Source: Candidatus Acidiferrales bacterium (lineage in GTDB: Bacteria; Bacteroidota; Ignavibacteria; Kryptoniales; JAKASW01). From it: a stretch of DNA of 64,000 nucleotides. The first letter of the stretch is position 1, and each line of letters begins with the position of its first letter. Location of the stretch: positions 1-64,000 of the forward strand of contig DATJAY010000035.1 of assembly GCA_035515795.1 (NCBI GenBank), given 5' to 3'. Positions 1 through 64,000 of this stretch are shown here, in pieces. The translations under genes and the position numbers were made by a program. The notes beneath the pieces were generated by a model. The model ran no database searches. It saw nothing but the letters and a program-made list of their open reading frames with translations, and was not told where the DNA came from.

Positions 1-5
1 GTGTA

Positions 6-52
6 TTGTTAATTAGAGTTTATTAACAAGTGAAAGTGGACAGACCACTTTC
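6..52. repeat. Two perfect inverted repeats upstream of the AAA+ activator
   Basis: TTGTTAAT (6-13) pairs with ATTAACAA (22-29), and GAAAGTGG (32-39) pairs with CCACTTTC (45-52) around a 5-nt loop. Both have 8-bp perfect arms. They could be operator dyads or RNA hairpins. Nothing in the sequence tells which; no U-run follows, so they are not plain terminators. Confidence 0.6.
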
Positions 53-131
53 AGAAAGGAAGAATATTGTGGCAACATGTAGATATTTCAACCTGGAGAA
101 TGCAAATAAATGAGCATCCCCATGCTCATAA

Positions 132-175
132 GTGGCAGAGCGAACCACCCTGCCACGCCTCTCAGCAGTGAGAGG
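132..175. repeat. Tandem hairpins in the leader of the AAA+ activator
   Basis: GTGGCAG (132-138) pairs with CTGCCAC (150-156). Two bases later CCTCTCA (158-164) pairs with TGAGAGG (169-175) around the loop GCAG. With the two dyads at 6-52, four perfect inverted repeats lie in the 180 nt before the gene at 262. The remaining stretch to the start codon shows no other feature. Confidence 0.6.
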
Positions 176-261
176 AAGCGTTCAAGTATCAATCTAAATG
201 TATTAGTAATGTATGCGTTCGAGTTAAGTAAAGATTTCAACGGGACGGTGAGGGTAATCCT

Positions 262-1257
262 ATGAATAACAGAGATTTCCCTGATCCGCTATTCATATCA
301 AACAACAAGATTATGCAAGAGAGAATTAGACTCATAGAAACATATGCAAAAGCTCCATCTGTCAAGGTGGTTTTATTGCTTGGAGAACCAGGAACCGGCA
401 AGGAATACTTTGCCAGGCACTTCAAGGAACTTAGTCCGCGAAGAAACGATCCATTCGTCACAATCAATATGTCAGCCATTCCCGATACTATGTTTGAGAG
501 TGAACTCTACGGCCATGCCAGAGGTGCTTTCACAGGAGCCATCGGTATACGCAAAGGTCACGTGGAAGCTGCTTCTGAAGGCATCATCTTCATGGATGAG
601 GTGGAAGCACTCAACCAAGCAAGCCAGGCAAAACTACTACGATTAATCGAGTATGGGGACTACTTTCAGGTTGGATCCGACGAACCGAAAACGACTCGAG
701 CACAATTCGTCGTCGCGATGAACAAAAATCCGGAAAATCTACTCCACGATGGTAAGTTGCGCCGAGATTTCCATGACCGGATCAAACGTCATGTAATCAA
801 ACTTCTACCCCTTAAAGACAGGCGAGAAGATATTCCGCTCCTAGCAGAACATCTTCTTAATTGGTATGCAGCTAAGAACGGCAAAACCAAATTGACAAAG
901 ATCTCTGAATGCCTTCTCGACATACTTGTCCAGTACGATTGGCCAGGTAACGTTCGAGAACTCGCGGGAGTAATAGAAGATGCCGTGATCTTCTCTGGTG
1001 ACGAAGCAGTCATTCTCGACAAAATCCGTATTCCAACAGAAGACGTTGAGCCATTCACCAGTCCGGTTTTAGGTAAAGATGCTCTGCCGGTAAATGGGAC
1101 TGCACTTAGTCTAAGAGAGGAAGAGAAACATCGGCGGATCACCCGGATTCGCTCGACATTAGCTAAGAACGAAGGAAACGTATCAAAGTCTGCACTAGAA
1201 CTCGGTATGCCTCGAAGCACTCTCAATAGTATGATCAAAAGAAACAAGATAGCCTGA
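262..1257 (+). CDS. AAA+ sigma-54-type transcriptional activator without receiver domain
   Basis: This 331-residue protein is a bacterial enhancer-binding protein. Visible motifs are Walker A GEPGTGKE (residues 41-48), the sigma-54-contacting loop GAFTGA (88-93), Walker B IIFMDEV (108-114), an arginine-finger region RRDFHDRI near 168-174, sensor II WPGNVRE (227-233) and a Fis-type helix-turn-helix in the last 35 residues. The AAA+ domain begins almost at the N-terminus, so no receiver, GAF or PAS domain is present, as in PspF-like proteins. A purine-rich GGGACGGTGAGG precedes the ATG. By family knowledge it should remodel sigma-54 RNA polymerase closed complexes. Its targets are unknown; it lies in an integrative element, so local control of the next genes is possible. 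A hairpin-rich leader precedes it and a terminator follows at 1325. Confidence 0.92.
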   Translation: MNNRDFPDPLFISNNKIMQERIRLIETYAKAPSVKVVLLLGEPGTGKEYFARHFKELSPRRNDPFVTINMSAIPDTMFESELYGHARGAFTGAIGIRKGHVEAASEGIIFMDEVEALNQASQAKLLRLIEYGDYFQVGSDEPKTTRAQFVVAMNKNPENLLHDGKLRRDFHDRIKRHVIKLLPLKDRREDIPLLAEHLLNWYAAKNGKTKLTKISECLLDILVQYDWPGNVRELAGVIEDAVIFSGDEAVILDKIRIPTEDVEPFTSPVLGKDALPVNGTALSLREEEKHRRITRIRSTLAKNEGNVSKSALELGMPRSTLNSMIKRNKIA

Positions 1258-1264
1258 CGAAGTA

Positions 1265-1303
1265 TCGTTATGTTGGCGAGAAATCAATAACGAAATGTCG
1301 CCA
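1265..1303 (+). other. Interleaved inverted repeats, possible pseudoknot
   Basis: TCGTTAT (1265-1271) can pair with ATAACGA (1287-1293), and TGGCGA (1274-1279) with TCGCCA (1298-1303). The two stems interleave, which is the topology of an H-type pseudoknot. It sits between the stop codon of the AAA+ gene and a terminator. Pairing is read directly; any function is inference. Confidence 0.4.
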
Positions 1304-1324
1304 CCATGGCATCTAATCTATCGA

Positions 1325-1349
1325 AAGCCCCTTCATTGGGGCTTTTTTT
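1325..1349 (+). terminator. Rho-independent terminator after the AAA+ gene
   Basis: The arms AAAGCCCC and GGGGCTTT flank a six-base loop (TTCATT), and the second arm runs into seven T residues. This should end transcripts of the gene at 262. The downstream stretch to 1490 shows no gene. Confidence 0.85.
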
Positions 1350-1490
1350 ATGGCACGCAATATGAGTTATCAATGCATATGTATATGAAATATCTAACGG
1401 GAAAGACAAGTTCAAAGCCTTCAGTGCCATCACAGACTGCCATGGTACAGAGGTCAATAAAAAGGCGGCCGGAAATAAGGATTAAACACA

Positions 1491-1913
1491 ATGGAACTAG
1501 AAACAGAGTTTAACAATCCACACCTAGCACGGATCAAGGAACACTTTGCTACGCGCGGTTACAGCATAACAGACGACGCTGAGAACGCTTTCACAGCTGA
1601 AAAAACCCGCCGCGACGAATCGATTTATATAATCATCTCCGAGGCGCCAGATCTGGATTCGATAAACGTGGAAATCTGCAGCGACCTGGGGGTCGAAACT
1701 AAATCTATCGGAGATCTGTGCCATCTTGTGAACCAACTTAACGAGAACAGCAGGACCTTTGTCTTCACTATTTCAATCGGCGAGGGTTGTGGGTTAATAG
1801 TGAAGCGTCTATACCTGAATTCTGTACTTGAGACAATTGATCCTGACGAGTTGGAACTTAAGACGATGTCAACTTTCATTCGGGCCCAAAGTCTCACAGA
1901 AATGGTTTCATGA
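1491..1913 (+). CDS. Small acidic protein, paralog of the 2599 gene
   Basis: No confident family name is available for this 140-residue protein. It has no signal peptide or membrane segment. Residues from LARIKEHF to the motif LCHLVNQLNE and on to KRLYLN align over almost the whole length with the protein at 2599-3099 (LTRIEQFF, LFHLVNHFNE, MRLYPY), so the two are diverged paralogs. The alternating strand/helix pattern and the helix HLVN-NE resemble YbjN/secretion-chaperone-like folds; that is a weak guess. The ATG follows a modest AAGGAT. It is in line with the next two genes and may be cotranscribed with them inside the integrative element. Confidence 0.7.
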   Translation: MELETEFNNPHLARIKEHFATRGYSITDDAENAFTAEKTRRDESIYIIISEAPDLDSINVEICSDLGVETKSIGDLCHLVNQLNENSRTFVFTISIGEGCGLIVKRLYLNSVLETIDPDELELKTMSTFIRAQSLTEMVS

Positions 1914-2077
1914 GATGTCTCCATCCCATCTGCATTGGAGTCCCTCCACCATTTCGGGGATTAAACTGGCCGATGATCCATTTAGCAAGTACTCTCCATC
2001 ACCATCTGTTAACGGTGGCCCCAGTTGGTGGGGGAGTGAAACCAATTTCAAAAGGCCGCCATCAATCATGGAGTTAC

Positions 2078-2425
2078 ATGAAACATTTAGTTATCAATCG
2101 TTATTTAGTCGACACAGTAGTTAAACCGGAACACCCAGCAGCTTTAGAAATGAAATTATTATTAGAAGACATGGCAAAAGAATATGGCGGAGAAGCTAAG
2201 AACTTTGAGATAATGAAACCCGGCGTTGCCAGCGTCGGAATCTCGACTGATGAAGCGTTGCAAAAGATCCAGGAAGAGTTCAAAGCAATGCCCAATGTTG
2301 ACGTTTCCATTGTAAGTCACGCTCAAATACAGCTGGAGCGGAACCGGGAACGTCAGCGAATGGTAGATGCGAAACGTGCCACGAAAGCGGCACATAAGAA
2401 ACCTGAAGAGGTTGGAAAGAAGTAA
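2078..2425 (+). CDS. Hypothetical protein, 115 aa
   Basis: This gene is not recognised. The frame is open from 1910, but the ATG at 2078 has GGAG five bases upstream and gives a compact protein, whereas translation upstream of it is low-complexity and overlaps the previous gene. The first 80 residues alternate strands and helices (an alpha/beta fold is likely); the last 30 (from RNRERQRM to VGKK) are strongly basic and helical, which suggests nucleic-acid contact or a flexible tail. It lies between two paralogous genes, 1491 and 2599, which hints at a three-gene functional unit. The 164 bases before it hold a G-rich stretch with a CACC/GGTG dyad and no clear terminator. Confidence 0.6.
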   Translation: MKHLVINRYLVDTVVKPEHPAALEMKLLLEDMAKEYGGEAKNFEIMKPGVASVGISTDEALQKIQEEFKAMPNVDVSIVSHAQIQLERNRERQRMVDAKRATKAAHKKPEEVGKK

Positions 2426-2440
2426 CAGGTTGCCCAATCA

Positions 2441-2464
2441 CCACCCGCTGGAAACGGCGGGTGG
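2441..2464 (+). repeat. Perfect 8-bp hairpin between two element genes
   Basis: CCACCCGC (2441-2448) pairs with GCGGGTGG (2457-2464) around an 8-nt loop. No T-run follows, so it is more likely an RNA-stabilising or partial-termination hairpin than a simple terminator. Confidence 0.6.
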
Positions 2465-2598
2465 CCTCGGGGCGATCTTCGAGAGAAAAAAACATGAAGT
2501 CAAACTTTAAAAACAGAGCAATACAACCCAAGACACTACCAGCTGCTGTGGTATCAAAGGCCAAATCAAAACAAAGCAGCGAAAACAAAGAGGTAACA

Positions 2599-3099
2599 AT
2601 GAAAAAAGCTAAGAAATCCAAAGGGAGACATTCTCCCGACACCAGCCTAACCCGAATCGAGCAATTCTTTAAGGCTCACGATCAAGCAATGATTCCTGAT
2701 GGAAAAGATGCCTTCAAGGTCGAAGACATCATCGAGGGCGAGGCAAAACTTAATTTCTATTTCAAGGACATCCTTAAGCAGAGATCGGTTCTAGTGATAG
2801 TTAAGAGCGACCAAGTTCACGCTGACAATGTACATATGGATTTGTTCCATCTTGTTAATCATTTTAACGAGTCGTCAATCCCGTTGAAATTCACTATCAA
2901 CGGATCAAACGGATCATTGCAACTCATGCGGCTCTATCCTTACGGGGATGTTAATTCTATGGACATCCATGAGATGGTCTTCCCGATGGCCCAAATCTAC
3001 GAGGAAGCCGAAGCCTTGGTGGACAAAGTCGCGAACGGCTTGTCGGTAGAAGAAACGCTACGCTCAGCCACGAATGAAGCACATGACGAACAAGGATAG
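2599..3099 (+). CDS. Small protein, paralog of the 1491 gene
   Basis: This 166-residue protein is homologous to the one at 1491-1913 along most of its length; the clearest shared block is HLVNHFNES followed by a beta-rich FTINGSN and an LYPYGD turn. An extra basic N-terminus (MKKAKKSKGR) and a C-terminal helical tail distinguish it. The start at 2599 is chosen because AAAGAGG lies five bases before it; an in-frame ATG at 2494 would add 35 basic residues and cannot be excluded. No enzyme motif is visible. A weak resemblance to YbjN/secretion-chaperone folds is noted only as a possibility. Confidence 0.65.
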   Translation: MKKAKKSKGRHSPDTSLTRIEQFFKAHDQAMIPDGKDAFKVEDIIEGEAKLNFYFKDILKQRSVLVIVKSDQVHADNVHMDLFHLVNHFNESSIPLKFTINGSNGSLQLMRLYPYGDVNSMDIHEMVFPMAQIYEEAEALVDKVANGLSVEETLRSATNEAHDEQG

Positions 3100-3173
3100 T
3101 AATCTAATTAAGTAGCCTGACGCCTGATCCGGCGACTGCAGCGTCGGGTCTGCTAGGCTAAGAGAAATTTATC

Positions 3174-4250
3174 GTGGTACAGGGAGTAACGAAACAAGTT
3201 TTGTGCGTATCTGATGTAGCACAATTCTTGGGTGTACCTGAAGCCGATGTGCTCGAACTAATCAAAAAGAAGTTGATACCTTTTGTGCAAATCGGCGAAA
3301 CATATCGATTTTATATGCCTGCCCTCCATGATTGGTTGATGGCAAAACCTTACCCTATAAATGATTCCATGATCAAAACCGCCATATCGGATATGCAATT
3401 CAAGAATTTCGCGGACAAATATTTGGAATTTGTTAAGGAGAACCGAGCTCCCAAGACTCTTGAGAATGCCGAGCGGGTAATAAGATTGGCGACTGAATTG
3501 TTCGGCGAAATAATTTTGGAGAAGATTTCATTAGAACACCTCCGCAGATATGTTGAAGAACGGAGAAAAAATGTGAGCACCGCGACTCTCAGTATCGATG
3601 TCCGAACATTGAAGGCCGCCATGCAACTGGCGGTAGAATGGGAATATCTTCAAGAGAATCCTTTCAAAAAGTTCAAGAACATTCGTCAGGAGCGGAGGGC
3701 TGTGAAATTCTTGAGCAGAGCTGATATGGATAAACTTCTCAGCGCAGTTCGGGAAGAATATCTCAAGAGGCTTTTCATCTTTGCTGTATTGACTTGCATG
3801 AGACGAGGAGAGATTGTCTTTTTGAGATGGGACGACGTTAATTTCGAACTGAGATTAATTAACATTCATCCTGCCGACGATCATCGGACAAAATTCAACA
3901 AGGAACGGTCAATCCCTATTTCTCCCCAAATTGAAGAGCTTCTGAAGTCCATTGAACATCGTGGACATTACGTGTTTGTGAATAACAAGGGCGAAAGGCT
4001 TCTGGAGGATTTCGTCACGAAAAGATTCAAAGCCTACTGCCGTGAAATTGGATTAGACGAATCCATTCACTTTCACTCTTTGCGAAAAACCGGCGCAAGT
4101 TGGTCGGCAGCAAATGGTGCCACACCTTTAGCAATCCGAGAATTGTTGGGGCACAGCTCAGTCAAAACGACCGAGATTTACTTGGGCGTCCCCTCTGATT
4201 CCGTTCGGGACGCTGTTGAAAGAATAAAGTTTAACACACCTGCCGAATAG
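3174..4250 (+). CDS. Tyrosine recombinase with N-terminal excisionase-like HTH
   Basis: The 358-residue protein is a site-specific recombinase. Residues 8-55 (CVSDVAQFLGVPEADVLELI, then IPFVQIGETYRF) look like a MerR/excisionase-type winged helix-turn-helix. Residues 75-170 form the SAM-like core-binding domain. The catalytic domain shows R210 (CMRRGEI), a basic hairpin K243 region, H301 and R304 (HSLRKTG), H327 (LLGHSS) and the nucleophile Y336 (TTEIYLG). The active set is therefore complete, although the residue after R304 is K instead of the usual H. The start is a GTG without a strong ribosome-binding site. It converges with a second recombinase 11 bases downstream. Fusion of an Xis-like domain to an integrase is unusual and may unite both directions of recombination in one protein. 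Confidence 0.88.
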   Translation: MVQGVTKQVLCVSDVAQFLGVPEADVLELIKKKLIPFVQIGETYRFYMPALHDWLMAKPYPINDSMIKTAISDMQFKNFADKYLEFVKENRAPKTLENAERVIRLATELFGEIILEKISLEHLRRYVEERRKNVSTATLSIDVRTLKAAMQLAVEWEYLQENPFKKFKNIRQERRAVKFLSRADMDKLLSAVREEYLKRLFIFAVLTCMRRGEIVFLRWDDVNFELRLINIHPADDHRTKFNKERSIPISPQIEELLKSIEHRGHYVFVNNKGERLLEDFVTKRFKAYCREIGLDESIHFHSLRKTGASWSAANGATPLAIRELLGHSSVKTTEIYLGVPSDSVRDAVERIKFNTPAE

Positions 4251-4261
4251 CATTCTGTCAA

Positions 4262-5251
4262 TCAAATATTCAAATCTAACTTTTCGACAACATCGTGCAT
4301 CTCAGAATTCTGCAAGTGGGCATATACTTCAGTGACCCGAGGCGAACTGTGTCCCAGCAACCTTTGCACCTGATATAACGAAACTCCTTTCTTTACGAGA
4401 AGACTTGCAAAGGTATGCCTGAGCGTGTGAAAGTGAACACCGGCCTTCATCTTCGCAACTCTTGCTGCCATTCTAAATGAACGACTGACATGATTATCCT
4501 GAGCGTGTCCTCCCCTTTTTCCTTTGAATACTAAACCTTCCCGATCTCTCTTATGCTCCAACATTCTGATAACAGTTTCGTTTAGAGGTACAACTCGCAC
4601 TTTTCCTGATTTTATATGATACACGGCACTGCTTCTTATGAGAACAGTCTTTCGGGCAAAATCCAGATCGTCCCACATAACGTTCAAGACTTCTCCCAGC
4701 CTTGCACCGGTCATTGCCGCGAAGATTACAATTTCCTTTAACCATTTATCATTTATGCAATCAATTAGTTTCTTCAATTCATCTTCTGTCAGATATACAG
4801 GAATCTTCTCTTGGATCCTCATTTCCTTCACGCCGTCGCAGGGATTTTCGCCTATGATTTTCCATCGCTTGAGGATGTTGAAGAATGCTTTGATTGTTCT
4901 CACGGCTTGATTAACAGTTTCAGCCTTTACTTCCTTTATCCTTTCGACCTTGTACTTTTCGATGAGCATATGAGTTACTCGGTTTACCGGAAGATCTCCA
5001 ATGATTCGGATAAGGCTTTTTATTGTGAAGTCATATATTTCTGAAGTACTTTTGGACAGGTTCGCCTTCACGAAAGGTTCAACCTCAACAAAGCACTCTG
5101 AGATAAGCTTCCCGTCTGGCTTGGTTTGCTTCAGGAAAACCTCGTAAGCCTGGGATTGAATTCTTGTTCCGGTGGTTCTCCAGACCCTTTTTCCGTTGAC
5201 GGTGCTGACAATGTGGTAGATTCCCGTTTTCGCGCGGATGAGAGTTGGCAT
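4262..5251 (-). CDS. Phage/ICE-type tyrosine integrase
   Basis: This 329-residue tyrosine recombinase has an N-terminal arm-binding-like region (1-50), a core-binding domain (55-145) and a catalytic domain with R184 (TGARLGEV), K217 (SGKVRVV), H275/R278 (HTLRHTFAS), H301 (LLGHSS) and Y310 (TEVYAHL). All catalytic residues are present. Its start codon is about 130 bases from the point where a tRNA-Asp gene is broken (5378/5379), the classical position of an integrase beside its attachment site. It is the best candidate for the enzyme that inserted the element. Confidence 0.92.
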   Translation of the reverse strand: MPTLIRAKTGIYHIVSTVNGKRVWRTTGTRIQSQAYEVFLKQTKPDGKLISECFVEVEPFVKANLSKSTSEIYDFTIKSLIRIIGDLPVNRVTHMLIEKYKVERIKEVKAETVNQAVRTIKAFFNILKRWKIIGENPCDGVKEMRIQEKIPVYLTEDELKKLIDCINDKWLKEIVIFAAMTGARLGEVLNVMWDDLDFARKTVLIRSSAVYHIKSGKVRVVPLNETVIRMLEHKRDREGLVFKGKRGGHAQDNHVSRSFRMAARVAKMKAGVHFHTLRHTFASLLVKKGVSLYQVQRLLGHSSPRVTEVYAHLQNSEMHDVVEKLDLNI

Positions 5252-5378
5252 GATCGCTCCTGTTCTTTTAGGCGATGTACCATCTTGTTCGGCAGGAGTT
5301 AGATAATACTGGCAGGTGTCGGAGCCAAAAGATGCGGGATTCTAATTATTTGAAGGGATTTCTGTTGTTCCCGTCCAA

Positions 5379-5418
5379 GTGACAGGCAGGCGCTCTAACC
5401 AAACTGAGCTACAACCCC
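5379..5418 (-). pseudogene. 5' half of tRNA-Asp(GTC), attachment-site remnant
   Basis: Read on the minus strand from 5418, the sequence gives acceptor strand GGGGTTG, D-arm GCTC/GAGC, anticodon 5' strand CCTGC and loop CTGTCAC with anticodon GTC. This matches tRNA-Asp positions 1 to 38. After 5379 similarity stops: TTGGA cannot pair with CCTGC and no T-arm follows. A promoter-like TTGATA and TTAAAT (16 bp apart) lies upstream on the host side. The break in the anticodon loop, next to an integrase, marks an integration junction. The bases 5252-5378 show no other feature. Confidence 0.8.
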
Positions 5419-5481
5419 ATTGGGACAACTAATTTAATCGCCCGCGTACGAATTATCAAGCTCATAAATCCCGGTTCAAAA

Positions 5482-7131
5482 TCAGGACAGATCTATCTTC
5501 AACGCCTTCATGCCAAAAGTGTAAGCTAAGAGGGCACAGGCCGCGGCAATCAATCCCAAAACCCAAACCCTTGACAAATCTACATGGAAATTTCCCCGTG
5601 AAGCGAAATAGAGAAATGTCTGATTGAACACAATCGAGCTCAATATGGTCATCATCCCGAGTGAAACGAGGAGTGAAACTGTTGCGCCGTGTGAGGATGA
5701 GATCCGAACGGCATCCGTTTCCTTATAATCCACAAATACCCCGCCGAATATCATTACCACGGACGGAAAAATTATTCCTCCAAACAACCCGTACAATGTG
5801 CTGAGTGGGATAAGCTGGCGGAAATTTTCGAACGGCGACGGCGACGCGTAACCGAGAACGGCGCCAATCAATGTCGAAATGATGATGCTCGGCAAAAGTT
5901 TGGAACAAAAAACCCGTCTTAAGTTTACCGGAGAGGATCGAAGAAGCCACATGCTTTCGCCTTCAAGGCTGAGCATTGGATATACAAATCTAACGGCGAG
6001 CGAGACGATAAGGAAACTATTGAATGCAAATATCAACGTAAACGCCGAAGTGACGATGAAATTATCCGGCAAAAAGATCCTCATTGCAAATAGATTGAAG
6101 AGAAATATACCTATCAGGATGATCAGCACTGTAAAATGAAATGTCTGGCTCGGTTCGCGGAGAAAGAGCAGCATGTCTTTACGAAGGAGCGAAATTGATC
6201 TGCAATTCCTTCCACCGTCGGCCGACGCGGCTGATTTTCTCACTTTTCTCTCGAAAAGCTTGTGACGCGCAATCCAGAACGCATCCTGATAATACTTATC
6301 CGCCAACTTGATCATTAAAACGAATAGACCGGCCGCTATGGCGCATACGATCAAAGCCGACGCCGCAGCTCCTATGAAATTCTTCGTGGTTGCGAAGTAG
6401 AAAAAATTTGCGGCCCAAAAACTCGGCGCAAAATAATCCGACTTCGGATCGAGCGATCCCAAATACCTATCGATGTGCGGATAATATTTCATCACGTCGG
6501 TGAATAGTTTGAACGGGTTATTCAGGCGAATGTACAAATAGGTGCCGCCCGCATAAAGCGCCGTCACCACAAGCACCGCTGCCCTGACCGAAATTTTTCT
6601 GGAAAATTTTAAAACGACCAGTAAGATGATCGAACCGATACACGCGGCCGAGAGTATCAACGGGAAGACTGCAAGAATTATTCCCAGTATTGCCACCAGA
6701 CCGTTATGAAAATATCCCGCATAGCCTGCGACGGCGGAAATAATAAGTATCGACATGAGCGCGGAGCTATACAGAAATGAATCGAGAAACTTCGAGACGA
6801 AAATCTGCACGGGCTCAATTGGAAGCGTATGAAGGAACTCCGCTTCCTTATTTCTAAATATCGTCGCGAAGGCAACGAGAATATTAGCCACGCTGATGAT
6901 GGCAAAAAAAACAAATAAGCTTAACGCAAGTAATCTGTGATAAAGAAATAGCCCGAGCTTAGCTTCCTTTATGACATATCCCGTGGCAAATTTCACGACT
7001 GCAAAAGTAAAATAAGCGAAGATCGAAAAAGTTATCACTGAAAATATCGACCTGAGCAGATGGTGGCTTATCCGCTCGCCGCCCTCGAGATAAAGGAGAC
7101 GCAGTTTTGTCTTTACGAGTTCTTTCAGCAT
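5482..7131 (-). CDS. ABC exporter permease
   Basis: This 549-residue membrane protein has about ten to twelve hydrophobic segments, beginning with one near residues 30-50, and a soluble linker near 275-310. It resembles large permeases of ABC-type exporters that work with a single ATPase. The ATPase gene ends 4 bases upstream (7136-7846), so the two are cotranscribed and should form one complex. The substrate cannot be read from the sequence; such pairs occur in export of peptides, drugs or lipids. Confidence 0.8.
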   Translation of the reverse strand: MLKELVKTKLRLLYLEGGERISHHLLRSIFSVITFSIFAYFTFAVVKFATGYVIKEAKLGLFLYHRLLALSLFVFFAIISVANILVAFATIFRNKEAEFLHTLPIEPVQIFVSKFLDSFLYSSALMSILIISAVAGYAGYFHNGLVAILGIILAVFPLILSAACIGSIILLVVLKFSRKISVRAAVLVVTALYAGGTYLYIRLNNPFKLFTDVMKYYPHIDRYLGSLDPKSDYFAPSFWAANFFYFATTKNFIGAAASALIVCAIAAGLFVLMIKLADKYYQDAFWIARHKLFERKVRKSAASADGGRNCRSISLLRKDMLLFLREPSQTFHFTVLIILIGIFLFNLFAMRIFLPDNFIVTSAFTLIFAFNSFLIVSLAVRFVYPMLSLEGESMWLLRSSPVNLRRVFCSKLLPSIIISTLIGAVLGYASPSPFENFRQLIPLSTLYGLFGGIIFPSVVMIFGGVFVDYKETDAVRISSSHGATVSLLVSLGMMTILSSIVFNQTFLYFASRGNFHVDLSRVWVLGLIAAACALLAYTFGMKALKIDLS

Positions 7132-7135
7132 TTTT

Positions 7136-7846
7136 TTACGAAGTCAGCTCGATGTACCTTTTCTCGAGATGCTCTGTGCCGTTGCCCGAGAATTCCTGCA
7201 TAGACCCCTCAAACACGAGCCTGCCTTTGTGAATAATTCCGACTCTGGTGCAAATATCTTTCGCGAGCGACAGCTGATGAGTCGTTACAAATACGGCAGC
7301 ACCATTCTGCGCTGCGAGTCTGGTCTGCGCTTTAAATGTCTCTGCTCCCCGTGGATCTAGTCCGACCATCGGTTCGTCAATAACTATGAGTTTAGGCCTG
7401 TGCATCATGGCTGCCGCCAGTATAAGCCGCTGCCTCATTCCCTGTGAATAGTCTTCAATTCTCTTGTTCAGCCATGGCAGCACCTCGAAGATCTCGGAAA
7501 CCCCTTTGACGCTTTTCATGGCATCTTCTTTTTCCATCCCATACAACCGCGCGACGAACAAAAGAAACTCCTGTCCGCTCAACTTCTCGTAAAGGAACGG
7601 CTGATCGGGAACATAGGAAAGATATTTCTTCGCTTCTCGCGGGAATTTATGCGCGTCGATGTCGTTTATTCTTACGATGCCCGAGGTCGGCTTGAGGAGT
7701 GTTGCAATCACTTTTATTGTCGTCGTTTTTCCTGCCCCGTTCGGACCGAGAAAACCGTATATTTCACCCGGTTCAATATTAAGAGAAAGATTTTCGACTG
7801 CAGTGAACGAGCCGAATTTCTTTGATAACGAATTCAGTTCAAGCAT
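7136..7846 (-). CDS. ABC exporter ATP-binding protein
   Basis: The 236-residue ATPase has Walker A GPNGAGKTTTIK (about residue 34), Q-loop YVPDQPF, signature YSQGMRQR, Walker B KLIVIDEP and switch His in VTTHQL. The D-loop GLDPRG is typical of CcmA/DrrA-type export ATPases. It is coupled to the permease gene with a 4-base gap. The der gene ends 17 bases upstream, so der may be cotranscribed. Confidence 0.95.
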   Translation of the reverse strand: MLELNSLSKKFGSFTAVENLSLNIEPGEIYGFLGPNGAGKTTTIKVIATLLKPTSGIVRINDIDAHKFPREAKKYLSYVPDQPFLYEKLSGQEFLLFVARLYGMEKEDAMKSVKGVSEIFEVLPWLNKRIEDYSQGMRQRLILAAAMMHRPKLIVIDEPMVGLDPRGAETFKAQTRLAAQNGAAVFVTTHQLSLAKDICTRVGIIHKGRLVFEGSMQEFSGNGTEHLEKRYIELTS

Positions 7847-7863
7847 GCGATGAATTTCTCATT

Positions 7864-9168
7864 TCACTTTTGTTTAAACACGACCCTTATCGGCACGCCC
7901 TCGAACGCGATTCTCTCTCTGATCTTGTTTTCCAGGAATCTTCTGTAGGTTGTCGATACCTCTTCGGGCAAGTTCGTGAAGAACGCGAAGGTCGGGATTT
8001 TGCTTTCAACCTGCGTGACATACTTTATCTTTATCTCTCTGCCGGTTTTCGAGAATGGCGGCGTCCTTCCGATTAACGGTAATAAATAGTCGTTCAGTTC
8101 ACTCGTTTTTATTTTTGACTTTGAAGATTCATCTATATCGATGGCTTTCGAAAGGAGCTTCTGCACGCGCTGCTTTTCCAATACAGAGATAAAGACCACC
8201 GGTATGAAATCATGGATCCGGAGCCTCGCCTTAATTGCCTTTTCATACTCCGCAGCTGTCACACTTTTTTTATCTACCAGATCCCATTTGTTGACTCCTA
8301 TGACGGCGGGCTTTCCATGTTCCATCGTGTACTCAACAATTTGCAGGTCCTGCTTCTCGACTCCTATGGAAGCATCGAAAAGAATTATTGCAGTGTTGCA
8401 TCTCTCCACGGACTGGAAGGTCCTCAGTGCGCTGAAGAATTCTACCGATTCCTTTATTTTACTTTTTTTCCGGAGACCTGCGGTGTCGATGAGAATTATT
8501 TCTTCTCCCTGGAAACTTAGATGCGAATCGACGGAATCACGGGTCGTTCCCGGAACATTTGTGACTATCGAGCGATTCTCGCCAAGCAGCAGGTTCACAA
8601 AAGAGGATTTGCCGACATTAGGCTTCCCGATGACGGCTATCCTTCTCTCATCCGGAATATCTCTTCCTTCTTCTCCATCAGGTATAATTTCAATTACCTT
8701 GTCTAAAAGATCTCCGGTACTCCTGCCGAGCTGAGCTGAGATCCCCATGACATTCTCAAAACCGAGCTCAAAGAATTGACCGACGCTCTTCTCGTGTTTC
8801 ACATCGTCGACTTTATTGACAGCAAGAAGGACCTGTTTGCTTTTCCTGCGCAGAATATTTGAAAGCTCTTTGTCGACCGGATGGATTCCCGCTCGCGCGT
8901 CCACGACGAGCACAATCGCATCGGCTTCGTCCACGGCATATTGAGCCTGTTCCCTGATGGCCTGTTCAAAGATATTTTTCGAGTCCGGCACGAAGCCGCC
9001 CGTGTCTATTACCGTAAACTTCTTTCCCCGCCATTCGAAAGTCCCGTAAATTCTATCGCGCGTTACACCAGGCTTGTCGTCGACAATTGCATGTCTTCCC
9101 CCAATGAAACGGTTGAATAACGTGGACTTACCGACATTCGGCCTGCCGATGATTGCGATGGTTGCCAT
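7864..9168 (-). CDS. der: GTPase Der (EngA), 50S ribosome assembly
   Basis: The 434-residue protein carries two consecutive GTPase domains, each with a P-loop (GRPNVGKSTLFN at the N-terminus; GKPNVGKSSFVN near residue 180), G3 DTGG/DTAG and NKVD/NKWD specificity motifs, followed by the KH-like C-terminal domain. Tandem G domains plus this domain are diagnostic of Der, which acts in late assembly of the large ribosomal subunit. Length is standard. Confidence 0.97.
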   Translation of the reverse strand: MATIAIIGRPNVGKSTLFNRFIGGRHAIVDDKPGVTRDRIYGTFEWRGKKFTVIDTGGFVPDSKNIFEQAIREQAQYAVDEADAIVLVVDARAGIHPVDKELSNILRRKSKQVLLAVNKVDDVKHEKSVGQFFELGFENVMGISAQLGRSTGDLLDKVIEIIPDGEEGRDIPDERRIAVIGKPNVGKSSFVNLLLGENRSIVTNVPGTTRDSVDSHLSFQGEEIILIDTAGLRKKSKIKESVEFFSALRTFQSVERCNTAIILFDASIGVEKQDLQIVEYTMEHGKPAVIGVNKWDLVDKKSVTAAEYEKAIKARLRIHDFIPVVFISVLEKQRVQKLLSKAIDIDESSKSKIKTSELNDYLLPLIGRTPPFSKTGREIKIKYVTQVESKIPTFAFFTNLPEEVSTTYRRFLENKIRERIAFEGVPIRVVFKQK

Positions 9169-9238
9169 TGACTATCGACTAATCTCAATTCTCAAACCCG
9201 ACACGTTTGATAAACCTGCAAGGTCCTTGAGAGTAAGT

Positions 9239-10144
9239 TCAATCCGCTCCGGATGATCCGTCATGGAACACCTTGACACCTTCATTTACCGGTTCGAAAA
9301 TTTCCACCCGCCAATCGAGCTTCAATTTCTTAATCAAACCCTTAAAAGAATTCTCAACTTTCTCGCTGTCATGAATCGAGAATGCTATGCAGCTGCTTCC
9401 TGCTCCGCTGACAGCGAACGCTAGGGCACCGCAGCCGAGTGCCGCCTTCTCAAAATCCTCAAAATGCGGAATGAGCTTCTTACGATGCTTTTCATGGAGC
9501 TCGTCATGGACCGCATGCCGGAGCATTTCATAATCGCCTGAAGAAAATACCGCCACCAAAAGCGAACTGTGCTGAATATTCGAAACTGCGTCGCGGAGCG
9601 TCACAGATGCCGGAAGAATCTTCCTCGCAGCGGAAGTCTCGACTTTCGAATCGGGGAGAACGGCGACGAATCTCAGGTTCCCATTGACGGGAATCTTGAT
9701 GTGCGAATAAGCTCCGTCTTCTCCGCGCGCATTGATGACAAGCCCGCCGAAAAGGGCGGCGCTTACATTATCAGGATGACCCTCGATGCTTATTGCGATG
9801 TTATAAATGTCAGCTACACTGCGCTTCTTTTGAAGGAGCTCGTTGCCGAGAACTAAACCGCCTATGATGGCAGCTCCGCTGGCGCCGAAGCCCCCGCATG
9901 ACGGAATTTCGTTGTGGATCTTTATTTTCAGTTTCGGTACTTCCCCGAGAATTTTCGTCAGCGCGCGCACAGTCAGATTTGATTCGTCGCGGGGAATTTC
10001 GCTGGCGCCTTCGCCGGATATCTCGACGGAAAAATCTCTCGAAGGCACGGCTTCGATGGTGAGATACCTGTTCACCGCAAGCCCGAGTGTGTCGAAACCC
10101 GGCCCTAAATTCGATGTCGAAGCTGGAACCACTATTTTTTTCAA
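9239..10144 (-). CDS. thrB: Homoserine kinase
   Basis: This 301-residue GHMP-family kinase phosphorylates homoserine in threonine synthesis. It starts with the family hallmark VVPASTSNLGPGFDTLG and has the phosphate-binding loop IPSCGGFGASGAA near residues 88-100 and a C-terminal AFAVSGAGSS. The start is a TTG at 10144 chosen from alignment to usual ThrB N-termini; no Shine-Dalgarno is near it. An AAAGGAG lies about 25 bases upstream and is followed at 10162 by an in-frame ATT, so a slightly longer protein from a rare start codon is possible. No other threonine gene is in the window. Confidence 0.92.
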   Translation of the reverse strand: MKKIVVPASTSNLGPGFDTLGLAVNRYLTIEAVPSRDFSVEISGEGASEIPRDESNLTVRALTKILGEVPKLKIKIHNEIPSCGGFGASGAAIIGGLVLGNELLQKKRSVADIYNIAISIEGHPDNVSAALFGGLVINARGEDGAYSHIKIPVNGNLRFVAVLPDSKVETSAARKILPASVTLRDAVSNIQHSSLLVAVFSSGDYEMLRHAVHDELHEKHRKKLIPHFEDFEKAALGCGALAFAVSGAGSSCIAFSIHDSEKVENSFKGLIKKLKLDWRVEIFEPVNEGVKVFHDGSSGAD

Positions 10145-10357
10145 AAATCGCGCAGTCAGAATAAAACTCCTTTTGCCGTTCGTTTATTATATGATTAGGG
10201 TATGGCGCCAAAGCGCTCGCTTAAAATATAACCTTTATATGTCAAAGATTAATGGCGGAAGAATTGAAAGTGACAGAGAAAAGTTATTTTCAATTATTCA
10301 CTTTTGGCTCCCAATTGACATTGATTTTCACGTGTTGAGATTAGATTTTGAAATAGA

Positions 10358-10675
10358 ATGATTCCCGTTTTGATTTTCTGGATGCATATTACGGCCGGCG
10401 TTTATCTGCTTGCGAAAAGATATTATGAGGAGACACTCGGCGAGGCGCTACTTGCTGTCGGGTTCGCCGGGATCATCTTCACCGCAGGCTGGACTCTGTC
10501 TTCATTTATGATACGAATCACCTTCGGCAAAGAAGGAGTAAGTGCGATACTGGACGGCGACTCGTTATCGCTCATCTTGCTAACCGTTTTCGAGGTCGTT
10601 TTTTACAGGGTTTGGTTCAGAAAATCTCCTCAGCATCCAGAAGATTCTACCCCCGGCCAGCCTGCCGATGCGTAA
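10358..10675 (+). CDS. Small integral membrane protein
   Basis: This is a 105-residue protein of unknown function with three hydrophobic stretches (about 2-18, 29-50 and 68-84) and a Pro-rich hydrophilic tail. It overlaps the start of the RNA methyltransferase gene by 8 bases, so the two are translationally coupled. No catalytic motif is visible. The 213 bases upstream, between divergent genes, should hold promoters for both directions; no single promoter stands out. Confidence 0.65.
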   Translation: MIPVLIFWMHITAGVYLLAKRYYEETLGEALLAVGFAGIIFTAGWTLSSFMIRITFGKEGVSAILDGDSLSLILLTVFEVVFYRVWFRKSPQHPEDSTPGQPADA

Positions 10676-11213
10676 GCTGGCACACGCCGAGATTTCATCC
10701 CGCCGGCTGTCGGTCGAACAGGCGATCGCAGCTGAGCGCATGCCGATCTACGGCTTTCTTGAAAATGTCCGCAGCCTTTATAATGTCGGTTCGATCTTCA
10801 GGACTTCTGATGCTGCCCTTCTCTCGAGACTCTACCTCACCGGATTTACCCCTTATCCTCCCAGGCCGGAAATTTCAAAGACCGCTCTCGGGGCTGTCGA
10901 AAGTGTGCCATGGTCGTACCATAAACGGCCTCTTGATGCCGTCCACGAAATCAAGTCTCGTGGAATAAAATTTGTGGTGCTCGAACAAACCGATGAGAGC
11001 ATTCCCCTGTGGGAATTGCCTCGCGAGTTTTTCCCGGTCTGTATCGCTGTCGGAAACGAGATCGGAGGAATAACAAAGGATGTCGTGGAAGCTGCCGATG
11101 TTGCCGTGGAAATCCCGATGAGAGGGGTGAAACATTCGCTCAATGTTGCGGTAGCCTATGGAATTGCAGTATATAGATTGTTTGAAATGTGTGCCGGGAA
11201 ACGACATGAATAA
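10668..11213 (+). CDS. SpoU/TrmH-family RNA 2'-O-methyltransferase
   Basis: The 181-residue SPOUT-class enzyme shows motif 1 NVRSLYNVGSIFRTSDA, motif 2 VGNEIGGI and motif 3 IPMRGVKHSLNVAVAYGI, which form the knotted SAM site. It should methylate a ribose in tRNA or rRNA; the exact base cannot be told. It lacks the N-terminal substrate-binding domain of RlmB, being closer in size to TrmL/TrmH-like proteins. Confidence 0.92.
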   Translation: MRKLAHAEISSRRLSVEQAIAAERMPIYGFLENVRSLYNVGSIFRTSDAALLSRLYLTGFTPYPPRPEISKTALGAVESVPWSYHKRPLDAVHEIKSRGIKFVVLEQTDESIPLWELPREFFPVCIAVGNEIGGITKDVVEAADVAVEIPMRGVKHSLNVAVAYGIAVYRLFEMCAGKRHE

Positions 11214-11239
11214 TGATTCGGAAATCAGAGAAAGGAAAG

Positions 11240-11279
11240 AAGACGGAAGCCGTGTCCGGCTTCATGACCCTTGCGTCTT
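11240..11279. terminator. Nested hairpin between convergent genes
   Basis: AAGACG (11240-11245) pairs with CGTCTT near 11274-11279, enclosing a perfect inner hairpin GAAGCCG (11246-11252) / CGGCTTC (11257-11263) with a four-base loop. It lies between the convergent ends of the methyltransferase and AlbA_2 genes and probably limits read-through both ways, though T-runs are short. Confidence 0.5.
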
Positions 11280-11928
11280 AAAAAGCCGATGTAAAGTACT
11301 CGAATTTCTCTGCCGTGTGAATCCTTATCACTCCCGCTCTGACAAGATTGACTAAGATTTTCGAGGCCCGTCTTTCGCTGATGTTAACAAGCTTTGCAAA
11401 CTCCTTCACCGTAACCCGCTGGTGGTCTTCCAGATACTTGAACAGCCTTCGCTCGTTTTCACCTATGATAACCGAAAGAGGTTTGCTGTCCGGACGTTCA
11501 CTCTCCAATATTTTGATAACTTCCCTGCTTGCGATCACGCTCTTGTCGTTTACGCGTATATAAACTCTTGCATCGCGGGACACATCCTCTTTATAATCCT
11601 GCAGCCTGTGCGGCTTCTTTCTGCTCTCTTCGACGATTGCGACCACGATGTCTTTTCCGTTCAATTCTATGACCTGAACGATAGGCTCGATCGGCGGCTC
11701 ACAATATCTGCGGGATGCCTCGTAGATGAGATCGATCTCCGATTTCTCGCTTTCGACTCCATAAATTGTACCGTCGTCATCAACGCCAAAGAGGATCATC
11801 CCACCTTTCGTATTCGCGAACGCGATAAGCTCCTTCGCAATTTTTTCAATTCCGCTGAATTGTCGCTTGAACTCTATCTTAAAGTTTTCTCCCTCGGAAA
11901 TGAGGGCCTTCAATTCAGAAACATCCAC
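11278..11928 (-). CDS. AlbA_2 (Schlafen-like) ATP-binding domain protein with winged helix
   Basis: The 216-residue protein begins with an AlbA_2 domain (IEFKRQFSG, then ELIAFANTKGGMILFGVDDDG at about 19-55) that is common in putative transcriptional regulators. The C-terminal 60 residues (RLFKYLEDHQRVTVKEFAKL onward) form a winged helix-turn-helix, so DNA binding is likely. Target genes are unknown. It sits between convergent and divergent housekeeping genes without obvious partner. Confidence 0.85.
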   Translation of the reverse strand: MDVSELKALISEGENFKIEFKRQFSGIEKIAKELIAFANTKGGMILFGVDDDGTIYGVESEKSEIDLIYEASRRYCEPPIEPIVQVIELNGKDIVVAIVEESRKKPHRLQDYKEDVSRDARVYIRVNDKSVIASREVIKILESERPDSKPLSVIIGENERRLFKYLEDHQRVTVKEFAKLVNISERRASKILVNLVRAGVIRIHTAEKFEYFTSAF

Positions 11929-12031
11929 CTTAACTAACTCGCATTTTTAAATTTCGAGCTCCCGACTTGGGACTAAGCGTTCGTCCCGTTTTTCCCAATT
12001 CAAAATTCACTTATGCAATTGAAACTTCCAA

Positions 12032-12751
12032 TTACCATCCTCGAGCGTCCATCCTTGCCAGTATTACGTCCGTTCTGGACAAAACAAACTTGCCGGTCGA
12101 ATCAGGCGTATGTTTAATCGGGCTCGGAATAACTGCGGAAAGTCTGGCTGCCTGGTCGCGAGAAAGCTGAGACGCCGGGACATTGAAATCAATCCTGCTC
12201 GCTGCCTCGACCCCGAAAATTCCCCGGCCAAATTCGATTTCGTTCAGATATAATTCCACTATTCGATCCTTTGTTAAATAATATTCCAGCATATACGCCG
12301 CGATGATTTCGTTGACCTTAGTCAACGGATCACGGCTCGTTGAGAACCATAGATTCTTAGCCAGCTGCATCGTGATGGTGCTCGATCCGCGGACTATTTT
12401 CTTCTCCTCCCAATTCTTCTGAAGAGATTGCCCAACTTCGTGCCAGTCAACGCCGTTGTGCTCAAAGAAAGTCCCGTCTTCGCCGACTACCGCCGCGTGG
12501 ATCATCGAACTGGAAATTCTTGAAAGAGGTACGTAAGCGTATTTAATCTTATAAAACTCATGTCTGGACTTCGCCTGCGTGATCCTTTGTTTCATCAAAG
12601 CCGTCAAACCTGGATTTTCAGTTCTCAAACCCGCAACAGTCCACGGTAACGGAAGCATGACAATTTCTATGATCAAAAACACCACGAGGATAACCGGGAT
12701 GACCCTTCCGAAAGTGGCCATCCTCCGCCTCGGTTCTAATTCATCACTCAT
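12032..12751 (-). CDS. mtgA: Monofunctional biosynthetic peptidoglycan transglycosylase
   Basis: The 239-residue GT51 enzyme has one N-terminal membrane anchor (about residues 15-38) and the conserved motifs VVGEDGTFFEHNGVDW (with the catalytic Glu), RGSSTITMQLAKNLW and LTKDRIVELYLNEIEFG. No transpeptidase domain follows, so it polymerises lipid II glycans only. The start overlaps the ruvX stop (ATGA), showing coupling in a rsh-ruvX-mtgA operon. Confidence 0.95.
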   Translation of the reverse strand: MSDELEPRRRMATFGRVIPVILVVFLIIEIVMLPLPWTVAGLRTENPGLTALMKQRITQAKSRHEFYKIKYAYVPLSRISSSMIHAAVVGEDGTFFEHNGVDWHEVGQSLQKNWEEKKIVRGSSTITMQLAKNLWFSTSRDPLTKVNEIIAAYMLEYYLTKDRIVELYLNEIEFGRGIFGVEAASRIDFNVPASQLSRDQAARLSAVIPSPIKHTPDSTGKFVLSRTDVILARMDARGW

Positions 12752-13188
12752 CTATGTGAATCGAGATAACTCTGGAGAATGATCTGAGAAGCCATGCGAT
12801 CCAGGTTACCTTTCTTTTGCCTTTCACTTTTCTTGATGCCGAGTTCGATTTGTGTCCGCTGGGCAATAGTGGTAGTAAATCTCTCGTCCCATTCGACAAC
12901 CTCGACTTTTTTCTCATAACCCTTTGACATTTTTTTCTTCAATACATCTGCGAATTTCGATGCAAGTATTGCGGAGTTTCCTTCGCCTCCACTTAATTTA
13001 AGCGGTTTGCCTATCACAATCTTGGTAACCGACATTCTCTTTACTAATTCGAGAATCTTATCGGGGAGATCACGATCGTTGGGAAGAGTATCGATGCCTT
13101 GGGCAATGATTCCCATGGGATCGCTGACGGCGATGCCGACTCTTTTCGACCCGAAGTCAATTCCCAAAACTCGTTTTTCGTCAGGCAT
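12748..13188 (-). CDS. ruvX: RuvX/YqgF pre-16S rRNA nuclease, RNase H fold
   Basis: The 146-residue protein opens with VLGIDFGSKRVGIAVSDP, the first strand and catalytic Asp of the RNase H-like fold, and has WDERFTT with the second acidic residue. The family matures the 5' end of 16S rRNA or resolves Holliday junctions. It overlaps rsh by 8 bases upstream and mtgA by 4 bases downstream. Confidence 0.94.
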   Translation of the reverse strand: MPDEKRVLGIDFGSKRVGIAVSDPMGIIAQGIDTLPNDRDLPDKILELVKRMSVTKIVIGKPLKLSGGEGNSAILASKFADVLKKKMSKGYEKKVEVVEWDERFTTTIAQRTQIELGIKKSERQKKGNLDRMASQIILQSYLDSHR

Positions 13189-15388
13189 TCTGCCCGCCGG
13201 AAACGGCAGTGGATAATCTGTCGACGCGAGTCACACCTTCGATCTTCTTCAACTTATCGATCAGACGCTCCAGATGTTCCCTGTCTTTCACATACATAAT
13301 GATTTGACCTTCAAAAATTGCACTGCGCACTTCTGCAGAAACGCTGCGGATATTCGTGTTCTGATAGTTTGTTATGGCGTGCGTAACTTCGGTCAGGATC
13401 CCGGGCCTATCCAATCCGGAGATGGTCACTCCGGCGACGAATAGACCGCTGCTTTCTCCGGGCCAGGTTGCCTCAACTATTCTCTCCTTTGCCTGACTGT
13501 CTAACCTTCCTACGTTTGGACATGACTTCCGGTGTATTTTTATCCCTTCGCCTGTAGTGACGAAACCGACTATCTCATCTCCCGGAATCGGATTGCAGCA
13601 CTTCGCATAAGAGACCTTCCAATCGGTTCGAGATCCATCGACGACGATTCCCTCCGACGATTTTCTTGCTATCTCGACGAAAGTTTGAACGGGCTTCGCA
13701 GCCTCCCCTGTTTCTCTCAGAGATTTCTGCTGTCTTAGCCGAGCGATCAATCTTTCAGGCTCGACCTCCTCATCGGAAATAGCCGAATAAAATTTCTGAG
13801 GATTATCGAACTTCAAATCATGAAGCAGTTTCGCAAAATCTTCTTCTGAAATCGAAAGCTTGTTTTTCTTCAGCTTCTTATTCCAGATTTCTTCACCCTC
13901 GGCAGCTTTTTTCCTCGCTTCTTCATTCAACCAGCGTCTGATGTGTGCCTTGGCTTTTCTTGAAACGACAAATTTCTCCCAGTCGGGATTTACATTTTGA
14001 TTTGACGAGGTGATAATCTCAATTTGATCGCCGCTGTTCAATTTCGTACTAAGCGGAACAATCCTTCCGTTAACTTTTGCGCCGACACAATGTGTGCCTA
14101 CCTGAGAATGTATCTCAAATGCAAAGTCCACCGGGGTTGCCCCTTTCGGAAGTATCTGTAAATCTCCTTTCGGAGTGAATACGTAGATCTCATCCTGGTA
14201 CAGATCGAGTTTGAATCCCTCCAGGAAGCTCGATGCATCATCGGTTGAAACCGCAGGCTGCTCGAGAATCTCCCGCACCCATGATATCCATTCTTCAAGG
14301 TTCCTATCAGATTCTTTGACTCCTTCTTTGTATTTCCAGTGAGCCGCAACGCCGCGCTCTGCGACCTCGTCCATCTGTTGTGTTCGGATCTGCACTTCGA
14401 CCATCTTGCCTTCCGGGCCGATCACCGTTGTGTGGATAGACTGGTATCCATTTTGCTTTGGAACAGAAATATAGTCTTTGAACCGCTCCGGGACCGGCGT
14501 ATATATCTCCGAGACTATTCCATAAACGGTAAAGCAATCGTTCTTGTCGTCAGTGTCAAGAATAATTCTTACTGCGAACAAATCGTATATCTCCTCTATC
14601 GGCTTGCCGCGTTTCACCATCTTGTTGTAGATACTGTAAATGTGTTTCGGCCGGCCGGTGATCTCAAATTTGCTTTCTTCATCTTCGAGACGCTTTTTTA
14701 TCGGCAGGATAAATTTCCTAATATACGATTCACGTTCACGGCGTTTCGCCTGCAGTTTCCTCGATATATACTCGTAGTCGGCAGAATTGAGGTGCTTGAA
14801 TGCGAGGTCTTCGAATTCCCATTTAACTTTCGCCAAGCCGAAACGGTGGGCAAGAGGAGCATAGATTTCCAAAGTCTCTTTCGCGATCCTCTGCTGTTTC
14901 TCCGGCGGAAGGAACGCAAGCGTCCTCATGTTGTGCAATCGGTCGGCAAACTTCACAAGAATGACCCTAACATCCTTTGCCATCGAGAGAAGCATCTTGC
15001 GGTAATTGTCGGCGCGCGTGATCTCGTGACTCTCGACGGCGCCGGAAATCTTCGTCACCCCGTCGACGATATCGGCAACTTCATTTCCAAATTCCGTCCG
15101 AACCGCTTTCAGATCGTAAGGGGTATCTTCGACAACGTCATGGAGCAGTGCTGCTGCGACAGAGATATCATCAAGTGGAATCTCCTTTGCCACCACAAGG
15201 GCCACTTCAAAGGGATGTGAGAAATACGGTTCGCCCGAGGCGCGAGGCTTACCCCGGACGTGAGCATTCCAGCTGAACTCGAATGCCCGCCTTATCAAAT
15301 CCTCGTTAAACGTGTACAGGTTTGCCCGGCACACATCCAAGAGGTGATTTAGTTTTTCAGTGCTTCGTATGTCGGCTAAATATGACAC
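13181..15388 (-). CDS. Bifunctional (p)ppGpp synthetase/hydrolase, RelA/SpoT homolog
   Basis: The 735-residue Rsh protein contains an HD hydrolase domain (HDVVEDTPYD near residue 85), a RelA_SpoT synthetase domain (about 240-350), a TGS domain near 400-460 and a C-terminal ACT domain (VTISGLDRPGILTEVTHAI). Intact HD motifs suggest it can degrade ppGpp as well as make it. As the only homolog in the window it is best called Rsh. It is the first gene of an operon with ruvX and mtgA. Confidence 0.95.
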   Translation of the reverse strand: MSYLADIRSTEKLNHLLDVCRANLYTFNEDLIRRAFEFSWNAHVRGKPRASGEPYFSHPFEVALVVAKEIPLDDISVAAALLHDVVEDTPYDLKAVRTEFGNEVADIVDGVTKISGAVESHEITRADNYRKMLLSMAKDVRVILVKFADRLHNMRTLAFLPPEKQQRIAKETLEIYAPLAHRFGLAKVKWEFEDLAFKHLNSADYEYISRKLQAKRRERESYIRKFILPIKKRLEDEESKFEITGRPKHIYSIYNKMVKRGKPIEEIYDLFAVRIILDTDDKNDCFTVYGIVSEIYTPVPERFKDYISVPKQNGYQSIHTTVIGPEGKMVEVQIRTQQMDEVAERGVAAHWKYKEGVKESDRNLEEWISWVREILEQPAVSTDDASSFLEGFKLDLYQDEIYVFTPKGDLQILPKGATPVDFAFEIHSQVGTHCVGAKVNGRIVPLSTKLNSGDQIEIITSSNQNVNPDWEKFVVSRKAKAHIRRWLNEEARKKAAEGEEIWNKKLKKNKLSISEEDFAKLLHDLKFDNPQKFYSAISDEEVEPERLIARLRQQKSLRETGEAAKPVQTFVEIARKSSEGIVVDGSRTDWKVSYAKCCNPIPGDEIVGFVTTGEGIKIHRKSCPNVGRLDSQAKERIVEATWPGESSGLFVAGVTISGLDRPGILTEVTHAITNYQNTNIRSVSAEVRSAIFEGQIIMYVKDREHLERLIDKLKKIEGVTRVDRLSTAVSGGQNA

Positions 15389-15667
15389 TTTCTATCTCTC
15401 TCGGCAGGAATCTGAGCTCTAAGAAATTCCAGCTCTTCTTTAATTTAAGAGAGGGCAGATAATTTCCAAGGCTTTGAGGAGACATACCAAAAAAAAGCTG
15501 CTTTTCATCAATTTGAAAAGGTTCCCCAAAAAGAATAATCGAACAAAATCCAATTTTTGTGTCTTTGAGCCGCCAACGCAGGACAAAATTCATGTGTGAT
15601 CGGTGAAATAACAGTTGAATATTTGGCAATGCCGGTGCAAATTTTTCCTACAAGATGAGTTGAAAAT

Positions 15668-15723
15668 TATCGATGTTTTCGATATCGGGATCTAGTATAT
15701 TTCAGATGAAAAAGTCCTATAAT
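15668..15723 (+). promoter_or_regulatory. Candidate operator and -10 of the octaheme gene
   Basis: A perfect dyad TATCGA-N5-TCGATA lies at 15668-15684, and a consensus TATAAT at 15718-15723, 20 bases before the ATG and just ahead of AGGAAG. No good -35 is seen at the proper distance, which would suit an activator-dependent promoter. The rest of the 355-base divergent gap (15389-15743) is AT-rich and shows no gene. Confidence 0.4.
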
Positions 15724-15743
15724 CATGAGCAGGAAGTAAAGAG

Positions 15744-17027
15744 ATGAGACGTGAAATACCAAAAACTGTCATAGCAGGAATCATTATAACTGTTGTGGTT
15801 CTTCTCGCAATCTACATTTTCACAAACCTTCCGGGCGGAGGTACATCAGTATCTCACGCCCCATCGACTGAAGTCTCGTACGTGGGCGGAGACAAGTGTG
15901 CAACCTGCCACCAGCGTGTCACTCCCGATATTGTCTTCCAATTCGCCTCGGGAACCATGGCAAAGTCGGGCGTGAAATGCGAGGATTGTCACGTCGTCGA
16001 AAGGAACAATCCGATGGGCCACGAACACGAAGGATTCTACATTACTTCGGAGCCGACGCCCAAACAGTGCGGAAGATGCCACGTGAGAGAGACCGACGAA
16101 TATTCACACAGCCGCCACGCCGGACCGGCATGGATGGCACTTACCGGTTTTGACGATTTCGATTCCGATCAACGGAAGGTGACTGAAAGCATCCCCGAGC
16201 TTACCCGCGGGCCGAACGGAATTCCCACCGCTACGAGAAATTCCATCTTCGATATGGAGGGCCCGAACGTAACGCCTGCCGCATGTCAAAGCTGCCATGA
16301 AATCGGGAAGCCGAACAAGGATGGCAGCATCGGCAACTGCAACAAGTGCCACCTTAGGCACGAGTTCTCTCTTGGCCAGGTCCGCAAGCCTGAAGTATGC
16401 GGACAGTGCCACCTCGGTCCCGATCATCCCCAGGATGAGATTTACAGAGAATCCGCACACGGTGTGATGTACGCGACCGAAGGAGATAAATGGAACTGGG
16501 ATCAGAAACCCGGCCGGCTGACAACCCGGGATTTTCCAGCTCCAACTTGCGCCACCTGCCACATGAGCGGCTTCGGCGGACAAGGCACCACACACGAAGT
16601 GGGAACCCGTCTCACAAAATTTTTATTCTCGGCAATCTCAGCTGACAGACCGAACGGCGGGCAAAATCGCCTCGCAATGCAAGAGATCTGCGCGAATTGC
16701 CATTCGCAATCGTTCATCAAAAATGTTTATCGGCAGGCCGATAGTGTCACCTCCTTTGTGAATTCAAAAGTGCAGGAAGCTTCCGACATAATCACGGGAC
16801 TCATTAAAGATAATGTAATTACTTCCAGACCGTTCGCGACACAAATCAGCTACGATGCCTTCGATCTCTGGCATTACTACGGCAGGACGGCGAAGTTCGC
16901 TGCTTACATGCAGGGACCGGACTACGTTCAGTGGCACGGCGTATACCCTCTTCTCAAGCAATTAAGCAAAGTGAAAGAGGATGCTCAGGAATTACGTTCT
17001 CGCCACAGAGGAGGCGTCGGGCAATGA
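15744..17027 (+). CDS. Octaheme c-type cytochrome, hydroxylamine-oxidoreductase family
   Basis: The 427-residue protein has an N-terminal membrane anchor/signal (residues 7-28) and eight CxxCH haem sites at about 52, 79, 109, 181, 199, 219, 269 and 316. Spacing and blocks such as CHVRETDEYSHSRHAGPAW and the C-terminal GPDYVQWHG match HAO-type octahaem proteins, so it should act on nitrogen compounds (hydroxylamine, nitrite or NO) outside the cytoplasmic membrane. Whether the cross-linking Tyr that makes a P460 haem is present cannot be settled by eye; without it the family usually works reductively. The stop overlaps the start of a membrane protein gene (ATGA), which implies a membrane-bound complex. 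Confidence 0.88.
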   Translation: MRREIPKTVIAGIIITVVVLLAIYIFTNLPGGGTSVSHAPSTEVSYVGGDKCATCHQRVTPDIVFQFASGTMAKSGVKCEDCHVVERNNPMGHEHEGFYITSEPTPKQCGRCHVRETDEYSHSRHAGPAWMALTGFDDFDSDQRKVTESIPELTRGPNGIPTATRNSIFDMEGPNVTPAACQSCHEIGKPNKDGSIGNCNKCHLRHEFSLGQVRKPEVCGQCHLGPDHPQDEIYRESAHGVMYATEGDKWNWDQKPGRLTTRDFPAPTCATCHMSGFGGQGTTHEVGTRLTKFLFSAISADRPNGGQNRLAMQEICANCHSQSFIKNVYRQADSVTSFVNSKVQEASDIITGLIKDNVITSRPFATQISYDAFDLWHYYGRTAKFAAYMQGPDYVQWHGVYPLLKQLSKVKEDAQELRSRHRGGVGQ

Positions 17028-17896
17028 ATGAGCTGACAGTATTCCATCTTGCGCGCGTGAAATTGCCGATCGATAAAAATAGACTTCTTCTGATCCTTGT
17101 CGGCGTGAATTTTATCTTTACCGGACTTGACGTTGTCCTTGCACACGCGGTGAATGATTTTGTACCATCATACGAACTGATTCCAGTAATCTTTGCGCCG
17201 CTGGGCGCTTTATCCAGTTTCCTTGTAGCGCTAAGACCGAGACCGGGAAAACCAACCGTTCTTGCTCATATTATGCTGATGGGATTGGGAATCATTGTTG
17301 GCGTGCTTGGAACGGCGTTTCACGCGAATCAGGCGTTAAACCCGCTTGGACAACTGACTTGGATTTGGGTAACATTTGCTTCTCCCATTCTCGCACCGTT
17401 GGCGTTTGCAGGAATTTCTTTCGTCGGCTTATACGGTGTTATCAAGGAAGTCAACAACCAACCCGGAATTCTCGAGGTGCCTGGTCTGGGAGTTTTTAGA
17501 GCGCCCATCTCGCGTGACCGCCATTTTCTTTGGCTTGTCGGTCTCGGATTCGCAGCAAGCGCGCTCACTTCGATTATCGACCATGGTCAATACGGATATT
17601 CATTATATAAGCTGATTCCCATTGTATTCGGATTATTTTCTACGAGTGTAGTCATGACACTGGCCATTAGCAAGAATTGGTCTCACGGAGATGAGTTGAC
17701 GTATTTCTGGACAATGATTGCGGCAATAGTTGTTGGCGTGCTTGGATTTGCATTCCACTTGTCGGGTGATCTCGCGGACAACGGCCGTCTCAGCATCGAG
17801 AGAATCCTCGTGTTTGCTCCGGTTCTCGCCCCGTTGCTGTATTCCGATTTGGGAATACTCGGACTTATCATAGTGGCAAACCAGGAAGGCGAGTAG
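17024..17896 (+). CDS. Duplicated multi-pass membrane protein paired with octaheme cytochrome
   Basis: The start at 17024 overlaps the cytochrome stop and has GAGGAGGCG just upstream. The 290-residue protein has about eight membrane segments and is built of two similar halves: LAHAVND (H41) matches IIDHGQY (H167), ELIPVIFAPLG matches KLIPIVFGLFS, VGVLGTAFHAN (H100) matches VGVLGFAFHLS (H225), and SPILAPLAF matches APVLAPLLY. The repeated histidines could ligate haem b or bind quinone; this is inference. I know no family name for it. By position it would anchor the octahaem protein and pass it electrons from the quinol pool, or the reverse. Confidence 0.8.
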   Translation: MNELTVFHLARVKLPIDKNRLLLILVGVNFIFTGLDVVLAHAVNDFVPSYELIPVIFAPLGALSSFLVALRPRPGKPTVLAHIMLMGLGIIVGVLGTAFHANQALNPLGQLTWIWVTFASPILAPLAFAGISFVGLYGVIKEVNNQPGILEVPGLGVFRAPISRDRHFLWLVGLGFAASALTSIIDHGQYGYSLYKLIPIVFGLFSTSVVMTLAISKNWSHGDELTYFWTMIAAIVVGVLGFAFHLSGDLADNGRLSIERILVFAPVLAPLLYSDLGILGLIIVANQEGE

Positions 17897-18106
17897 AGTT
17901 TCTGAAAAATGTGATCGTACAGCAAAATCCCATGCAGATATCTTTAAAAAGCTAACAGTTCCAGCCAATTCACGTTGACTTTCATGCCATTGGTACCTAA
18001 ATTAATTGTCCCGAAAAAGGTTCGGAACAAGGCTTTTCTGAAAGTGCCCTTCGGGCCGGCGGAACACGGCTGCGTGCCAGAACACCGGCACCTCGTGTGC
18101 ATGCGC

Positions 18107-18193
18107 GCCGGGGTGGCGGAACTGGTAGACGCGAAGGACTTAAAATCCTTTGACCTCTAAAAGGTCGTGCGGGTTCAAGTCCCGCCCTCGGCA
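18107..18193 (+). tRNA. tRNA-Leu(TAA)
   Basis: An 87-nt class II tRNA with acceptor GCCGGGG/CCTCGGC (one G-T pair), anticodon stem AAGGA/TCCTT, anticodon TAA at 18141-18143, a variable arm GACCTCTAAAAGGTC and T-loop GGGTTCAAGTCCC. No CCA is encoded. Confidence 0.97.
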
Positions 18194-18206
18194 CAGTTTT
18201 ACCCGC

Positions 18207-18281
18207 GGGCGATTAGCTCAGTTGGTTTAGAGCGCTACATTGACATTGTAGAGGTCAGAAGTTCGAATCTTCTATCGCCCA
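18207..18281 (+). tRNA. tRNA-Val(GAC)
   Basis: A 75-nt tRNA with acceptor GGGCGAT/ATCGCCC, anticodon stem CTACA/TGTAG, loop TTGACAT with anticodon GAC at 18242-18244, and T-loop AAGTTCGAATCTT. It lies 13 bases after tRNA-Leu and is probably cotranscribed. The 196 bases from here to thrS show no clear riboswitch or T-box. Confidence 0.97.
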
Positions 18282-18477
18282 CTGAAAGCAGAAATTGAGA
18301 AGAAAGAAAAAAGGCTCACGTGAAAATTGTAGTTGCGAAAGAAATATCACTTCGAAGAAAAGAATTCATTCGAACAAGTTGGGAATTAACAAGTAAAATG
18401 TCCTTCCGATAAGTATGGGGTTTGGTTTACTCCGTTGATGTGCAATCTCTCCGACCTTTTTAATACAAAAAAGCGTT

Positions 18478-20379
18478 ATGCCTAAAGTAAAACTCCCCGA
18501 TAATTCCATATTACAGGTCGATTCCTCTGCGCCGGCGATCGAAGTCGCAAAGAAAATCAGCCGCTCGTTGGCGGAGGAGGCACTTGCTGTGAAGATCGAC
18601 GGAAAAACCTCGGATCTTAACGCTCCTATTATAGATGATTGCGAACTCAGGTTCCTGACCTTCGACGATCCGGAAGGACGCGAGGTCTATTGGCACAGCA
18701 GCTCGCATTTGATGGCACACGCCATCCAATCAATTTTCCCGGAGGCAAAATTCGGGGTTGGTCCTGCAATCGAAGACGGATTTTATTATGACGTCGACGT
18801 CAATAAGACTTTGTCTCCTGCAGATCTGGAAGCGATCGAAAAAAGGATGCATGAAATAGCGGAGCAGAACAGTCCGTTTGTTCGAAAAGTTGTCGACAAA
18901 GATGCGGCATTAAAATTTTTCAGAGATAAGAAAGATCCATACAAAGTCGAGATCATCGATGCCCTCGACGAGACGATAACTTTTTACAGCGAAGGCGATT
19001 TTACCGATCTCTGTCGCGGCCCGCACGTTCCATCGGTGGGTAAATTGAAATACTTCAAACTTCTCGGCACAAGCGGAGCATACTGGAGGGGCGACAGCAA
19101 AAACAAAATGCTCCAGCGCGTTTACGGCGTCTCGTTCCCGAAGAAAAAGATGCTCGAAGATCATCTCAAGATGCTGGAGGAGGCGAAGCTGCGCGACCAT
19201 CGAAGGCTCGGACGCGAGCTTGAACTATTCGTGTTCCACGATATAGCTCCCGGTGCACCGTTCTGGCTCCCGAATGGAATGATAATCTTCCGCGAACTCG
19301 AAAAATTCATTCGCGAGGAACTCGACAAGCGGAATTATCTCGAAATATCGACCCCGATGCTCGTGAAAAAAGATTTGTGGGAACAGTCGGGACACTGGGG
19401 ACATTATAAACAAAACATGTTCATCCTCGACGTCGAGGAGGATACATATTCTCTGAAGCCGATGAATTGTCCGGAAAGCAGCTACGTGTATCGATTTAAA
19501 ACCAGAAGCTACCGCGACCTTCCGCTTCGCTATTCTGAAATCGGCAGGCTGCACCGCAACGAAATTTCCGGCGCACTCGGCGGAATGTTCCGCGTCAGAC
19601 AAATAACGATGGACGATGCCCATATTTATTGCCGCCCCGACCAAATCCTGTCGGAGATAAATGACCTTATCGGTCTCGTAAAACATGTCTATGCCCTTTT
19701 CAGATTCGAAGTCTCTTTCAAACTCTCGACTAAGCCGGACGACGGCATGGGCGATCCAAAGCTCTGGGACCAGGCGGAAGCCGCACTGAAACAGGCGTTG
19801 GAACAAAACGGAATTAAGTACGACATAAAAGAAAAGGACGGCGCTTTTTACGGACCCAAGATCGACATTCAAATCAAAGACGCCATCGGACGAGAATGGC
19901 AGGTTGCCACAATTCAACTCGACTTCGTCATGCTTCCCGAGAGATTCGATCTGACTTACGCCGATGCCGACGGGCAGGCAAAAAGGCCGGTTGCAATTCA
20001 CCGGGCCATATTCGGTTCATTCGAAAGATTCGTCGGCATATTGACCGAGCACTACGCCGGAGCATTTCCCGCATGGCTTTCGCCCGTGCAAGCGGCAGTT
20101 CTTCCGATCACCGATTCCGTCAACGAATACGCAAGATCTGTCGTGGAGGCCTTGGCCAAAGAAAATGTCCGGGTCGAGCTTGATGATCGCAACGAAAAAA
20201 TCGGATTTAAAATCCGTGAATGGGAAACAAAGAAAGTTCCTTATATGTTGGTTGTTGGACAAAAGGAAAAGGATACCGGGAAAGTTGCAATTCGCAAGCA
20301 CCATGAAGGCGACAAAGGAGCATCGCCGCTTTCAGAGTTTATCTCGATGATAAAAAACGAAATAGCAAACAAAACATAG
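18478..20379 (+). CDS. thrS: Threonyl-tRNA synthetase
   Basis: The 633-residue class II synthetase has TGS (1-60), an editing domain with HSSSHLMAHAI, a catalytic core with zinc-site residues in MNCPE, DDAHIYC and AIHRAI, motif 2 RYSEIGRLHRNE and a C-terminal anticodon domain. Length and order are standard. No Shine-Dalgarno is evident before the ATG. Its stop codon TAG merges with the infC ribosome-binding site. Confidence 0.98.
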   Translation: MPKVKLPDNSILQVDSSAPAIEVAKKISRSLAEEALAVKIDGKTSDLNAPIIDDCELRFLTFDDPEGREVYWHSSSHLMAHAIQSIFPEAKFGVGPAIEDGFYYDVDVNKTLSPADLEAIEKRMHEIAEQNSPFVRKVVDKDAALKFFRDKKDPYKVEIIDALDETITFYSEGDFTDLCRGPHVPSVGKLKYFKLLGTSGAYWRGDSKNKMLQRVYGVSFPKKKMLEDHLKMLEEAKLRDHRRLGRELELFVFHDIAPGAPFWLPNGMIIFRELEKFIREELDKRNYLEISTPMLVKKDLWEQSGHWGHYKQNMFILDVEEDTYSLKPMNCPESSYVYRFKTRSYRDLPLRYSEIGRLHRNEISGALGGMFRVRQITMDDAHIYCRPDQILSEINDLIGLVKHVYALFRFEVSFKLSTKPDDGMGDPKLWDQAEAALKQALEQNGIKYDIKEKDGAFYGPKIDIQIKDAIGREWQVATIQLDFVMLPERFDLTYADADGQAKRPVAIHRAIFGSFERFVGILTEHYAGAFPAWLSPVQAAVLPITDSVNEYARSVVEALAKENVRVELDDRNEKIGFKIREWETKKVPYMLVVGQKEKDTGKVAIRKHHEGDKGASPLSEFISMIKNEIANKT

Positions 20380-20388
20380 GAGACGCCT

Positions 20389-21054
20389 ATCAACATACCT
20401 AAACTCAGAATCAACAACGAGATCAAGGCACCGACTGTGCGCCTGATCGATTCCGACGGAAAACAGCTGGGGGTTATGCCGCCGCGAGAAGCTTTGAAGC
20501 TATCCGAGACAAGAGGTCTGGACCTCGTGGAGATCGTGCCGACGTCCAACCCACCGGTCTGCAAACTTGTCGATTACGGGAAGTACATGTATGAGCTGAC
20601 GAAAAAAGAAAAAGCGAAAACGAAGGGACAGTCTTCCGCACAGCTCAAGGAGATACGCTTCCATCCAAACACCGACGACCACGACTTCCTTTTTAAATCG
20701 AGACATGCAAGAGAATTTTTGGAACAGGGACATAAGGTAAAAGGAAGCGTTTTCTTTAAAGGACGGGAGATAACATACACAGCTCTCGGTGAGGATCTTC
20801 TAAAGAGGTTCATGGAATTCCTCGACGATGTCGGTAAAGTGGAACAGTTACCCAAGCTGGAAGGAAAGAACATGGCCGTGATCATAGCTCCCGATAAATC
20901 CAAAAAGAAAACCGCTTCGTCCGCGAAGCGAGGCGAGTCGGCTCCGAAGAATTCGGAAGGAACACCTTCGCCGAAGGTTCAAGTAGTCGAAAGCACTTCG
21001 TCACATCAGGAGCAGGGACAGATCAAGAAACAAAACGACACAAAGGAGAATTGA
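20389..21054 (+). CDS. infC: Translation initiation factor IF-3, AUC start
   Basis: The 221-residue IF-3 (RINNEIKAPTVRLIDSDGKQ, linker, then C-terminal domain EIRFHPNTDDHDF) binds the 30S subunit and proofreads initiator tRNA pairing. Conserved residues begin upstream of the first GTG at 20437, so the true start lies before it. GGAG at 20379-20382 points to ATC at 20389, six bases on. Rare AUU/AUC/AUA starts are the known basis of IF-3 autoregulation. About 45 residues of charged, Ser-rich tail extend beyond the usual C-terminus. The gene abuts rpmI. Confidence 0.93.
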   Translation: MNIPKLRINNEIKAPTVRLIDSDGKQLGVMPPREALKLSETRGLDLVEIVPTSNPPVCKLVDYGKYMYELTKKEKAKTKGQSSAQLKEIRFHPNTDDHDFLFKSRHAREFLEQGHKVKGSVFFKGREITYTALGEDLLKRFMEFLDDVGKVEQLPKLEGKNMAVIIAPDKSKKKTASSAKRGESAPKNSEGTPSPKVQVVESTSSHQEQGQIKKQNDTKEN

Positions 21055-21249
21055 ATGCCGAAGACAAAAACAAATCGTGCTATGGCAAAGAGGATAAAGA
21101 GGACTTCAAGCGGCAAATACCTTCGCGAGAAAGCATTCAGAAGTCATATTTTGACATCGAAAACTCGTAAAAGGAAACGTCAGCTTAGAAAGGCCGGGGT
21201 TCTCGACAAGACCGACGTGGGACGTGTCCGCGGCATGTTGAACCAATAA
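21055..21249 (+). CDS. rpmI: 50S ribosomal protein L35
   Basis: This 64-residue basic protein begins [17 protein letters not shown] and contains the L35 signature near [10 protein letters not shown]. It begins directly after the infC stop, with AAAGGAGAA as ribosome-binding site inside infC. Part of the conserved infC-rpmI-rplT operon. Confidence 0.96.
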
Positions 21250-21338
21250 CCCGCCTGCACGATAAAGCGCCGCGGGACACTATCGATTAGTCTTGAGAAG
21301 TTGCGGCACGGAGTCGTGAATTTTTGGCGAGAGTGTGT

Positions 21339-21346
21339 TATATTTG
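21339..21346 (+). promoter_or_regulatory. Possible -7 element TATATTTG before rplT
   Basis: TATATTTG fits the Bacteroidota housekeeping consensus TAnnTTTG and lies in the unusually long 121-base gap between rpmI and rplT. No clear -33 TTTG is found at the right distance, so an internal promoter is only a possibility. The gap also has a CCCGC/GCGGG dyad near 21250. Confidence 0.25.
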
Positions 21347-21370
21347 AGACGTTAACGGAGAAATTATAAA

Positions 21371-21718
21371 ATGCCACGTTCAAAAAATAAAGTAGCTTCC
21401 CATAGAAGGCGGAAGAAAACGCTTGAATTAGCGAAAGGATCCTGGGGCGCACGCAGCAAGGTACACACTGTTGCAAAGCACCATGTCGAAAAGGCGCTCC
21501 AACACGCGTACAGGGATCGCAGGAAAAAGAAACGAGAGTTCAGAAGTTTGTGGATTGTCCGCATCAATGCCGCGGCCCGCGAAAACGGGACGACATACTC
21601 GCGCTTGATAGCTGCACTCGCAAACAAGGAAGTTACAATAAACAGAAAAGTTTTGGCCGACCTAGCCGCGAATAGTCCGGAGACATTCAAGGAAGTCGTC
21701 CATTTTGCTTTTAATTAA
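21371..21718 (+). CDS. rplT: 50S ribosomal protein L20
   Basis: The 115-residue L20 ([43 protein letters not shown]) is an early assembly protein of the 50S subunit and in some bacteria represses its own operon. ATG is preceded by ACGGAGAA. A strong terminator follows. Confidence 0.97.
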
Positions 21719-21722
21719 TACG

Positions 21723-21773
21723 ATCTTCCTGCGCTCGGAAATTCGGGTCTTCTGAAACGCAGGAAGATTTTTT
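21723..21773 (+). terminator. Strong terminator between rplT and pheS
   Basis: ATCTTCCTGCG (21723-21733) pairs perfectly with CGCAGGAAGAT (21758-21768), 11 bp with a 24-nt loop, followed by six T residues. It separates the ribosomal operon from pheST, unless it acts as an attenuator for pheS. Confidence 0.9.
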
Positions 21774-21828
21774 GTATTCGGACAACAATCGTTCCTGGAT
21801 TTTTTTATCGGAATGACGAGAAGACAAT

Positions 21829-22848
21829 ATGCTCGATGAAATCGCAAGACTGAAAGAAGAAGCCACCGCTGCGATCGGCAGATTGAATTCTGCGGAAGAC
21901 TCCGAAGATTTTCGACTGACATATCTATCGCGCAAGGGTCTCCTCGCGCAGCTCTTCGAGAAAATGAAAGATGTACCTGCAGAGGAGCGGCCCGCATTCG
22001 GCAAATCACTGAACACTCTTCGAGACTTCCTGGAATCAGAATTTGAGTCGGCAAAAAAAAGGATAGAGGACCGGAAATCATCCACGAGCATGAAAGTCGA
22101 TCTTTCGGTGCCCGGACGAAAGAGATATGTCGGGCGGAAACATCCGCTGACCCGGACCCTCGAAGATATAAAGAAAATCTTCATCGGCATCGGCTTCGGA
22201 ATCGCCGACGGACCGGAAATCGAAGATGATTATCACAACTTTGAAGCTCTCAACTTTCCGCCGGATCATCCCGCACGTGACATGCAGGATACTTTTTTTG
22301 TGAAAGGCGATACCGGGAAATATGTCTTACGAACACACACATCTAACGTTCAAATTTGGGTAATGGAACAGAATAAGCCGCCCGTTCGTGTCATAATGCC
22401 GGGGAGATGTTACCGCAACGAAGCGGTCAGCGCACGGGCCTATTGCATGTTTCATCAGGTCGAGGGATTGTATGTGGATAAAAATGTCAGCTTTGCGGAG
22501 CTGAAAGGAACAATCTCTTTCTTCGCAAAGGAACTTTTCGGCACGGACGTGAAGACTCGCTTCCGTCCGAGTTTCTTCCCGTTCACAGAGCCGAGCGCAG
22601 AGGTTGACGTAAACTGCTTTATCTGCGGCGGGAAAGGATGCCGCGTCTGCAAATATTCCGGTTGGCTTGAAATCTTAGGCTGCGGCATGGTCGACCCGAA
22701 TGTTTACAAATTTGTAGGCTACGATCCCGGCGAAGTAAGCGGCTACGCATTTGGAATGGGAATCGAACGACTCGCGATGCTTCGTTACGGCATCGATGAT
22801 ATCAGACTTTTTTTTGAAAACGATCTCCGCTTTTTGAATCAGTTTTAA
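21829..22848 (+). CDS. pheS: Phenylalanyl-tRNA synthetase alpha subunit
   Basis: The 339-residue class II subunit has an N-terminal coiled coil, motif 1 region HPLTRTLEDIKKIFIGIGF, LRTHTSNVQ, motif 2 GRCYRNEAV and motif 3 GFGMGIERLAM-type sequence (FGMGIERLAMLRYG). It forms an alpha2-beta2 enzyme with PheT, encoded 95 bases downstream. Confidence 0.97.
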   Translation: MLDEIARLKEEATAAIGRLNSAEDSEDFRLTYLSRKGLLAQLFEKMKDVPAEERPAFGKSLNTLRDFLESEFESAKKRIEDRKSSTSMKVDLSVPGRKRYVGRKHPLTRTLEDIKKIFIGIGFGIADGPEIEDDYHNFEALNFPPDHPARDMQDTFFVKGDTGKYVLRTHTSNVQIWVMEQNKPPVRVIMPGRCYRNEAVSARAYCMFHQVEGLYVDKNVSFAELKGTISFFAKELFGTDVKTRFRPSFFPFTEPSAEVDVNCFICGGKGCRVCKYSGWLEILGCGMVDPNVYKFVGYDPGEVSGYAFGMGIERLAMLRYGIDDIRLFFENDLRFLNQF

Positions 22849-22943
22849 ATTCCACCCTTTTTTCTAACGAATTAAGGTTGGAGTGACCTTGTTCTTATAG
22901 ATTACGGCAATTCGGTGCTTGAAAGTATAATTCTAAATTCGCC

Positions 22944-25406
22944 ATGAAAATATCTCGAAGTTGGCTCGAACAATTCGTTGACCTCTCGGCAATAAGCGAC
23001 CACGACATTTCCTCCCGCCTGACAATGTTGGGGATCGAAGTCGAATCATTCGAAAACCTTTCCGAGAAGTATAAAGGATTTGTAGTCGGTTCCGTTCTCG
23101 AAGTTGAGAGGCACCCGAATGCAGACAGGTTGAGTTTATGCAAGGTTGACGTCGGAGGTGAAATCAAGAGCATCGTCTGCGGCGCCCCGAATGTCGCCGC
23201 CGGACAAAAAGTCCCGGTTGGACTTGTCGGCGCTCTCGTGCCTCATAACCAGCATGACCCGGACGGGAAACCGTTCGAGCTCACAAGAGCAAAAATACGG
23301 GGCGTCGAATCGGAAGGCATGATTTGCTCTGCAGGAGAGCTTGGCATTGGAGATGACAAAGATGGCATCATGGTACTCGAGAGCGATGCCACGGCCGGCA
23401 AGCCGCTTTCTGAATACTTGGGATTGAATGATACGATTTTCGAAATCAGCGTGACACCGAATCGCTCGGATTGCCTTTCTCATTTAGGAATCGCGCGAGA
23501 GCTCGCTTCTGCTTACGCAAAGAAACTCAAACAAAAGAGAATGCCCCCCCGAGAATCGGAAGAAGCGATTGCCGGAACTGCAAAGGTCGACGTCGCGGAT
23601 CCAGACTTGTGCCCTCGCTACTCCGTACGCGTTATCGAAAACATAAAAGTTGGGCCTTCGCCGCGATGGCTGAAGATTGCCGTCGAGAAAGCCGGTATGA
23701 GGTCAATCAATAACGTAGTCGATGCGACTAACTACGTGATGCTTGAACTCGGTCAGCCGCTCCACGCTTTCGATTTGGGTCTGCTTAAAAGAAAACATAT
23801 TGTGGTTCGAAGGCCGAAGCCAGATGAAAAAATTTTCGTCACTCTCGACGGCAAAGAGAGAAATATCGGACCCGATATGCTCATGATTTGCGACATTGAA
23901 AAAACCGTGGCCATCGCGGGCGTCATGGGCGGCATGAATAGCGAGATAAGTTCCGGAACGACGAATATCCTGATCGAGAGCGCAAACTTCCTGCCGTCCT
24001 CGATTCGCAGGACGTCAAGGGCACTCGGACTCTCCACGGAAGCGTCGTACAGATTTGAACGCGGCGTCGACCCGAATTTGACTCCGCTTGCACTTGACAG
24101 AGTTGCCGAGATCATCAAAGAAACTTCGGCCGAAGAAACTAAAATCGCTAAGGGGATTATAGACATTGCCTCGCAGAAATTTGCTCCGAGACGACTGGAG
24201 CTGCACGTCGAGAATGTCAATCGAATCCTTGGAACTCGTTTAGCCTCCGGCGAAATAAAAAGATATTTGGATTCCATTGAAATAATCACAGAAAAAAAAT
24301 CCGAAACAGTTTTGACATGTTCCGTTCCGACATTTCGCGGCGACATCGAGCGCGAGGCAGACCTCATCGAAGAGGTTGCCCGCGTCCACGGCTATGAGAG
24401 GATCGACGAAGCAGTACAAACACGGCTTGTGTTTGACACGCGTTTCAAAGAGAGCAAAACTGTTGAAGACATCAGGAATTTTCTCGCGGGCGCCGGTTTC
24501 AACGAGATCATAACAAATTCACTTCAGCCGACGGAGACGGCTGCTGTGTTCGAAGCGAGTCATGTGTCCATCGCAAACCCGATCAGCGAGGACATGGCTG
24601 CGATGCGTACCACCATGCTGCCGGGAATGCTCGATACAATCAAACGAAACATCTCTTACGGACAAAAGAGCATGAAGCTGTTTGAGCTCGGCAAGGTATA
24701 TTCACTGGACGGGAAAAACCAGAAAGTGGGAAATTTTCTTGAAAAAGAAAGATTTTCCCTCGCACTGACAGGCTTATCGGATCCTTCTTCCTTCGATAGG
24801 AAGGAGTTTGAATTCGATATCTTCGATCTGAAATCTGAAATCGAGCGCATTTGTGATCATCTCAACCTTGACTCTTGGGACTTTATTTCTTATGATAATA
24901 CGAAAGAATACGAGGAATCGCTAAAGTTATTTGTAAACGGCGTAGAGGCCGGTAATGCAGGACAAATTGCCGCGAACTTGCTGAAAAGATATGCGATCGA
25001 GCAGAATGTTTATTTTGCCGAGCTTGATACCTCTCTTATTGCTTCAGCTGCGAAAGCAAACATCAGATTCCAGCCTCTCCCAAGATTTCCGTTCGCTTCC
25101 ATCGACCTCGCGTTCTTTGTCAACCTTGAAACTCCTGTCGGTGACCTTGTGAGCTCACTCAGGGGTGTTGCAGAAGATTTGATAAAAGATATTTCTGTTT
25201 TCGACATTTATTCCGGTAAAGGCGTACCGGAGGGAAAGAAAAGTGTCGCGTTTACCGTTTCTCTTGGCAGCGATACGAGAACTTTGAACGATAATGATAT
25301 CGCAAGGTTCATCGAAAGTGCCGAACAAACACTGAGCAAACGGTTTTCTACGACATTAAGGAAACAGCTCGATGATCAATCGAGTGATTTTAGGGAGAAG
25401 AACTGA
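22944..25406 (+). CDS. pheT: Phenylalanyl-tRNA synthetase beta subunit
   Basis: The 820-residue subunit contains the tRNA-binding OB domain (residues 40-150), B3/B4 editing domain with SVTPNRSDCLSHLGIARE, B5 domain and a C-terminal ferredoxin-like anticodon domain. Size and order are standard. Its stop overlaps the next start by one base. Confidence 0.97.
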   Translation: MKISRSWLEQFVDLSAISDHDISSRLTMLGIEVESFENLSEKYKGFVVGSVLEVERHPNADRLSLCKVDVGGEIKSIVCGAPNVAAGQKVPVGLVGALVPHNQHDPDGKPFELTRAKIRGVESEGMICSAGELGIGDDKDGIMVLESDATAGKPLSEYLGLNDTIFEISVTPNRSDCLSHLGIARELASAYAKKLKQKRMPPRESEEAIAGTAKVDVADPDLCPRYSVRVIENIKVGPSPRWLKIAVEKAGMRSINNVVDATNYVMLELGQPLHAFDLGLLKRKHIVVRRPKPDEKIFVTLDGKERNIGPDMLMICDIEKTVAIAGVMGGMNSEISSGTTNILIESANFLPSSIRRTSRALGLSTEASYRFERGVDPNLTPLALDRVAEIIKETSAEETKIAKGIIDIASQKFAPRRLELHVENVNRILGTRLASGEIKRYLDSIEIITEKKSETVLTCSVPTFRGDIEREADLIEEVARVHGYERIDEAVQTRLVFDTRFKESKTVEDIRNFLAGAGFNEIITNSLQPTETAAVFEASHVSIANPISEDMAAMRTTMLPGMLDTIKRNISYGQKSMKLFELGKVYSLDGKNQKVGNFLEKERFSLALTGLSDPSSFDRKEFEFDIFDLKSEIERICDHLNLDSWDFISYDNTKEYEESLKLFVNGVEAGNAGQIAANLLKRYAIEQNVYFAELDTSLIASAAKANIRFQPLPRFPFASIDLAFFVNLETPVGDLVSSLRGVAEDLIKDISVFDIYSGKGVPEGKKSVAFTVSLGSDTRTLNDNDIARFIESAEQTLSKRFSTTLRKQLDDQSSDFREKN

Positions 25407-25726
25407 TGAGCATAGATACAAGTTCAGAAGAACAGACGGCTCTGACTATGAAGAAACAGCTTCTTGGAGAGCTGTGGAACGAGATCAGGAGAGCGGTCGA
25501 AATCCTAAAATCGGCTCGCAGCGAAAACGAATCGCTGAAACAAAATCTCGCGAAGGCGGCTGCAGAGATTCAAAAACTGAAGTCTCAAGTGGCCGAACTC
25601 GAGAGGATGTTGACGGCAAGAGAGACATCCTCGTCGGGTATTTTTGAAGAACGGGAAAAGAACCGTCTGATAGAAGTTGCGAAAGATTTGATAACAAAAA
25701 TTGATTCTCAACTTAGTTTGATTTGA
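25406..25726 (+). CDS. Small coiled-coil protein between pheT and zapA
   Basis: The 106-residue protein is almost entirely a predicted coiled coil (residues 15-70, heptads such as LKQNLAKAAAEIQKLKSQ) with no enzyme motif. TGATG overlap with pheT and AGGGAGAAG upstream show coupled translation. Because it sits directly before zapA, a role in the divisome or as a ZapB-like partner is a reasonable guess but unproven. Confidence 0.75.
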   Translation: MSIDTSSEEQTALTMKKQLLGELWNEIRRAVEILKSARSENESLKQNLAKAAAEIQKLKSQVAELERMLTARETSSSGIFEEREKNRLIEVAKDLITKIDSQLSLI

Positions 25727-25740
25727 TTTCGGAGCAGGCA

Positions 25741-26031
25741 ATGGAAAAGAAAAGTATTCGAGTGACAATATTGGGCAGAGAATACCCGCTCCGCGTGGAA
25801 AATGAAGAGAAGGCTCTCAAAGTTGTAGCTTATGTAGATTCACTATTGAATGAATTGATCGAGAAGAATCCTGGGGCGCCTACATCAACCGTCGCAGTGA
25901 TTGCTGCTTTGAACATAGCTGAACAATTATTTGATTTAAAAGAACGAGTACAAAACGAAGGGATTGAGATAGCGGATCTTGTTGGAGTGCTGAGCTACTT
26001 AAGAGAAAATTTTCCGATAGAAGCAAACTAA
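25741..26031 (+). CDS. zapA: Cell division protein ZapA
   Basis: The 96-residue protein has the ZapA N-terminal beta-strand domain (IRVTILGREYPLRVENEE) and the C-terminal coiled-coil helix. ZapA bundles FtsZ filaments at the division site. The ATG at 25741 has GGAGCAGG five bases upstream; an in-frame ATG at 25723 is less likely. A 6S RNA candidate follows, a gene order known from many bacteria. Confidence 0.9.
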   Translation: MEKKSIRVTILGREYPLRVENEEKALKVVAYVDSLLNELIEKNPGAPTSTVAVIAALNIAEQLFDLKERVQNEGIEIADLVGVLSYLRENFPIEAN

Positions 26032-26060
26032 GTTCTTTAAAATACTTTTTTGAAATTTTA

Positions 26061-26284
26061 AGCCGTAGCGTCGCCGTGGTTACACGTGAAAGAACTGCTA
26101 AGTAAAAAATTATGGGAGCCCGGCTCGTGAACGAAAAATGCAGGCCTCATCCCTGCGGTATTTATGATATCGTCAGAGACGATCCGTTCAGGATTGCAGT
26201 GGAAGCATGACTCGTTCAGGAGGGCACCCACCGTGTCAAGATGGGGTTCTTTCCTATCTTCCACGTGCACGCTGCGGCTTTTTT
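26061..26284 (+). ncRNA. ssrS: 6S RNA candidate
   Basis: The segment starts AGCCGTAGCGT and ends ACGCTGCGGCT plus a T-run, which pair over 11 bp (one G-T) to close a 220-nt RNA; CGTGG/CCACG extends the stem. Inside, TGAACG (26128-26133) pairs with CGTTCA (26213-26218), and smaller hairpins GCAGG/CCTGC and ATCGTC/GACGAT occur. Position after zapA is classical for 6S RNA, which traps housekeeping RNA polymerase. The multi-hairpin centre is less rod-like than the E. coli form, hence the reserve. Confidence 0.72.
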
Positions 26285-26305
26285 ATATAAACCCGGAGGT
26301 CCAAT

Positions 26306-27859
26306 ATGACAACATTGGTAACCGCTGCGCTCTGTGCCATAGCTGCATTCATTGGAGGATGGCTCGTTCAAGTTGCTTCGACAAAAAGAAAACTAGGAAC
26401 TGTCACAGAACGCTCAAAACAAATCCTTGAAGCGGCCGAGCGCGAAGGTAATACGGTAAAAAGAGAAAAGCTGCTTGAGGTAAAAGATGAGTGGATTAGA
26501 AAAAAACAGGAACTCGATAACGAATACAACGCAAAGCAAAGAAAATTCCAGAATGTCGAAAAGCAGTTAAGCCTGAAAGAGGAGAGCCTCGATCACAAGG
26601 GAGACCAGCTAAGGCAACAGGAGAAAAACCTCCGTTCCCTTGAAACAGAGCTGCGGGAAAAATCGAAAACGATCCAATCGAAGGAATCAGAGGCAGCACG
26701 TCTGGTTCAGCTTCAAACGGAGAAACTTGAAAAGCTGGCAGGCGTGTCCCGCGAAGAAGCAAAAAAGCTCCTGATGGAAAATCTCACCAACGAAGCAAAA
26801 AGCGAAGCGGCGTTAGAGTTGCGAGAGATCCGCGAGAAAGCACGCATCGAGGGAAAGAAGGATGCCCAGAAAATCATCGTGCAGGCAATCCAGCGCACGG
26901 CAGCCGACCATTCCGTCGAAACAACTGTCAGCGTCGTCAACCTACCGAACGAGGAGATGAAAGGAAGAATCATCGGCCGCGAGGGAAGAAACATACGTTC
27001 GTTTGAAGCGGCAACGGGCTGCGACATAATCGTGGACGACACGCCGGACGCGGTTGTAATCTCAGGGTTTGATCCGTTCCGACGAGAAGTCGCTAAGATC
27101 GCATTGGAGCGGCTCATCCTCGACGGCAGAATTCATCCGACAAAGATCGAAGAGGTCATCGATAAAGTCCGATGCGAACTCGAAGAGGAAATGGTGCAGA
27201 TCGGAGAGGACGCGCTTCTCGAAGTCGGAATCCATGGTGTCCATCAGGAAATCGTGAAGTTACTCGGCAGGATGAAATACCGCTCAAGCTACGGTCAAAA
27301 CGTCTTGCAGCACAGCATAGAGGTGGCATTTCTGAGCGGTCTCATGGCGGTCGAGATCGGGCTCGATTCGACTCTTGCAAAACGTGCAGGGCTCTTTCAT
27401 GACCTCGGGAAAGTGGTGGACAAAAATGTGGAAGGTCCTCATGCGCTGCTGGGCTATGAAATTGCCAAGAAATACGGAGAGCACCCGGCCGTTGCAAACG
27501 CCATCGGCTCGCATCATGAAGATATCGAGATGGAAACACCGATCGCGGCCATCGTACAGTCGGCAGATGCAATAAGCGGTGCAAGGCCGGGGGCAAGACG
27601 GGAATCGCTCGAAGGTTACGTCAAACGACTCGAGAAGTTAGAAGGCATCGCCAACTCCTTCTCCGGCGTTGGAAAGACTTATGCAATTCAGGCAGGCCGG
27701 GAAGTCCGGGTCATCGTTGAGCCTGAAAAAGTGAACGACCTTTTCGCGGATCAACTCGCTCATGAAATTTCACATAAGATACAGGAAGAGATGGAATATC
27801 CCGGTCAAATTAAAGTTACTGTGATCCGCGAGGTTCGCAGCACCGCCTATGCCAAATAA
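26306..27859 (+). CDS. rny: Ribonuclease Y
   Basis: The 517-residue endoribonuclease has an N-terminal membrane anchor (about residues 4-22), a long coiled coil (30-190), a KH domain (IIGREGRNIRSFEAATG) and an HD domain (HDLGKVVD, GSHHEDIEMETP). It initiates mRNA decay at the membrane. CCCGGAGGT precedes the start. It overlaps coaE by 11 bases. Confidence 0.97.
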   Translation: MTTLVTAALCAIAAFIGGWLVQVASTKRKLGTVTERSKQILEAAEREGNTVKREKLLEVKDEWIRKKQELDNEYNAKQRKFQNVEKQLSLKEESLDHKGDQLRQQEKNLRSLETELREKSKTIQSKESEAARLVQLQTEKLEKLAGVSREEAKKLLMENLTNEAKSEAALELREIREKARIEGKKDAQKIIVQAIQRTAADHSVETTVSVVNLPNEEMKGRIIGREGRNIRSFEAATGCDIIVDDTPDAVVISGFDPFRREVAKIALERLILDGRIHPTKIEEVIDKVRCELEEEMVQIGEDALLEVGIHGVHQEIVKLLGRMKYRSSYGQNVLQHSIEVAFLSGLMAVEIGLDSTLAKRAGLFHDLGKVVDKNVEGPHALLGYEIAKKYGEHPAVANAIGSHHEDIEMETPIAAIVQSADAISGARPGARRESLEGYVKRLEKLEGIANSFSGVGKTYAIQAGREVRVIVEPEKVNDLFADQLAHEISHKIQEEMEYPGQIKVTVIREVRSTAYAK

Positions 27860-28487
27860 GATCCGCCATTTGAAGGTCGGACTGACCGGAAACATCGGCA
27901 GCGGCAAATCCACCGTCGCCAGACTATTTGCTGAACTTGGCGTGCCAACCTTCGATGCGGACCATATCGGCCATGCGCTCCTCGAATCCGATAAAGAAGT
28001 AAAAGCGCAGATCATTGAAATCTTCGGAAAGCAAATTCTTGTCGACCGCAAGATCAGCCGCCCAGAACTCGGTAAAATTGTTTTCAGCGATCCGAACAAA
28101 AGAACCCAGCTTGAACAAATTCTGCATCCAGCTATTATGGATACGATCAACGAGCGCATCATGGACCTTCCTGATCTCCCAATCGTTCACTACGCTGTCG
28201 TGGAAGGAGCCTTAATCTACGAAGCGGGCGTCGGAAAAACTTTCGACTATGTCGTTCTTATCACGGCAGACAGGGAGCTTGCGATAGGCCGGGCGGCAAA
28301 AAATTTAGGCATGAAGAGAAACGATGTTATAAAGAGATTGAATGCGCAGATGCTGCAGACTAAAAAGGAGAAGTTAGCCGATTTCATAATTGCCAACAAT
28401 GGAACGGTAGAAGCTCTAAAACATCGAGTGCATCTGCTCCACTCCATCATCTTAGCTTTATCAAAGGGGCCGGTTGACGATGATTGA
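27849..28487 (+). CDS. coaE: Dephospho-CoA kinase
   Basis: The 212-residue P-loop kinase (GLTGNIGSGKSTVARLF, residues 10-26; DADHIGHALL) performs the last step of CoA synthesis. The start lies within the end of rny, and its end overlaps dapF. Length is standard. Confidence 0.95.
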   Translation: MPNKIRHLKVGLTGNIGSGKSTVARLFAELGVPTFDADHIGHALLESDKEVKAQIIEIFGKQILVDRKISRPELGKIVFSDPNKRTQLEQILHPAIMDTINERIMDLPDLPIVHYAVVEGALIYEAGVGKTFDYVVLITADRELAIGRAAKNLGMKRNDVIKRLNAQMLQTKKEKLADFIIANNGTVEALKHRVHLLHSIILALSKGPVDDD

Positions 28488-29355
28488 AATAAATTTCACA
28501 AAGATGAACGGGGCAGGGAACGATTTCGTCGTCATCGACAATTATCATCACACACTAAACGTCGATCTCCCTGCCCTTGCACAGGCCGTGTGCGCAAGAG
28601 GATTCGGAATCGGCGCCGACGGTATCCTGCTTCTCCAGAAAGGCGACCGGGCAGACTTCGAAATGTATTACTTGAATTCCGACGGCAGTGAAGGCGGAAT
28701 GTGCGGCAACGGAGGGAGATGCATCGCAAGATTCGCCGTGCTGAACGGGATATGCAAGCCACGAACAAATTTCATTGCCCATGGCTGTGATTACTCCGCC
28801 GAAGTCATCGATGCGGATAAAGTAAAACTGCACTTTCCCGTCCCTGAAGAAATCACACCGTCGAAGAAAATACCCGTTGACGGAAAGCTTTTCGATGCAG
28901 TCTATGTCCATCCGAACACCGACCACACAGTCTTGATCGAGGGCTTCGGCAGGATTGACGCCGCTGATCTGACAACTCTCGCCAGAAAAATACGATATAA
29001 CTTTGATATCTTCCCTCGCGGAACAAACGTCGACCTCATAGAAAAAAAAGATGGCAGCAAGATCCGCATGAGGACTTATGAACGCGGGGTCGAAAACGAA
29101 ACTCTTGCATGCGGAACCGGAGCAGTCGCGAGCGCGATAGCTGCTTCAGTAAGGTACGATATGCAGTCTCCGATTGAAATTATTACAACCAGTAAAGAGA
29201 TACTGACAGTGCACTTCGAGAGAAACAAAGAGAAGTTTTCGAACATCGTGCTTGAGGGGAGCGCGAGGGTAGTGTTTCAAGGAAAAATTCTGTACGACGA
29301 AAAGAACAACAAAATAATGGATTTGATGGACGGTGCCGGGCATTACAAAATGTGA
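28480..29355 (+). CDS. dapF: Diaminopimelate epimerase
   Basis: This 291-residue enzyme converts LL- to meso-diaminopimelate for lysine and peptidoglycan. Both catalytic cysteines are visible in MCGNGGRC and ACGTGAVA, with the N-terminal KMNGAGNDF. ATG 28480 gives the usual N-terminus; TTG at 28474 is closer to AAGGGG and may be used instead, adding two residues. It overlaps coaE by 8 bases. Confidence 0.95.
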   Translation: MIEINFTKMNGAGNDFVVIDNYHHTLNVDLPALAQAVCARGFGIGADGILLLQKGDRADFEMYYLNSDGSEGGMCGNGGRCIARFAVLNGICKPRTNFIAHGCDYSAEVIDADKVKLHFPVPEEITPSKKIPVDGKLFDAVYVHPNTDHTVLIEGFGRIDAADLTTLARKIRYNFDIFPRGTNVDLIEKKDGSKIRMRTYERGVENETLACGTGAVASAIAASVRYDMQSPIEIITTSKEILTVHFERNKEKFSNIVLEGSARVVFQGKILYDEKNNKIMDLMDGAGHYKM

Positions 29356-29370
29356 TCTGACAACGGAAAA

Positions 29371-29742
29371 ATGGATAAGGAAAAGTTCGAGATGCTTGTG
29401 GAAAAGGCTTTCGAAGAGCTTCCGCAGGAGTTCAAGTCAAGGATCGAAAATGTTCATGTCGTCGTCGAGGATCTGCCCGACGACGTCGACCTGTCGGGCG
29501 CAAGAGTGAAGAACAAATATTCCCTTCTCGGATTATACGCCGGCATCCCGTTGAAAAAGAGGGGGGCAGACTACGGAGTATATCCGGTGATTCCGGACAG
29601 AATAAAATTATTCAAGGAAAACATAGAGCGAATCAGCAGTAACGATGATGAGGTTGAATTAAAGATAAGAGAAGTCCTGGTACACGAGGTCGCACACTAT
29701 TTCGGGATGACCGACCAGGAAATCAGAAAGGCGGGCTATTGA
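29371..29742 (+). CDS. Zinicin-like metallopeptidase family protein
   Basis: The 123-residue protein ends in VLVHEVAHYFGMTDQEIRKAGY, an HExxH zinc site typical of the minimal 'metallopeptidase family' (DUF1025-like, zinicin) proteins. The N-terminal part FEELPQEFKSRIENVHVVVE also fits. Substrate is unknown. It overlaps the DedA gene by 5 bases. Confidence 0.85.
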   Translation: MDKEKFEMLVEKAFEELPQEFKSRIENVHVVVEDLPDDVDLSGARVKNKYSLLGLYAGIPLKKRGADYGVYPVIPDRIKLFKENIERISSNDDEVELKIREVLVHEVAHYFGMTDQEIRKAGY

Positions 29743-30349
29743 TCTGGAATCTCTGCTGAACCAGTACGGTTATCTGATCATCTTCGTGTTGACCCTCTTT
29801 GAGGGAGAGACCGTACTCATTATCGCCGGCATCTTAGCTTACCAGGGGCTGCTGAATGTCGAACTCTCCATTCTCTCCGCGTTCCTCGGGTCGACGATCG
29901 GCGATCAGATGTATTTCCATCTCGCCCGTCATGAAGGCTACCGTTTCGTAAAAAGATTCAGATACATCTGGGGAACTCTTCCACGAGCTGAAAAATTCGT
30001 CAAGCGTTACGGAATGTACGCCGTCTTTTTTTCGCGCTATCTTTACGGTTTGCGTCTTCCACTCGTAGTAATGTGCGGATTAGTAAGGATGCCTCCGATC
30101 AGGTTCAGCATTTATAATGCCGGTTCCGCATTGATTTGGGCTGTTTCTTATGGTTTTCTTGGTTATTTTTTTTCTGAAGCGATCGGATTGGTCGTCGGAA
30201 TCAAGAATATAGAATTTATTACGGCGGCGGTGATCGCGATTGCAGCGGTTATTTATTGGATTTTTAGGACGGCGCAAAGTCGGAAGACTCCTGCGGAGTC
30301 CTCGATGAACTCCAAACCAATTGCAGAGGAACCAAAACAGGAGGAATAA
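29738..30349 (+). CDS. DedA-family membrane protein, probable ATT start
   Basis: This 203-residue protein has the DedA/SNARE-associated fold (LNQYGYLIIFVLTLFEGET, then RYGMYAVFFSRYLYGLR). Family members act in lipid carrier recycling and membrane homeostasis. The first GTG (29786) cuts off the conserved amphipathic start DLESLLNQYGYL. Upstream in frame only ATT at 29738 suits, with AAAGGCGG just before it, giving MIDLESLLNQYG. The C-terminal tail is Pro/Glu rich. Hydrophobic segments number about four to five. Confidence 0.82.
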   Translation: MDLESLLNQYGYLIIFVLTLFEGETVLIIAGILAYQGLLNVELSILSAFLGSTIGDQMYFHLARHEGYRFVKRFRYIWGTLPRAEKFVKRYGMYAVFFSRYLYGLRLPLVVMCGLVRMPPIRFSIYNAGSALIWAVSYGFLGYFFSEAIGLVVGIKNIEFITAAVIAIAAVIYWIFRTAQSRKTPAESSMNSKPIAEEPKQEE

Positions 30350-30637
30350 ATGTCGAAAGTTTTACTGCAAATCAACTACGAAGTACAGCCATCCAAACGC
30401 GAGGAGTACCTCGCCTTGATCAACGAGTTGAAGTCCGGATATGAATCTTCCAACATCGCAAAGCTGGAATTGTTCGAGGTTCAGGGCTCGCCGAATAATT
30501 TCTGGGAGATCTATACATACGAGAATGAAGAGGCTTTTCAAACCGCGGACGACAGCGCTTTCGATGAGATGGTTCAGAAAATAAACGATTGCCTCGTTCC
30601 CGATAAACTCCGCTCATATACGCTGCACCAGATATGA
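30350..30637 (+). CDS. ABM-like dimeric alpha/beta-barrel protein
   Basis: The 95-residue protein resembles antibiotic-biosynthesis-monooxygenase or related ferredoxin-like fold proteins (INYEVQPSKREEYLALINEL, then FEVQGSPNNFWEIYTYENEEAF). Function is uncertain; such proteins are often dimers that bind small molecules or haem. AGGAGGAATAA overlaps the DedA stop, so it is cotranscribed. Confidence 0.7.
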   Translation: MSKVLLQINYEVQPSKREEYLALINELKSGYESSNIAKLELFEVQGSPNNFWEIYTYENEEAFQTADDSAFDEMVQKINDCLVPDKLRSYTLHQI

Positions 30638-30738
30638 CGGAGTAAGTCGACAATCAAAAACCGGATGTAAGAAGCGGAAGGCACCAGTAAAAGTCCGGCG
30701 TCCGGCTCCCTGCATTTTGGTTCCGTCTCTTCTTCAAA

Positions 30739-31980
30739 ATGGTTTTAATCGCAGTAATTATTTTCGGATTCACCTACCTGACGATTTCCGCGCAGAGACT
30801 ACCTTACTTCCATTTAGACAGAACATCCGGTGCCATGGTCGGGGCGGTCGCAATGATCGCATTCGGTGTTCTTTCCATTGACCAGGCTTACCAATCTTTA
30901 AATCTCGATACGATTGTCCTTCTTCTGGGAATGATGATCGTTGTCGCATACCTGCAGATGAGCGGGTTCTTCGATCTCGTCGCCGCGTTTATCCTGAAGC
31001 GGGCACACACGGGCAGCAGACTTCTCTTCACGATAATAATTTCGAGCGGAGTTCTCTCCGCGTTCTTTGTCAACGACACGATCTGCGTGATGATGACGCC
31101 GTTCGTACTCCTTCTGACGAGCCGCTCTCAGGCCGATCCGAAGCCTTACCTGATCGCACTCGCGACCAGCGCAAACATCGGAAGCGCCGCAACGCTCGTC
31201 GGAAACCCCCAGAACATGCTCGTCGGGACATTTTCACACTGGCCTTATCTGAGATTTTTCTTTGCAATGCTCCCCATCGCGGCGATAGGACTGGCGATAG
31301 ATTTCTTCGTGCTGAAACATTTTTTCAGACATAAATTGAACCAACCGCTCAAGCCGCACGAGGTGGAGCATCATCACAGAATCGACCGGCCGCTCCTGTA
31401 CAAATCGCTTCTTGTTATGTTGATAATAATAGTCGGGTTTTCCGCCGGCGTACAACTGGCGTTCATGTCAATATTGGGTGCAGCGATTCTCATACTTGCG
31501 GCAAACAAAAGACCCGATGAAATATTTGCGAAGATAAACTGGTCGCTGCTTTTATTCTTCGCGAGCTTGTTCATAGTCGTCGGCGGGATCAACCGCGTCG
31601 GTCTCGTGGACCGGGCACACGATGTCCTGGAAGGATATTTCTCCATCTCCACCTTCCAGCAGATCATGAGTTTTTCATTCGCTTCTCTCATTCTCTCAAA
31701 TATCGTCTCCAACGTTCCATATGTGATGGTGGTCAGGCACTGGATCGCTTCGTTCAATTCGCCGATGCTGATGTGGCTCGTGCTCGCGATGAGCTCGACG
31801 TTTGCAGGCAATTTGACGATCGTCGGGTCGGTGGCGAACATGATCGTGCTCGAGCTTTCGAAGGAGAAAGCGCCGTTCAGGTTCTGGGAATTCACGAAGG
31901 TTGCCGGAACGATTGCGCTTCTGACGTGGGGAGCCGGGACGGCGATACTGATTGTCTACGGAATGCTAATGAAGTTTTGA
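30739..31980 (+). CDS. SLC13/ArsB-NhaD superfamily anion transporter
   Basis: The 413-residue protein has about eleven membrane segments and the two re-entrant motifs of the ion transporter superfamily, VNDTICVMMTPFV with ATLVGNPQNMLVG, and SNIVSNVPYVMVV with TIVGSVANMIVLE. The internal His-rich loop (KPHEVEHHHRID) marks the middle of the pseudo-duplicated protein. Substrate (dicarboxylate, sulfate, arsenite) cannot be decided. Confidence 0.88.
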   Translation: MVLIAVIIFGFTYLTISAQRLPYFHLDRTSGAMVGAVAMIAFGVLSIDQAYQSLNLDTIVLLLGMMIVVAYLQMSGFFDLVAAFILKRAHTGSRLLFTIIISSGVLSAFFVNDTICVMMTPFVLLLTSRSQADPKPYLIALATSANIGSAATLVGNPQNMLVGTFSHWPYLRFFFAMLPIAAIGLAIDFFVLKHFFRHKLNQPLKPHEVEHHHRIDRPLLYKSLLVMLIIIVGFSAGVQLAFMSILGAAILILAANKRPDEIFAKINWSLLLFFASLFIVVGGINRVGLVDRAHDVLEGYFSISTFQQIMSFSFASLILSNIVSNVPYVMVVRHWIASFNSPMLMWLVLAMSSTFAGNLTIVGSVANMIVLELSKEKAPFRFWEFTKVAGTIALLTWGAGTAILIVYGMLMKF

Positions 31981-32000
31981 AGAGAGTGTAGACTCCCTTT

Positions 32001-32210
32001 CCAAACGTTCAGACAGTTACTCCAAACGCTGCGGCAGCAACTCCAAGTGCTCAGACAGTGACTCCAAACGCTGCGGCATCATCTCCAAGTGCTCAGACAG
32101 TCACTCCAAATGCTGCGGCAACCTCTCCAAGTGCTCAGACAGTCACTCTAAACGCTGCGGCAACCTCTCCAAGTGCTCAGACGGTTGTTCCAAGTGATCA
32201 GACAGCCCAT
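32001..32210. repeat. 21-bp minisatellite, ten tandem copies
   Basis: Ten contiguous 21-nt units begin CCAA or CTAA at 32001, 32022, 32043 and so on to 32190, with a partial eleventh at 32211. Two forms mostly alternate: an A form CCAAACGCTGCGGCA plus six bases and a B form CCAAGTGCTCAGACAGTCAC plus T, so the higher unit is 42 bp. One frame reads as Leu/Gln heptads interrupted by stops and runs into an open stretch to 32394. The other bases of the 416-nt gap (31981-32396) hold no convincing gene. Confidence 0.9.
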
Positions 32211-32396
32211 CCAAGCGGTTTTTGAGCTTATTTTAAGGTTTTGCGGTCAGATCGGGAAGGATTTGGGGGTCGTAAAACGGCTAAATTGCCGCGATGAGGC
32301 TCAGTTCGAGAGTTTTACAAGGGGGTTACTTGAGGAAGATACGACCCTGGGGGGAAGAGGAAGAGAAAGGGGAGATAGAGAGGGTTATGAATGAAT

Positions 32397-33512
32397 TCAT
32401 TCCATCGGCCTGGGCGGCTGGGTCGGTAACATTTTTTGTTCAAGTTGTTTGATCTTTGATTCACCAATTTCCCTAGCTCTAATAGCCATTGACCTTGTCT
32501 GCTCGATATTATCAACAAATCGCTGAAGTTCTCTAATTGCTTGTTCACGTGAACGATTAAAGGTACGCTCGATTGCTGGAAGTTGACGAAGAGTTTCTGT
32601 CATTGAATTTACTCCGTCTAACTCAGCAGATGCCCCCTCTTCTATTTTATGAAGACCCAGTAGAAAATTTTTTAATTGAGTGATTTCAGAATCATTTTTG
32701 AATTCCTGGATTCTAATTGCTGCTTCCATTGCAGTTCGCGTATTCGACAAAACTTGTGTGTATTTGTCATTTCGTTCCGAAAGCGATCGAGAATAACTCG
32801 CCAAAGCTTCAGCGTACAACATTACATTACTTTTTATCTTACGTGCAGAAGTTGAATCGGGATGCGCCGATAATGACTGGATATTTTCAGTCAAAGCATT
32901 GGTTTTGTCTGTAAGTTGCAATGTATCTTGTGTATATGAGTTTTGAATTTCAGTCAATATTTCGAAGCCTTCTTCCATATTCACTAAGTAATCAAGAAGG
33001 CCTAATTCGCCTTCAGAAATCACTTCTTTCTCTTTCGATGGATGTAGCAATTGAGCATATTCCGGCAAAAAATCAGTAATTGGGCCACCAAAAGAAGATT
33101 CGTTTGATAGATAGCCACGAAGTAATTCCAAAACTTGATCTTTTGCTCTCATGATATCCACAAAGTGACTTGTATATGAAACCACTCGGTATGAACGCAA
33201 ATCAAACGGTAAGTCGTTTATTTCTTGAGTCAGCAGTATTATGGGTTTGCAAAACGAATGAGCAATGCCAAGTTCATAATACACATTAGGATTTGAATCT
33301 GTGAGATCAGCGACAATTATATCACTGTCAACAATTCCACGGAGAATATCCTTTAATATGTTTTGAGAATTTCTGATGTCATCAGCTCGTTTAACACTAA
33401 ATCCAGCCTCTTCACAGGTTTTGGTAATGAATATAGAATATATTTCATCAAATGATTCACCAAAAGGCATTATAACAAAAGCATTCTGTTTCTCTGTCAT
33501 GGTTTTATTCAT
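32397..33512 (-). CDS. Nucleoside-deoxyribosyltransferase/TIR-like domain protein with coiled coil
   Basis: The first 140 residues (FVIMPFGESFDEIY, IVDSDIIVADLTDSNPNVYYELG, KPIILLTQE) form a Rossmann-like domain of the 2-deoxyribosyltransferase/TIR-like group, with the conserved DLT-NPNVYYELG element. The remaining 230 residues are helical and probably coiled coil. Such domains often serve as nucleotide- or NAD-cleaving effectors in antiviral systems; that role is inference here. The ATG at 33512 is preceded by AAGGA five bases away; a GTG at 33533 lies in the attC-like box. It is the last cassette of the array. Confidence 0.78.
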   Translation of the reverse strand: MNKTMTEKQNAFVIMPFGESFDEIYSIFITKTCEEAGFSVKRADDIRNSQNILKDILRGIVDSDIIVADLTDSNPNVYYELGIAHSFCKPIILLTQEINDLPFDLRSYRVVSYTSHFVDIMRAKDQVLELLRGYLSNESSFGGPITDFLPEYAQLLHPSKEKEVISEGELGLLDYLVNMEEGFEILTEIQNSYTQDTLQLTDKTNALTENIQSLSAHPDSTSARKIKSNVMLYAEALASYSRSLSERNDKYTQVLSNTRTAMEAAIRIQEFKNDSEITQLKNFLLGLHKIEEGASAELDGVNSMTETLRQLPAIERTFNRSREQAIRELQRFVDNIEQTRSMAIRAREIGESKIKQLEQKMLPTQPPRPME

Positions 33513-33531
33513 TTTTATCCTTAGATAATCC

Positions 33532-33710
33532 ACCTAACTATGATTAGCTGCCACACATCCGCATAGCATTCCGGCAGTAAGAACGCTGCGTCCCATCTTC
33601 TTTCGTGCCACAATGGAATTTAAGTGGAGGTTATTGAAGAAACAAACTTGGCGCATTTCTCACGGGCATTGCTCCATCAGTCAACACGATCCGCTGGTCA
33701 GGGCGTGGAT
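33532..33710 (-). other. attC-like site before the deoxyribosyltransferase-like gene
   Basis: On the minus strand this element ends in GCTAATCATAGTTAGGT; GTTAGGT (33538-33532) fits the integron R' box GTTRRRY and lies 19 bases before the next start codon. It contains the shared block GTGGCACGAAAGAAGATGGG and the block CCAAGTTTGTTTCTTCAATA. An R'' box near the upstream gene end is not clear. Confidence 0.55.
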
Positions 33711-34466
33711 TTAACAAACACTAATAAATATTACAATGGTTGTTTCATCTATATCTTGTAATATCTTGGTAAATGGAGCATTATGATATTTCTCAAGCAA
33801 GGCTTTTTTCCCATTTCTGAATTCTTGACGCATCTCCTCACATTCAGGGGCCCATTTTTTCATGTCTTCATCTGTATACCCCGAATCTCTATATTGATCA
33901 CCATATTTCTCAATAAGTTCTTTATAGTACTGCTCACAAGATTTTCCTTTTACGTCAGGATCAATATCAAAAGGCCTTATAAAATCTTTAAACTCCAAAT
34001 CGAATTTTATTTCTTGTATTCCTTCACAAGAATTGCTTATTTGTTTAAGCCGTTGATACCAAGCTTGGGACGGTTCCCAAAAATTCTCTTCACCTTTCCA
34101 GCCATCATTGACCTCCCTATATAGATTTTTGTTTTTTCTTATATGCGACAAGCATTCAATTAATACTAATGAATCGCGGCCATGAAGTCTCTCATTAAAA
34201 TGAGAATTATACAACGAAATAAACCCTTTGGAAGAATCTGGGTTAAGAAAATAATTCCTTGTATATTTTCCGATGTTTATTTCTGCTTTATATAAATCAA
34301 CAAGATTGTTACAATTGATAAGCTCAGATGGATGAGACTTAATATTTTTCAAACATTCGACAACTACAGCTGTAGTTGGTATTCCATCATCAAAAAATTG
34401 CAAATGTTGAGATTGACATATACTTGGTAGAAATAACCAAAATATTAATGAACATAGGGTTTTCAT
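33711..34466 (-). CDS. Exported protein of unknown function
   Basis: The 251-residue protein starts with a Sec signal (MKTLCSLIFWLFLPSICQSQ). The start at 34466 is chosen because GGAGAAG precedes it; ten more codons upstream are open. No domain is recognised. It is rich in aromatic and charged residues, has several Cys (SCEGIQ, KSCEQYY, APECEEM) that might form disulfides, and has low G+C compared with the core genes, in keeping with recent gain as a cassette. Confidence 0.7.
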   Translation of the reverse strand: MKTLCSLIFWLFLPSICQSQHLQFFDDGIPTTAVVVECLKNIKSHPSELINCNNLVDLYKAEINIGKYTRNYFLNPDSSKGFISLYNSHFNERLHGRDSLVLIECLSHIRKNKNLYREVNDGWKGEENFWEPSQAWYQRLKQISNSCEGIQEIKFDLEFKDFIRPFDIDPDVKGKSCEQYYKELIEKYGDQYRDSGYTDEDMKKWAPECEEMRQEFRNGKKALLEKYHNAPFTKILQDIDETTIVIFISVC

Positions 34467-34487
34467 TTTCTTCTCCAAAGTATTTGC

Positions 34488-34863
34488 GTCTAACAATGAT
34501 TAACCTGCCGAGCATTGGCACAACACTCCCGCCAATAATCGCCGGGCATTGCCGGTGGTAAGAACATTTATTTTTGTGCTCACTTGATATTGGTTCGCAC
34601 GTCCCATCTTATTTCGTGCCACGACAGAATATATATATGGAGCCGTAAAGCACATGCCGAGAAGAAGAATGTAAAATAATGTATGTAGCTTTAAGGCACA
34701 TGTCAAGGAAAAGAGGGTAGAATAAATTTGCGGGGGTTATTGAAGGAACAAACTTGGCGCATTTCTCGCGGGGATCGCTACATCAGCCAGTGAGCGCCTT
34801 CTGCGCCATCCCGACATATTCTAGAACTGTTATTGATGTCGGGACTTGAGCGACCGGTTAGGT
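34488..34863 (-). other. attC-like site with both boxes and an internal promoter
   Basis: Reading minus, the element opens with ACCTAAC (34863-34857, fits RYYYAAC) followed by CGGTCGCTCAAG and closes with GTTAGAC (34494-34488, fits GTTRRRY), 21 bases before the next start. Inside are a CCCGACAT/ATGTCGGG dyad, the shared block GTGGCACGAAATAAGATGGG, and a promoter-like TTGACA (34706-34701) with 17-bp spacer and TACATT (34683-34678). This is the best site of the set and fills the 442-base gap between genes (34467-34908). Confidence 0.65.
34678..34706 (-). promoter_or_regulatory. Sigma-70-like promoter inside attC-like site
   Basis: On the minus strand TTGACA (34706-34701), a 17-bp spacer and TACATT (34683-34678) form a good -35/-10 pair pointing at the exported-protein cassette. 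A near-identical copy is found at 40464-40492. Confidence 0.55.
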
Positions 34864-34908
34864 TGCGTTTTGCCGATAGTAGATGCAACAAAAAGCCTAA
34901 TGAAATGA

Positions 34909-35739
34909 TCATGCCTTATGTGTACTGAAAGTGAGAACGATGCCATCCTGTTCGTATTGGAATCCTTCAAAACCAGCCTTGGTCAGATACTGCTGTAATT
35001 CATCAAGTTCAAAAGTGTGAACCCAGGAATGTGTCTGCACAAAGCGATTGATCACTGTTTTCCCCGGAGCGAATGTCTGGACAGACAGAGGAGCGCCTGA
35101 TTTCATGGTGCGCGCAATTTCGCGTAAAGAAAGTACGGTGTCGGAAAAGAGGTGGAGAGCACCGGAACACATAACCCCGTCAAAGACGGCGTTCTCAAAT
35201 GGCAGCTCCTCTACGCAGGCTCGGGCGAGGTGAATCCCCGATACGTTTTCCCGCTCGACACAGACCTTGCCTTTCCGCAACATGCCCATCGAGATATCAA
35301 CGCCGTAAATGTCTCTGGATGGCAACGCGATGCGCCGTCCGTAAGTGGCCGGTCCACAGGCCACGTCAAGCACGGATCCGGCTATGCCCTCGAATGCTTT
35401 TGAATGAAAACTTGTGACACTCTTGATGAACCGCGGAAAACCGCCACTGATACCGGATAGTTTCAGCATCACTGAGCCAAAGAGCTGGGAATCATAAACG
35501 GTGGAGAAAAAGTCCATCTTCTTGGCCATGCGTTCTAATGTTGTAATGCCGGCAGTTCCACCAAAGACGGGGGCAAGATTGGCCTGCGAATCTCCTGAAA
35601 GGAAGTCGGGAATACCGTCGACGATGGGATACGTCCGGTTACACTCACTGCAGTTGAGCAAGAGTTTCTCCAAACGGAGAGGGTGTTTACACTTCGGGCA
35701 AACAAATGGAATAAGATTTGTCTGATTGATTTCATTCAT
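34909..35739 (-). CDS. SAM-dependent methyltransferase with zinc-ribbon N-terminus
   Basis: The 276-residue protein has a Trm112-like zinc ribbon (CPKCKHPLRLEKLLLNCSEC, residues 14-33) followed by a class I methyltransferase: motif I VLDVACGPATYG, motif II GVDIS and a FDGVMCSGALHLF motif. Small-molecule or tRNA/protein targets are all possible. A GGAAGGATTC precedes the ATG. It is a cassette between two attC-like sites. Confidence 0.85.
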   Translation of the reverse strand: MNEINQTNLIPFVCPKCKHPLRLEKLLLNCSECNRTYPIVDGIPDFLSGDSQANLAPVFGGTAGITTLERMAKKMDFFSTVYDSQLFGSVMLKLSGISGGFPRFIKSVTSFHSKAFEGIAGSVLDVACGPATYGRRIALPSRDIYGVDISMGMLRKGKVCVERENVSGIHLARACVEELPFENAVFDGVMCSGALHLFSDTVLSLREIARTMKSGAPLSVQTFAPGKTVINRFVQTHSWVHTFELDELQQYLTKAGFEGFQYEQDGIVLTFSTHKA

Positions 35740-35781
35740 CTTGAATCCTTCCTATATGTTTACCAGAATTTTAAAAACACA

Positions 35782-35983
35782 ACCTAACCATGATTATCCT
35801 GCCGTCCTTCCGCATAACACGCAGGCACTGAGAATGTCATGTGCAGGCGGAACGTTTGTTCTCGTCTCATTTCTAAAGTCGTAGGCTTAATATTGTTTCG
35901 CACGTCCCATCTAATTTCGTGCCACGACAGAATTTATGCGGAGGTTCATGAAGAAACAAACTTGTTGGTCATTTGACAACCCG
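35782..35983 (-). other. attC-like site between VOC and methyltransferase cassettes
   Basis: The minus-strand end GGATAATCATGGTTAGGT carries R' GTTAGGT (35788-35782), 42 bases before the methyltransferase start. The conserved blocks GTGGCACGAAATTAGATGGG and AAGTTTGTTTCTTCATGAAC are present. The R'' side (near GAGTAAC) does not fit the consensus well. Confidence 0.5.
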
Positions 35984-36349
35984 TTACTCGAACCAGATCT
36001 CTATCTCGTATCCATCCGGATCACGAACGAAAGCATACGGCAAGCCCGGGCCAAACTCGCCTTTCGAGCTTACGGTCCCGCCCGCCTTCTCAACGGCCGC
36101 GACCGCGGCATCAATGTCTTCGGGCCGGGTCAGCCTGAAGCCAAAGTGAATGACACCCCCGGGATTTCCGGCCTCATCTGGGCGTCGTTCGAAGGCGATG
36201 ACGTCATGGGGACCGGGCCCAAGAACTTGAATAGTGTTGACATCACGGAAGTATTCCCGAACGCCAAACACTGAGCTGTAGAAGCGGAGAGAGCGATCCG
36301 GGTCCCGTACGGAAAGTGCCAAGTGCGTGAGGCCATGAGTCACGATCAT
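35984..36349 (-). CDS. VOC-superfamily (glyoxalase-like) protein
   Basis: The 121-residue protein shows the vicinal-oxygen-chelate fold in one domain: THLALSVRDPDRSLRFYSSVFG at the start, HFGFRL in the middle and YAFVRDPDGYEIEIWFE at the end, with His, His and Glu as possible metal ligands. It may be a fosfomycin/bleomycin-resistance-type or lyase-type enzyme; substrate unknown. The ATG at 36349 is 9 bases after a GTG (36358) with a purine-rich run upstream. Confidence 0.9.
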   Translation of the reverse strand: MIVTHGLTHLALSVRDPDRSLRFYSSVFGVREYFRDVNTIQVLGPGPHDVIAFERRPDEAGNPGGVIHFGFRLTRPEDIDAAVAAVEKAGGTVSSKGEFGPGLPYAFVRDPDGYEIEIWFE

Positions 36350-36371
36350 GGTAACCACCCCAGGAAAGAAT

Positions 36372-36540
36372 GCCTAACCATAATTATCCTACCGCACATC
36401 CGCATAGCATTCCGGCAGCAAGAATGTCCTGTCCCATCTTATTTCGTGCCACGACAGAATTTAGGCGGAGGTTATTGAAGAAACAAACTTGGCATTCTTT
36501 TAGCGGAAGGTCGTTCATCAGCGTTAGCGATCGGTTAGAA
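36372..36540 (-). other. attC-like site between glycosyltransferase and VOC cassettes
   Basis: Minus-strand order is TTCTAAC (36540-36534, one mismatch to RYYYAAC) plus CGATCGCTAACG, the shared blocks CCAAGTTTGTTTCTTCAATA and GTGGCACGAAATAAGATGGG, then GGATAATTATGGTTAGGC with R' GTTAGGC (36378-36372), 22 bases before the VOC start. At 169 nt it is one of the two most compact copies. Confidence 0.6.
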
Positions 36541-36575
36541 CACACGCGATAGAATGTTTGCTGTTCTTTCAAATT

Positions 36576-38102
36576 CTAACCGAATTCCTTTATTCGCTGC
36601 CAGAGTTTCGGCATGGGCTCTATCGGATCGCGGCATAGATAGATTCTCTTGACCCGGTTCTGATCGTCGACATACGGAAATTCATAGGTGGTGCAAAGTT
36701 TTACGGTGCGAAAAAAACTATCGATACGCCCTGGCCCTGAAATGATCACGATCATCACCTTCCCGGAATACTCGCGAGGGCCCCACAGCCAATAACTCAT
36801 GTGGCGGCCGATAGCCCTGGGCAATCCCAGTGAAGGTCCGAAATAATCTACAGCACCTGACTCGCCATAGTGAAAGCCGAGAATTCCGCATTGCGTACGG
36901 TCTGAGTCAGGGAGCGCTTTATAGACGGACGCGACCGTTTTGGCAAACGCATCCCAGCCAATGCGCTGCCCGAAATATCCCGGAATCACTTTTGCGTCGT
37001 TCCGTTCCATCTGGATTTTTCCTTGCAGTCCCCAAAGTCGGGCATAGGAAACGAATGATTCAATAGGAAGGACAGGAAGACCAAACGGGAGAGTCGCTAT
37101 ACCCATCGAGACAATTGGAATAATAGCAGCCGTCCTGATCCATCTTTTCCCATGAGCTTCGGTCAGTCTGTCAAGGGTTACAGCACCGGCCGCAAGGAGG
37201 ACTGGAATCGGGGGAATGAGGTAATAGAATTTCGATCGATTCATAAGATACACGACGAAGTAGACAACAATAGCAATTCCAAGCGGACGCATTGACGTCG
37301 ATATCCTATGCGACAACAACTCTACCAGCCCGATCAGCCAGACAGGAAGAAGAAACAAGTTCAATGTAAATGCAAGTTGTCCGAGGAGTCCAGGAACCGA
37401 GATGTCCAGGTTTTTTTCGTGTGCAAGCCGTATGAACTCCACAGTAGGCCAACCATGGACAACCTGCCAGAGGATATGAGGAAAATACAGAGCGAATGCT
37501 ACGGCGGCAGCAGTGTACGGAAAGCGCGTTCGGAACAGCCGCCGCTCGGGCGTCAGCACAAGGCCAACGAACAGACCGAAGGCGATTACCAGCATGGAGA
37601 GTTTTGTGTTCAAACCGATGCCAACCACGACACCAAACAGGACCCACAGATGTGCCGATCCCTTTTTAAGGATCAGGATAAACAGGTAAGATGCAAGTGT
37701 GACAAAGAAGACATCATATGCGTTCATTGAAACAAAACCGAACATCACCCAGAAGAAGGTTCCACAGAGGATTGTGAGTGACGCAAATGCAGATGCAAAA
37801 CGACCGCCGCCGAGAGCTCGTGAAATCAACGCCGCAAGGATGATAGTCCCTGAACCGGCAAGTGCCGGCAGTACCCGGAGAACATATAGAGAGCTGCCAA
37901 AAAGCAGACTGAGCCTGGTTACCCAGGCGATGAAAGGGGGATGGTCGACATACCCGAAGTCAAGGTGCTGAGCACATGCGACATAGTACAACTCATCCGT
38001 GAAGATGCCGTAATTGTTCGCCGTCAGCATCAAGAGTGCAAAGAGGACGAGTGCAAATGCGAGCGGCAAGAATAAATATTCCAACGGGCGATTGAATCTC
38101 AT
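36576..38102 (-). CDS. Glycosyltransferase family 39/PMT_2-like membrane enzyme
   Basis: This 508-residue GT-C fold protein has about ten membrane segments in its first 330 residues and the diagnostic acidic loop TDELYYVACAQHLDFGYVDH right after the first segment. The last 170 residues are periplasmic. Such enzymes move sugars from polyprenyl-phosphate to lipid or protein. At 1.5 kb it is long for an integron cassette. Confidence 0.88.
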   Translation of the reverse strand: MRFNRPLEYLFLPLAFALVLFALLMLTANNYGIFTDELYYVACAQHLDFGYVDHPPFIAWVTRLSLLFGSSLYVLRVLPALAGSGTIILAALISRALGGGRFASAFASLTILCGTFFWVMFGFVSMNAYDVFFVTLASYLFILILKKGSAHLWVLFGVVVGIGLNTKLSMLVIAFGLFVGLVLTPERRLFRTRFPYTAAAVAFALYFPHILWQVVHGWPTVEFIRLAHEKNLDISVPGLLGQLAFTLNLFLLPVWLIGLVELLSHRISTSMRPLGIAIVVYFVVYLMNRSKFYYLIPPIPVLLAAGAVTLDRLTEAHGKRWIRTAAIIPIVSMGIATLPFGLPVLPIESFVSYARLWGLQGKIQMERNDAKVIPGYFGQRIGWDAFAKTVASVYKALPDSDRTQCGILGFHYGESGAVDYFGPSLGLPRAIGRHMSYWLWGPREYSGKVMIVIISGPGRIDSFFRTVKLCTTYEFPYVDDQNRVKRIYLCRDPIEPMPKLWQRIKEFG

Positions 38103-38163
38103 ATCAATCTCGATAAAATCAAATTTAGAAAATTCTTACGATTATGCTATGAGCAATTCCTAC

Positions 38164-38383
38164 GTCCTAATCGTAATTACCCTGCCATATATACACATAA
38201 CATTCTCTTCAATAAGCGATGAGCAGGCAGGAATATTTATTTTTATGTCCGCCTGATATTGTTTCGTGCCACGACAGAAATTAACCGGAGGTTATTGAAG
38301 AAACAAACTTAACATTCCCTCGCGGAGATTATTACGCCAGGTTGCCTGCCCATCGTCTTTTTGGCGGGAGTGATCGGCTAGGC
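38164..38383 (-). other. Degenerate attC-like site between SDR and glycosyltransferase
   Basis: Minus-strand GCCTAGC (38383-38377) plus CGATCACT differs by one base from RYYYAAC, and the far end GGTAATTACGATTAGGAC has ATTAGGA in place of GTTRRRY. The middle keeps AAGTTTGTTTCTTCAATAAC and GTGGCACGAAACAATATCAG. It occupies most of the 303-base gap 38103-38405. Confidence 0.45.
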
Positions 38384-38405
38384 AGCGATTCCTTATGCGT
38401 CATGT

Positions 38406-39266
38406 TTAGTTTTCTCTTTTCCCCATAATGAAATCGACCCATGATTGTGGAAGTTTTTCAAGAAAGGCGCCTAACCCCGACATATAACCAACCTGATATC
38501 TTACTCTCGGATTGTCTGCGATCAATATTTTTGAAATTAATATCGCGACCTTCTCCGGATCCGTTCTTTTTACACTAAACTGTCTCAGGTCTCTTTGCAC
38601 TTTGATCAAGCGGTTCCTGTAAATGTCCAGTTTTTCTTTTGACCAATTATTGAACATGGCAGAAAGGTTATTTTCGGTTCGCTCCGAAGATGGCGTATTA
38701 ATTCCACCGCACCGAACGAGGATATTCTTTATACCATCCGGACGGAGTTCCAGGTTTAAAGTCCTTGCCAAATAATTTACGGCAAAATCAGGAGCATGAA
38801 TGTCGGCTACATAAGGAACGGGAAATAAACCGGGCGTGGATATCCAAAGAACCCTGCCTTTAGTGCGGCGCAACAGGGGAAGTAATTCTTGCAGCAATGA
38901 TATTGGACCGACAAGCCGCTTCTCCAATTCCTCCCTGAAATTGGAAATGTTCATTAATTCGATGGGAGCAATCTGTCCACCTCCTGCAACATTGATGACG
39001 GTATATAGGGAAGGCAATTGATTGCTGTTTACCTGTTCTTTTATGGAATTAGCGGCAGAGTGTATTTGTTCCTGTTTTGTAAGGTCGAGCGGACACACCG
39101 GCTTCAGATTATTAAACCCGAGATTATTCAATGTCTCTACATCAGAATTCTTTCGAACAGCAGCCAGAACGGTATAACCCTGTCTCGCAAGATGAACAAC
39201 AATTGCTTTTCCAATTCCCGAAGATGCCCCCGTTATTAAGACAGATCTTCCAGAGAAGTCATTCAT
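38406..39266 (-). CDS. SDR-family protein lacking catalytic Tyr-Lys
   Basis: The 286-residue protein begins with the nucleotide-binding TGASSGIG and has NVAGGG and VLWIST, all short-chain dehydrogenase features. At the place of YxxxK the sequence reads IHAPDFAVNYLARTLNLEL, so both catalytic residues appear replaced (I and D). It may bind NAD(P) without being a classical dehydrogenase, or the true Tyr may come from the nearby PYVADIH. Nicotinamide-dependent regulation is a guess. Confidence 0.85.
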   Translation of the reverse strand: MNDFSGRSVLITGASSGIGKAIVVHLARQGYTVLAAVRKNSDVETLNNLGFNNLKPVCPLDLTKQEQIHSAANSIKEQVNSNQLPSLYTVINVAGGGQIAPIELMNISNFREELEKRLVGPISLLQELLPLLRRTKGRVLWISTPGLFPVPYVADIHAPDFAVNYLARTLNLELRPDGIKNILVRCGGINTPSSERTENNLSAMFNNWSKEKLDIYRNRLIKVQRDLRQFSVKRTDPEKVAILISKILIADNPRVRYQVGYMSGLGAFLEKLPQSWVDFIMGKREN

Positions 39267-39447
39267 AATTATGTCCTATTAAATTGTATCGAGTTTGCGA
39301 CGGAGTTTAGTCGGAGCGTCACGACTGCCTGTAGTACAGCGTTGATGCAACGAAAGTATATAAGCCGGAGTCAGCGTCACCCCTAGTGCAAGGTGAAACA
39401 TTTGCTTTCGTGTCATTTCAAAACTATTGAGTTGGCATAGTTTCGCA

Positions 39448-39500
39448 TGTCCCACCTTATTTCGTGCCACGACAGAAATTAAGCGGAGGTATTCACTGAA
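39448..39500 (-). repeat. Core block of the attC-like repeat family
   Basis: The minus strand shows TTAATTTCTGTCGTGGCACG followed by AAATAAGGTGGGACATG, matching the shared core of the cassette-border elements. No R' or R'' box is seen nearby. The remaining part of the 361-base gap 39267-39627 shows no gene. Confidence 0.6.
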
Positions 39501-39627
39501 AAAACATTTTTATGGACTTCATTAAACACCGGATGCATCGCCCTCCGGTGGGACTTTCAGCTCACGTTGCATCGCGGAGCAGTGCAAAGAGAAGCAGAAG
39601 ACCTCTCCATGTCGCAACATCCTCGCC

Positions 39628-40329
39628 TCAATCTGCGCTTAGTTGTATCCCCACTCCGAAGCTCCATAAGTGCAGCGAGGAAGAATTCGGAAAATACTGG
39701 TAATCTATTTCCGGGAAAAGTTTTGTCTTCACTATCGGCACCGCAACTCCAAATGCTGCTGAACGAGAATTATTGATAGAAGCCGCGAAGGTCGCGATGC
39801 CACTGTTATCCAGAAAGTTAAGATCGCTGCTAAATCTTCCTACCGCATGGTAAAAAGAATAGTTAACATAAGGTTCGATCACATTAATATTTTTGCTGAC
39901 AGTAACCCCGTACTTTGCATAAGAATACTCGCCGATAAGACCGGCATAACTGAAATTAAGACTGGCATCAAAAGCATCAAACGATCTCGGGTTCATCTGC
40001 CAACGCAACGAGCCTTCAAGAAATTTAACAGGATACCAGCGCATACTGGTTTCAAGTCTTAGCGGCAAACCGAAAGCTAATCCGACTGAAGGCACAAACG
40101 AGATCGGAAAATCTTTGGTGACACCTACCCGCACACGATTGCCATCTGAAGCGGTGTTAAGAATATAATCTGCGCCAAGCCTAGCCACTTCCTCGCCGGG
40201 TTCGAGCGTTCTTCCAGTGGTGTAATTGCTCGTAGCCATACATCCGCAGAAATTTTCTACCGGCAAAACGAGGAACAAGATAGAAAAAATAATATTTCCC
40301 TTTAATAATAACACTGGAATTTTTTTCAT
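39628..40329 (-). CDS. Predicted outer-membrane beta-barrel protein
   Basis: The 233-residue protein has a signal sequence ending near ENFCGCMA and then alternating amphipathic strands rich in aromatic residues (LRLETSMRWYPV, EPYVNYSFYHAVG, FPEIDYQYF), ending SFGVGIQLSAD. This looks like a small outer-membrane barrel. The Cys near the cleavage site may make it a lipoprotein instead. No family name is known to me. Confidence 0.65.
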   Translation of the reverse strand: MKKIPVLLLKGNIIFSILFLVLPVENFCGCMATSNYTTGRTLEPGEEVARLGADYILNTASDGNRVRVGVTKDFPISFVPSVGLAFGLPLRLETSMRWYPVKFLEGSLRWQMNPRSFDAFDASLNFSYAGLIGEYSYAKYGVTVSKNINVIEPYVNYSFYHAVGRFSSDLNFLDNSGIATFAASINNSRSAAFGVAVPIVKTKLFPEIDYQYFPNSSSLHLWSFGVGIQLSAD

Positions 40330-40377
40330 ATCACAAGTTAGCTCGGCCCTATCTTTTTTGTCAATGTCGACGCACCA

Positions 40378-40660
40378 TTGTCACATGTCCCATCTTATTT
40401 CACGCCACGACAGAATATATATATGGAGCCGTAAAGCACATGCCGAGAAGAAGAATGTAGAATAATGTATGGAGCTTTAAGGCACATGTCAAGGAAAAGT
40501 GAGCGCCCCCGCTGTGCGGGATCTTCGACTTGCGCCATCTCCCGTCAAAATATTTTTATGTCGGGATCCCGCAAGGCGGTGACCGCATATGCTATTTTAA
40601 TAATAATGAGCGGGAAGGGTAGAATAAATTTGCGGAGGTTTGAGAAGAAACAAACTCAGC
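40378..40660 (-). repeat. Second copy of the promoter-bearing repeat block
   Basis: Bases 40411-40499 are nearly identical to 34614-34713, including the TTGACA (40492-40487)/TACATT promoter-like pair on the minus strand. A 115-base insertion with a GTCGGGATCCCGCA segment splits it from the block AGAATAAATTTGCGGAGGTT. The GTTRRRY box is absent. It fills most of the 401-base gap 40330-40730. Confidence 0.6.
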
Positions 40661-40730
40661 GAGGATTTCAAGATTTGATTTGCCGGTTGATTCCCGTGCA
40701 GGAGGTTCCCGAAGGGATGCCCACTATCGG

Positions 40731-41108
40731 CTACTCGAACAACCTCGGCGCCCAAATGGGGAACATGAACGTCCAGCCGAAATAAGATGTGAGGAGGAGG
40801 TGGATCGCTAGATACAGGGCGACGGCAAGGATCCAGTAAAGCAGGAGCTTCGGCACGGTGGGATTGAAAAAGAGGTACGAGAGGAGGATCTGCACAATCG
40901 GCAGGAGGGAGTACGATATCATATCCGACCAGTGGAATACCGAAATGAAAAGTTTACCAAGAAGGTAGGCAAATGCAGCGATCTCGAGCGCCTGCAAATA
41001 CGGCAGCGGATGGATGCGCAGGATGAGTCCCGCGGAAACGATGATCGTTACGGCCATTGCGACGATTGAAATGAGAATGGCGACCGGGAAGGAAAGGGAC
41101 ATGTCCAT
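40731..41108 (-). CDS. Small multi-pass membrane protein
   Basis: The 125-residue protein has four hydrophobic segments (about 8-28, 38-58, 63-80 and 88-108) and no recognisable motif. GAGGAGAAACA precedes the ATG. Function unknown. Confidence 0.65.
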   Translation of the reverse strand: MDMSLSFPVAILISIVAMAVTIIVSAGLILRIHPLPYLQALEIAAFAYLLGKLFISVFHWSDMISYSLLPIVQILLSYLFFNPTVPKLLLYWILAVALYLAIHLLLTSYFGWTFMFPIWAPRLFE

Positions 41109-41169
41109 TGTTTCTCCTCTTGTTTTGTCCTGCTAGATCTCTACGTCTTTTAGGTGTACACTATCCAAA

Positions 41170-41240
41170 ATTAATTAACCGCCATGCATCGGCAAAACGT
41201 TCCCGCCAATAAGCGGCGGGCAGGCAGACAGTGAGAATGC
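41170..41240 (-). repeat. Relic of attC-like 3' end
   Basis: Minus-strand GGCGGGAACGTTTTGCCGAT through GGCGGTTAATTAA resembles the last 45 bases of the site at 34488 but lacks the final GTTRRRY. Confidence 0.45.
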
Positions 41241-41250
41241 TGTATGCAAT

Positions 41251-41380
41251 TTGTCATTCCGACCGAATGAGTCCCGAATAATTCGGGACGAATGAGTGGA
41301 GGAATCTACCATCAACTAAATCCACATTTTCCGAATGGATCCCTTCGGGGCAGGAGTCTTATATGAGATTCCTCTGCTCC
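41251..41380. repeat. REP-like palindromic element
   Basis: GTCCCGAAT-A-ATTCGGGAC is a perfect palindrome at 41271-41289, embedded in CATTCCGACCGAATGAG and GAGTGGAGGAATCT. GAGGAATCT (41299-41307) is inverted at 41366-41374 (AGATTCCTC). This is the style of dispersed palindromic repeats in many FCB genomes. With the relic it fills the 345-base gap 41109-41453. Confidence 0.5.
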
Positions 41381-41453
41381 GGAGGCGCATCAGCCTTTGG
41401 CTGAGATTCTCCGCCTACGGCGTGTCCGGTTCTACAGCAAACCTATTGACTTA

Positions 41454-42242
41454 TTAATTACCAACCGGCTTCTGCTTGAAATCAAATTTGATCAGCGTTG
41501 AATCGATGGGAACTATCAGCTTAAATGCCTGGAGATTGGGATCCACGGGAAAACAAATCTTTCCGCCTATGGCAGTATTTGGAAACAGAGTCGTTTTCCT
41601 CAAGGTGGCATTCTGCCAATAGTCTCGTTCTTTATTCAACCGATCTATCGTCGAGCTATATGTAATCTGGTTATCAGCTTCCGAATTCTCCAATGATTGC
41701 CGATTTTGATCTTCTTGTTTCTGTTGGGCTTCTGTCTTGTCTTTACCTATCGTGGCTACGTCGCCGACTAATTGAAGCAGTGCTGCCGCCGCATTGAGAT
41801 TGTTGTTCGTCGAGTATGTGGCGTTTGCCTGTGCAGCCTGTTGGTCGATTCCTGCCAATTGCCTCTCGGGATTAATCGCATAAGTTGTATCGGTGTATCT
41901 TACCGTATCAAATACGTACGCGCCATGAACCATGTCATACCTGTCAACCATCCCGCGCTCATATGTTCCATAAAAATAGATGTTCTCAGGAGCCACCAGG
42001 ACTGTGTCGGGTCCTTGATTCCCGACCACCATATAAAAGGTCATGGTCCTGCCTAATTCATTTTCAAATGCGACGGAAACCGAGATGCTGTCTTTTGACC
42101 CGGTCTGAAATTCCTCCCCCGAATACCAGACGGTGTTATTTGAGACTGGGTCCGCACGAAAAATGGTCTCCGGCATGGCGATACAACCCGCTAAATACGT
42201 GGAAAGTGCAATTGATGCTCCGATCAACAACGACGTTCTCAT
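41454..42242 (-). CDS. Predicted lipoprotein, unknown function
   Basis: The 262-residue protein has a lipoprotein signal with lipobox YLAGC (C at residue 19). The middle (130-200) is rich in Asn, Ala and Gln and probably disordered or coiled (AQQKQEDQNRQSLENSEADN). The flanking parts look like beta-sandwich. No family recognised. GGAGGTTGT lies before the ATG. It may be the first cassette or the last gene of the neighbouring secreted cluster. Confidence 0.75.
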   Translation of the reverse strand: MRTSLLIGASIALSTYLAGCIAMPETIFRADPVSNNTVWYSGEEFQTGSKDSISVSVAFENELGRTMTFYMVVGNQGPDTVLVAPENIYFYGTYERGMVDRYDMVHGAYVFDTVRYTDTTYAINPERQLAGIDQQAAQANATYSTNNNLNAAAALLQLVGDVATIGKDKTEAQQKQEDQNRQSLENSEADNQITYSSTIDRLNKERDYWQNATLRKTTLFPNTAIGGKICFPVDPNLQAFKLIVPIDSTLIKFDFKQKPVGN

Positions 42243-42436
42243 ACAACCTCCTTTATGAGCTTCATGGTATTTGACGAGGAACGTCGGCGTTGGTTCAGCC
42301 GCTCCTCGGAGTCAAAACTAGAATCCACTATTGCTGGAGGGTCGATTGTACCAGGTTATCGTGAGATCAAAATGGATCGGCTTTCAGTCGTCTAAGAAAC
42401 AGCGACCATCCGTGAAACGGCCCCTGCAATACAGCT

Positions 42437-43954
42437 TTATAATCCGTACGCCGTCAAGTGTCCGGATTCATCCGTGATATATAAGACACCGTTGTCGACT
42501 ATCGGGCTTTCCCAGTGGATTTTTCCAAGATGTTCATCACGCCATAAGATTTTTCCGCTCACCGGATCGATAGCGCGGATGCTGCCGCTGACGGCACAAT
42601 ACAAAACGCCGTTTGCAATAATCGGCGAGCTGCTGCCATCCGATTGTTTCCAGACAAGTTTTAGACCCGGCGTCCCCTCCGCATCAACCTGCAATCGATA
42701 TGCAGCGAGTCCGAAATATGTTCCGACAAAGATCCATGATGCTTTGTCCTGCGGATCCACCCAGACTGCAGGCGCGGTGAAAACCATTTCGCCCGATGGA
42801 ATATCCACGAGCCTGCCGATTTCTCCGCCGACATTACCGGCACCTCCGCGCCCGCTCAGGTCTGAGAGATTAATCAGACGCAGGACTTTGTCCTTCCCGC
42901 CCTGTACTGCAAGATGTTTGACGGAACAGTTGTCCGGCGTGGGAATTATCGCCGGCGCCGTGCTGCCAAGATCCAGGTCCTCCCTGTCCAAATCTTCAAA
43001 ATTCGTCGGCGTATAACTGTCGACGGGATTGCCATCGCTCCCTGTCCCGTCAGGATTTAATGAAAAAACCGTGTCTCCCCAATTATGATCCTTCGGATCA
43101 AAGGGGCCATTTCCCGTGGCCATATATATTTTATCCAGCGTTGCATCATACACGACGCCGGCCCTCGCCCATATCGCAGTTTGAACTGCAGGCCAATCGG
43201 GCGTACCGGGGCGTTCCACGAAGTGAACATTTTGATCGCTGCCGTTCGCATCAAAGACGTGCTGTGTACCATCATGCAAGTTGATCGTGGTTAGATGTCC
43301 TTGATAATCCCCGTGGTCGCCCAGGTATCCGCCGTTGGCGACGTAAAGATAAGAGCTGTCGTCTTTTGCGGTTGCGACGGCAAGTGCGGACGAGCCTTTT
43401 TCATCGAAGGGCTTGAGAGTACATAACTCCGGCCATCCGCCGTTCTTTGTTTCCTCTCCGTCGGTGATGCGATACTTATGGACGTACCCATCAAGCCCGT
43501 AACTATAAACAAACGTTCGATCAGGGTCGATGGCAGGAGAGGACGTCGTATAAGTTGGATTCGATCTGTTGTTTATTCGATAATTGCCAGTGCCATATTG
43601 ATGGGACCAGATCACGTCACCGCTCGCTGCATTGAGCGCTATGATGTGACCGTCTTTGGCAGTCACAAAAATCATATCCAACTTCCCTCCCGGAGTTTGG
43701 ACATCACTTAGGTAGGCGGGCGCACCGTCTGCAACGGACGGCAGCGATATTTTGAAGAGCTGATGCAAGCTTCCGACGTTTTGGCGAGTGATTTTGGTTT
43801 CTTTAGTGTCATTTCCACTGTGTTGTGGATCGAAATTAAATTGCGGCCAATCATAATTCTGGCATCTGGAGGGTTGGGGAACGAAAAAAATCAGAAAAGC
43901 TATCGAAAGAAATACTTTTACAGGATGACTCCTGAGTCTATTGACACTGTCCAT
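42437..43954 (-). CDS. Exported PQQ-type beta-propeller protein
   Basis: The 505-residue protein carries a signal peptide (about 1-30) and repeated propeller blades with DGHIIALNAASGDVIW, VSGSIRAIDPVSGKILWRDE and VLYITDESGHLTAYGL, typical of PQQ-dehydrogenase-like or outer-membrane assembly propellers. Calcium/PQQ-binding residues of true quinoproteins are not evident, so it may only be structural. ATG 43954 has AAGGAGAT upstream; a longer open frame to 44026 is less likely. Confidence 0.85.
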   Translation of the reverse strand: MDSVNRLRSHPVKVFLSIAFLIFFVPQPSRCQNYDWPQFNFDPQHSGNDTKETKITRQNVGSLHQLFKISLPSVADGAPAYLSDVQTPGGKLDMIFVTAKDGHIIALNAASGDVIWSHQYGTGNYRINNRSNPTYTTSSPAIDPDRTFVYSYGLDGYVHKYRITDGEETKNGGWPELCTLKPFDEKGSSALAVATAKDDSSYLYVANGGYLGDHGDYQGHLTTINLHDGTQHVFDANGSDQNVHFVERPGTPDWPAVQTAIWARAGVVYDATLDKIYMATGNGPFDPKDHNWGDTVFSLNPDGTGSDGNPVDSYTPTNFEDLDREDLDLGSTAPAIIPTPDNCSVKHLAVQGGKDKVLRLINLSDLSGRGGAGNVGGEIGRLVDIPSGEMVFTAPAVWVDPQDKASWIFVGTYFGLAAYRLQVDAEGTPGLKLVWKQSDGSSSPIIANGVLYCAVSGSIRAIDPVSGKILWRDEHLGKIHWESPIVDNGVLYITDESGHLTAYGL

Positions 43955-44061
43955 GACGATCTCCTTTGGAAGGTAAACAACGGCGAGAAAATAAAGATTC
44001 CAAAACGGAGAACCGGCAGCATTCACTAATCAGGTAATTGCTGACCGTCGGTGAGTGATGG

Positions 44062-44754
44062 CTATTTAACCATCAACATTTTCTTGACCTTGCTCCACTT
44101 ATCCGTGCTGATCCGGTAAAAATAAACACCCGACGAAACGATCGCACCATTTTTATTTGTACCGTTCCATGTCAGCTCAGTGTAACCGGCAGGATAATCT
44201 GCATCTGCCACCTGCGTGACTTCCCGGCCGACGATGTCATAGATGATGAGCTTTACGTGCGATGCTTTCGGAAGCTCAAATGCAATCTTTGTCGACGGAT
44301 TGAACGGATTTGGAAAGTTGTTGTAAAGCTTATAATCCTTCGGCGCTCCCACGGCGATTTTTATTTCCTTCGTCCAACTTTGACCATCTGCAGTACTTAT
44401 TGTCGCCGACAAAGTCGTGTCCTTCCCTACAGGAGCTTTCTTATCAACAGAGAATGTAAACCCGGCGTCACCGGAAGCATTTGCCGAAATGCTTTTTATA
44501 GTTGCGGTGCTCTCCTTGAATTTCAGCCAGGACGGAAATTTGTTGAACGCGACGGACACATTCTTCGCCTCAGTGCTGGAATTGTTTTGTATGCTGAGCG
44601 AGATCGTGTTGTCCGATGAGGCGAATGGGATTTGCCAGACCTGTCCCGAACTTTGTTGAGGGATCTGTCCCACGGCATCCGTTTTGCCAGGCTTTGCCGG
44701 TTGGGCAAAGGCACCTCCTACGATCAGCGATGGAAAAATTAAAATGCATTTCAT
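44062..44754 (-). CDS. Secreted protein with type IX-like C-terminal sorting domain
   Basis: This 230-residue protein has a signal peptide ending near GGAFAQ, one beta-sandwich (residues 40-135) and a C-terminal domain of about 85 residues: YNNFPNPFNPSTKIAFELPK region, LIIYDIVGREV, ELTWNGTNKNGAIVSSGVYF and a basic end KKMLMVK. This is the FlgD-like/T9SS-type sorting domain of Bacteroidota and related phyla. It is likely surface-attached or secreted. Confidence 0.88.
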   Translation of the reverse strand: MKCILIFPSLIVGGAFAQPAKPGKTDAVGQIPQQSSGQVWQIPFASSDNTISLSIQNNSSTEAKNVSVAFNKFPSWLKFKESTATIKSISANASGDAGFTFSVDKKAPVGKDTTLSATISTADGQSWTKEIKIAVGAPKDYKLYNNFPNPFNPSTKIAFELPKASHVKLIIYDIVGREVTQVADADYPAGYTELTWNGTNKNGAIVSSGVYFYRISTDKWSKVKKMLMVK

Positions 44755-44783
44755 CTAACTTCTTCCTCCCTTTCTTTTGGCTC

Positions 44784-46367
44784 CTAATTCTTACCTCTTC
44801 CTTCCGGCAGCTTGTCTATTAAATACTCTGCATTATATTTCAGTAGCGCATAAGCCTCGCTTGTCATGATCGGATTCTGCTTTCTATCTTCCAGCTTCTT
44901 GGTCAGATTATTCAACAGTTCTACTTCCATCACAAATATCTGCAAGTCTCTCTTTGCACCCACAGAATCTCGCTTCGAAAGTTCTGTCTTTGCTCTGTCC
45001 AATCTTCTATCCAATACTTCGACTATTCCATTATTCCAATCGCGGTCGAAGTCCCAGTCATTAGTCGGATTCCATTTGCCAAACTTTTCGAAGTCACCTT
45101 TCTTATACCAGTCTCTGCCGTTCATTATTTCGTCACAGTCCTGTTTGTGAGTTTTGTCCTCCTTCAGCCAGCCAAGTGTGACGGATTGGTGCTTGTAGGA
45201 AATGAGGGTGTCGAGAATTGTCTTAAGGTCTAATGAATCCAAGAAATTGGAATTGCCAATCGTTTTTCCGGATATAGAGTTCGTTCGCATATCATTTAAG
45301 AATAGTTCGTCGGAGGTCAATTCAGATTCGTTCTGAAATACGGGTGGGATACGATCTCCTTGCAAATGATAGTTGACAATCACAGGGTTATCTTCTCCTG
45401 AAAGCACAAAATCATCTTTCGTTTGACCTTGAAGAACCATTGCATTAGGGTACCCTCCCACGACCCATTCGGCAATTGGATGGTTGCTCCACGGGATAAA
45501 TGTCCAATTCGTCGGATCCGAATGACCGGTCCAATCTGACACACCTTCCAAAAAAACATCTAAAACAGCTTGTCGGCTGTCATTACTATTGAATACAGAG
45601 TAAATGTATCTGAATCCATCTCTCTCTCTGTCAACTTTTACCGATAGCGAGGCGTTCATTAGGTTGGCGGGAAGAAAACAGCTCTGGGTGACTTTGGTTG
45701 GAACAGATGACTCAGTGTATTTCGAGCCGTTCCAATCGTACTCGACCATTATTGTTGAATCACTCGAATGTTGAGAGGACAATATCTCCGACACCTTGCT
45801 ATTATTAAGATTGGTGGCTTCAAAATAGCTGCTTAGACCGTTAATAGAAGATCGGCCGGTTTGCGGGTCAAAGTCATTTATTATTCTTCCGGTACCGCCA
45901 TTCCAATTGATTATCCACAGGTCGACTTGATCGCCCATTGTCCCAGCTTGATCCCAGGTCGAAAGAATATCAATTGTGCCGTCTCCCAGTAAGTCGATGG
46001 TTCCTATGATCTCCTGCAAATAGCCACTTATAATCGGTTCGGACATCCATCGCACAGCACCATTTTGGTATATACCGACTATGCTGCTGTCCTCATAGTC
46101 AGGGGGACGCACGGCGTTGAAAATCAATGCGCCCTTTAATAAATGTCTTGGGTCACAAAAATCAGCATATCCGCTGTACGAAACTCTACCGATCAAAGTA
46201 TCGACTGCTACTACATATAGCTCATAACCACTGCCGTATCGCGTCTGAATTAACTGCGCAATTTTATCCGTTGCTTGTTTAGAGTATTCTCCATTCGATC
46301 GAGTGTTTTGCCCATAGGAGACTTCTGCGATAAAAAAAAGACCGATTAACAAGATTTTCTTTGACAT
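44784..46367 (-). CDS. Exported protein of unknown function, 527 aa
   Basis: A signal peptide (MSKKILLIGLFFIAEVSYGQ) starts a protein without any family I recognise. Residues 60-330 show repeated short beta blocks with Asp-rich turns such as DLLGDGTIDILSTWDQAG, which look like FG-GAP/VCBS-type elements; the C-terminal 120 residues are helical and charged. It lies 15 bases after the next gene's stop, so cotranscription with the 46383 gene is likely. Confidence 0.75.
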   Translation of the reverse strand: MSKKILLIGLFFIAEVSYGQNTRSNGEYSKQATDKIAQLIQTRYGSGYELYVVAVDTLIGRVSYSGYADFCDPRHLLKGALIFNAVRPPDYEDSSIVGIYQNGAVRWMSEPIISGYLQEIIGTIDLLGDGTIDILSTWDQAGTMGDQVDLWIINWNGGTGRIINDFDPQTGRSSINGLSSYFEATNLNNSKVSEILSSQHSSDSTIMVEYDWNGSKYTESSVPTKVTQSCFLPANLMNASLSVKVDRERDGFRYIYSVFNSNDSRQAVLDVFLEGVSDWTGHSDPTNWTFIPWSNHPIAEWVVGGYPNAMVLQGQTKDDFVLSGEDNPVIVNYHLQGDRIPPVFQNESELTSDELFLNDMRTNSISGKTIGNSNFLDSLDLKTILDTLISYKHQSVTLGWLKEDKTHKQDCDEIMNGRDWYKKGDFEKFGKWNPTNDWDFDRDWNNGIVEVLDRRLDRAKTELSKRDSVGAKRDLQIFVMEVELLNNLTKKLEDRKQNPIMTSEAYALLKYNAEYLIDKLPEGRGKN

Positions 46368-46382
46368 GACTGAAGCCCTTTC

Positions 46383-48104
46383 TTAATTACTAGGATCAAA
46401 CATTCTAGCGTTGGTCAATACAATAGATCCGTAGCCACTCCCTTGGTTATAGTACACATATCCTTCCCTAAATGTCTCTTCAAAGCCGAGTTGCCATTTC
46501 CCTATGTCATAATTATTTTTCGTCTTACTTAAGACCTTCACGACATTATGCTTAATGAATTTACAAGCTATCGGAAAGTGATTATTCTCATCATCAAGAT
46601 TTTCAGGCGCATTAGTATTATCTTGAGGATAACCGCAGTATGACATTATGGCAGTAGTATAAAGAACCTGCAAGAAGCCATAAGAAGCCCCTTTCCTGGT
46701 TTGAGCCCATTGTGCATAATTCGCTCTGAGGAAATCCTTCATGTCAGCATTCGCAAAAGCGACGGCCTGAGACGGATTTATTTTGTACATGCTCCGATAC
46801 TTCTTGACCAGCGCGTACCAATATAACCGGACTTGATCTGGCGCTCCCAGTGCATTAAAGTCTTTCGACAACCCGACCCCTTGGTAGTAACTCTTGTAAT
46901 TATCAGCCACATAATCTCCAATTCGCGTGGGCGTGTTAGGATAAGCGTTCTGTTGAGAGAAACTCAGGATCGGGCGGACATTTTGATGTGAGGTCGGAAC
47001 TGCTGTCCCAACTCCCATTGGATTTGGCGTTCCTGTACCTGTAACCCAATACGGCTGAGACATGTAACTGGAGGCCCACGTATCAGCCCTGGATCTTAAG
47101 TCCTGCCATGGCTCATAACGATATGTAGGCCAAACACTCTGGTTCTCTACATGAGCCTCACGAAGTATTTCGCTCTTCAGAAGTTGAGGCGGAATTCCAT
47201 ATTGTCCTCCCCATCTAATGCAGAGCGAGTCGATGCTAATATGTGCATTGCGGATGTCAAGAGCGGGGTCATAAGATGGGCTTTGTCCTGCCGTCAATAG
47301 GGCTCCCGGTTTCTTCACCTCTATAACAATTGAACCGGACCGTCCATCAGAAGTGTGCGCAGTCAATTTTGTCTTGAAAGTCTTGCCTTGCTCCCAATAT
47401 CTCCCCACGAGTCTTATCATTCCATCGGGCAATTTTTCCATTTGCTGAAATTGCGTTCCATCATATTTGGGCCACTTATATTCCCAATATACCGGATTCT
47501 TTTCACTGCCACCAGCAGCGACAGGATCATTAAATTTCGCGCTGGCAATACCTCCATCGCCAAGCGCAGGCGGCTCAGTCTTCGTTTCTTTGATGATGAG
47601 ATTGCCTGAATTATGGGGATCCGGCGTTGCGTAGTAGTATTTCGTCTCGCCAAGTAATATGATATGAGGCTTAATCACCTCATAGCCGATCCCATAGTAA
47701 CCCGATGAAAAGTTAGGCGCATCGGAGACCGACTTGCGGTGAACTGGTAATATATTCACCTTCTTTGCCGGAGGGTTGATAGATGTATTTTTGAGATTTG
47801 CATCAACCGTTGTGCCTCCCGCTTTCCTGTTTTGCCCGGAATTCTCTTTTACACCCGGCACCGTTGAGCAAGGTACCTCCTGCTCCCAGCCCACTCTAAC
47901 CCCGACTATCTCTGAGTCTGCACTTATGCTGTCGACTGCTATGAACTGCAACGGCTGAGGTCTTCGCGCAAAGTATTGTGAGGTATCACCCTGCGACAGA
48001 ATCGTTCCATATGCGTTCCCGCTGTCTATCCCTACTTCAAAGAATTGATCCGGCGTGAAATCCGTTATCGTACCGTCGGGGTTCTGATTCTTTACGACTA
48101 TCAT
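46383..48104 (-). CDS. Lytic-transglycosylase-like exported protein, start unclear
   Basis: The 573 residues from the first ATG contain an N-terminal beta-sandwich, a second beta region near 200-260 and a C-terminal SLT-like domain: YGIPPQLLKSEILREAH (likely catalytic Glu), KGASYGFLQVLYTTA (the S-GLMQV motif) and EGYVYYNQGSGYGS (the AYNAG motif). It should cleave peptidoglycan. The frame stays open upstream to about 48190 (with FYTETSPVVVGLVPSEISPG), where no ATG, GTG or TTG is found and no signal peptide can be placed. A frameshift relative to the gene at 48190 is suspected. Confidence 0.7.
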   Translation of the reverse strand: MIVVKNQNPDGTITDFTPDQFFEVGIDSGNAYGTILSQGDTSQYFARRPQPLQFIAVDSISADSEIVGVRVGWEQEVPCSTVPGVKENSGQNRKAGGTTVDANLKNTSINPPAKKVNILPVHRKSVSDAPNFSSGYYGIGYEVIKPHIILLGETKYYYATPDPHNSGNLIIKETKTEPPALGDGGIASAKFNDPVAAGGSEKNPVYWEYKWPKYDGTQFQQMEKLPDGMIRLVGRYWEQGKTFKTKLTAHTSDGRSGSIVIEVKKPGALLTAGQSPSYDPALDIRNAHISIDSLCIRWGGQYGIPPQLLKSEILREAHVENQSVWPTYRYEPWQDLRSRADTWASSYMSQPYWVTGTGTPNPMGVGTAVPTSHQNVRPILSFSQQNAYPNTPTRIGDYVADNYKSYYQGVGLSKDFNALGAPDQVRLYWYALVKKYRSMYKINPSQAVAFANADMKDFLRANYAQWAQTRKGASYGFLQVLYTTAIMSYCGYPQDNTNAPENLDDENNHFPIACKFIKHNVVKVLSKTKNNYDIGKWQLGFEETFREGYVYYNQGSGYGSIVLTNARMFDPSN

Positions 48105-48189
48105 CGCAGTATCGCCCGGTGAAATCTCGGACGGAACGAGACCGACGACTACCGGTGAAGTTTCGGTATAGAAGACCTCGATCAGTGCG

Positions 48190-49023
48190 TTATTGTTGTC
48201 CTCCGGTCGGCGGTTTATAATGCTGTAGATAAGAGGTCAGGGTGTAAGTATAGTCGGTTGGAAAAGGGTAGCAGTAATAAATGATGAGACCATAGGTGGT
48301 GTAGTCTTCTGCCAGAGCTATGAAACCCCTTACTTGGTCTGGATAAAATTTTTGGCCATTGCTACCAGGAATGTCAGCGTGATAACCCAAACATGGAAGA
48401 ATGTTCTTTGTTGGTAATGCGGCTTGGACAGCTCTCATAAACACCGCATAATGGGATGAATCAGCAGCGTAGTTGTATGGGAGAATCCCGTCAACATTCT
48501 GATAGAACCCGGGGTTTTCTTGCATCAGTGTCAAGTTCCATTCTCCGGTGATAAGCTGATCACCATATACCGCATGCACGAGGGATGCTACATAGTCTAT
48601 GTTGGGTTTCGTGATTACCTTTCCTGAATCTTGATCGGACTGTGCATCATCTACGTAAAACAACCCCACCCCGTTTGCCTGCCCGAAGGCAATCTCCGAA
48701 GCAACGCTAGCCCAATTGCCGGCCACAACTGAATCACGGCTTATCAAACCAATGATGTAAACATACCTCCCAGCCTTGGCCCTATTAAAGTTGAGTCTGT
48801 CATCTTGTTCTAATGGAGTGATTATACCGGCCCAGCCATATCCCGAAGGGCCCATAGAGGTTATCAGCGAACCGTCCATGCCGAAATTTCCGAAGGGTTG
48901 TGGCATCTTTGCATAAAGAATTTCATGTTCGTGATTAGGACTAACAATTTCCATGCGGTTCTTGCTACATCCGAACCACACGAACAGAATAGCAACTCCC
49001 AACACAGCAAATAAAGCTTTCAT
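48190..49023 (-). CDS. Glycosidase-like lipoprotein
   Basis: The 277-residue protein has a lipobox FGCSKN near residue 19 and then a TIM-barrel-like sequence (GRYVYIIGLIS, GVGLFYVDDAQ, YNYAADSSHYAVFMRAVQAA, YGLIIYYCYPF). It resembles glycosidase-like or DUF-type barrels without a clear catalytic pair. It ends HYKPPTGGQQ right where the open frame of the downstream gene begins, so the two may once have been one polypeptide or be coupled. Confidence 0.68.
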   Translation of the reverse strand: MKALFAVLGVAILFVWFGCSKNRMEIVSPNHEHEILYAKMPQPFGNFGMDGSLITSMGPSGYGWAGIITPLEQDDRLNFNRAKAGRYVYIIGLISRDSVVAGNWASVASEIAFGQANGVGLFYVDDAQSDQDSGKVITKPNIDYVASLVHAVYGDQLITGEWNLTLMQENPGFYQNVDGILPYNYAADSSHYAVFMRAVQAALPTKNILPCLGYHADIPGSNGQKFYPDQVRGFIALAEDYTTYGLIIYYCYPFPTDYTYTLTSYLQHYKPPTGGQQ

Positions 49024-49216
49024 AAAAGCCTCCTTAAATTGTGATGGTCACTGTTGTTTGGTACCAAAAACGTGAATCTTTGTGCTTTGGGCTCCCTGTT
49101 TTTTTCCGCCCTCTGGCAATTGGGTTGTATACTTAAATTTTAATACACCACGGAGTGAATGTCAAGAAGAAAATGAAATCAATCGTGCCTCACATTCCCT
49201 CTAATCTATTAATCCC

Positions 49217-51679
49217 CTATTCCCCCTTTTCTCTTCTGCTCAGCGATTCAATAGCTCTCCTCGCGGCCTCTTTCAGTCGCCCGTCTGTCTCAAGCTTTTC
49301 TCGCTCCTGCAGCAAAGGAATAACACTCTTATCGCCAATCCTTCCGAGCGAACTTATCGCGATCATTCGCGCCCAGATATACGGATCACTCAGATACTTT
49401 TTGAGGAGGCCGAGTGTTTCTTCACTTTTCGGTTCAAGCTCCGCGATCTCATTTATCGCCCGCACCCGGAGCGATTGCGGCTGGCCATATTTTGAAAACG
49501 CGACCGCCTTATCGTACGCTCTTGAAGAATCCATCATCGCAAGAGAGGAAAGTGCCGCAATTTTTATGACTTCTTCGTAGGAATCCTGGACCAGAGCATT
49601 CTCAATTATTGCGGCCGCTTTCTTGCCTTCGATTGATGAAAGTGCCTTGACGGCGGCGGCCCTGACAAAATAATTCCTCTTGACCTTGTACAAATTCTCA
49701 AGAGCAGCCGTAACATTTATATCTTTGTATTTAGAAATCTCATTTATCGCCTCTTCCTGTACCCGCGGGTCTCCATCCTCAATCGCGCCCTCAACAGCTC
49801 GCTCGACTTTTTCATCATCAAAAGACGATAACGCTTGTACGCATTCGAGTCGAACTCCCCAGAAAGAGTCATTCCTTAGTCCCTCGATCAAAGCATTCTC
49901 GGCCTCGGCTGCGCTTTTATCGCCTCCCGCTGACTGAGCTTTAGAAAGCTCTCCGGCTGCCCAAACTCTTCCGACCGCGCTCGGATCGTGCTTAAGCTGG
50001 TACGATAGTTCGTCAACCGATTTTTGGAAATTTAATTCCTTAAGGACATGATCCCCTTCGTCAAAATTTACCATCAATGGTTTTTCTGCAACACCTAACG
50101 AGTAAGTATCATTAAGTGAATCCACCCAGATCGTCCTCAATATATTTTGCTGCGGAGTAACGATATAAATATCGACAGGCATCCTGTAAACCGGAGTTAC
50201 GCTGTCCACTTCCTGGGTTTGCGCAACATGGAGCGTAAGCAAGTGCAAGCTGTCGCTATAATCGTAGCTCACATCGAAGTCGGGATGGCCGCCATTGTAA
50301 AGCCATTCGTCGAAGAACCAATCAAGATTATATCCGGTTGCTTCACGGACAGCGTTTGCAAAATCATGGGTGTCGACATTCCTATGCTGAAATTCATGAA
50401 CGTAATATTTTATAGCCTTGAAAAATAGTTGGTCTCCGAGAATCCCACGGAGCATGTGCAAAATGTCCGCACCGCGAGGATAGATATATACACTGAAAAG
50501 ATCGACGGGATCGTTGTAACGATCATAAACAGTCGGGCGTCTCTCATTATGATCGGCGTTGACCACTTCCCGTTGATCGCGGTAGATCTCGTAATTGAAC
50601 TCATTCTCTCCAAAAGCATGTTCGCTGTAAAGCGCTTCGAAATATGTCGCGAACCCTTCATTGAGCCACGCATCTGCCCACGACCTGCATGTCAGCAGAT
50701 CGCCGAACCACTGATGTGCTGTCTCATGCGAAATCAGGTCGGTGCTGGTGACCTGCGGCTCTGCATCGGGACTGTGCATTGTATTGTCCGTCAACGTAAT
50801 TGCGGATACATTTTCCATTCCGCCGAACGTGAAATCCGTAACCGCGGCGAGAGAGAGTTTTTGCCACGGATAATTGTAACCCGTAACGTCGGAGAGAAAT
50901 TTTAATATGTCCGGCGTATGAGAGAAATTTTCACTTGCGTACCTTGCGTATTCAGGTGCGACATAATAATAAATTGGAACGACGCCATAATGGTCATCGA
51001 CTACAGAATATTTTCCTGCCACGATCGAGATCAAATAAACAACGTGGGGTTTACTTTCGACCCACTTAAACGTTTTAGTTTTGTCTTTCCTATCCGGGGC
51101 GACTTTTTCCATTATGCCGTTCGAAACGGCAGTCCAATCTTCCGGCACCGTCACCGTGACGGAACTTGTCAAGAAATCGTCCGGGTAATCATGGCACGGG
51201 AACCAGTATCTCGCGTCCTCCATCTCGCTCTGGCTCCAGACCTGCGGGGTGCGGTCCGGGTATGCACTGTCGGCCTGCACGAAGAATATTCCTTTCTTCG
51301 GAAAAGCAGAATATGTAATGGTACAGGTGAGAGTATCTTCAAGGACGCAGCTTCTGCGGAGACCGATCGATAGGATATTTCCGTCGTATCTGAATCCGAG
51401 CGGCCTGCCGTTCATCGTAACTGTTTCTATCGCCATATCCACCGCATCGAGGCGTATGGTATCGAAATTTGAACGAAGCGGCACAATCTTCTCGACCGCA
51501 ATTCCGAAGATTTCTTTCTTCTGCAAATCAAACTTCAAATTGAGATCGATATTTACTGCGTGGAATTCTCTATCGGGCGCATGATGGATGGGAGGGAGAT
51601 TTTCCTGACCGCACGCTGTGGAAATTATAAATGGAATTGATACGACCGCCGACAACAATAAAGACATTGACTTTTTCAA
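49217..51679 (-). CDS. M1-family metalloaminopeptidase with HEAT repeats
   Basis: The 820-residue exported peptidase has a signal/lipobox-like STACGQ start, exopeptidase motif GGMEN (286-290), zinc motif HETAHQWFGD (H318, E319, H322) and the downstream Glu in WLNEGFATYFEAL. Residues 540-815 form HEAT-like helical repeats (for example AINEIAELEPKSEETLGLL). It should remove N-terminal amino acids from peptides in the periplasm. Confidence 0.93.
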   Translation of the reverse strand: MKKSMSLLLSAVVSIPFIISTACGQENLPPIHHAPDREFHAVNIDLNLKFDLQKKEIFGIAVEKIVPLRSNFDTIRLDAVDMAIETVTMNGRPLGFRYDGNILSIGLRRSCVLEDTLTCTITYSAFPKKGIFFVQADSAYPDRTPQVWSQSEMEDARYWFPCHDYPDDFLTSSVTVTVPEDWTAVSNGIMEKVAPDRKDKTKTFKWVESKPHVVYLISIVAGKYSVVDDHYGVVPIYYYVAPEYARYASENFSHTPDILKFLSDVTGYNYPWQKLSLAAVTDFTFGGMENVSAITLTDNTMHSPDAEPQVTSTDLISHETAHQWFGDLLTCRSWADAWLNEGFATYFEALYSEHAFGENEFNYEIYRDQREVVNADHNERRPTVYDRYNDPVDLFSVYIYPRGADILHMLRGILGDQLFFKAIKYYVHEFQHRNVDTHDFANAVREATGYNLDWFFDEWLYNGGHPDFDVSYDYSDSLHLLTLHVAQTQEVDSVTPVYRMPVDIYIVTPQQNILRTIWVDSLNDTYSLGVAEKPLMVNFDEGDHVLKELNFQKSVDELSYQLKHDPSAVGRVWAAGELSKAQSAGGDKSAAEAENALIEGLRNDSFWGVRLECVQALSSFDDEKVERAVEGAIEDGDPRVQEEAINEISKYKDINVTAALENLYKVKRNYFVRAAAVKALSSIEGKKAAAIIENALVQDSYEEVIKIAALSSLAMMDSSRAYDKAVAFSKYGQPQSLRVRAINEIAELEPKSEETLGLLKKYLSDPYIWARMIAISSLGRIGDKSVIPLLQEREKLETDGRLKEAARRAIESLSRREKGE

Positions 51680-51792
51680 AACCGATCCTCCCTATTTGAA
51701 AAGTCAATATAACAGCACCCGCAGATAAATACTAAGTTGGAAATTTGGAACTTGAACGTCTGGATTTCTTTAAGCCCGGATTTCCACTTATA

Positions 51793-52626
51793 CTATCCAC
51801 CAATTCTTAATGTATCCGATATAGATTTCACCACGGCGGTGCTGTCGTTCAGGAACGGGGTAACAAGAATGCTGACTCTGCGGTTTGAAAAGTCAAAAGG
51901 ATTCTCCGGATCGCGCAGGCGCCTGTCTGCGTACCCGCGCACCTCGAGGATCTGATCCTTTTTCAGACCTCCGCTGTCTAAAATTTTCCTCGCCGCATTC
52001 GCACGGTCCGTGCTCAACTCCCAGTTTGTATAGTCGGTGCGCACGTACGGTCTCGCATCCGTATATCCTTCAATTATGATTTTGTTCGGCATGTTCGACA
52101 ACTCTTTCGCAATCCTTTCAAGGAGCACAACAGTCGTGGACTTTAACGTTGCACTCCCGACATCGAAGAAGAGCCCTTCGGAATTTTCTATGAGCTCGAT
52201 TCGCAGCCCTTCCTTTGACACAGTTATTTTGATCTGGTCGGCAAACTTTTTAAACGCGATCGTCGAATCTATAATTTCCTGGAGTCTTCTGCTTTCGCGA
52301 ATTAGAGACTGGATTTCGGCCGACTGATCATCCAAGGGGATGCCGATTTTCGATTCGCTGCTATTTTCCGCAGGCACAAGACCGCCTGACAATGCCCCCG
52401 ATCTGGTCTTCTCGTTAAATGCGCCGGGATCTTTGAAATACTCCGCGACGAATTGTTTCACCTGTTTGCTCTGCCCGATGATCCAGAGAACAATAAAGAG
52501 CGACATCATCGCGGTCACGAAATCGGCATATGCAACTTTCCATGCGCCACCGTGTTGACCATGATGGACATTTTTCTTTTTGATTATATTGACCGGCAGC
52601 GCGTCGCCGTTCTCGTTCTTAGCCAC
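51793..52626 (-). CDS. motB: Flagellar motor protein MotB (OmpA domain)
   Basis: The 277-residue protein has one N-terminal membrane segment with the proton-binding Asp35 (YADFVTAMMSLFIVLWIIG) and a C-terminal OmpA-like peptidoglycan-binding domain (IIIEGYTDARPYVRTDYTNW, LEVRGYADRRLRDP). It overlaps motA by one base. It is the stator part anchored to the wall. No flagellin or basal-body genes are in view. Confidence 0.92.
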   Translation of the reverse strand: MAKNENGDALPVNIIKKKNVHHGQHGGAWKVAYADFVTAMMSLFIVLWIIGQSKQVKQFVAEYFKDPGAFNEKTRSGALSGGLVPAENSSESKIGIPLDDQSAEIQSLIRESRRLQEIIDSTIAFKKFADQIKITVSKEGLRIELIENSEGLFFDVGSATLKSTTVVLLERIAKELSNMPNKIIIEGYTDARPYVRTDYTNWELSTDRANAARKILDSGGLKKDQILEVRGYADRRLRDPENPFDFSNRRVSILVTPFLNDSTAVVKSISDTLRIGG

Positions 52627-53513
52627 TACTTCGTGCCCCCGGCCACAGAAGACTTTGCCGCAGGCATGCCCTTCAGCGCGTTTTCCATTTCCTTGAATGA
52701 CGGTCGATAATCCTGGAATATCGTCCTTCTCGCAAACTCAACCGCAATCAGGGGCTGCATTCCTTTCGCGAAGGCCACGACCCCGGCTTTGATGGCCTCG
52801 AACATTCTAGCTTCTTCTTCAGCCAACACATCGATGTTGGTGGCAATCGGCTGGACAAAACCGTAAGAGAGGAAAACTCCGAGAAATGTACCGACGAGAG
52901 CGGCGGCAACCTTGTGGCCGATTTCCTGCGGCGGGCCATCAATCGCTTGCATCGTAATTACAATTCCTAAGACTGCAGCCACAATTCCTAATCCGGGCAT
53001 CGAATCTCCGATCTTCTGCAGTATCATTCCCGGCTTAGATCCTTCTTGATGATGCGTCTCGATGTCAGCGTCCATCAATCCTTCCAGATCAAACGGCTCT
53101 GCTCCGCCGACAATGAGGAGCCGCATCGTATCGGTCAAGAAATGCAAAATGTGCTTGTCGTTAGTGATGCCCTGATACTTTGCAAATATCTTGCTCTTTT
53201 CAGGGCTTTCGATGTGCTGTTCAAGTCCGATCACGCCGTCCTTTTGCCCCACTTGAAAAAGCTCATACATGAGCTTGAGCAAACCAAGATAAGTGCTTGT
53301 GTCGACCTTTACGCCTTTGATTGAGATAGAAATTCTCTTGAAAATTTTTCCCAGCAGTTTCCCGGGAGTGGATATCAAAAGTGCGCCGGCAGAGGCACCG
53401 ATAATTATCATGAACTCTGCATATTGCATTAAGACCAGAAATGGTCCGCCTTCGATCGCAAAACCTCCGAGTACGGCGACCAAGACGATCACAATTCCTA
53501 TAATGACAAACAC
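52626..53513 (-). CDS. motA: Flagellar motor protein MotA
   Basis: This 295-residue protein has four membrane segments, GGPFLVLMQYAEFMIIIGAS at the start, a cytoplasmic loop with IGDSMPGLGIVAAVLGIVIT, and IGHKVAAALVGTFLGVFLSYG. With MotB it forms the H+ channel that turns the rotor. The size and the long second cytoplasmic loop are typical. Confidence 0.92.
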   Translation of the reverse strand: MFVIIGIVIVLVAVLGGFAIEGGPFLVLMQYAEFMIIIGASAGALLISTPGKLLGKIFKRISISIKGVKVDTSTYLGLLKLMYELFQVGQKDGVIGLEQHIESPEKSKIFAKYQGITNDKHILHFLTDTMRLLIVGGAEPFDLEGLMDADIETHHQEGSKPGMILQKIGDSMPGLGIVAAVLGIVITMQAIDGPPQEIGHKVAAALVGTFLGVFLSYGFVQPIATNIDVLAEEEARMFEAIKAGVVAFAKGMQPLIAVEFARRTIFQDYRPSFKEMENALKGMPAAKSSVAGGTK

Positions 53514-53643
53514 TCAAACTCTCACTTTTTGTGGTTTCACCCTATTTTTCGGAATTTTTCCCCGCAACTTTAAAACTTGAGAGACCCAAATTAAAAATCA
53601 TTAAGCATCCATTTCGCTTAAACATTGATCGGTAGCAATACGT

Positions 53644-53651
53644 TATATTTG
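53644..53651 (+). promoter_or_regulatory. Possible -7 element TATATTTG before the DUF6600-like gene
   Basis: TATATTTG fits TAnnTTTG and lies 22 bases before the ATG in the 160-base gap between divergent genes. It is preceded by the same G-T context as the copy at 21339. A -33 TTTG at the correct spacing is not evident. Confidence 0.3.
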
Positions 53652-53673
53652 GTAAAAAGTATTGGAGGTCGAG

Positions 53674-54657
53674 ATGAAAAACATTTCAATTGCAATGGTG
53701 ATCGCCTCGGCTCTGCTCTTCTTACCGCAGAAATCAAATGGTCAGGAATTATCATTCCAGGTATTTTACCATTCACTATCTCCCTACGGAGAATGGGTAA
53801 CTGTCGGAGATTACGGTATGTGCTGGAGGCCGGTCGGGGTTCCTATCGGCTGGCGTCCCTACGTTGACGGGCACTGGATTTGGACTGAATATGGCTGGAC
53901 ATGGGTTTCCGATTACGACTGGGGGTGGGCGCCGTTCCACTATGGCAGGTGGACTTTCGATCCAGAATATGGATGGGTCTGGATACCCGGTTATGTCTGG
54001 GCCCCTGCGTGGGTCGAATGGCGATGGGGTGGAGGTTATGCCGGTTGGGCACCGATGCCGCCGGGATTTCATTATAGAGTGGACGTCGTGGTCGGTCCGG
54101 ATTATAATGACTTCGGTGTTGGAATAGCCAGCTGGAATTTTATCCGCGCAGAGGAAATAGGAAGACCTCGATATGGATATATAGAAAGAGAAGCTGTGCC
54201 GCGACTCATAGGTACCACGCGGAATGTGACCCGATATAGATTCACTTCCAACGGCGTTTACAATACCGGTATGCCGAAGGGACAGGTTGAACATGTAGTG
54301 CGTCATCGAATTGAGACTGTAGATATTGTTCACACCACTGATCCCGGCAGGACACGCGTGGAAGGAAACCATATCCTCGTTTATTCTCCTGCACCGGTCG
54401 TGCCGCGAGTAAGAAATGAGGGACCAGTAGTTCGACGAGAGATTCAGCCGAGAAATGTTCACCAGTATCCGCCGCATTCTCGGAACAATCCGCGGCCTGA
54501 GTCTCGGCCGAGAGTCCGAAGCGAAAGAGTACCTCCCGCGTATCACCCTGACAGGCCGGTGCGGAACGAAAACCGGCCCAACACCCAGCCAAGACAAAAA
54601 GAAAAGGACAACAATAGCGGTCGACAGAGAGACAGCGGCCGGGCAAGACCACGTTAG
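53674..54657 (+). CDS. Exported tryptophan-rich DUF6600-like protein
   Basis: The 327-residue protein has a signal peptide ending KSNGQ and then an extraordinary Trp/Tyr/Gly-rich region (residues 38-130) with repeats of the type WRPYVDGHWIWTEYGWTWVS, YDWGWAPFHYGRW and WVWIPGYVWAPAWVEW, followed by a basic, Pro/Arg-rich tail (NRP-PRVRSERVPP). This pattern fits the DUF6600 family, whose job is unknown. GGAGGT precedes the ATG 4 bases away. Confidence 0.85.
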   Translation: MKNISIAMVIASALLFLPQKSNGQELSFQVFYHSLSPYGEWVTVGDYGMCWRPVGVPIGWRPYVDGHWIWTEYGWTWVSDYDWGWAPFHYGRWTFDPEYGWVWIPGYVWAPAWVEWRWGGGYAGWAPMPPGFHYRVDVVVGPDYNDFGVGIASWNFIRAEEIGRPRYGYIEREAVPRLIGTTRNVTRYRFTSNGVYNTGMPKGQVEHVVRHRIETVDIVHTTDPGRTRVEGNHILVYSPAPVVPRVRNEGPVVRREIQPRNVHQYPPHSRNNPRPESRPRVRSERVPPAYHPDRPVRNENRPNTQPRQKEKDNNSGRQRDSGRARPR

Positions 54658-54690
54658 ACCGATATCATCGAAAGACTTGCTAATGTTTTC

Positions 54691-54721
54691 AGCCCGTTCT
54701 CCATGATGGACGGGCTTTTTT
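54691..54721 (+). terminator. Terminator after the Trp-rich protein gene
   Basis: AGCCCGT (54691-54697) pairs with ACGGGCT (54710-54716) around a 12-nt loop and runs into TTTTTT. It separates the gene from the two-component pair. Confidence 0.85.
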
Positions 54722-54765
54722 ATCCATCTGACTTTGTACAGCTTTATTTTGTAAATTAAGTCGCT

Positions 54766-55437
54766 ATGAACATGCTTGTGATCGAAGACGAAAGAAAAGT
54801 TTCCCGATTTCTTAAACTCGGTCTTGAAGGAGAAAATCATATCGTGGATACGGCTTATGACGGCGAGACCGGAGAAAAACTTGCACTTGACGGCAAGTAT
54901 GACGTCATAGTCCTCGACTTGATGCTTCCTAAGAAATCCGGGATCGATGTTTTGAGATCCCTCCGAGTCAACGGCGTCTCTACCCCGATATTAATCCTCA
55001 CCGCAAAAGGGAGTTTAGAGGATAAAGTGGAAGGGCTCGACAAGGGGGCTGACGATTACTTGGTGAAGCCATTCGCATTTGCCGAGTTCATGGCGAGAGT
55101 CAGATCCCTCGGAAGAAGAAGCGGAGCCGAGAAGACGACGACACTCAAAGCGGCAGACCTCGAGCTTGACACCATCACGCGAAAAGCCCGGCGCGGCGGA
55201 AACGAAATAGAACTCACCAACCGGGAATTCGCGCTGCTCGAATATTTTATACGCAATGCCAACAGAGTTTTGACCCGAACAGTTATCTCCGAACATATCT
55301 GGGAATATGATTTCGATACGGGAACCAACATCGTGGAAGTTTACGTCAATAAACTGCGCAATAAAGTCGATTCCAAGTCCGAAAAGAAACTGATACAAAC
55401 GATCAGGGGTGCGGGGTATATGCTGAAGGTCGACTGA
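54766..55437 (+). CDS. OmpR/PhoB-type response regulator
   Basis: The 223-residue protein has a receiver domain with phospho-acceptor D51 (VIVLDLMLP), T79-type ILTAK and K101-type LVKPF, and a winged-helix domain (LTNREFALLEYF, GTNIVEVYVNKLRNKVD). It overlaps the kinase gene by one base, so the two form a single operon. Target genes are unknown; no metal or phosphate genes adjoin. Confidence 0.95.
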   Translation: MNMLVIEDERKVSRFLKLGLEGENHIVDTAYDGETGEKLALDGKYDVIVLDLMLPKKSGIDVLRSLRVNGVSTPILILTAKGSLEDKVEGLDKGADDYLVKPFAFAEFMARVRSLGRRSGAEKTTTLKAADLELDTITRKARRGGNEIELTNREFALLEYFIRNANRVLTRTVISEHIWEYDFDTGTNIVEVYVNKLRNKVDSKSEKKLIQTIRGAGYMLKVD

Positions 55438-56936
55438 TGTTCAAATCCATAAGACTGAAGCTGACATTCTGGTACTCGATCGTTCTCGTTATTGCACTTT
55501 CTGCTTTTGGAGTGACGGCTTATTTTTACACAGGCGAAGATCTTACCCGTAATTTAGATATCTCTCTCAGAAGCGAGGCTGAATGGCTTCAAGAAATCCT
55601 GGAAGGGAGGCTTGAAAAAGAACACGCCGATGCAAGAAGCCTGCGTCAGGAATTTCTCAAATCCCAAGCTGAAGCAGACACCGGTTCTCAGGGCGAAGAA
55701 CAAGGCGAGTCGGCCGAGGATTACGAAGTATGGAATAAAATCTACGAGCATTCGCTTTTGAATTCAAAAAAACAATTCATTTACATTTTCGATAGACGCG
55801 GAAGAACTTTCTATAAATCTTACAATCTAGGCCGTGACACCCTGCCTTCTCCTGAAAACCTTAGCCCTTATCACGTGTTGATTTCCGAGTTTAATTTAGG
55901 TGATCGCGCGGTTCGATTAGCCTCTCTAAACACAAAGTTCTACAGAATAAGAGTTGCTTATCCTGAAGACGAAATTACGGATGTCCTCCAAAATCTATTC
56001 TCGATATTCTTGCTCCTGATTCCCATAGTGTTTCTGATTTCCATAGTCGGCGGCTACTTTCTCGCCAAACAATCTTTGAAGCCAGTCGATGAGATCACCC
56101 AGACTGCAAGAAAAATTACGGCGACGAACCTCCAGGAACGCATTCACGTCATTAACCCACGCGACGAGATCGGCAGGCTAACAGAAACCCTCAACGACAT
56201 GATTGAAAGACTGGGAGCCTCATTTGAAAAAGTTGCTCAATTCTCGATGGACGCTTCACATGAACTACGGACTCCTCTCACAATCATGCGAGGCGAAATA
56301 GAATTGGCCCTCCGTGAAATCCAGACGACAAATTCATACAGGGAAACACTCGCGAGTTTGCTCGAAGAGGTCGTCCGAATGACGAGTATTATCGACGGTC
56401 TTATTCTTATCGCAAAAGCGGACGCCGGCAATGTAAAACTGGAAAAGAAGCCCATAAGGCTCGATGTCTTAGTGAATGAGATAAAGGAAGATGCCGAGGT
56501 GCTCGCCGAAAGGAAACGAATTCGAATCTCGATTTCTAAGTTGGATGAGACAACAGTTCTCGGAGATGAGATAAGGCTTCGCCAATTAATGTTGAACTTG
56601 GTTGACAATGCGATCAAATACACTCCTCAAGGCGGCAAAGTTACGCTGTCTCTTGAACGAAGCAACGGTAGCGCCAGCTTCACGGTTGAGGATACCGGAG
56701 TGGGAATTTCTCCAGATGATTTAGCCAAAATCTTCGACAGATTCTACCGGGTGGATAAAAGCCGAAGCAGACTTCCTGACGGTCTCGGATTAGGATTATC
56801 TATTTCGAAATGGGTTGCCGAGACTCACGGTGGGAAACTGTCTGCGGAAAGCAAAATCGGGATCGGGAGCAAGTTCACCGTAATGCTTCCCGCGATGATT
56901 CCCGGCGCGGCGGACAGACCGGCACTCAACGGTTGA
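55437..56936 (+). CDS. Membrane sensor histidine kinase
   Basis: The 499-residue kinase has two membrane segments (about 12-32 and 185-207) around a periplasmic domain with a very acidic stretch (EAEADTGSQGEEQGESAEDYE), a HAMP domain, HisKA H-box FSMDASHELRTPLTI, N-box NLVDNAIKYTP, G1 VEDTGVGIS and G2 GLGLGLSISKW. It pairs with the upstream regulator. Architecture resembles CusS/heavy-metal sensor-like kinases. Confidence 0.95.
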   Translation: MFKSIRLKLTFWYSIVLVIALSAFGVTAYFYTGEDLTRNLDISLRSEAEWLQEILEGRLEKEHADARSLRQEFLKSQAEADTGSQGEEQGESAEDYEVWNKIYEHSLLNSKKQFIYIFDRRGRTFYKSYNLGRDTLPSPENLSPYHVLISEFNLGDRAVRLASLNTKFYRIRVAYPEDEITDVLQNLFSIFLLLIPIVFLISIVGGYFLAKQSLKPVDEITQTARKITATNLQERIHVINPRDEIGRLTETLNDMIERLGASFEKVAQFSMDASHELRTPLTIMRGEIELALREIQTTNSYRETLASLLEEVVRMTSIIDGLILIAKADAGNVKLEKKPIRLDVLVNEIKEDAEVLAERKRIRISISKLDETTVLGDEIRLRQLMLNLVDNAIKYTPQGGKVTLSLERSNGSASFTVEDTGVGISPDDLAKIFDRFYRVDKSRSRLPDGLGLGLSISKWVAETHGGKLSAESKIGIGSKFTVMLPAMIPGAADRPALNG

Positions 56937-57066
56937 CGCGTCAGCGCGCGACACAAGCAACCGCTGCTGAGGACAATTAAAGTTTTTTAATCGCGATTTA
57001 ATTGCTTAGACACAATTCCGGGGATAAGTTTATTCAAAACAATAAACAACAAGGAGGATATATAAA

Positions 57067-57306
57067 ATGAAAAAGCTCGTTGTGATGATTCTTATCGTTT
57101 CCTTTGCGGCTTTTGGCACAATTGCCATTGCCGGTGAAATCCCGACGAAAACAAAGAGCGATTCGACGATGACCAAAAAGATGACGGAAAAAAACTCTAA
57201 GAAGTCATCGAACAAAGGAAAGTGGTCAAAATCGAAAAAGATGACCGGGAAGAAAAAAACATCTGCAAAAAAAGACAACAATACGAGCGAACCGAAAGAG
57301 AAGTAA
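57067..57306 (+). CDS. Small exported Lys-rich protein
   Basis: The 79-residue protein has a signal peptide (MKKLVVMILIVSFAAFGTIA) and a mature part of about 55 residues dominated by Lys, Ser and Thr (MTKKMTEKNSKKSSNKGKW). AAGGAGGATATATAA gives a strong ribosome-binding site. It lies downstream of the two-component pair and may be its target. No family recognised. Confidence 0.6.
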   Translation: MKKLVVMILIVSFAAFGTIAIAGEIPTKTKSDSTMTKKMTEKNSKKSSNKGKWSKSKKMTGKKKTSAKKDNNTSEPKEK

Positions 57307-57381
57307 CTTTTCTATAAAGGGAGCTACGGATGCCGAGCACCGGAGGGTGGAAGCGGCATCGAAAGCAGACTTTTTCTTTCA

Positions 57382-57412
57382 AAAGTCTCCGTCTTACGCG
57401 GAGACTTTTTTA
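57382..57412 (+). terminator. Terminator after the small Lys-rich gene
   Basis: AAAGTCTCCG (57382-57391) pairs perfectly with CGGAGACTTT (57399-57408), followed by a T-run. It also ends the plus-strand block opposite the fumarase/aspartase gene. Confidence 0.88.
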
Positions 57413-57464
57413 TTTATCGACGCAACTCGATCACGTCTTCGGCGCAACCATCACATCCAGACTA

Positions 57465-58856
57465 TCAGTGCCTTCCGACCTCGGTTAATTTGTACGGATC
57501 CAAAATTTCGCCGAGAAGTTTTTCATCCAGAACTTTTTTCTCTACAAGGACGGCGCGAATGCTTTTGCCTTTCGCAACCGCTTCCTTCACGACTTCAGCA
57601 GCTTTAAGATAGCCGATATGCGGGGTGAGCGCTGTGACAATGCTGACGCTTTTCTCCGCGAATTCCCTGCAGACGGTCTCATCCGCTTCTATACCGTCGA
57701 TACATTTCACGCGCAAAATATGCAAAGCGTTCCTGTAAATCTCGAGCGCGAATGTCAAATTAAACCCGATGACCGGCATCATCACGTTGAGCTCCAGCTG
57801 ACCGGCTTGAGCCGCATATGCTACGGTTGTATCCAAGCCGATCACCTGATACGAAACCATGTTCACCATTTCGAGAATGCTCGGGTTCACTTTGCCCGGC
57901 ATGATGGATGATCCGGGTTGAACCGCCGGGAGTTTTAGTTCGGCAAATCCCGTTCGAGGTCCGCTGCCGAGCAAGCGGAGATCGTTGGCAATTCTCGTGA
58001 TATCGAGCGCGAGATTACGCAATGTCCCGCTTAACAAAACTGCTCCTGCCATGCTCTGCATCGCTTCGAAATAATTCTTAGCCGCCTTGAAATCAATTTC
58101 CGTCAACGAAGATAATTCCTTCACCATCATTTCTCGATATCCTGGATCAGCATTAACGCCCGTTCCGACAGCAGTCCCGCCGATACCTAGACAAGTCAAA
58201 TCTTCTCTGCATGATTTGATCCTGTCGAAGTGTCCGCGAACGCACGCTGCATATCCTGAAAATTCCTGTCCGAGCCTGATCGGCGTAGCATCCTGGAGAT
58301 GCGTTCTTCCCGACTTGATCACGTGATCAAACTCTTTCGTTTTCCTATCAAAGGCTTTTGCAAGTTCGTCCAGCACCGGCAAGAATTTGTCGATCAACAA
58401 AGTGGCCGAGATTCTAATGACTGCGGGTATCACGTCGTTCGTTGACTGGGCCATATTTACGTCGTCGTTTGCACTCACGACGGAATAGTCCCCGCGTTTA
58501 CCTCCGAGAATCTCTATAGCGCGATTGGCTATAACTTCATTAGCGTTCATGTTGTGCGATGTGCCTGCGCCGGCCTGATAGACATCGACGACAAATTGAT
58601 CCAAATTCTTACCGTCCAAAATCTCGTCACAAGCTTGAATGATGGCATCAGCTTTTCTTTTGTCGAGCAGATTCAATTTATTGTTCACGATCGCCGCTCC
58701 TTTTTTGACAAGAACGGTCGCCTTGATCCAATCGGGATGCGGCTTGATTCCGCTTACCGGAAAATTCTCAACTGCGCGCTGCGTCTGGACGCCGTAGTAT
58801 GCATTGACCGGAACTCTCAACTCCCCCAAAGAGTCTTTTTCGATTCTATAATCCAT
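57465..58856 (-). CDS. Class II fumarase/aspartate ammonia-lyase family enzyme
   Basis: The 463-residue enzyme has the three family regions: SGRTHLQDATPIRLGQEF, the central helical bundle, and GSSIMPGKVNPSILEMVNM containing the catalytic loop. It makes fumarate from aspartate, or interconverts malate and fumarate. MPGKVNP is the fumarase form of the loop, whereas overall sequence (KDSLGELRVPVNAYYGVQT, LRLLGSGPRTG) is close to aspartase, so the substrate is left open. ATG 58856 has GAGGAC upstream; a TTG at 58868 is less likely. Confidence 0.9.
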   Translation of the reverse strand: MDYRIEKDSLGELRVPVNAYYGVQTQRAVENFPVSGIKPHPDWIKATVLVKKGAAIVNNKLNLLDKRKADAIIQACDEILDGKNLDQFVVDVYQAGAGTSHNMNANEVIANRAIEILGGKRGDYSVVSANDDVNMAQSTNDVIPAVIRISATLLIDKFLPVLDELAKAFDRKTKEFDHVIKSGRTHLQDATPIRLGQEFSGYAACVRGHFDRIKSCREDLTCLGIGGTAVGTGVNADPGYREMMVKELSSLTEIDFKAAKNYFEAMQSMAGAVLLSGTLRNLALDITRIANDLRLLGSGPRTGFAELKLPAVQPGSSIMPGKVNPSILEMVNMVSYQVIGLDTTVAYAAQAGQLELNVMMPVIGFNLTFALEIYRNALHILRVKCIDGIEADETVCREFAEKSVSIVTALTPHIGYLKAAEVVKEAVAKGKSIRAVLVEKKVLDEKLLGEILDPYKLTEVGRH

Positions 58857-59057
58857 ATTTGTCCTCAATAATTCTTAATTCATTGCCGATACCATTTGCA
58901 GTTATTCTCTGCAATGGGCCATGATTAATTTAACCAAAGTATCTAAGCGGCTCAACTTCACCACGGAATATGTTTGTAGCTTGGTTATTGAACAGTCCGC
59001 CGTTATATTTCTAAAGCAAGAGCAAAATGGTGTGGGAATGTGATTGCAGAATTATCA

Positions 59058-59086
59058 TTGACCGGGAAATTTTTGTCTGTGATATT
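59058..59086 (+). promoter_or_regulatory. Candidate promoter in the fumarase/small-protein gap
   Basis: TTGACC (59058-59063), a 17-base spacer and GATATT (59081-59086) form a sigma-70-like pair about 95 bases before the gene at 59180. The other bases of this divergent gap (58857-59179) show no gene or strong hairpin. Confidence 0.35.
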
Positions 59087-59179
59087 TTGATAAGATCACT
59101 TAAATATGCTGGATCTCAAATAGGTTAGTAGATCTGTGGTAATGTTAAACGACGATATTAACAATCGAGGAGAATCATC

Positions 59180-59401
59180 ATGGCTGACTGCGAATGTCTT
59201 GCGGGCTGTCCATTTTTTAATGATAAGATGGCGGACATGCCCGGGCTGACTACTCTGTATAAAAGGTCATACTGCCAGGGCGGCGAGTTCGCGCAATGTG
59301 CTAGATACATGGTTTTCAAAGCTCTCGGTAAGCCGTCCGTGCCGGCAGATTTGTTTCCAAACCAAGTTGAAAGAGCAAAAGCGTTAATCGGCAATCGGTG
59401 A
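59180..59401 (+). CDS. Small cysteine-rich protein
   Basis: The 73-residue protein starts MADCECLAGCPFFNDKMADM and contains five Cys residues (positions 4, 6, 10, 32 and 40). The four-Cys spacing suggests a metal or Fe-S site. Small proteins of this kind occur in many anaerobes and FCB bacteria; the function is unknown. GAGGAG is found 9 bases before the ATG. The gene stands alone. Confidence 0.75.
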   Translation: MADCECLAGCPFFNDKMADMPGLTTLYKRSYCQGGEFAQCARYMVFKALGKPSVPADLFPNQVERAKALIGNR

Positions 59402-59544
59402 TGGATTGAAGAATCTGCTAAGAGAATCTACTCTCTTTACGCTGTTTTCATAAGTAAGATTGCTTGCGCGTTGATAGAATAAAACGCGGCGGGTGAAATT
59501 TTTTAATTGGACAATAGCCATCACCAGGAGGCATTTACAAAATC

Positions 59545-60021
59545 ATGGATGTCCCAACGTACATGCCTGCAGCAGGAATCAACGTCCCACAGATGCAGCG
59601 CCTTTACCGTTGGCTCGTGTACAAGCGGTTTACGATTGTTATCTACGGGCTCAGTTTTTGGGCCGGCCCGATTATTGTCGCTGTAGTCTTAGCTATGCTG
59701 GCGATCTTGTTTGCGCCATATGTGCTTTTTGTACTTTACAAAAACGGAAAACGCGGCTGGCTTTTATCATTTGCCATTATCGCCGGCATTCCCATTGCGC
59801 TGACATTTGTTCCCACACAAAGTTCATTAATCCATGTTTTCCTTCTTTATCAACCTCTCCTAGCGTTTTATTTCTATTGCTTCGTGTTGCGTTATTCGGT
59901 GGCCGACTGGATCAGCGATGCCGTGCCTGAGGGCGAGACATGGGTCGAAACCAAAGATAAAATAAATGAACCCGAGAAGATCTCCGGTAGGTGGATTTCC
60001 GGCGGTCAAGAAAACCTGTAG
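59545..60021 (+). CDS. Small multi-pass membrane protein
   Basis: The 158-residue protein has about three to four hydrophobic segments (30-50, 52-75, 81-100 and 107-125) and a hydrophilic C-terminus. AGGAGG lies 13 bases before the ATG. No family is recognised. An overlapping frame starting at 59493 is a shadow. The 228 bases that follow to 60249 show nothing certain. Confidence 0.7.
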   Translation: MDVPTYMPAAGINVPQMQRLYRWLVYKRFTIVIYGLSFWAGPIIVAVVLAMLAILFAPYVLFVLYKNGKRGWLLSFAIIAGIPIALTFVPTQSSLIHVFLLYQPLLAFYFYCFVLRYSVADWISDAVPEGETWVETKDKINEPEKISGRWISGGQENL

Positions 60022-60249
60022 AACCTATCGGCCCTGGCGGTCCCGTCTTCCCCCTGCAGCTAAACACTCCGAACGAACTCAATTTGACATTTGATGGAAC
60101 AGCTGTTACGCTTCGATCAAATCTGTGGACAAAGCGGAAAACGCAGAACAACTATTGCAGGCATCAGTTGATTGCATGTCACAATCAAAATCAATAACTT
60201 TTATGGAGATAGGTATACACATTCAATTAATTCTGTCTAGGAGGCCGAG

Positions 60250-60990
60250 ATGAATTGCCCTAGCTGTGGCTCTCAAAATGAATCGTCTGCAAAATTTTGC
60301 GGCATCTGTGGGAAACCGTTAGAAACTCCAATTGAAGAGAAGAAAGAGAAAACTCCGCCTCGAATGAACCCCCTGCCAGTTCAAGAACAGGGAAGGGGTG
60401 AGCTCGTCCTTGCTCTCGGCATACTCAGCATACTGCTTTTTGGTCCGGTCCTAGGCATTCCAGCGTGGGTCATGGGACAGCATGATCTGAAGAAAATAAA
60501 GACCGGCGCCATTGCCATTTCTCAGAGAGGTTTGACGCGATCAGGAATGATCTTAGGGATCATCGGCACTTTTGTTAGCGTCTTAACTATCATAGTTGTT
60601 GGAATGGCCATATCGACAGGAATTTCCATGTTCAAATCCAATGCGATGATTACAAACCGTGATGATATGTTAAACGATCTGAACAACCTTGCTGCTAAGG
60701 CTCAACAATATTACCGAAAGCCTGCGTCGATGGGGGGTGGCGGAGGAACATTTCAGGGATTCGTCTTGTCCCAGATGGACGCCGAGAACGGCAACGGAGT
60801 ATACTGGTACGATGCATCCGCACCAAAAATATATGAAAATCCGCCGCTCACCGATCGTCCCTTTCCTTATGAACAACGTGTTATTTACATCGTAGGGAGA
60901 GGGAACGAAACTGGCCGAGATGGGGTAGACAAAGTGGAAGCATATGTTGAGGTCTCTCCCAATCGCGTCACAGCCCGTGTGCTTAATTAG
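60250..60990 (+). CDS. Zinc-ribbon plus DUF4190-type membrane protein
   Basis: The 246-residue protein starts with a zinc ribbon (CPSCGSQNESSAKFCGICGK) followed by two hydrophobic segments separated by WVMGQHDLKKIKTGAIAISQ, as in DUF4190 proteins. The soluble C-terminal half contains type-IV-pilin-like terms (NDLNNLAAKAQQYYRKP), so it may be an assembly or sensing module. Function unknown. AGGAGGCCGAG is upstream. Confidence 0.8.
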   Translation: MNCPSCGSQNESSAKFCGICGKPLETPIEEKKEKTPPRMNPLPVQEQGRGELVLALGILSILLFGPVLGIPAWVMGQHDLKKIKTGAIAISQRGLTRSGMILGIIGTFVSVLTIIVVGMAISTGISMFKSNAMITNRDDMLNDLNNLAAKAQQYYRKPASMGGGGGTFQGFVLSQMDAENGNGVYWYDASAPKIYENPPLTDRPFPYEQRVIYIVGRGNETGRDGVDKVEAYVEVSPNRVTARVLN

Positions 60991-61024
60991 CCGCGGATGG
61001 TTGCGCGCCTGAAAAAAGTGAACT

Positions 61025-61471
61025 CTATTTTTTTTCTTTCGTCTTAAACGCCTCTTCCAGCGTGTGCCATGAAAGCGTGGCACATTTGACACGCACTGGA
61101 AATTTAGAGACGCCCCTCAAGGCCACCGCATCCCCCAGTTCTTCCACATCCGATTCATTTCCGTTTTCAGACTGAGCCCCCTTTACCATCGCATAAAATT
61201 TTTCGGCAATCCGTCTGACCTCGTCTAACGATTTACCCTTCACAAGGTCGGTCATGATCGAAGCTGACGCCTGGCTGATCGAGCATCCTGCGCCGGAAAA
61301 CTTCGCGTCTTCTACTATCCCGTTCTTAACAAGAACGGTGATCTCGATATCATCACCGCATGATTCGTTGTAGCCTCTCGAATTCTGCGTCGCGTCTTCG
61401 ATAACGCCATGGTTGTGAGGATGCTGGTAGTGGTCGAGAATTATTTCAGTGAAGAGATCACTTAGCGACAT
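61025..61471 (-). CDS. sufU: SufU-type Fe-S cluster assembly/sulfur-acceptor protein
   Basis: The 148-residue protein has the IscU/SufU fold with NESCGDDIEI, FSGAGCSIS and VKCATLSWHT, giving the three conserved Cys plus Asp. The 18-residue insertion relative to IscU (around ENGNESDVEELGD) is the mark of SufU. It accepts sulfur from SufS. ATG 61471 lies inside sufS and is consistent with coupled translation. Confidence 0.93.
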   Translation of the reverse strand: MSLSDLFTEIILDHYQHPHNHGVIEDATQNSRGYNESCGDDIEITVLVKNGIVEDAKFSGAGCSISQASASIMTDLVKGKSLDEVRRIAEKFYAMVKGAQSENGNESDVEELGDAVALRGVSKFPVRVKCATLSWHTLEEAFKTKEKK

Positions 61472-62702
61472 GTGCTCTTTCTCTTGGTTTGAAAATTGCG
61501 GCCGCTTTCTCCAGCCCACTGGCGAGTGCTTCAACATCGGACTCATTGTTATAAACATAAAAACTTGCTCGAGCTGTCGCCTGCACGTGAAGCGTCCGCA
61601 TGAGAGGCTGTGCGCAATGGTGACCGGCACGAATTGCAATGCCTTCCGAATCCAGAATGCTCGAGATATCGTGCGGATGAGCACCGTCAATGGTCAACGA
61701 TATGACCCCGGTGCCGTTTTCCTGATGCCTGTGAATGTGAATTCCGTCGATTTCACTGAGCCGGCGCACGGCAAGATTGCCAAGCCTAGCCTCGTGTTCT
61801 TGAATGTTTTTCATACCGACGCTCTCAAGATATTCGACTGCGGCCTTAAGGCCGACGGCTCCTGCTATATTCGGCGTTCCTGCTTCGAATTTGTGAGGCG
61901 GCTTCGCATAGCTGGAAGTCGCAGGAAATACTTCGTTAATCATCTCACCGCCGCCTAAGAAGGGTTCCATTTTCTCCAGAATCTCGTGACGACCATACAA
62001 GCACCCGATGCCGGTTGGACCGCACATTTTGTGTCCACTGAAAGCATAAAAGTCGCAGTCTATTTCTTTGACGTCAATGGGCATGTGAGGAACTCCCTGC
62101 GCACCGTCGATAATGCAAATTGCCCCCGCTTCGTGTGCGAGCCGCGTAATTTCCGTTACAGGATTTACCGTGCCGAGTACGTTTGAGATATGAACGACTG
62201 AAACAACCTTTGTCCTAGAGCTCAGATTCCGCTTCAGCGAATCCAAGTCCAACTGGAAATCATCTCTCAACCTGATAAATTTCAGAATGGAGCCCGTATG
62301 TCTCGAAATAATGTGCCATGGCACAAGGTTGCTGTGATGTTCCATCTCGGTTAGAATTATCTCATCGCCCCTATGAAGGTTGTTTAACCCCCAAGCGTAT
62401 GCAACTAAGTTTATGGATTCCGTTGCATTTCTCGTGAAGACCAGCGATTCGGGTTTCGGTGCGTTGACAAAACCAGCGATTTTTGTCCTCGATCCCTCAT
62501 ACATATCGGTCGCGATTTGACTGAGCTCATAAGCACCTCGATGGACATTCGCGTTGAAGTTTGAATAGTACCCGTCAAGAGCATCGATCACGCACCGAGG
62601 TTTCTGAGTGGTTGCCGCACTGTCAAGATAAATGAGCGGCTTGCCTTTTGAAGCCCAGTACGAAAATATCGGAAAATCCTGCTTTATATTATCGAACGTC
62701 AT
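61458..62702 (-). CDS. sufS: Cysteine desulfurase SufS
   Basis: This 414-residue PLP enzyme shows YLDSAATTQKP, NVHRGAYELS, the PLP-lysine SGHKMCGPTGIG and the catalytic Cys loop RAGHHCAQPLMR. It releases sulfur from cysteine for Fe-S clusters. It overlaps sufU by 14 bases. Confidence 0.96.
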   Translation of the reverse strand: MTFDNIKQDFPIFSYWASKGKPLIYLDSAATTQKPRCVIDALDGYYSNFNANVHRGAYELSQIATDMYEGSRTKIAGFVNAPKPESLVFTRNATESINLVAYAWGLNNLHRGDEIILTEMEHHSNLVPWHIISRHTGSILKFIRLRDDFQLDLDSLKRNLSSRTKVVSVVHISNVLGTVNPVTEITRLAHEAGAICIIDGAQGVPHMPIDVKEIDCDFYAFSGHKMCGPTGIGCLYGRHEILEKMEPFLGGGEMINEVFPATSSYAKPPHKFEAGTPNIAGAVGLKAAVEYLESVGMKNIQEHEARLGNLAVRRLSEIDGIHIHRHQENGTGVISLTIDGAHPHDISSILDSEGIAIRAGHHCAQPLMRTLHVQATARASFYVYNNESDVEALASGLEKAAAIFKPRERAHVAK

Positions 62703-62845
62703 AACTTGTTTCCTCTTCTCCTCAGTAAGGCCAACAAATCCCGCGAGGAAAAGATTCAGTACAAAGTGTAAGCATCAATTTTACCTCTCGCTTTAGAAAG
62801 AATGGCGATATCCTCAGCATAAAATAGCATGCCCACGCAACGAAT

Positions 62846-63361
62846 TCAATGTGTTTTGAGAACAAGGATCAAAGTGCCGACGCCTGAGAGAACCAATGCA
62901 ACATCACGAAAGAGAGAGAAAATTTCTTGCAACGCAGTAAATGTAGATCCCGGTACAATGATAGTGTCTCCCGGCAAAAGCAAAGGACTTTTCTGGCCGG
63001 TTCGCTCGAACTCTCGCAGATCAATCGGTATCACATCAGTTTTGTAGGTGGAATCGGGCTGCAAAATTTGACGCACGATCCTCACACCCTCCAGCTGAGC
63101 GTGTTCCAATGGCCCACCCCCGAGCGAGATAAGCTGCACTAAGTCAGTAGAGCCCGGGACTTCATATCGGCCGGGATTCCTGACAAAACCCCAAAGATTA
63201 ACCACGATCGTTAGTCCTTCCTTCCCGCCCAAATAGTAATATGACGGTGCATTTGAGCCGACGGGAGGTATTTGGTTTTCAAAAATTCCTTGAGCGTTGG
63301 CGGTATCTATTCCCAGTGCCGATAATAGTATGAACATAGTAACAAGAAAGTTGATGCGCAT
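62846..63361 (-). CDS. SLBB-domain polysaccharide-export-like protein
   Basis: The 171-residue exported protein has a signal peptide (MRINFLVTMFILLSALGID...ANAQ) and an SLBB/soluble-ligand beta-grasp domain (VVNLWGFVRNPGRYEVPGST, LISLGGGP, LLLPGDTIIVPGS), ending in a membrane segment (about 150-168). It resembles Wza-type outer-membrane polysaccharide export proteins, although short and without the first domain. ATG 63361 is preferred because it gives a clean signal; AAGGTAG lies upstream. Confidence 0.8.
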   Translation of the reverse strand: MRINFLVTMFILLSALGIDTANAQGIFENQIPPVGSNAPSYYYLGGKEGLTIVVNLWGFVRNPGRYEVPGSTDLVQLISLGGGPLEHAQLEGVRIVRQILQPDSTYKTDVIPIDLREFERTGQKSPLLLPGDTIIVPGSTFTALQEIFSLFRDVALVLSGVGTLILVLKTH

Positions 63362-63374
63362 TTGGTCTACCTTT

Positions 63375-64000
63375 CTAATTAGCTGTGAAAGTCTGCCAGA
63401 TTGATTTCGCTTGCCCGTCAGTGTTGAGATCGATCCTGTCGACACGCCACTGATAGGAATCTCCTGATTTCAACGGTCTAAACGCGGTGCTGTCGAAATT
63501 GAATTGCGCACTTATCGTGGACCCTCCGTAAATAAGAGTATCCCTGCTTATCCAAACATAAACAGAGGGTATAACAGAAATATCTTTGAGCCGGATAACA
63601 GTGGACCCTCCGTTAGTGTTGTCTTTCCACACAAATGAAAGATTATTCGCGCTTACCGTCGCATTTCTTCCCGGGTAGTTAAGGGTTGGTCTATCCAGCA
63701 ACGTAATATGGGCCGTATCTGATGGATTACTCATGCTCCCATCAGAGGCGTAAGCTTTGACAAAGTAGAAATATCTCACGTTAGTCCTCACAGAATTAAC
63801 GTCCACATACGAGGTGTCTTTCACCGCCGGCGTCGATTTCAAATCAACAACGAGTTCAAACCCGGCGGGGATCCCGTTTGCATCGGTTGTATCGGTGCGA
63901 TAAACCTTATATCCGGCGGCTCCCGATGCTGCAAACCATTGAATGAAAATGTCCCCGGTGTTTGGATCCTGTCCGATCCCGGTTTCGATTGAATCCCGGG
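63375..64000 (-). CDS. Fibronectin-III-like secreted protein, partial
   Basis: The reading frame continues beyond the right edge, so the N-terminus is missing. The visible 208 residues form FN3-like domains (WFAASGAAGYKVYRTDTTDA, VRYFYFVKAYASDGSMSNP, GDSYQWRVDRIDLN), ending WQTFTAN. There is no sorting domain at this end. A 13-base gap separates it from the SLBB gene, so both are likely in one operon. Confidence 0.8.
   Translation of the reverse strand, partial: RDSIETGIGQDPNTGDIFIQWFAASGAAGYKVYRTDTTDANGIPAGFELVVDLKSTPAVKDTSYVDVNSVRTNVRYFYFVKAYASDGSMSNPSDTAHITLLDRPTLNYPGRNATVSANNLSFVWKDNTNGGSTVIRLKDISVIPSVYVWISRDTLIYGGSTISAQFNFDSTAFRPLKSGDSYQWRVDRIDLNTDGQAKSIWQTFTAN

Follow-up and report, generated by a model that had tools for sequence, protein, structure and literature searches.

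What does an octahaem cytochrome of the hydroxylamine oxidoreductase (HAO) type do when its gene is coupled to one for an unfamiliar membrane protein? Two genes in the 64,000-nucleotide stretch of DNA analysed here (the window) raise this question. The initial annotation read them as an octahaem HAO-type cytochrome with a duplicated membrane partner that does not resemble known ones such as NrfH and cM552, possibly a distinct quinol-linked complex for nitrite, NO or hydroxylamine. We consider it probable, at about 0.6, that the cytochrome (OCC) and its membrane partner (MP) form a self-contained inner-membrane quinol:N-oxide oxidoreductase, with NO as the most likely substrate and nitrite and hydroxylamine as alternatives. 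The relevant features are these:

15744..17027, + strand: occ, membrane-tethered octahaem HAO-like cytochrome, 427 aa, 8 CxxCH
aa 7-28 of OCC: N-terminal transmembrane anchor, from the structure model
16422..16427, + strand: OCC codons D227-H228, equivalent to active-site D267-H268 of Nitrosomonas HAO (NeHAO), invariant in 85/85
16923..16940, + strand: OCC codons Y394-V-Q-W-H-G399, in place of NeHAO W465-T-Y467-T-E-G470
17010..17014, + strand: GGAGG within the 3' end of occ, likely ribosome-binding site of mp, read from the sequence
17024..17027, + strand: ATGA start/stop overlap of occ and mp, 4 bp
17024..17896, + strand: mp, membrane partner with eight transmembrane helices, 290 aa, in two homologous four-helix halves
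H41, H100, H187 and H245 of MP: invariant histidines

As listed, the mp open reading frame spans 16931-17896 and begins at an upstream GTG. The true start is very likely the ATG at 17024, because this codon overlaps the occ stop, follows the GGAGG at 17010-17014 and is where related proteins begin. A divergent relA/spoT gene lies on one side of the pair, and tRNA-Leu, tRNA-Val and thrS lie on the other; since these are housekeeping genes, occ and mp were taken as a stand-alone pair and a role in a larger operon within the window was rejected. Elsewhere in the window, positions 26059-26282 match 6S RNA (RF00013) barely above the Rfam threshold.

Profile, fold and alignment all place the cytochrome among the HAO-like octahaem proteins, nearest to the Ignicoccus enzyme (IhOCC, 4qo5), and one of the two outcomes that would have contradicted the initial annotation, membership of another multihaem family, was looked for and did not emerge. 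The protein matches the Pfam multihaem cytochrome family PF13447 (5e-30), and in the profile search 4qo5 is the nearest solved structure (E 2.7e-54), followed by NeHAO, Kuenenia HAO-like proteins and hydrazine dehydrogenase (HDH). The predicted model (pLDDT 85) aligns with 4qo5 at Z 28.5 (rmsd 2.3 over 359 residues), with NeHAO at Z 23.9 and with all HAO-like structures at Z 22-28, compared with about 10.9 for the octahaem nitrite reductase ONR and about 9.8 for NrfA. An NrfA or ONR identity was rejected on these low scores and on the haem motifs, all eight of which are CxxCH; the active-site haem of most NrfA and ONR members is bound by CxxCK. Hydrazine dehydrogenase itself (NCBIfam NF052343) was also set aside, at 82.8 bits against a curated cut-off of 900. 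The hydrophobic N-terminal helix has no obvious cleavage site and is present in 85/85 family sequences, the set used for all residue counts in OCC.

The active site combines retention and loss. Asp267 and His268 of NeHAO correspond to D227 and H228, kept in 85/85 members. Tyr467 of NeHAO cross-links to haem 4 to form P460, and alignment with HAO, which the initial annotation had recommended as a check, places Q396 of the window protein in this column (two alignments agree); across the family the residue is Gln in 84/85 sequences, His in 1/85 and Tyr in none of the 85. An oxidative P460 enzyme proper, whether HAO, HDH or HOX, was therefore rejected, and because the cross-linking residue is missing, the sequence predicts that OCC works in the reducing direction. 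W397-H398-G399 and Y401 are invariant, as is a Met (M389) at the position of NeHAO His459. At position 72 (window 15957-15959; alignment A5), the 17 sequences of the window's clade, composed of Bacteroidota, Chloroflexota and Gemmatimonadota, carry Met, and the other 68 carry His within an SxHA motif, a substitution that may alter a haem ligand.

The predicted model of MP (pLDDT 88.7) contains eight membrane helices, and the duplication proposed earlier proved to be internal to the protein: profiles of the two halves align over 130 columns with 29% identity (hhalign probability 99.5%, E 3e-22; reversed control 0.6%). Both termini are probably cytoplasmic, because the loops on the N-terminal side hold most of the Lys and Arg residues (7, versus 2 opposite), which would put H41, H100, H187 and H245 near the periplasmic face. 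These histidines are invariant in 86/86 members, occupy helices 1 and 3 of each half and, for H100 and H245, form the last residue of a GxxGxxxH pattern; further conserved positions are Asp36, Glu51, Asp186 and a number of prolines and glycines. Placed at predicted ends of transmembrane helices, the four histidines are compatible with two bis-His sites, as in a di-haem b-type protein, or with a quinol site.

Family searches agreed with the view that this partner differs from known ones. MP contains no CxxCH, none of the 86 members scanned reached a Pfam or NCBIfam cut-off, sequence and profile searches of the PDB gave no match, and no Foldseek match to the model had an E below 0.001; GPCRs, rhodopsins and transporters among its weaker rows look like generic helical bundles and were discounted. 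The best matches in the fold comparison (VIA) were 3dby (Z 14.9) and 3d19 (Z 13.8), soluble proteins with 5-6% identity that we take to be DUF2935-like tandem helical bundles; they were not accepted as kin, such scores being common for helical models in general. A quinol dehydrogenase of the NapC/NrfH/cM552 type was rejected for want of CxxCH and of any family match, and an NrfD/PsrC identity by profile, with no Pfam NrfD match and an hhalign probability of 0.6% in comparison with three NrfD proteins that the same genome encodes; neither NrfD/PsrC nor cytochrome b folds appear among the fold matches listed, although MP may still share one of these folds. Relatives were found in half-size proteins of Bacteroidota (L120-L132), about 145 aa long, with four transmembrane helices and the same two-His motifs, which are homologous to each half of MP (hhalign 97.5%) and have no Pfam family of their own. 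They lie mostly beside a gene for a helix-hairpin-helix lipoprotein and have no adjoining cytochrome.

The pairing is conserved far beyond close relatives of the window, and the second outcome that would have contradicted the initial annotation, a pair not kept in relatives, did not arise either. Scanning named genomes with the OCC alignment alone recovered 80 loci under 13 phylum labels (taken as given for the metagenome-assembled genomes), including Poribacteria (25), Planctomycetota (17), Bacteroidota (8), Verrucomicrobiota (6) and Chloroflexota (5), and each of the 80/80 loci holds exactly one OCC and one MP. The two reading frames are adjacent and on the same strand wherever the first gene picker resolved both, and no other neighbour is conserved across loci. 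Conversely, searches with MP found the full-length protein only beside an OCC, and a scan of 395 genomes from the window's phylum gave strong OCC matches (E below 1e-180) in seven and a full-length MP in exactly the same seven; in the window's genus, the pair occurs in 6/13 genomes. Over 2877 pairs, the identities of the two proteins correlate at r 0.90, compared with no more than 0.20 after shuffling, and in the tree a branch with support 81 separates the MP-associated cytochromes from the rest. A single Verrucomicrobia contig, CAINLR010000113, carries two pairs, one beside a qNOR gene (L073) and one beside a nirK-like gene (L078). In the open-access literature, which misses most subscription papers, we found no description of MP or of the pair. 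An earlier paper described HAO-like genes of Phycisphaerae as possible Onr (PMC11266412), and the cytochrome has probably been seen before; it is a known kind of protein, and the membrane partner appears to be new.

Sister cytochromes offer a guide to what MP does. Two more HAO-like subfamilies occur in the window's class, the Ignavibacteria-type genomes, whose sequences were read by eye: in one (L140-L143), the gene for an OCC of 440-447 residues is flanked by a NapH-like gene and a gene for a NapC/NirT-type cytochrome; in the other (L144-L146 and L149), a cytochrome b gene is followed directly by the gene for a tethered OCC of 537 residues. The L143 locus also adjoins an NrfA-like gene. On plasmids of Desulfosarcina ovata (L158) and Desulfobaculum bizertense (L159), the OCC, about 31% identical to that of Singulisphaera, follows an annotated NapC/NirT gene; the Desulfosarcina unit sits beside norR, an NO reductase gene and a hemerythrin gene. 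Both units being on plasmids of sulfate reducers, this OCC may be mobile. In Kuenenia, an OCC belongs to a Rieske/cytochrome b complex (PMC12954380). Since the sister cytochromes pair with NapC/NirT or cytochrome b modules, MP by analogy occupies the place of the quinol-linked donor, and we infer on this basis that it acts as a quinol dehydrogenase, possibly with haem b. The quinol link proposed in the initial annotation is consistent with this arrangement.

Evidence on the substrate comes from gene neighbourhoods. In three loci (L057, L067, L089), a gap of about 15-30 bases separates occ from the end of an upstream hcp gene (hydroxylamine reductase/hybrid cluster protein), matched far above the cut-off, and in three others (L073, L076, L086), a qNOR-type NO reductase gene lies downstream of mp with a Crp/Fnr regulator beyond it. 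Near L078, there is a COX1-domain gene and a nirK-like gene truncated by the end of the locus (243.7 bits against a cut-off of 296.3). All of these N-oxide neighbours belong to Verrucomicrobia and one unassigned metagenome-assembled genome of the same clade; they represent one lineage and perhaps no more than a few independent events. At most other loci the neighbours are unrelated and no nitrogen gene lies close by.

Within the window's genus, full-length NirK matches occur in seven genomes (G002 barely below the cut-off), and G003 has a fragment only. Two of the seven encode qNOR (G001, G004), four the OCC-MP pair (G000, G002, G009, G012) and one both (G005), a distribution for which a one-sided hypergeometric calculation by hand, qNOR versus OCC-MP, gives about 0.08 over few, related genomes, qNOR being the only NO reductase type searched. 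This pattern is a hint. The window genome itself has NirK, and the NO reductase search, which covered qNOR, detected none in it; by reading, its NirK cluster contains hemerythrin-like and SCO-like genes and no NO reductase in 18 kb. About 500 aa long and carrying one CxxCH, the NirK proteins of the genus (L153-L156) look like fusions with a cytochrome c domain. Searches of the genus detected neither Hcp nor NarG nor a full-length NrfA; NrfA as a companion of the pair was dismissed, its partial matches lying inside other multihaem proteins. The qNOR and norR contexts, together with the NirK pattern, weakly favour NO over nitrite. A stronger formulation, that the pair is an undescribed class of quinol-dependent NO reductase, unrelated to the haem-copper enzymes and serving NirK-bearing bacteria that lack qNOR, is speculative and in our judgement unlikely.

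Other readings of the same evidence differ in the role they give to the partner or in the chemistry of the cytochrome. OCC could be a reductase supplied with electrons by a different donor, for instance a soluble cytochrome, with MP anchoring, assembling or maturing it or binding a metal. This accords with the searches of Pfam, NCBIfam, PDB and fold collections, none of which linked MP to a family that binds quinol or haem, and with the half-size relatives that stand apart from any cytochrome and mostly beside the lipoprotein gene; the strict one-to-one coupling, the quinol modules found in the same place beside sister cytochromes and the invariant paired histidines on the predicted periplasmic side nevertheless make it improbable, though the likeliest of the three alternatives.

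Reduction of a substrate without nitrogen, for example a sulfur compound, a peroxide or a metal, is less probable again. Most loci lack a nearby nitrogen gene, and sulfite is present in crystal complexes of some multihaem reductases from distant families, but the active site is of the HAO type and N-oxide genes do occur next to the pair in Verrucomicrobia and beside the NapC-type sister. Several host lineages include aerobic members, which, with the HAO fold and the conserved Asp-His pair, would suit the opposite direction of electron flow, a hydroxylamine (or NO):quinone oxidoreductase feeding the quinone pool. That reading is very unlikely: the Tyr required for P460 is absent in 85/85 sequences, hcp and qNOR are reductive genes, and relatives without the Tyr are described as reductive in PMC3701875 and by Ferousi et al. 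2021, as cited in PMC11266412 and PMC12758564.

The quinol:N-oxide oxidoreductase that we prefer would work as follows; quinol oxidation, the cofactors of MP, complex formation, direction and substrate are all parts that we infer. Quinol would be oxidised at MP near the periplasmic side of the membrane, where the four invariant histidines would probably either bind cofactors, perhaps a pair of b-type haems, or form the lining of the quinol site. From there electrons would move, perhaps through the b-haems, to the tethered OCC and reach haem 4, the putative HAO-type active site with its Asp-His pair and without a Tyr cross-link, at which the N-oxide would be reduced in the service of respiration or detoxification.

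In metagenomes, an HAO-like cytochrome readily suggests a nitrifier or an anammox gene, and for this subfamily, which is widespread, lacks the catalytic Tyr and has its own uncatalogued membrane partner, such a reading would be wrong. If quinol-driven reduction of NO, nitrite or hydroxylamine is its true function, an unrecognised N-oxide reductase would be present in many bacteria, among them Planctomycetota, Poribacteria, Verrucomicrobiota, Chloroflexota and Bacteroidota, and a third kind of membrane module driving octahaem cytochromes would become testable.

Several known systems can be compared with the pair. HAO of Nitrosomonas, HDH and HOX share the octahaem fold and the equivalents of Asp267-His268, whereas OCC lacks the P460 Tyr and has a membrane tether and a membrane partner. 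IhOCC of Ignicoccus hospitalis also lacks Tyr467 and has Met at the NeHAO His459 position, but it is longer (521 aa), follows its active-site Asp with Val where OCC has His, and falls with its like outside the OCC-MP group in the tree. The half-size proteins of Bacteroidota share the two-His motifs of MP, but as a single bundle with no adjoining cytochrome. Like the pair, the NapC/NirT units combine a sister OCC, bearing a WWHG motif in the Ignavibacteria members, with a dedicated membrane electron donor, which is a CxxCH cytochrome, unlike MP. The Rieske/cytochrome b systems (Kuste4569-4574 of Kuenenia and the Ignavibacteria loci L144-L149) likewise tie an HAO-like OCC to a membrane quinol module, but through cytochrome b and a multi-gene cluster rather than a two-gene pair. 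By analogy, the closest functional precedent is the reverse-HURM pathway of Nautilia, in which quinol feeds a Tyr-less HaoA through cM552, a reductive module with experimental support, and Hcp comes next in the proposed sequence (PMC3701875). The resemblance of this epsilon-Hao to OCC, drawn from the published description, lies in a Tyr-less octahaem HAO that is fed by quinol and used reductively. The partner in reverse-HURM is a tetrahaem cytochrome c of the NapC/NrfH type, whereas that of OCC is an eight-helix protein without CxxCH; the hcp-occ-mp gene order in Verrucomicrobia mirrors the Nautilia pathway with Hcp.
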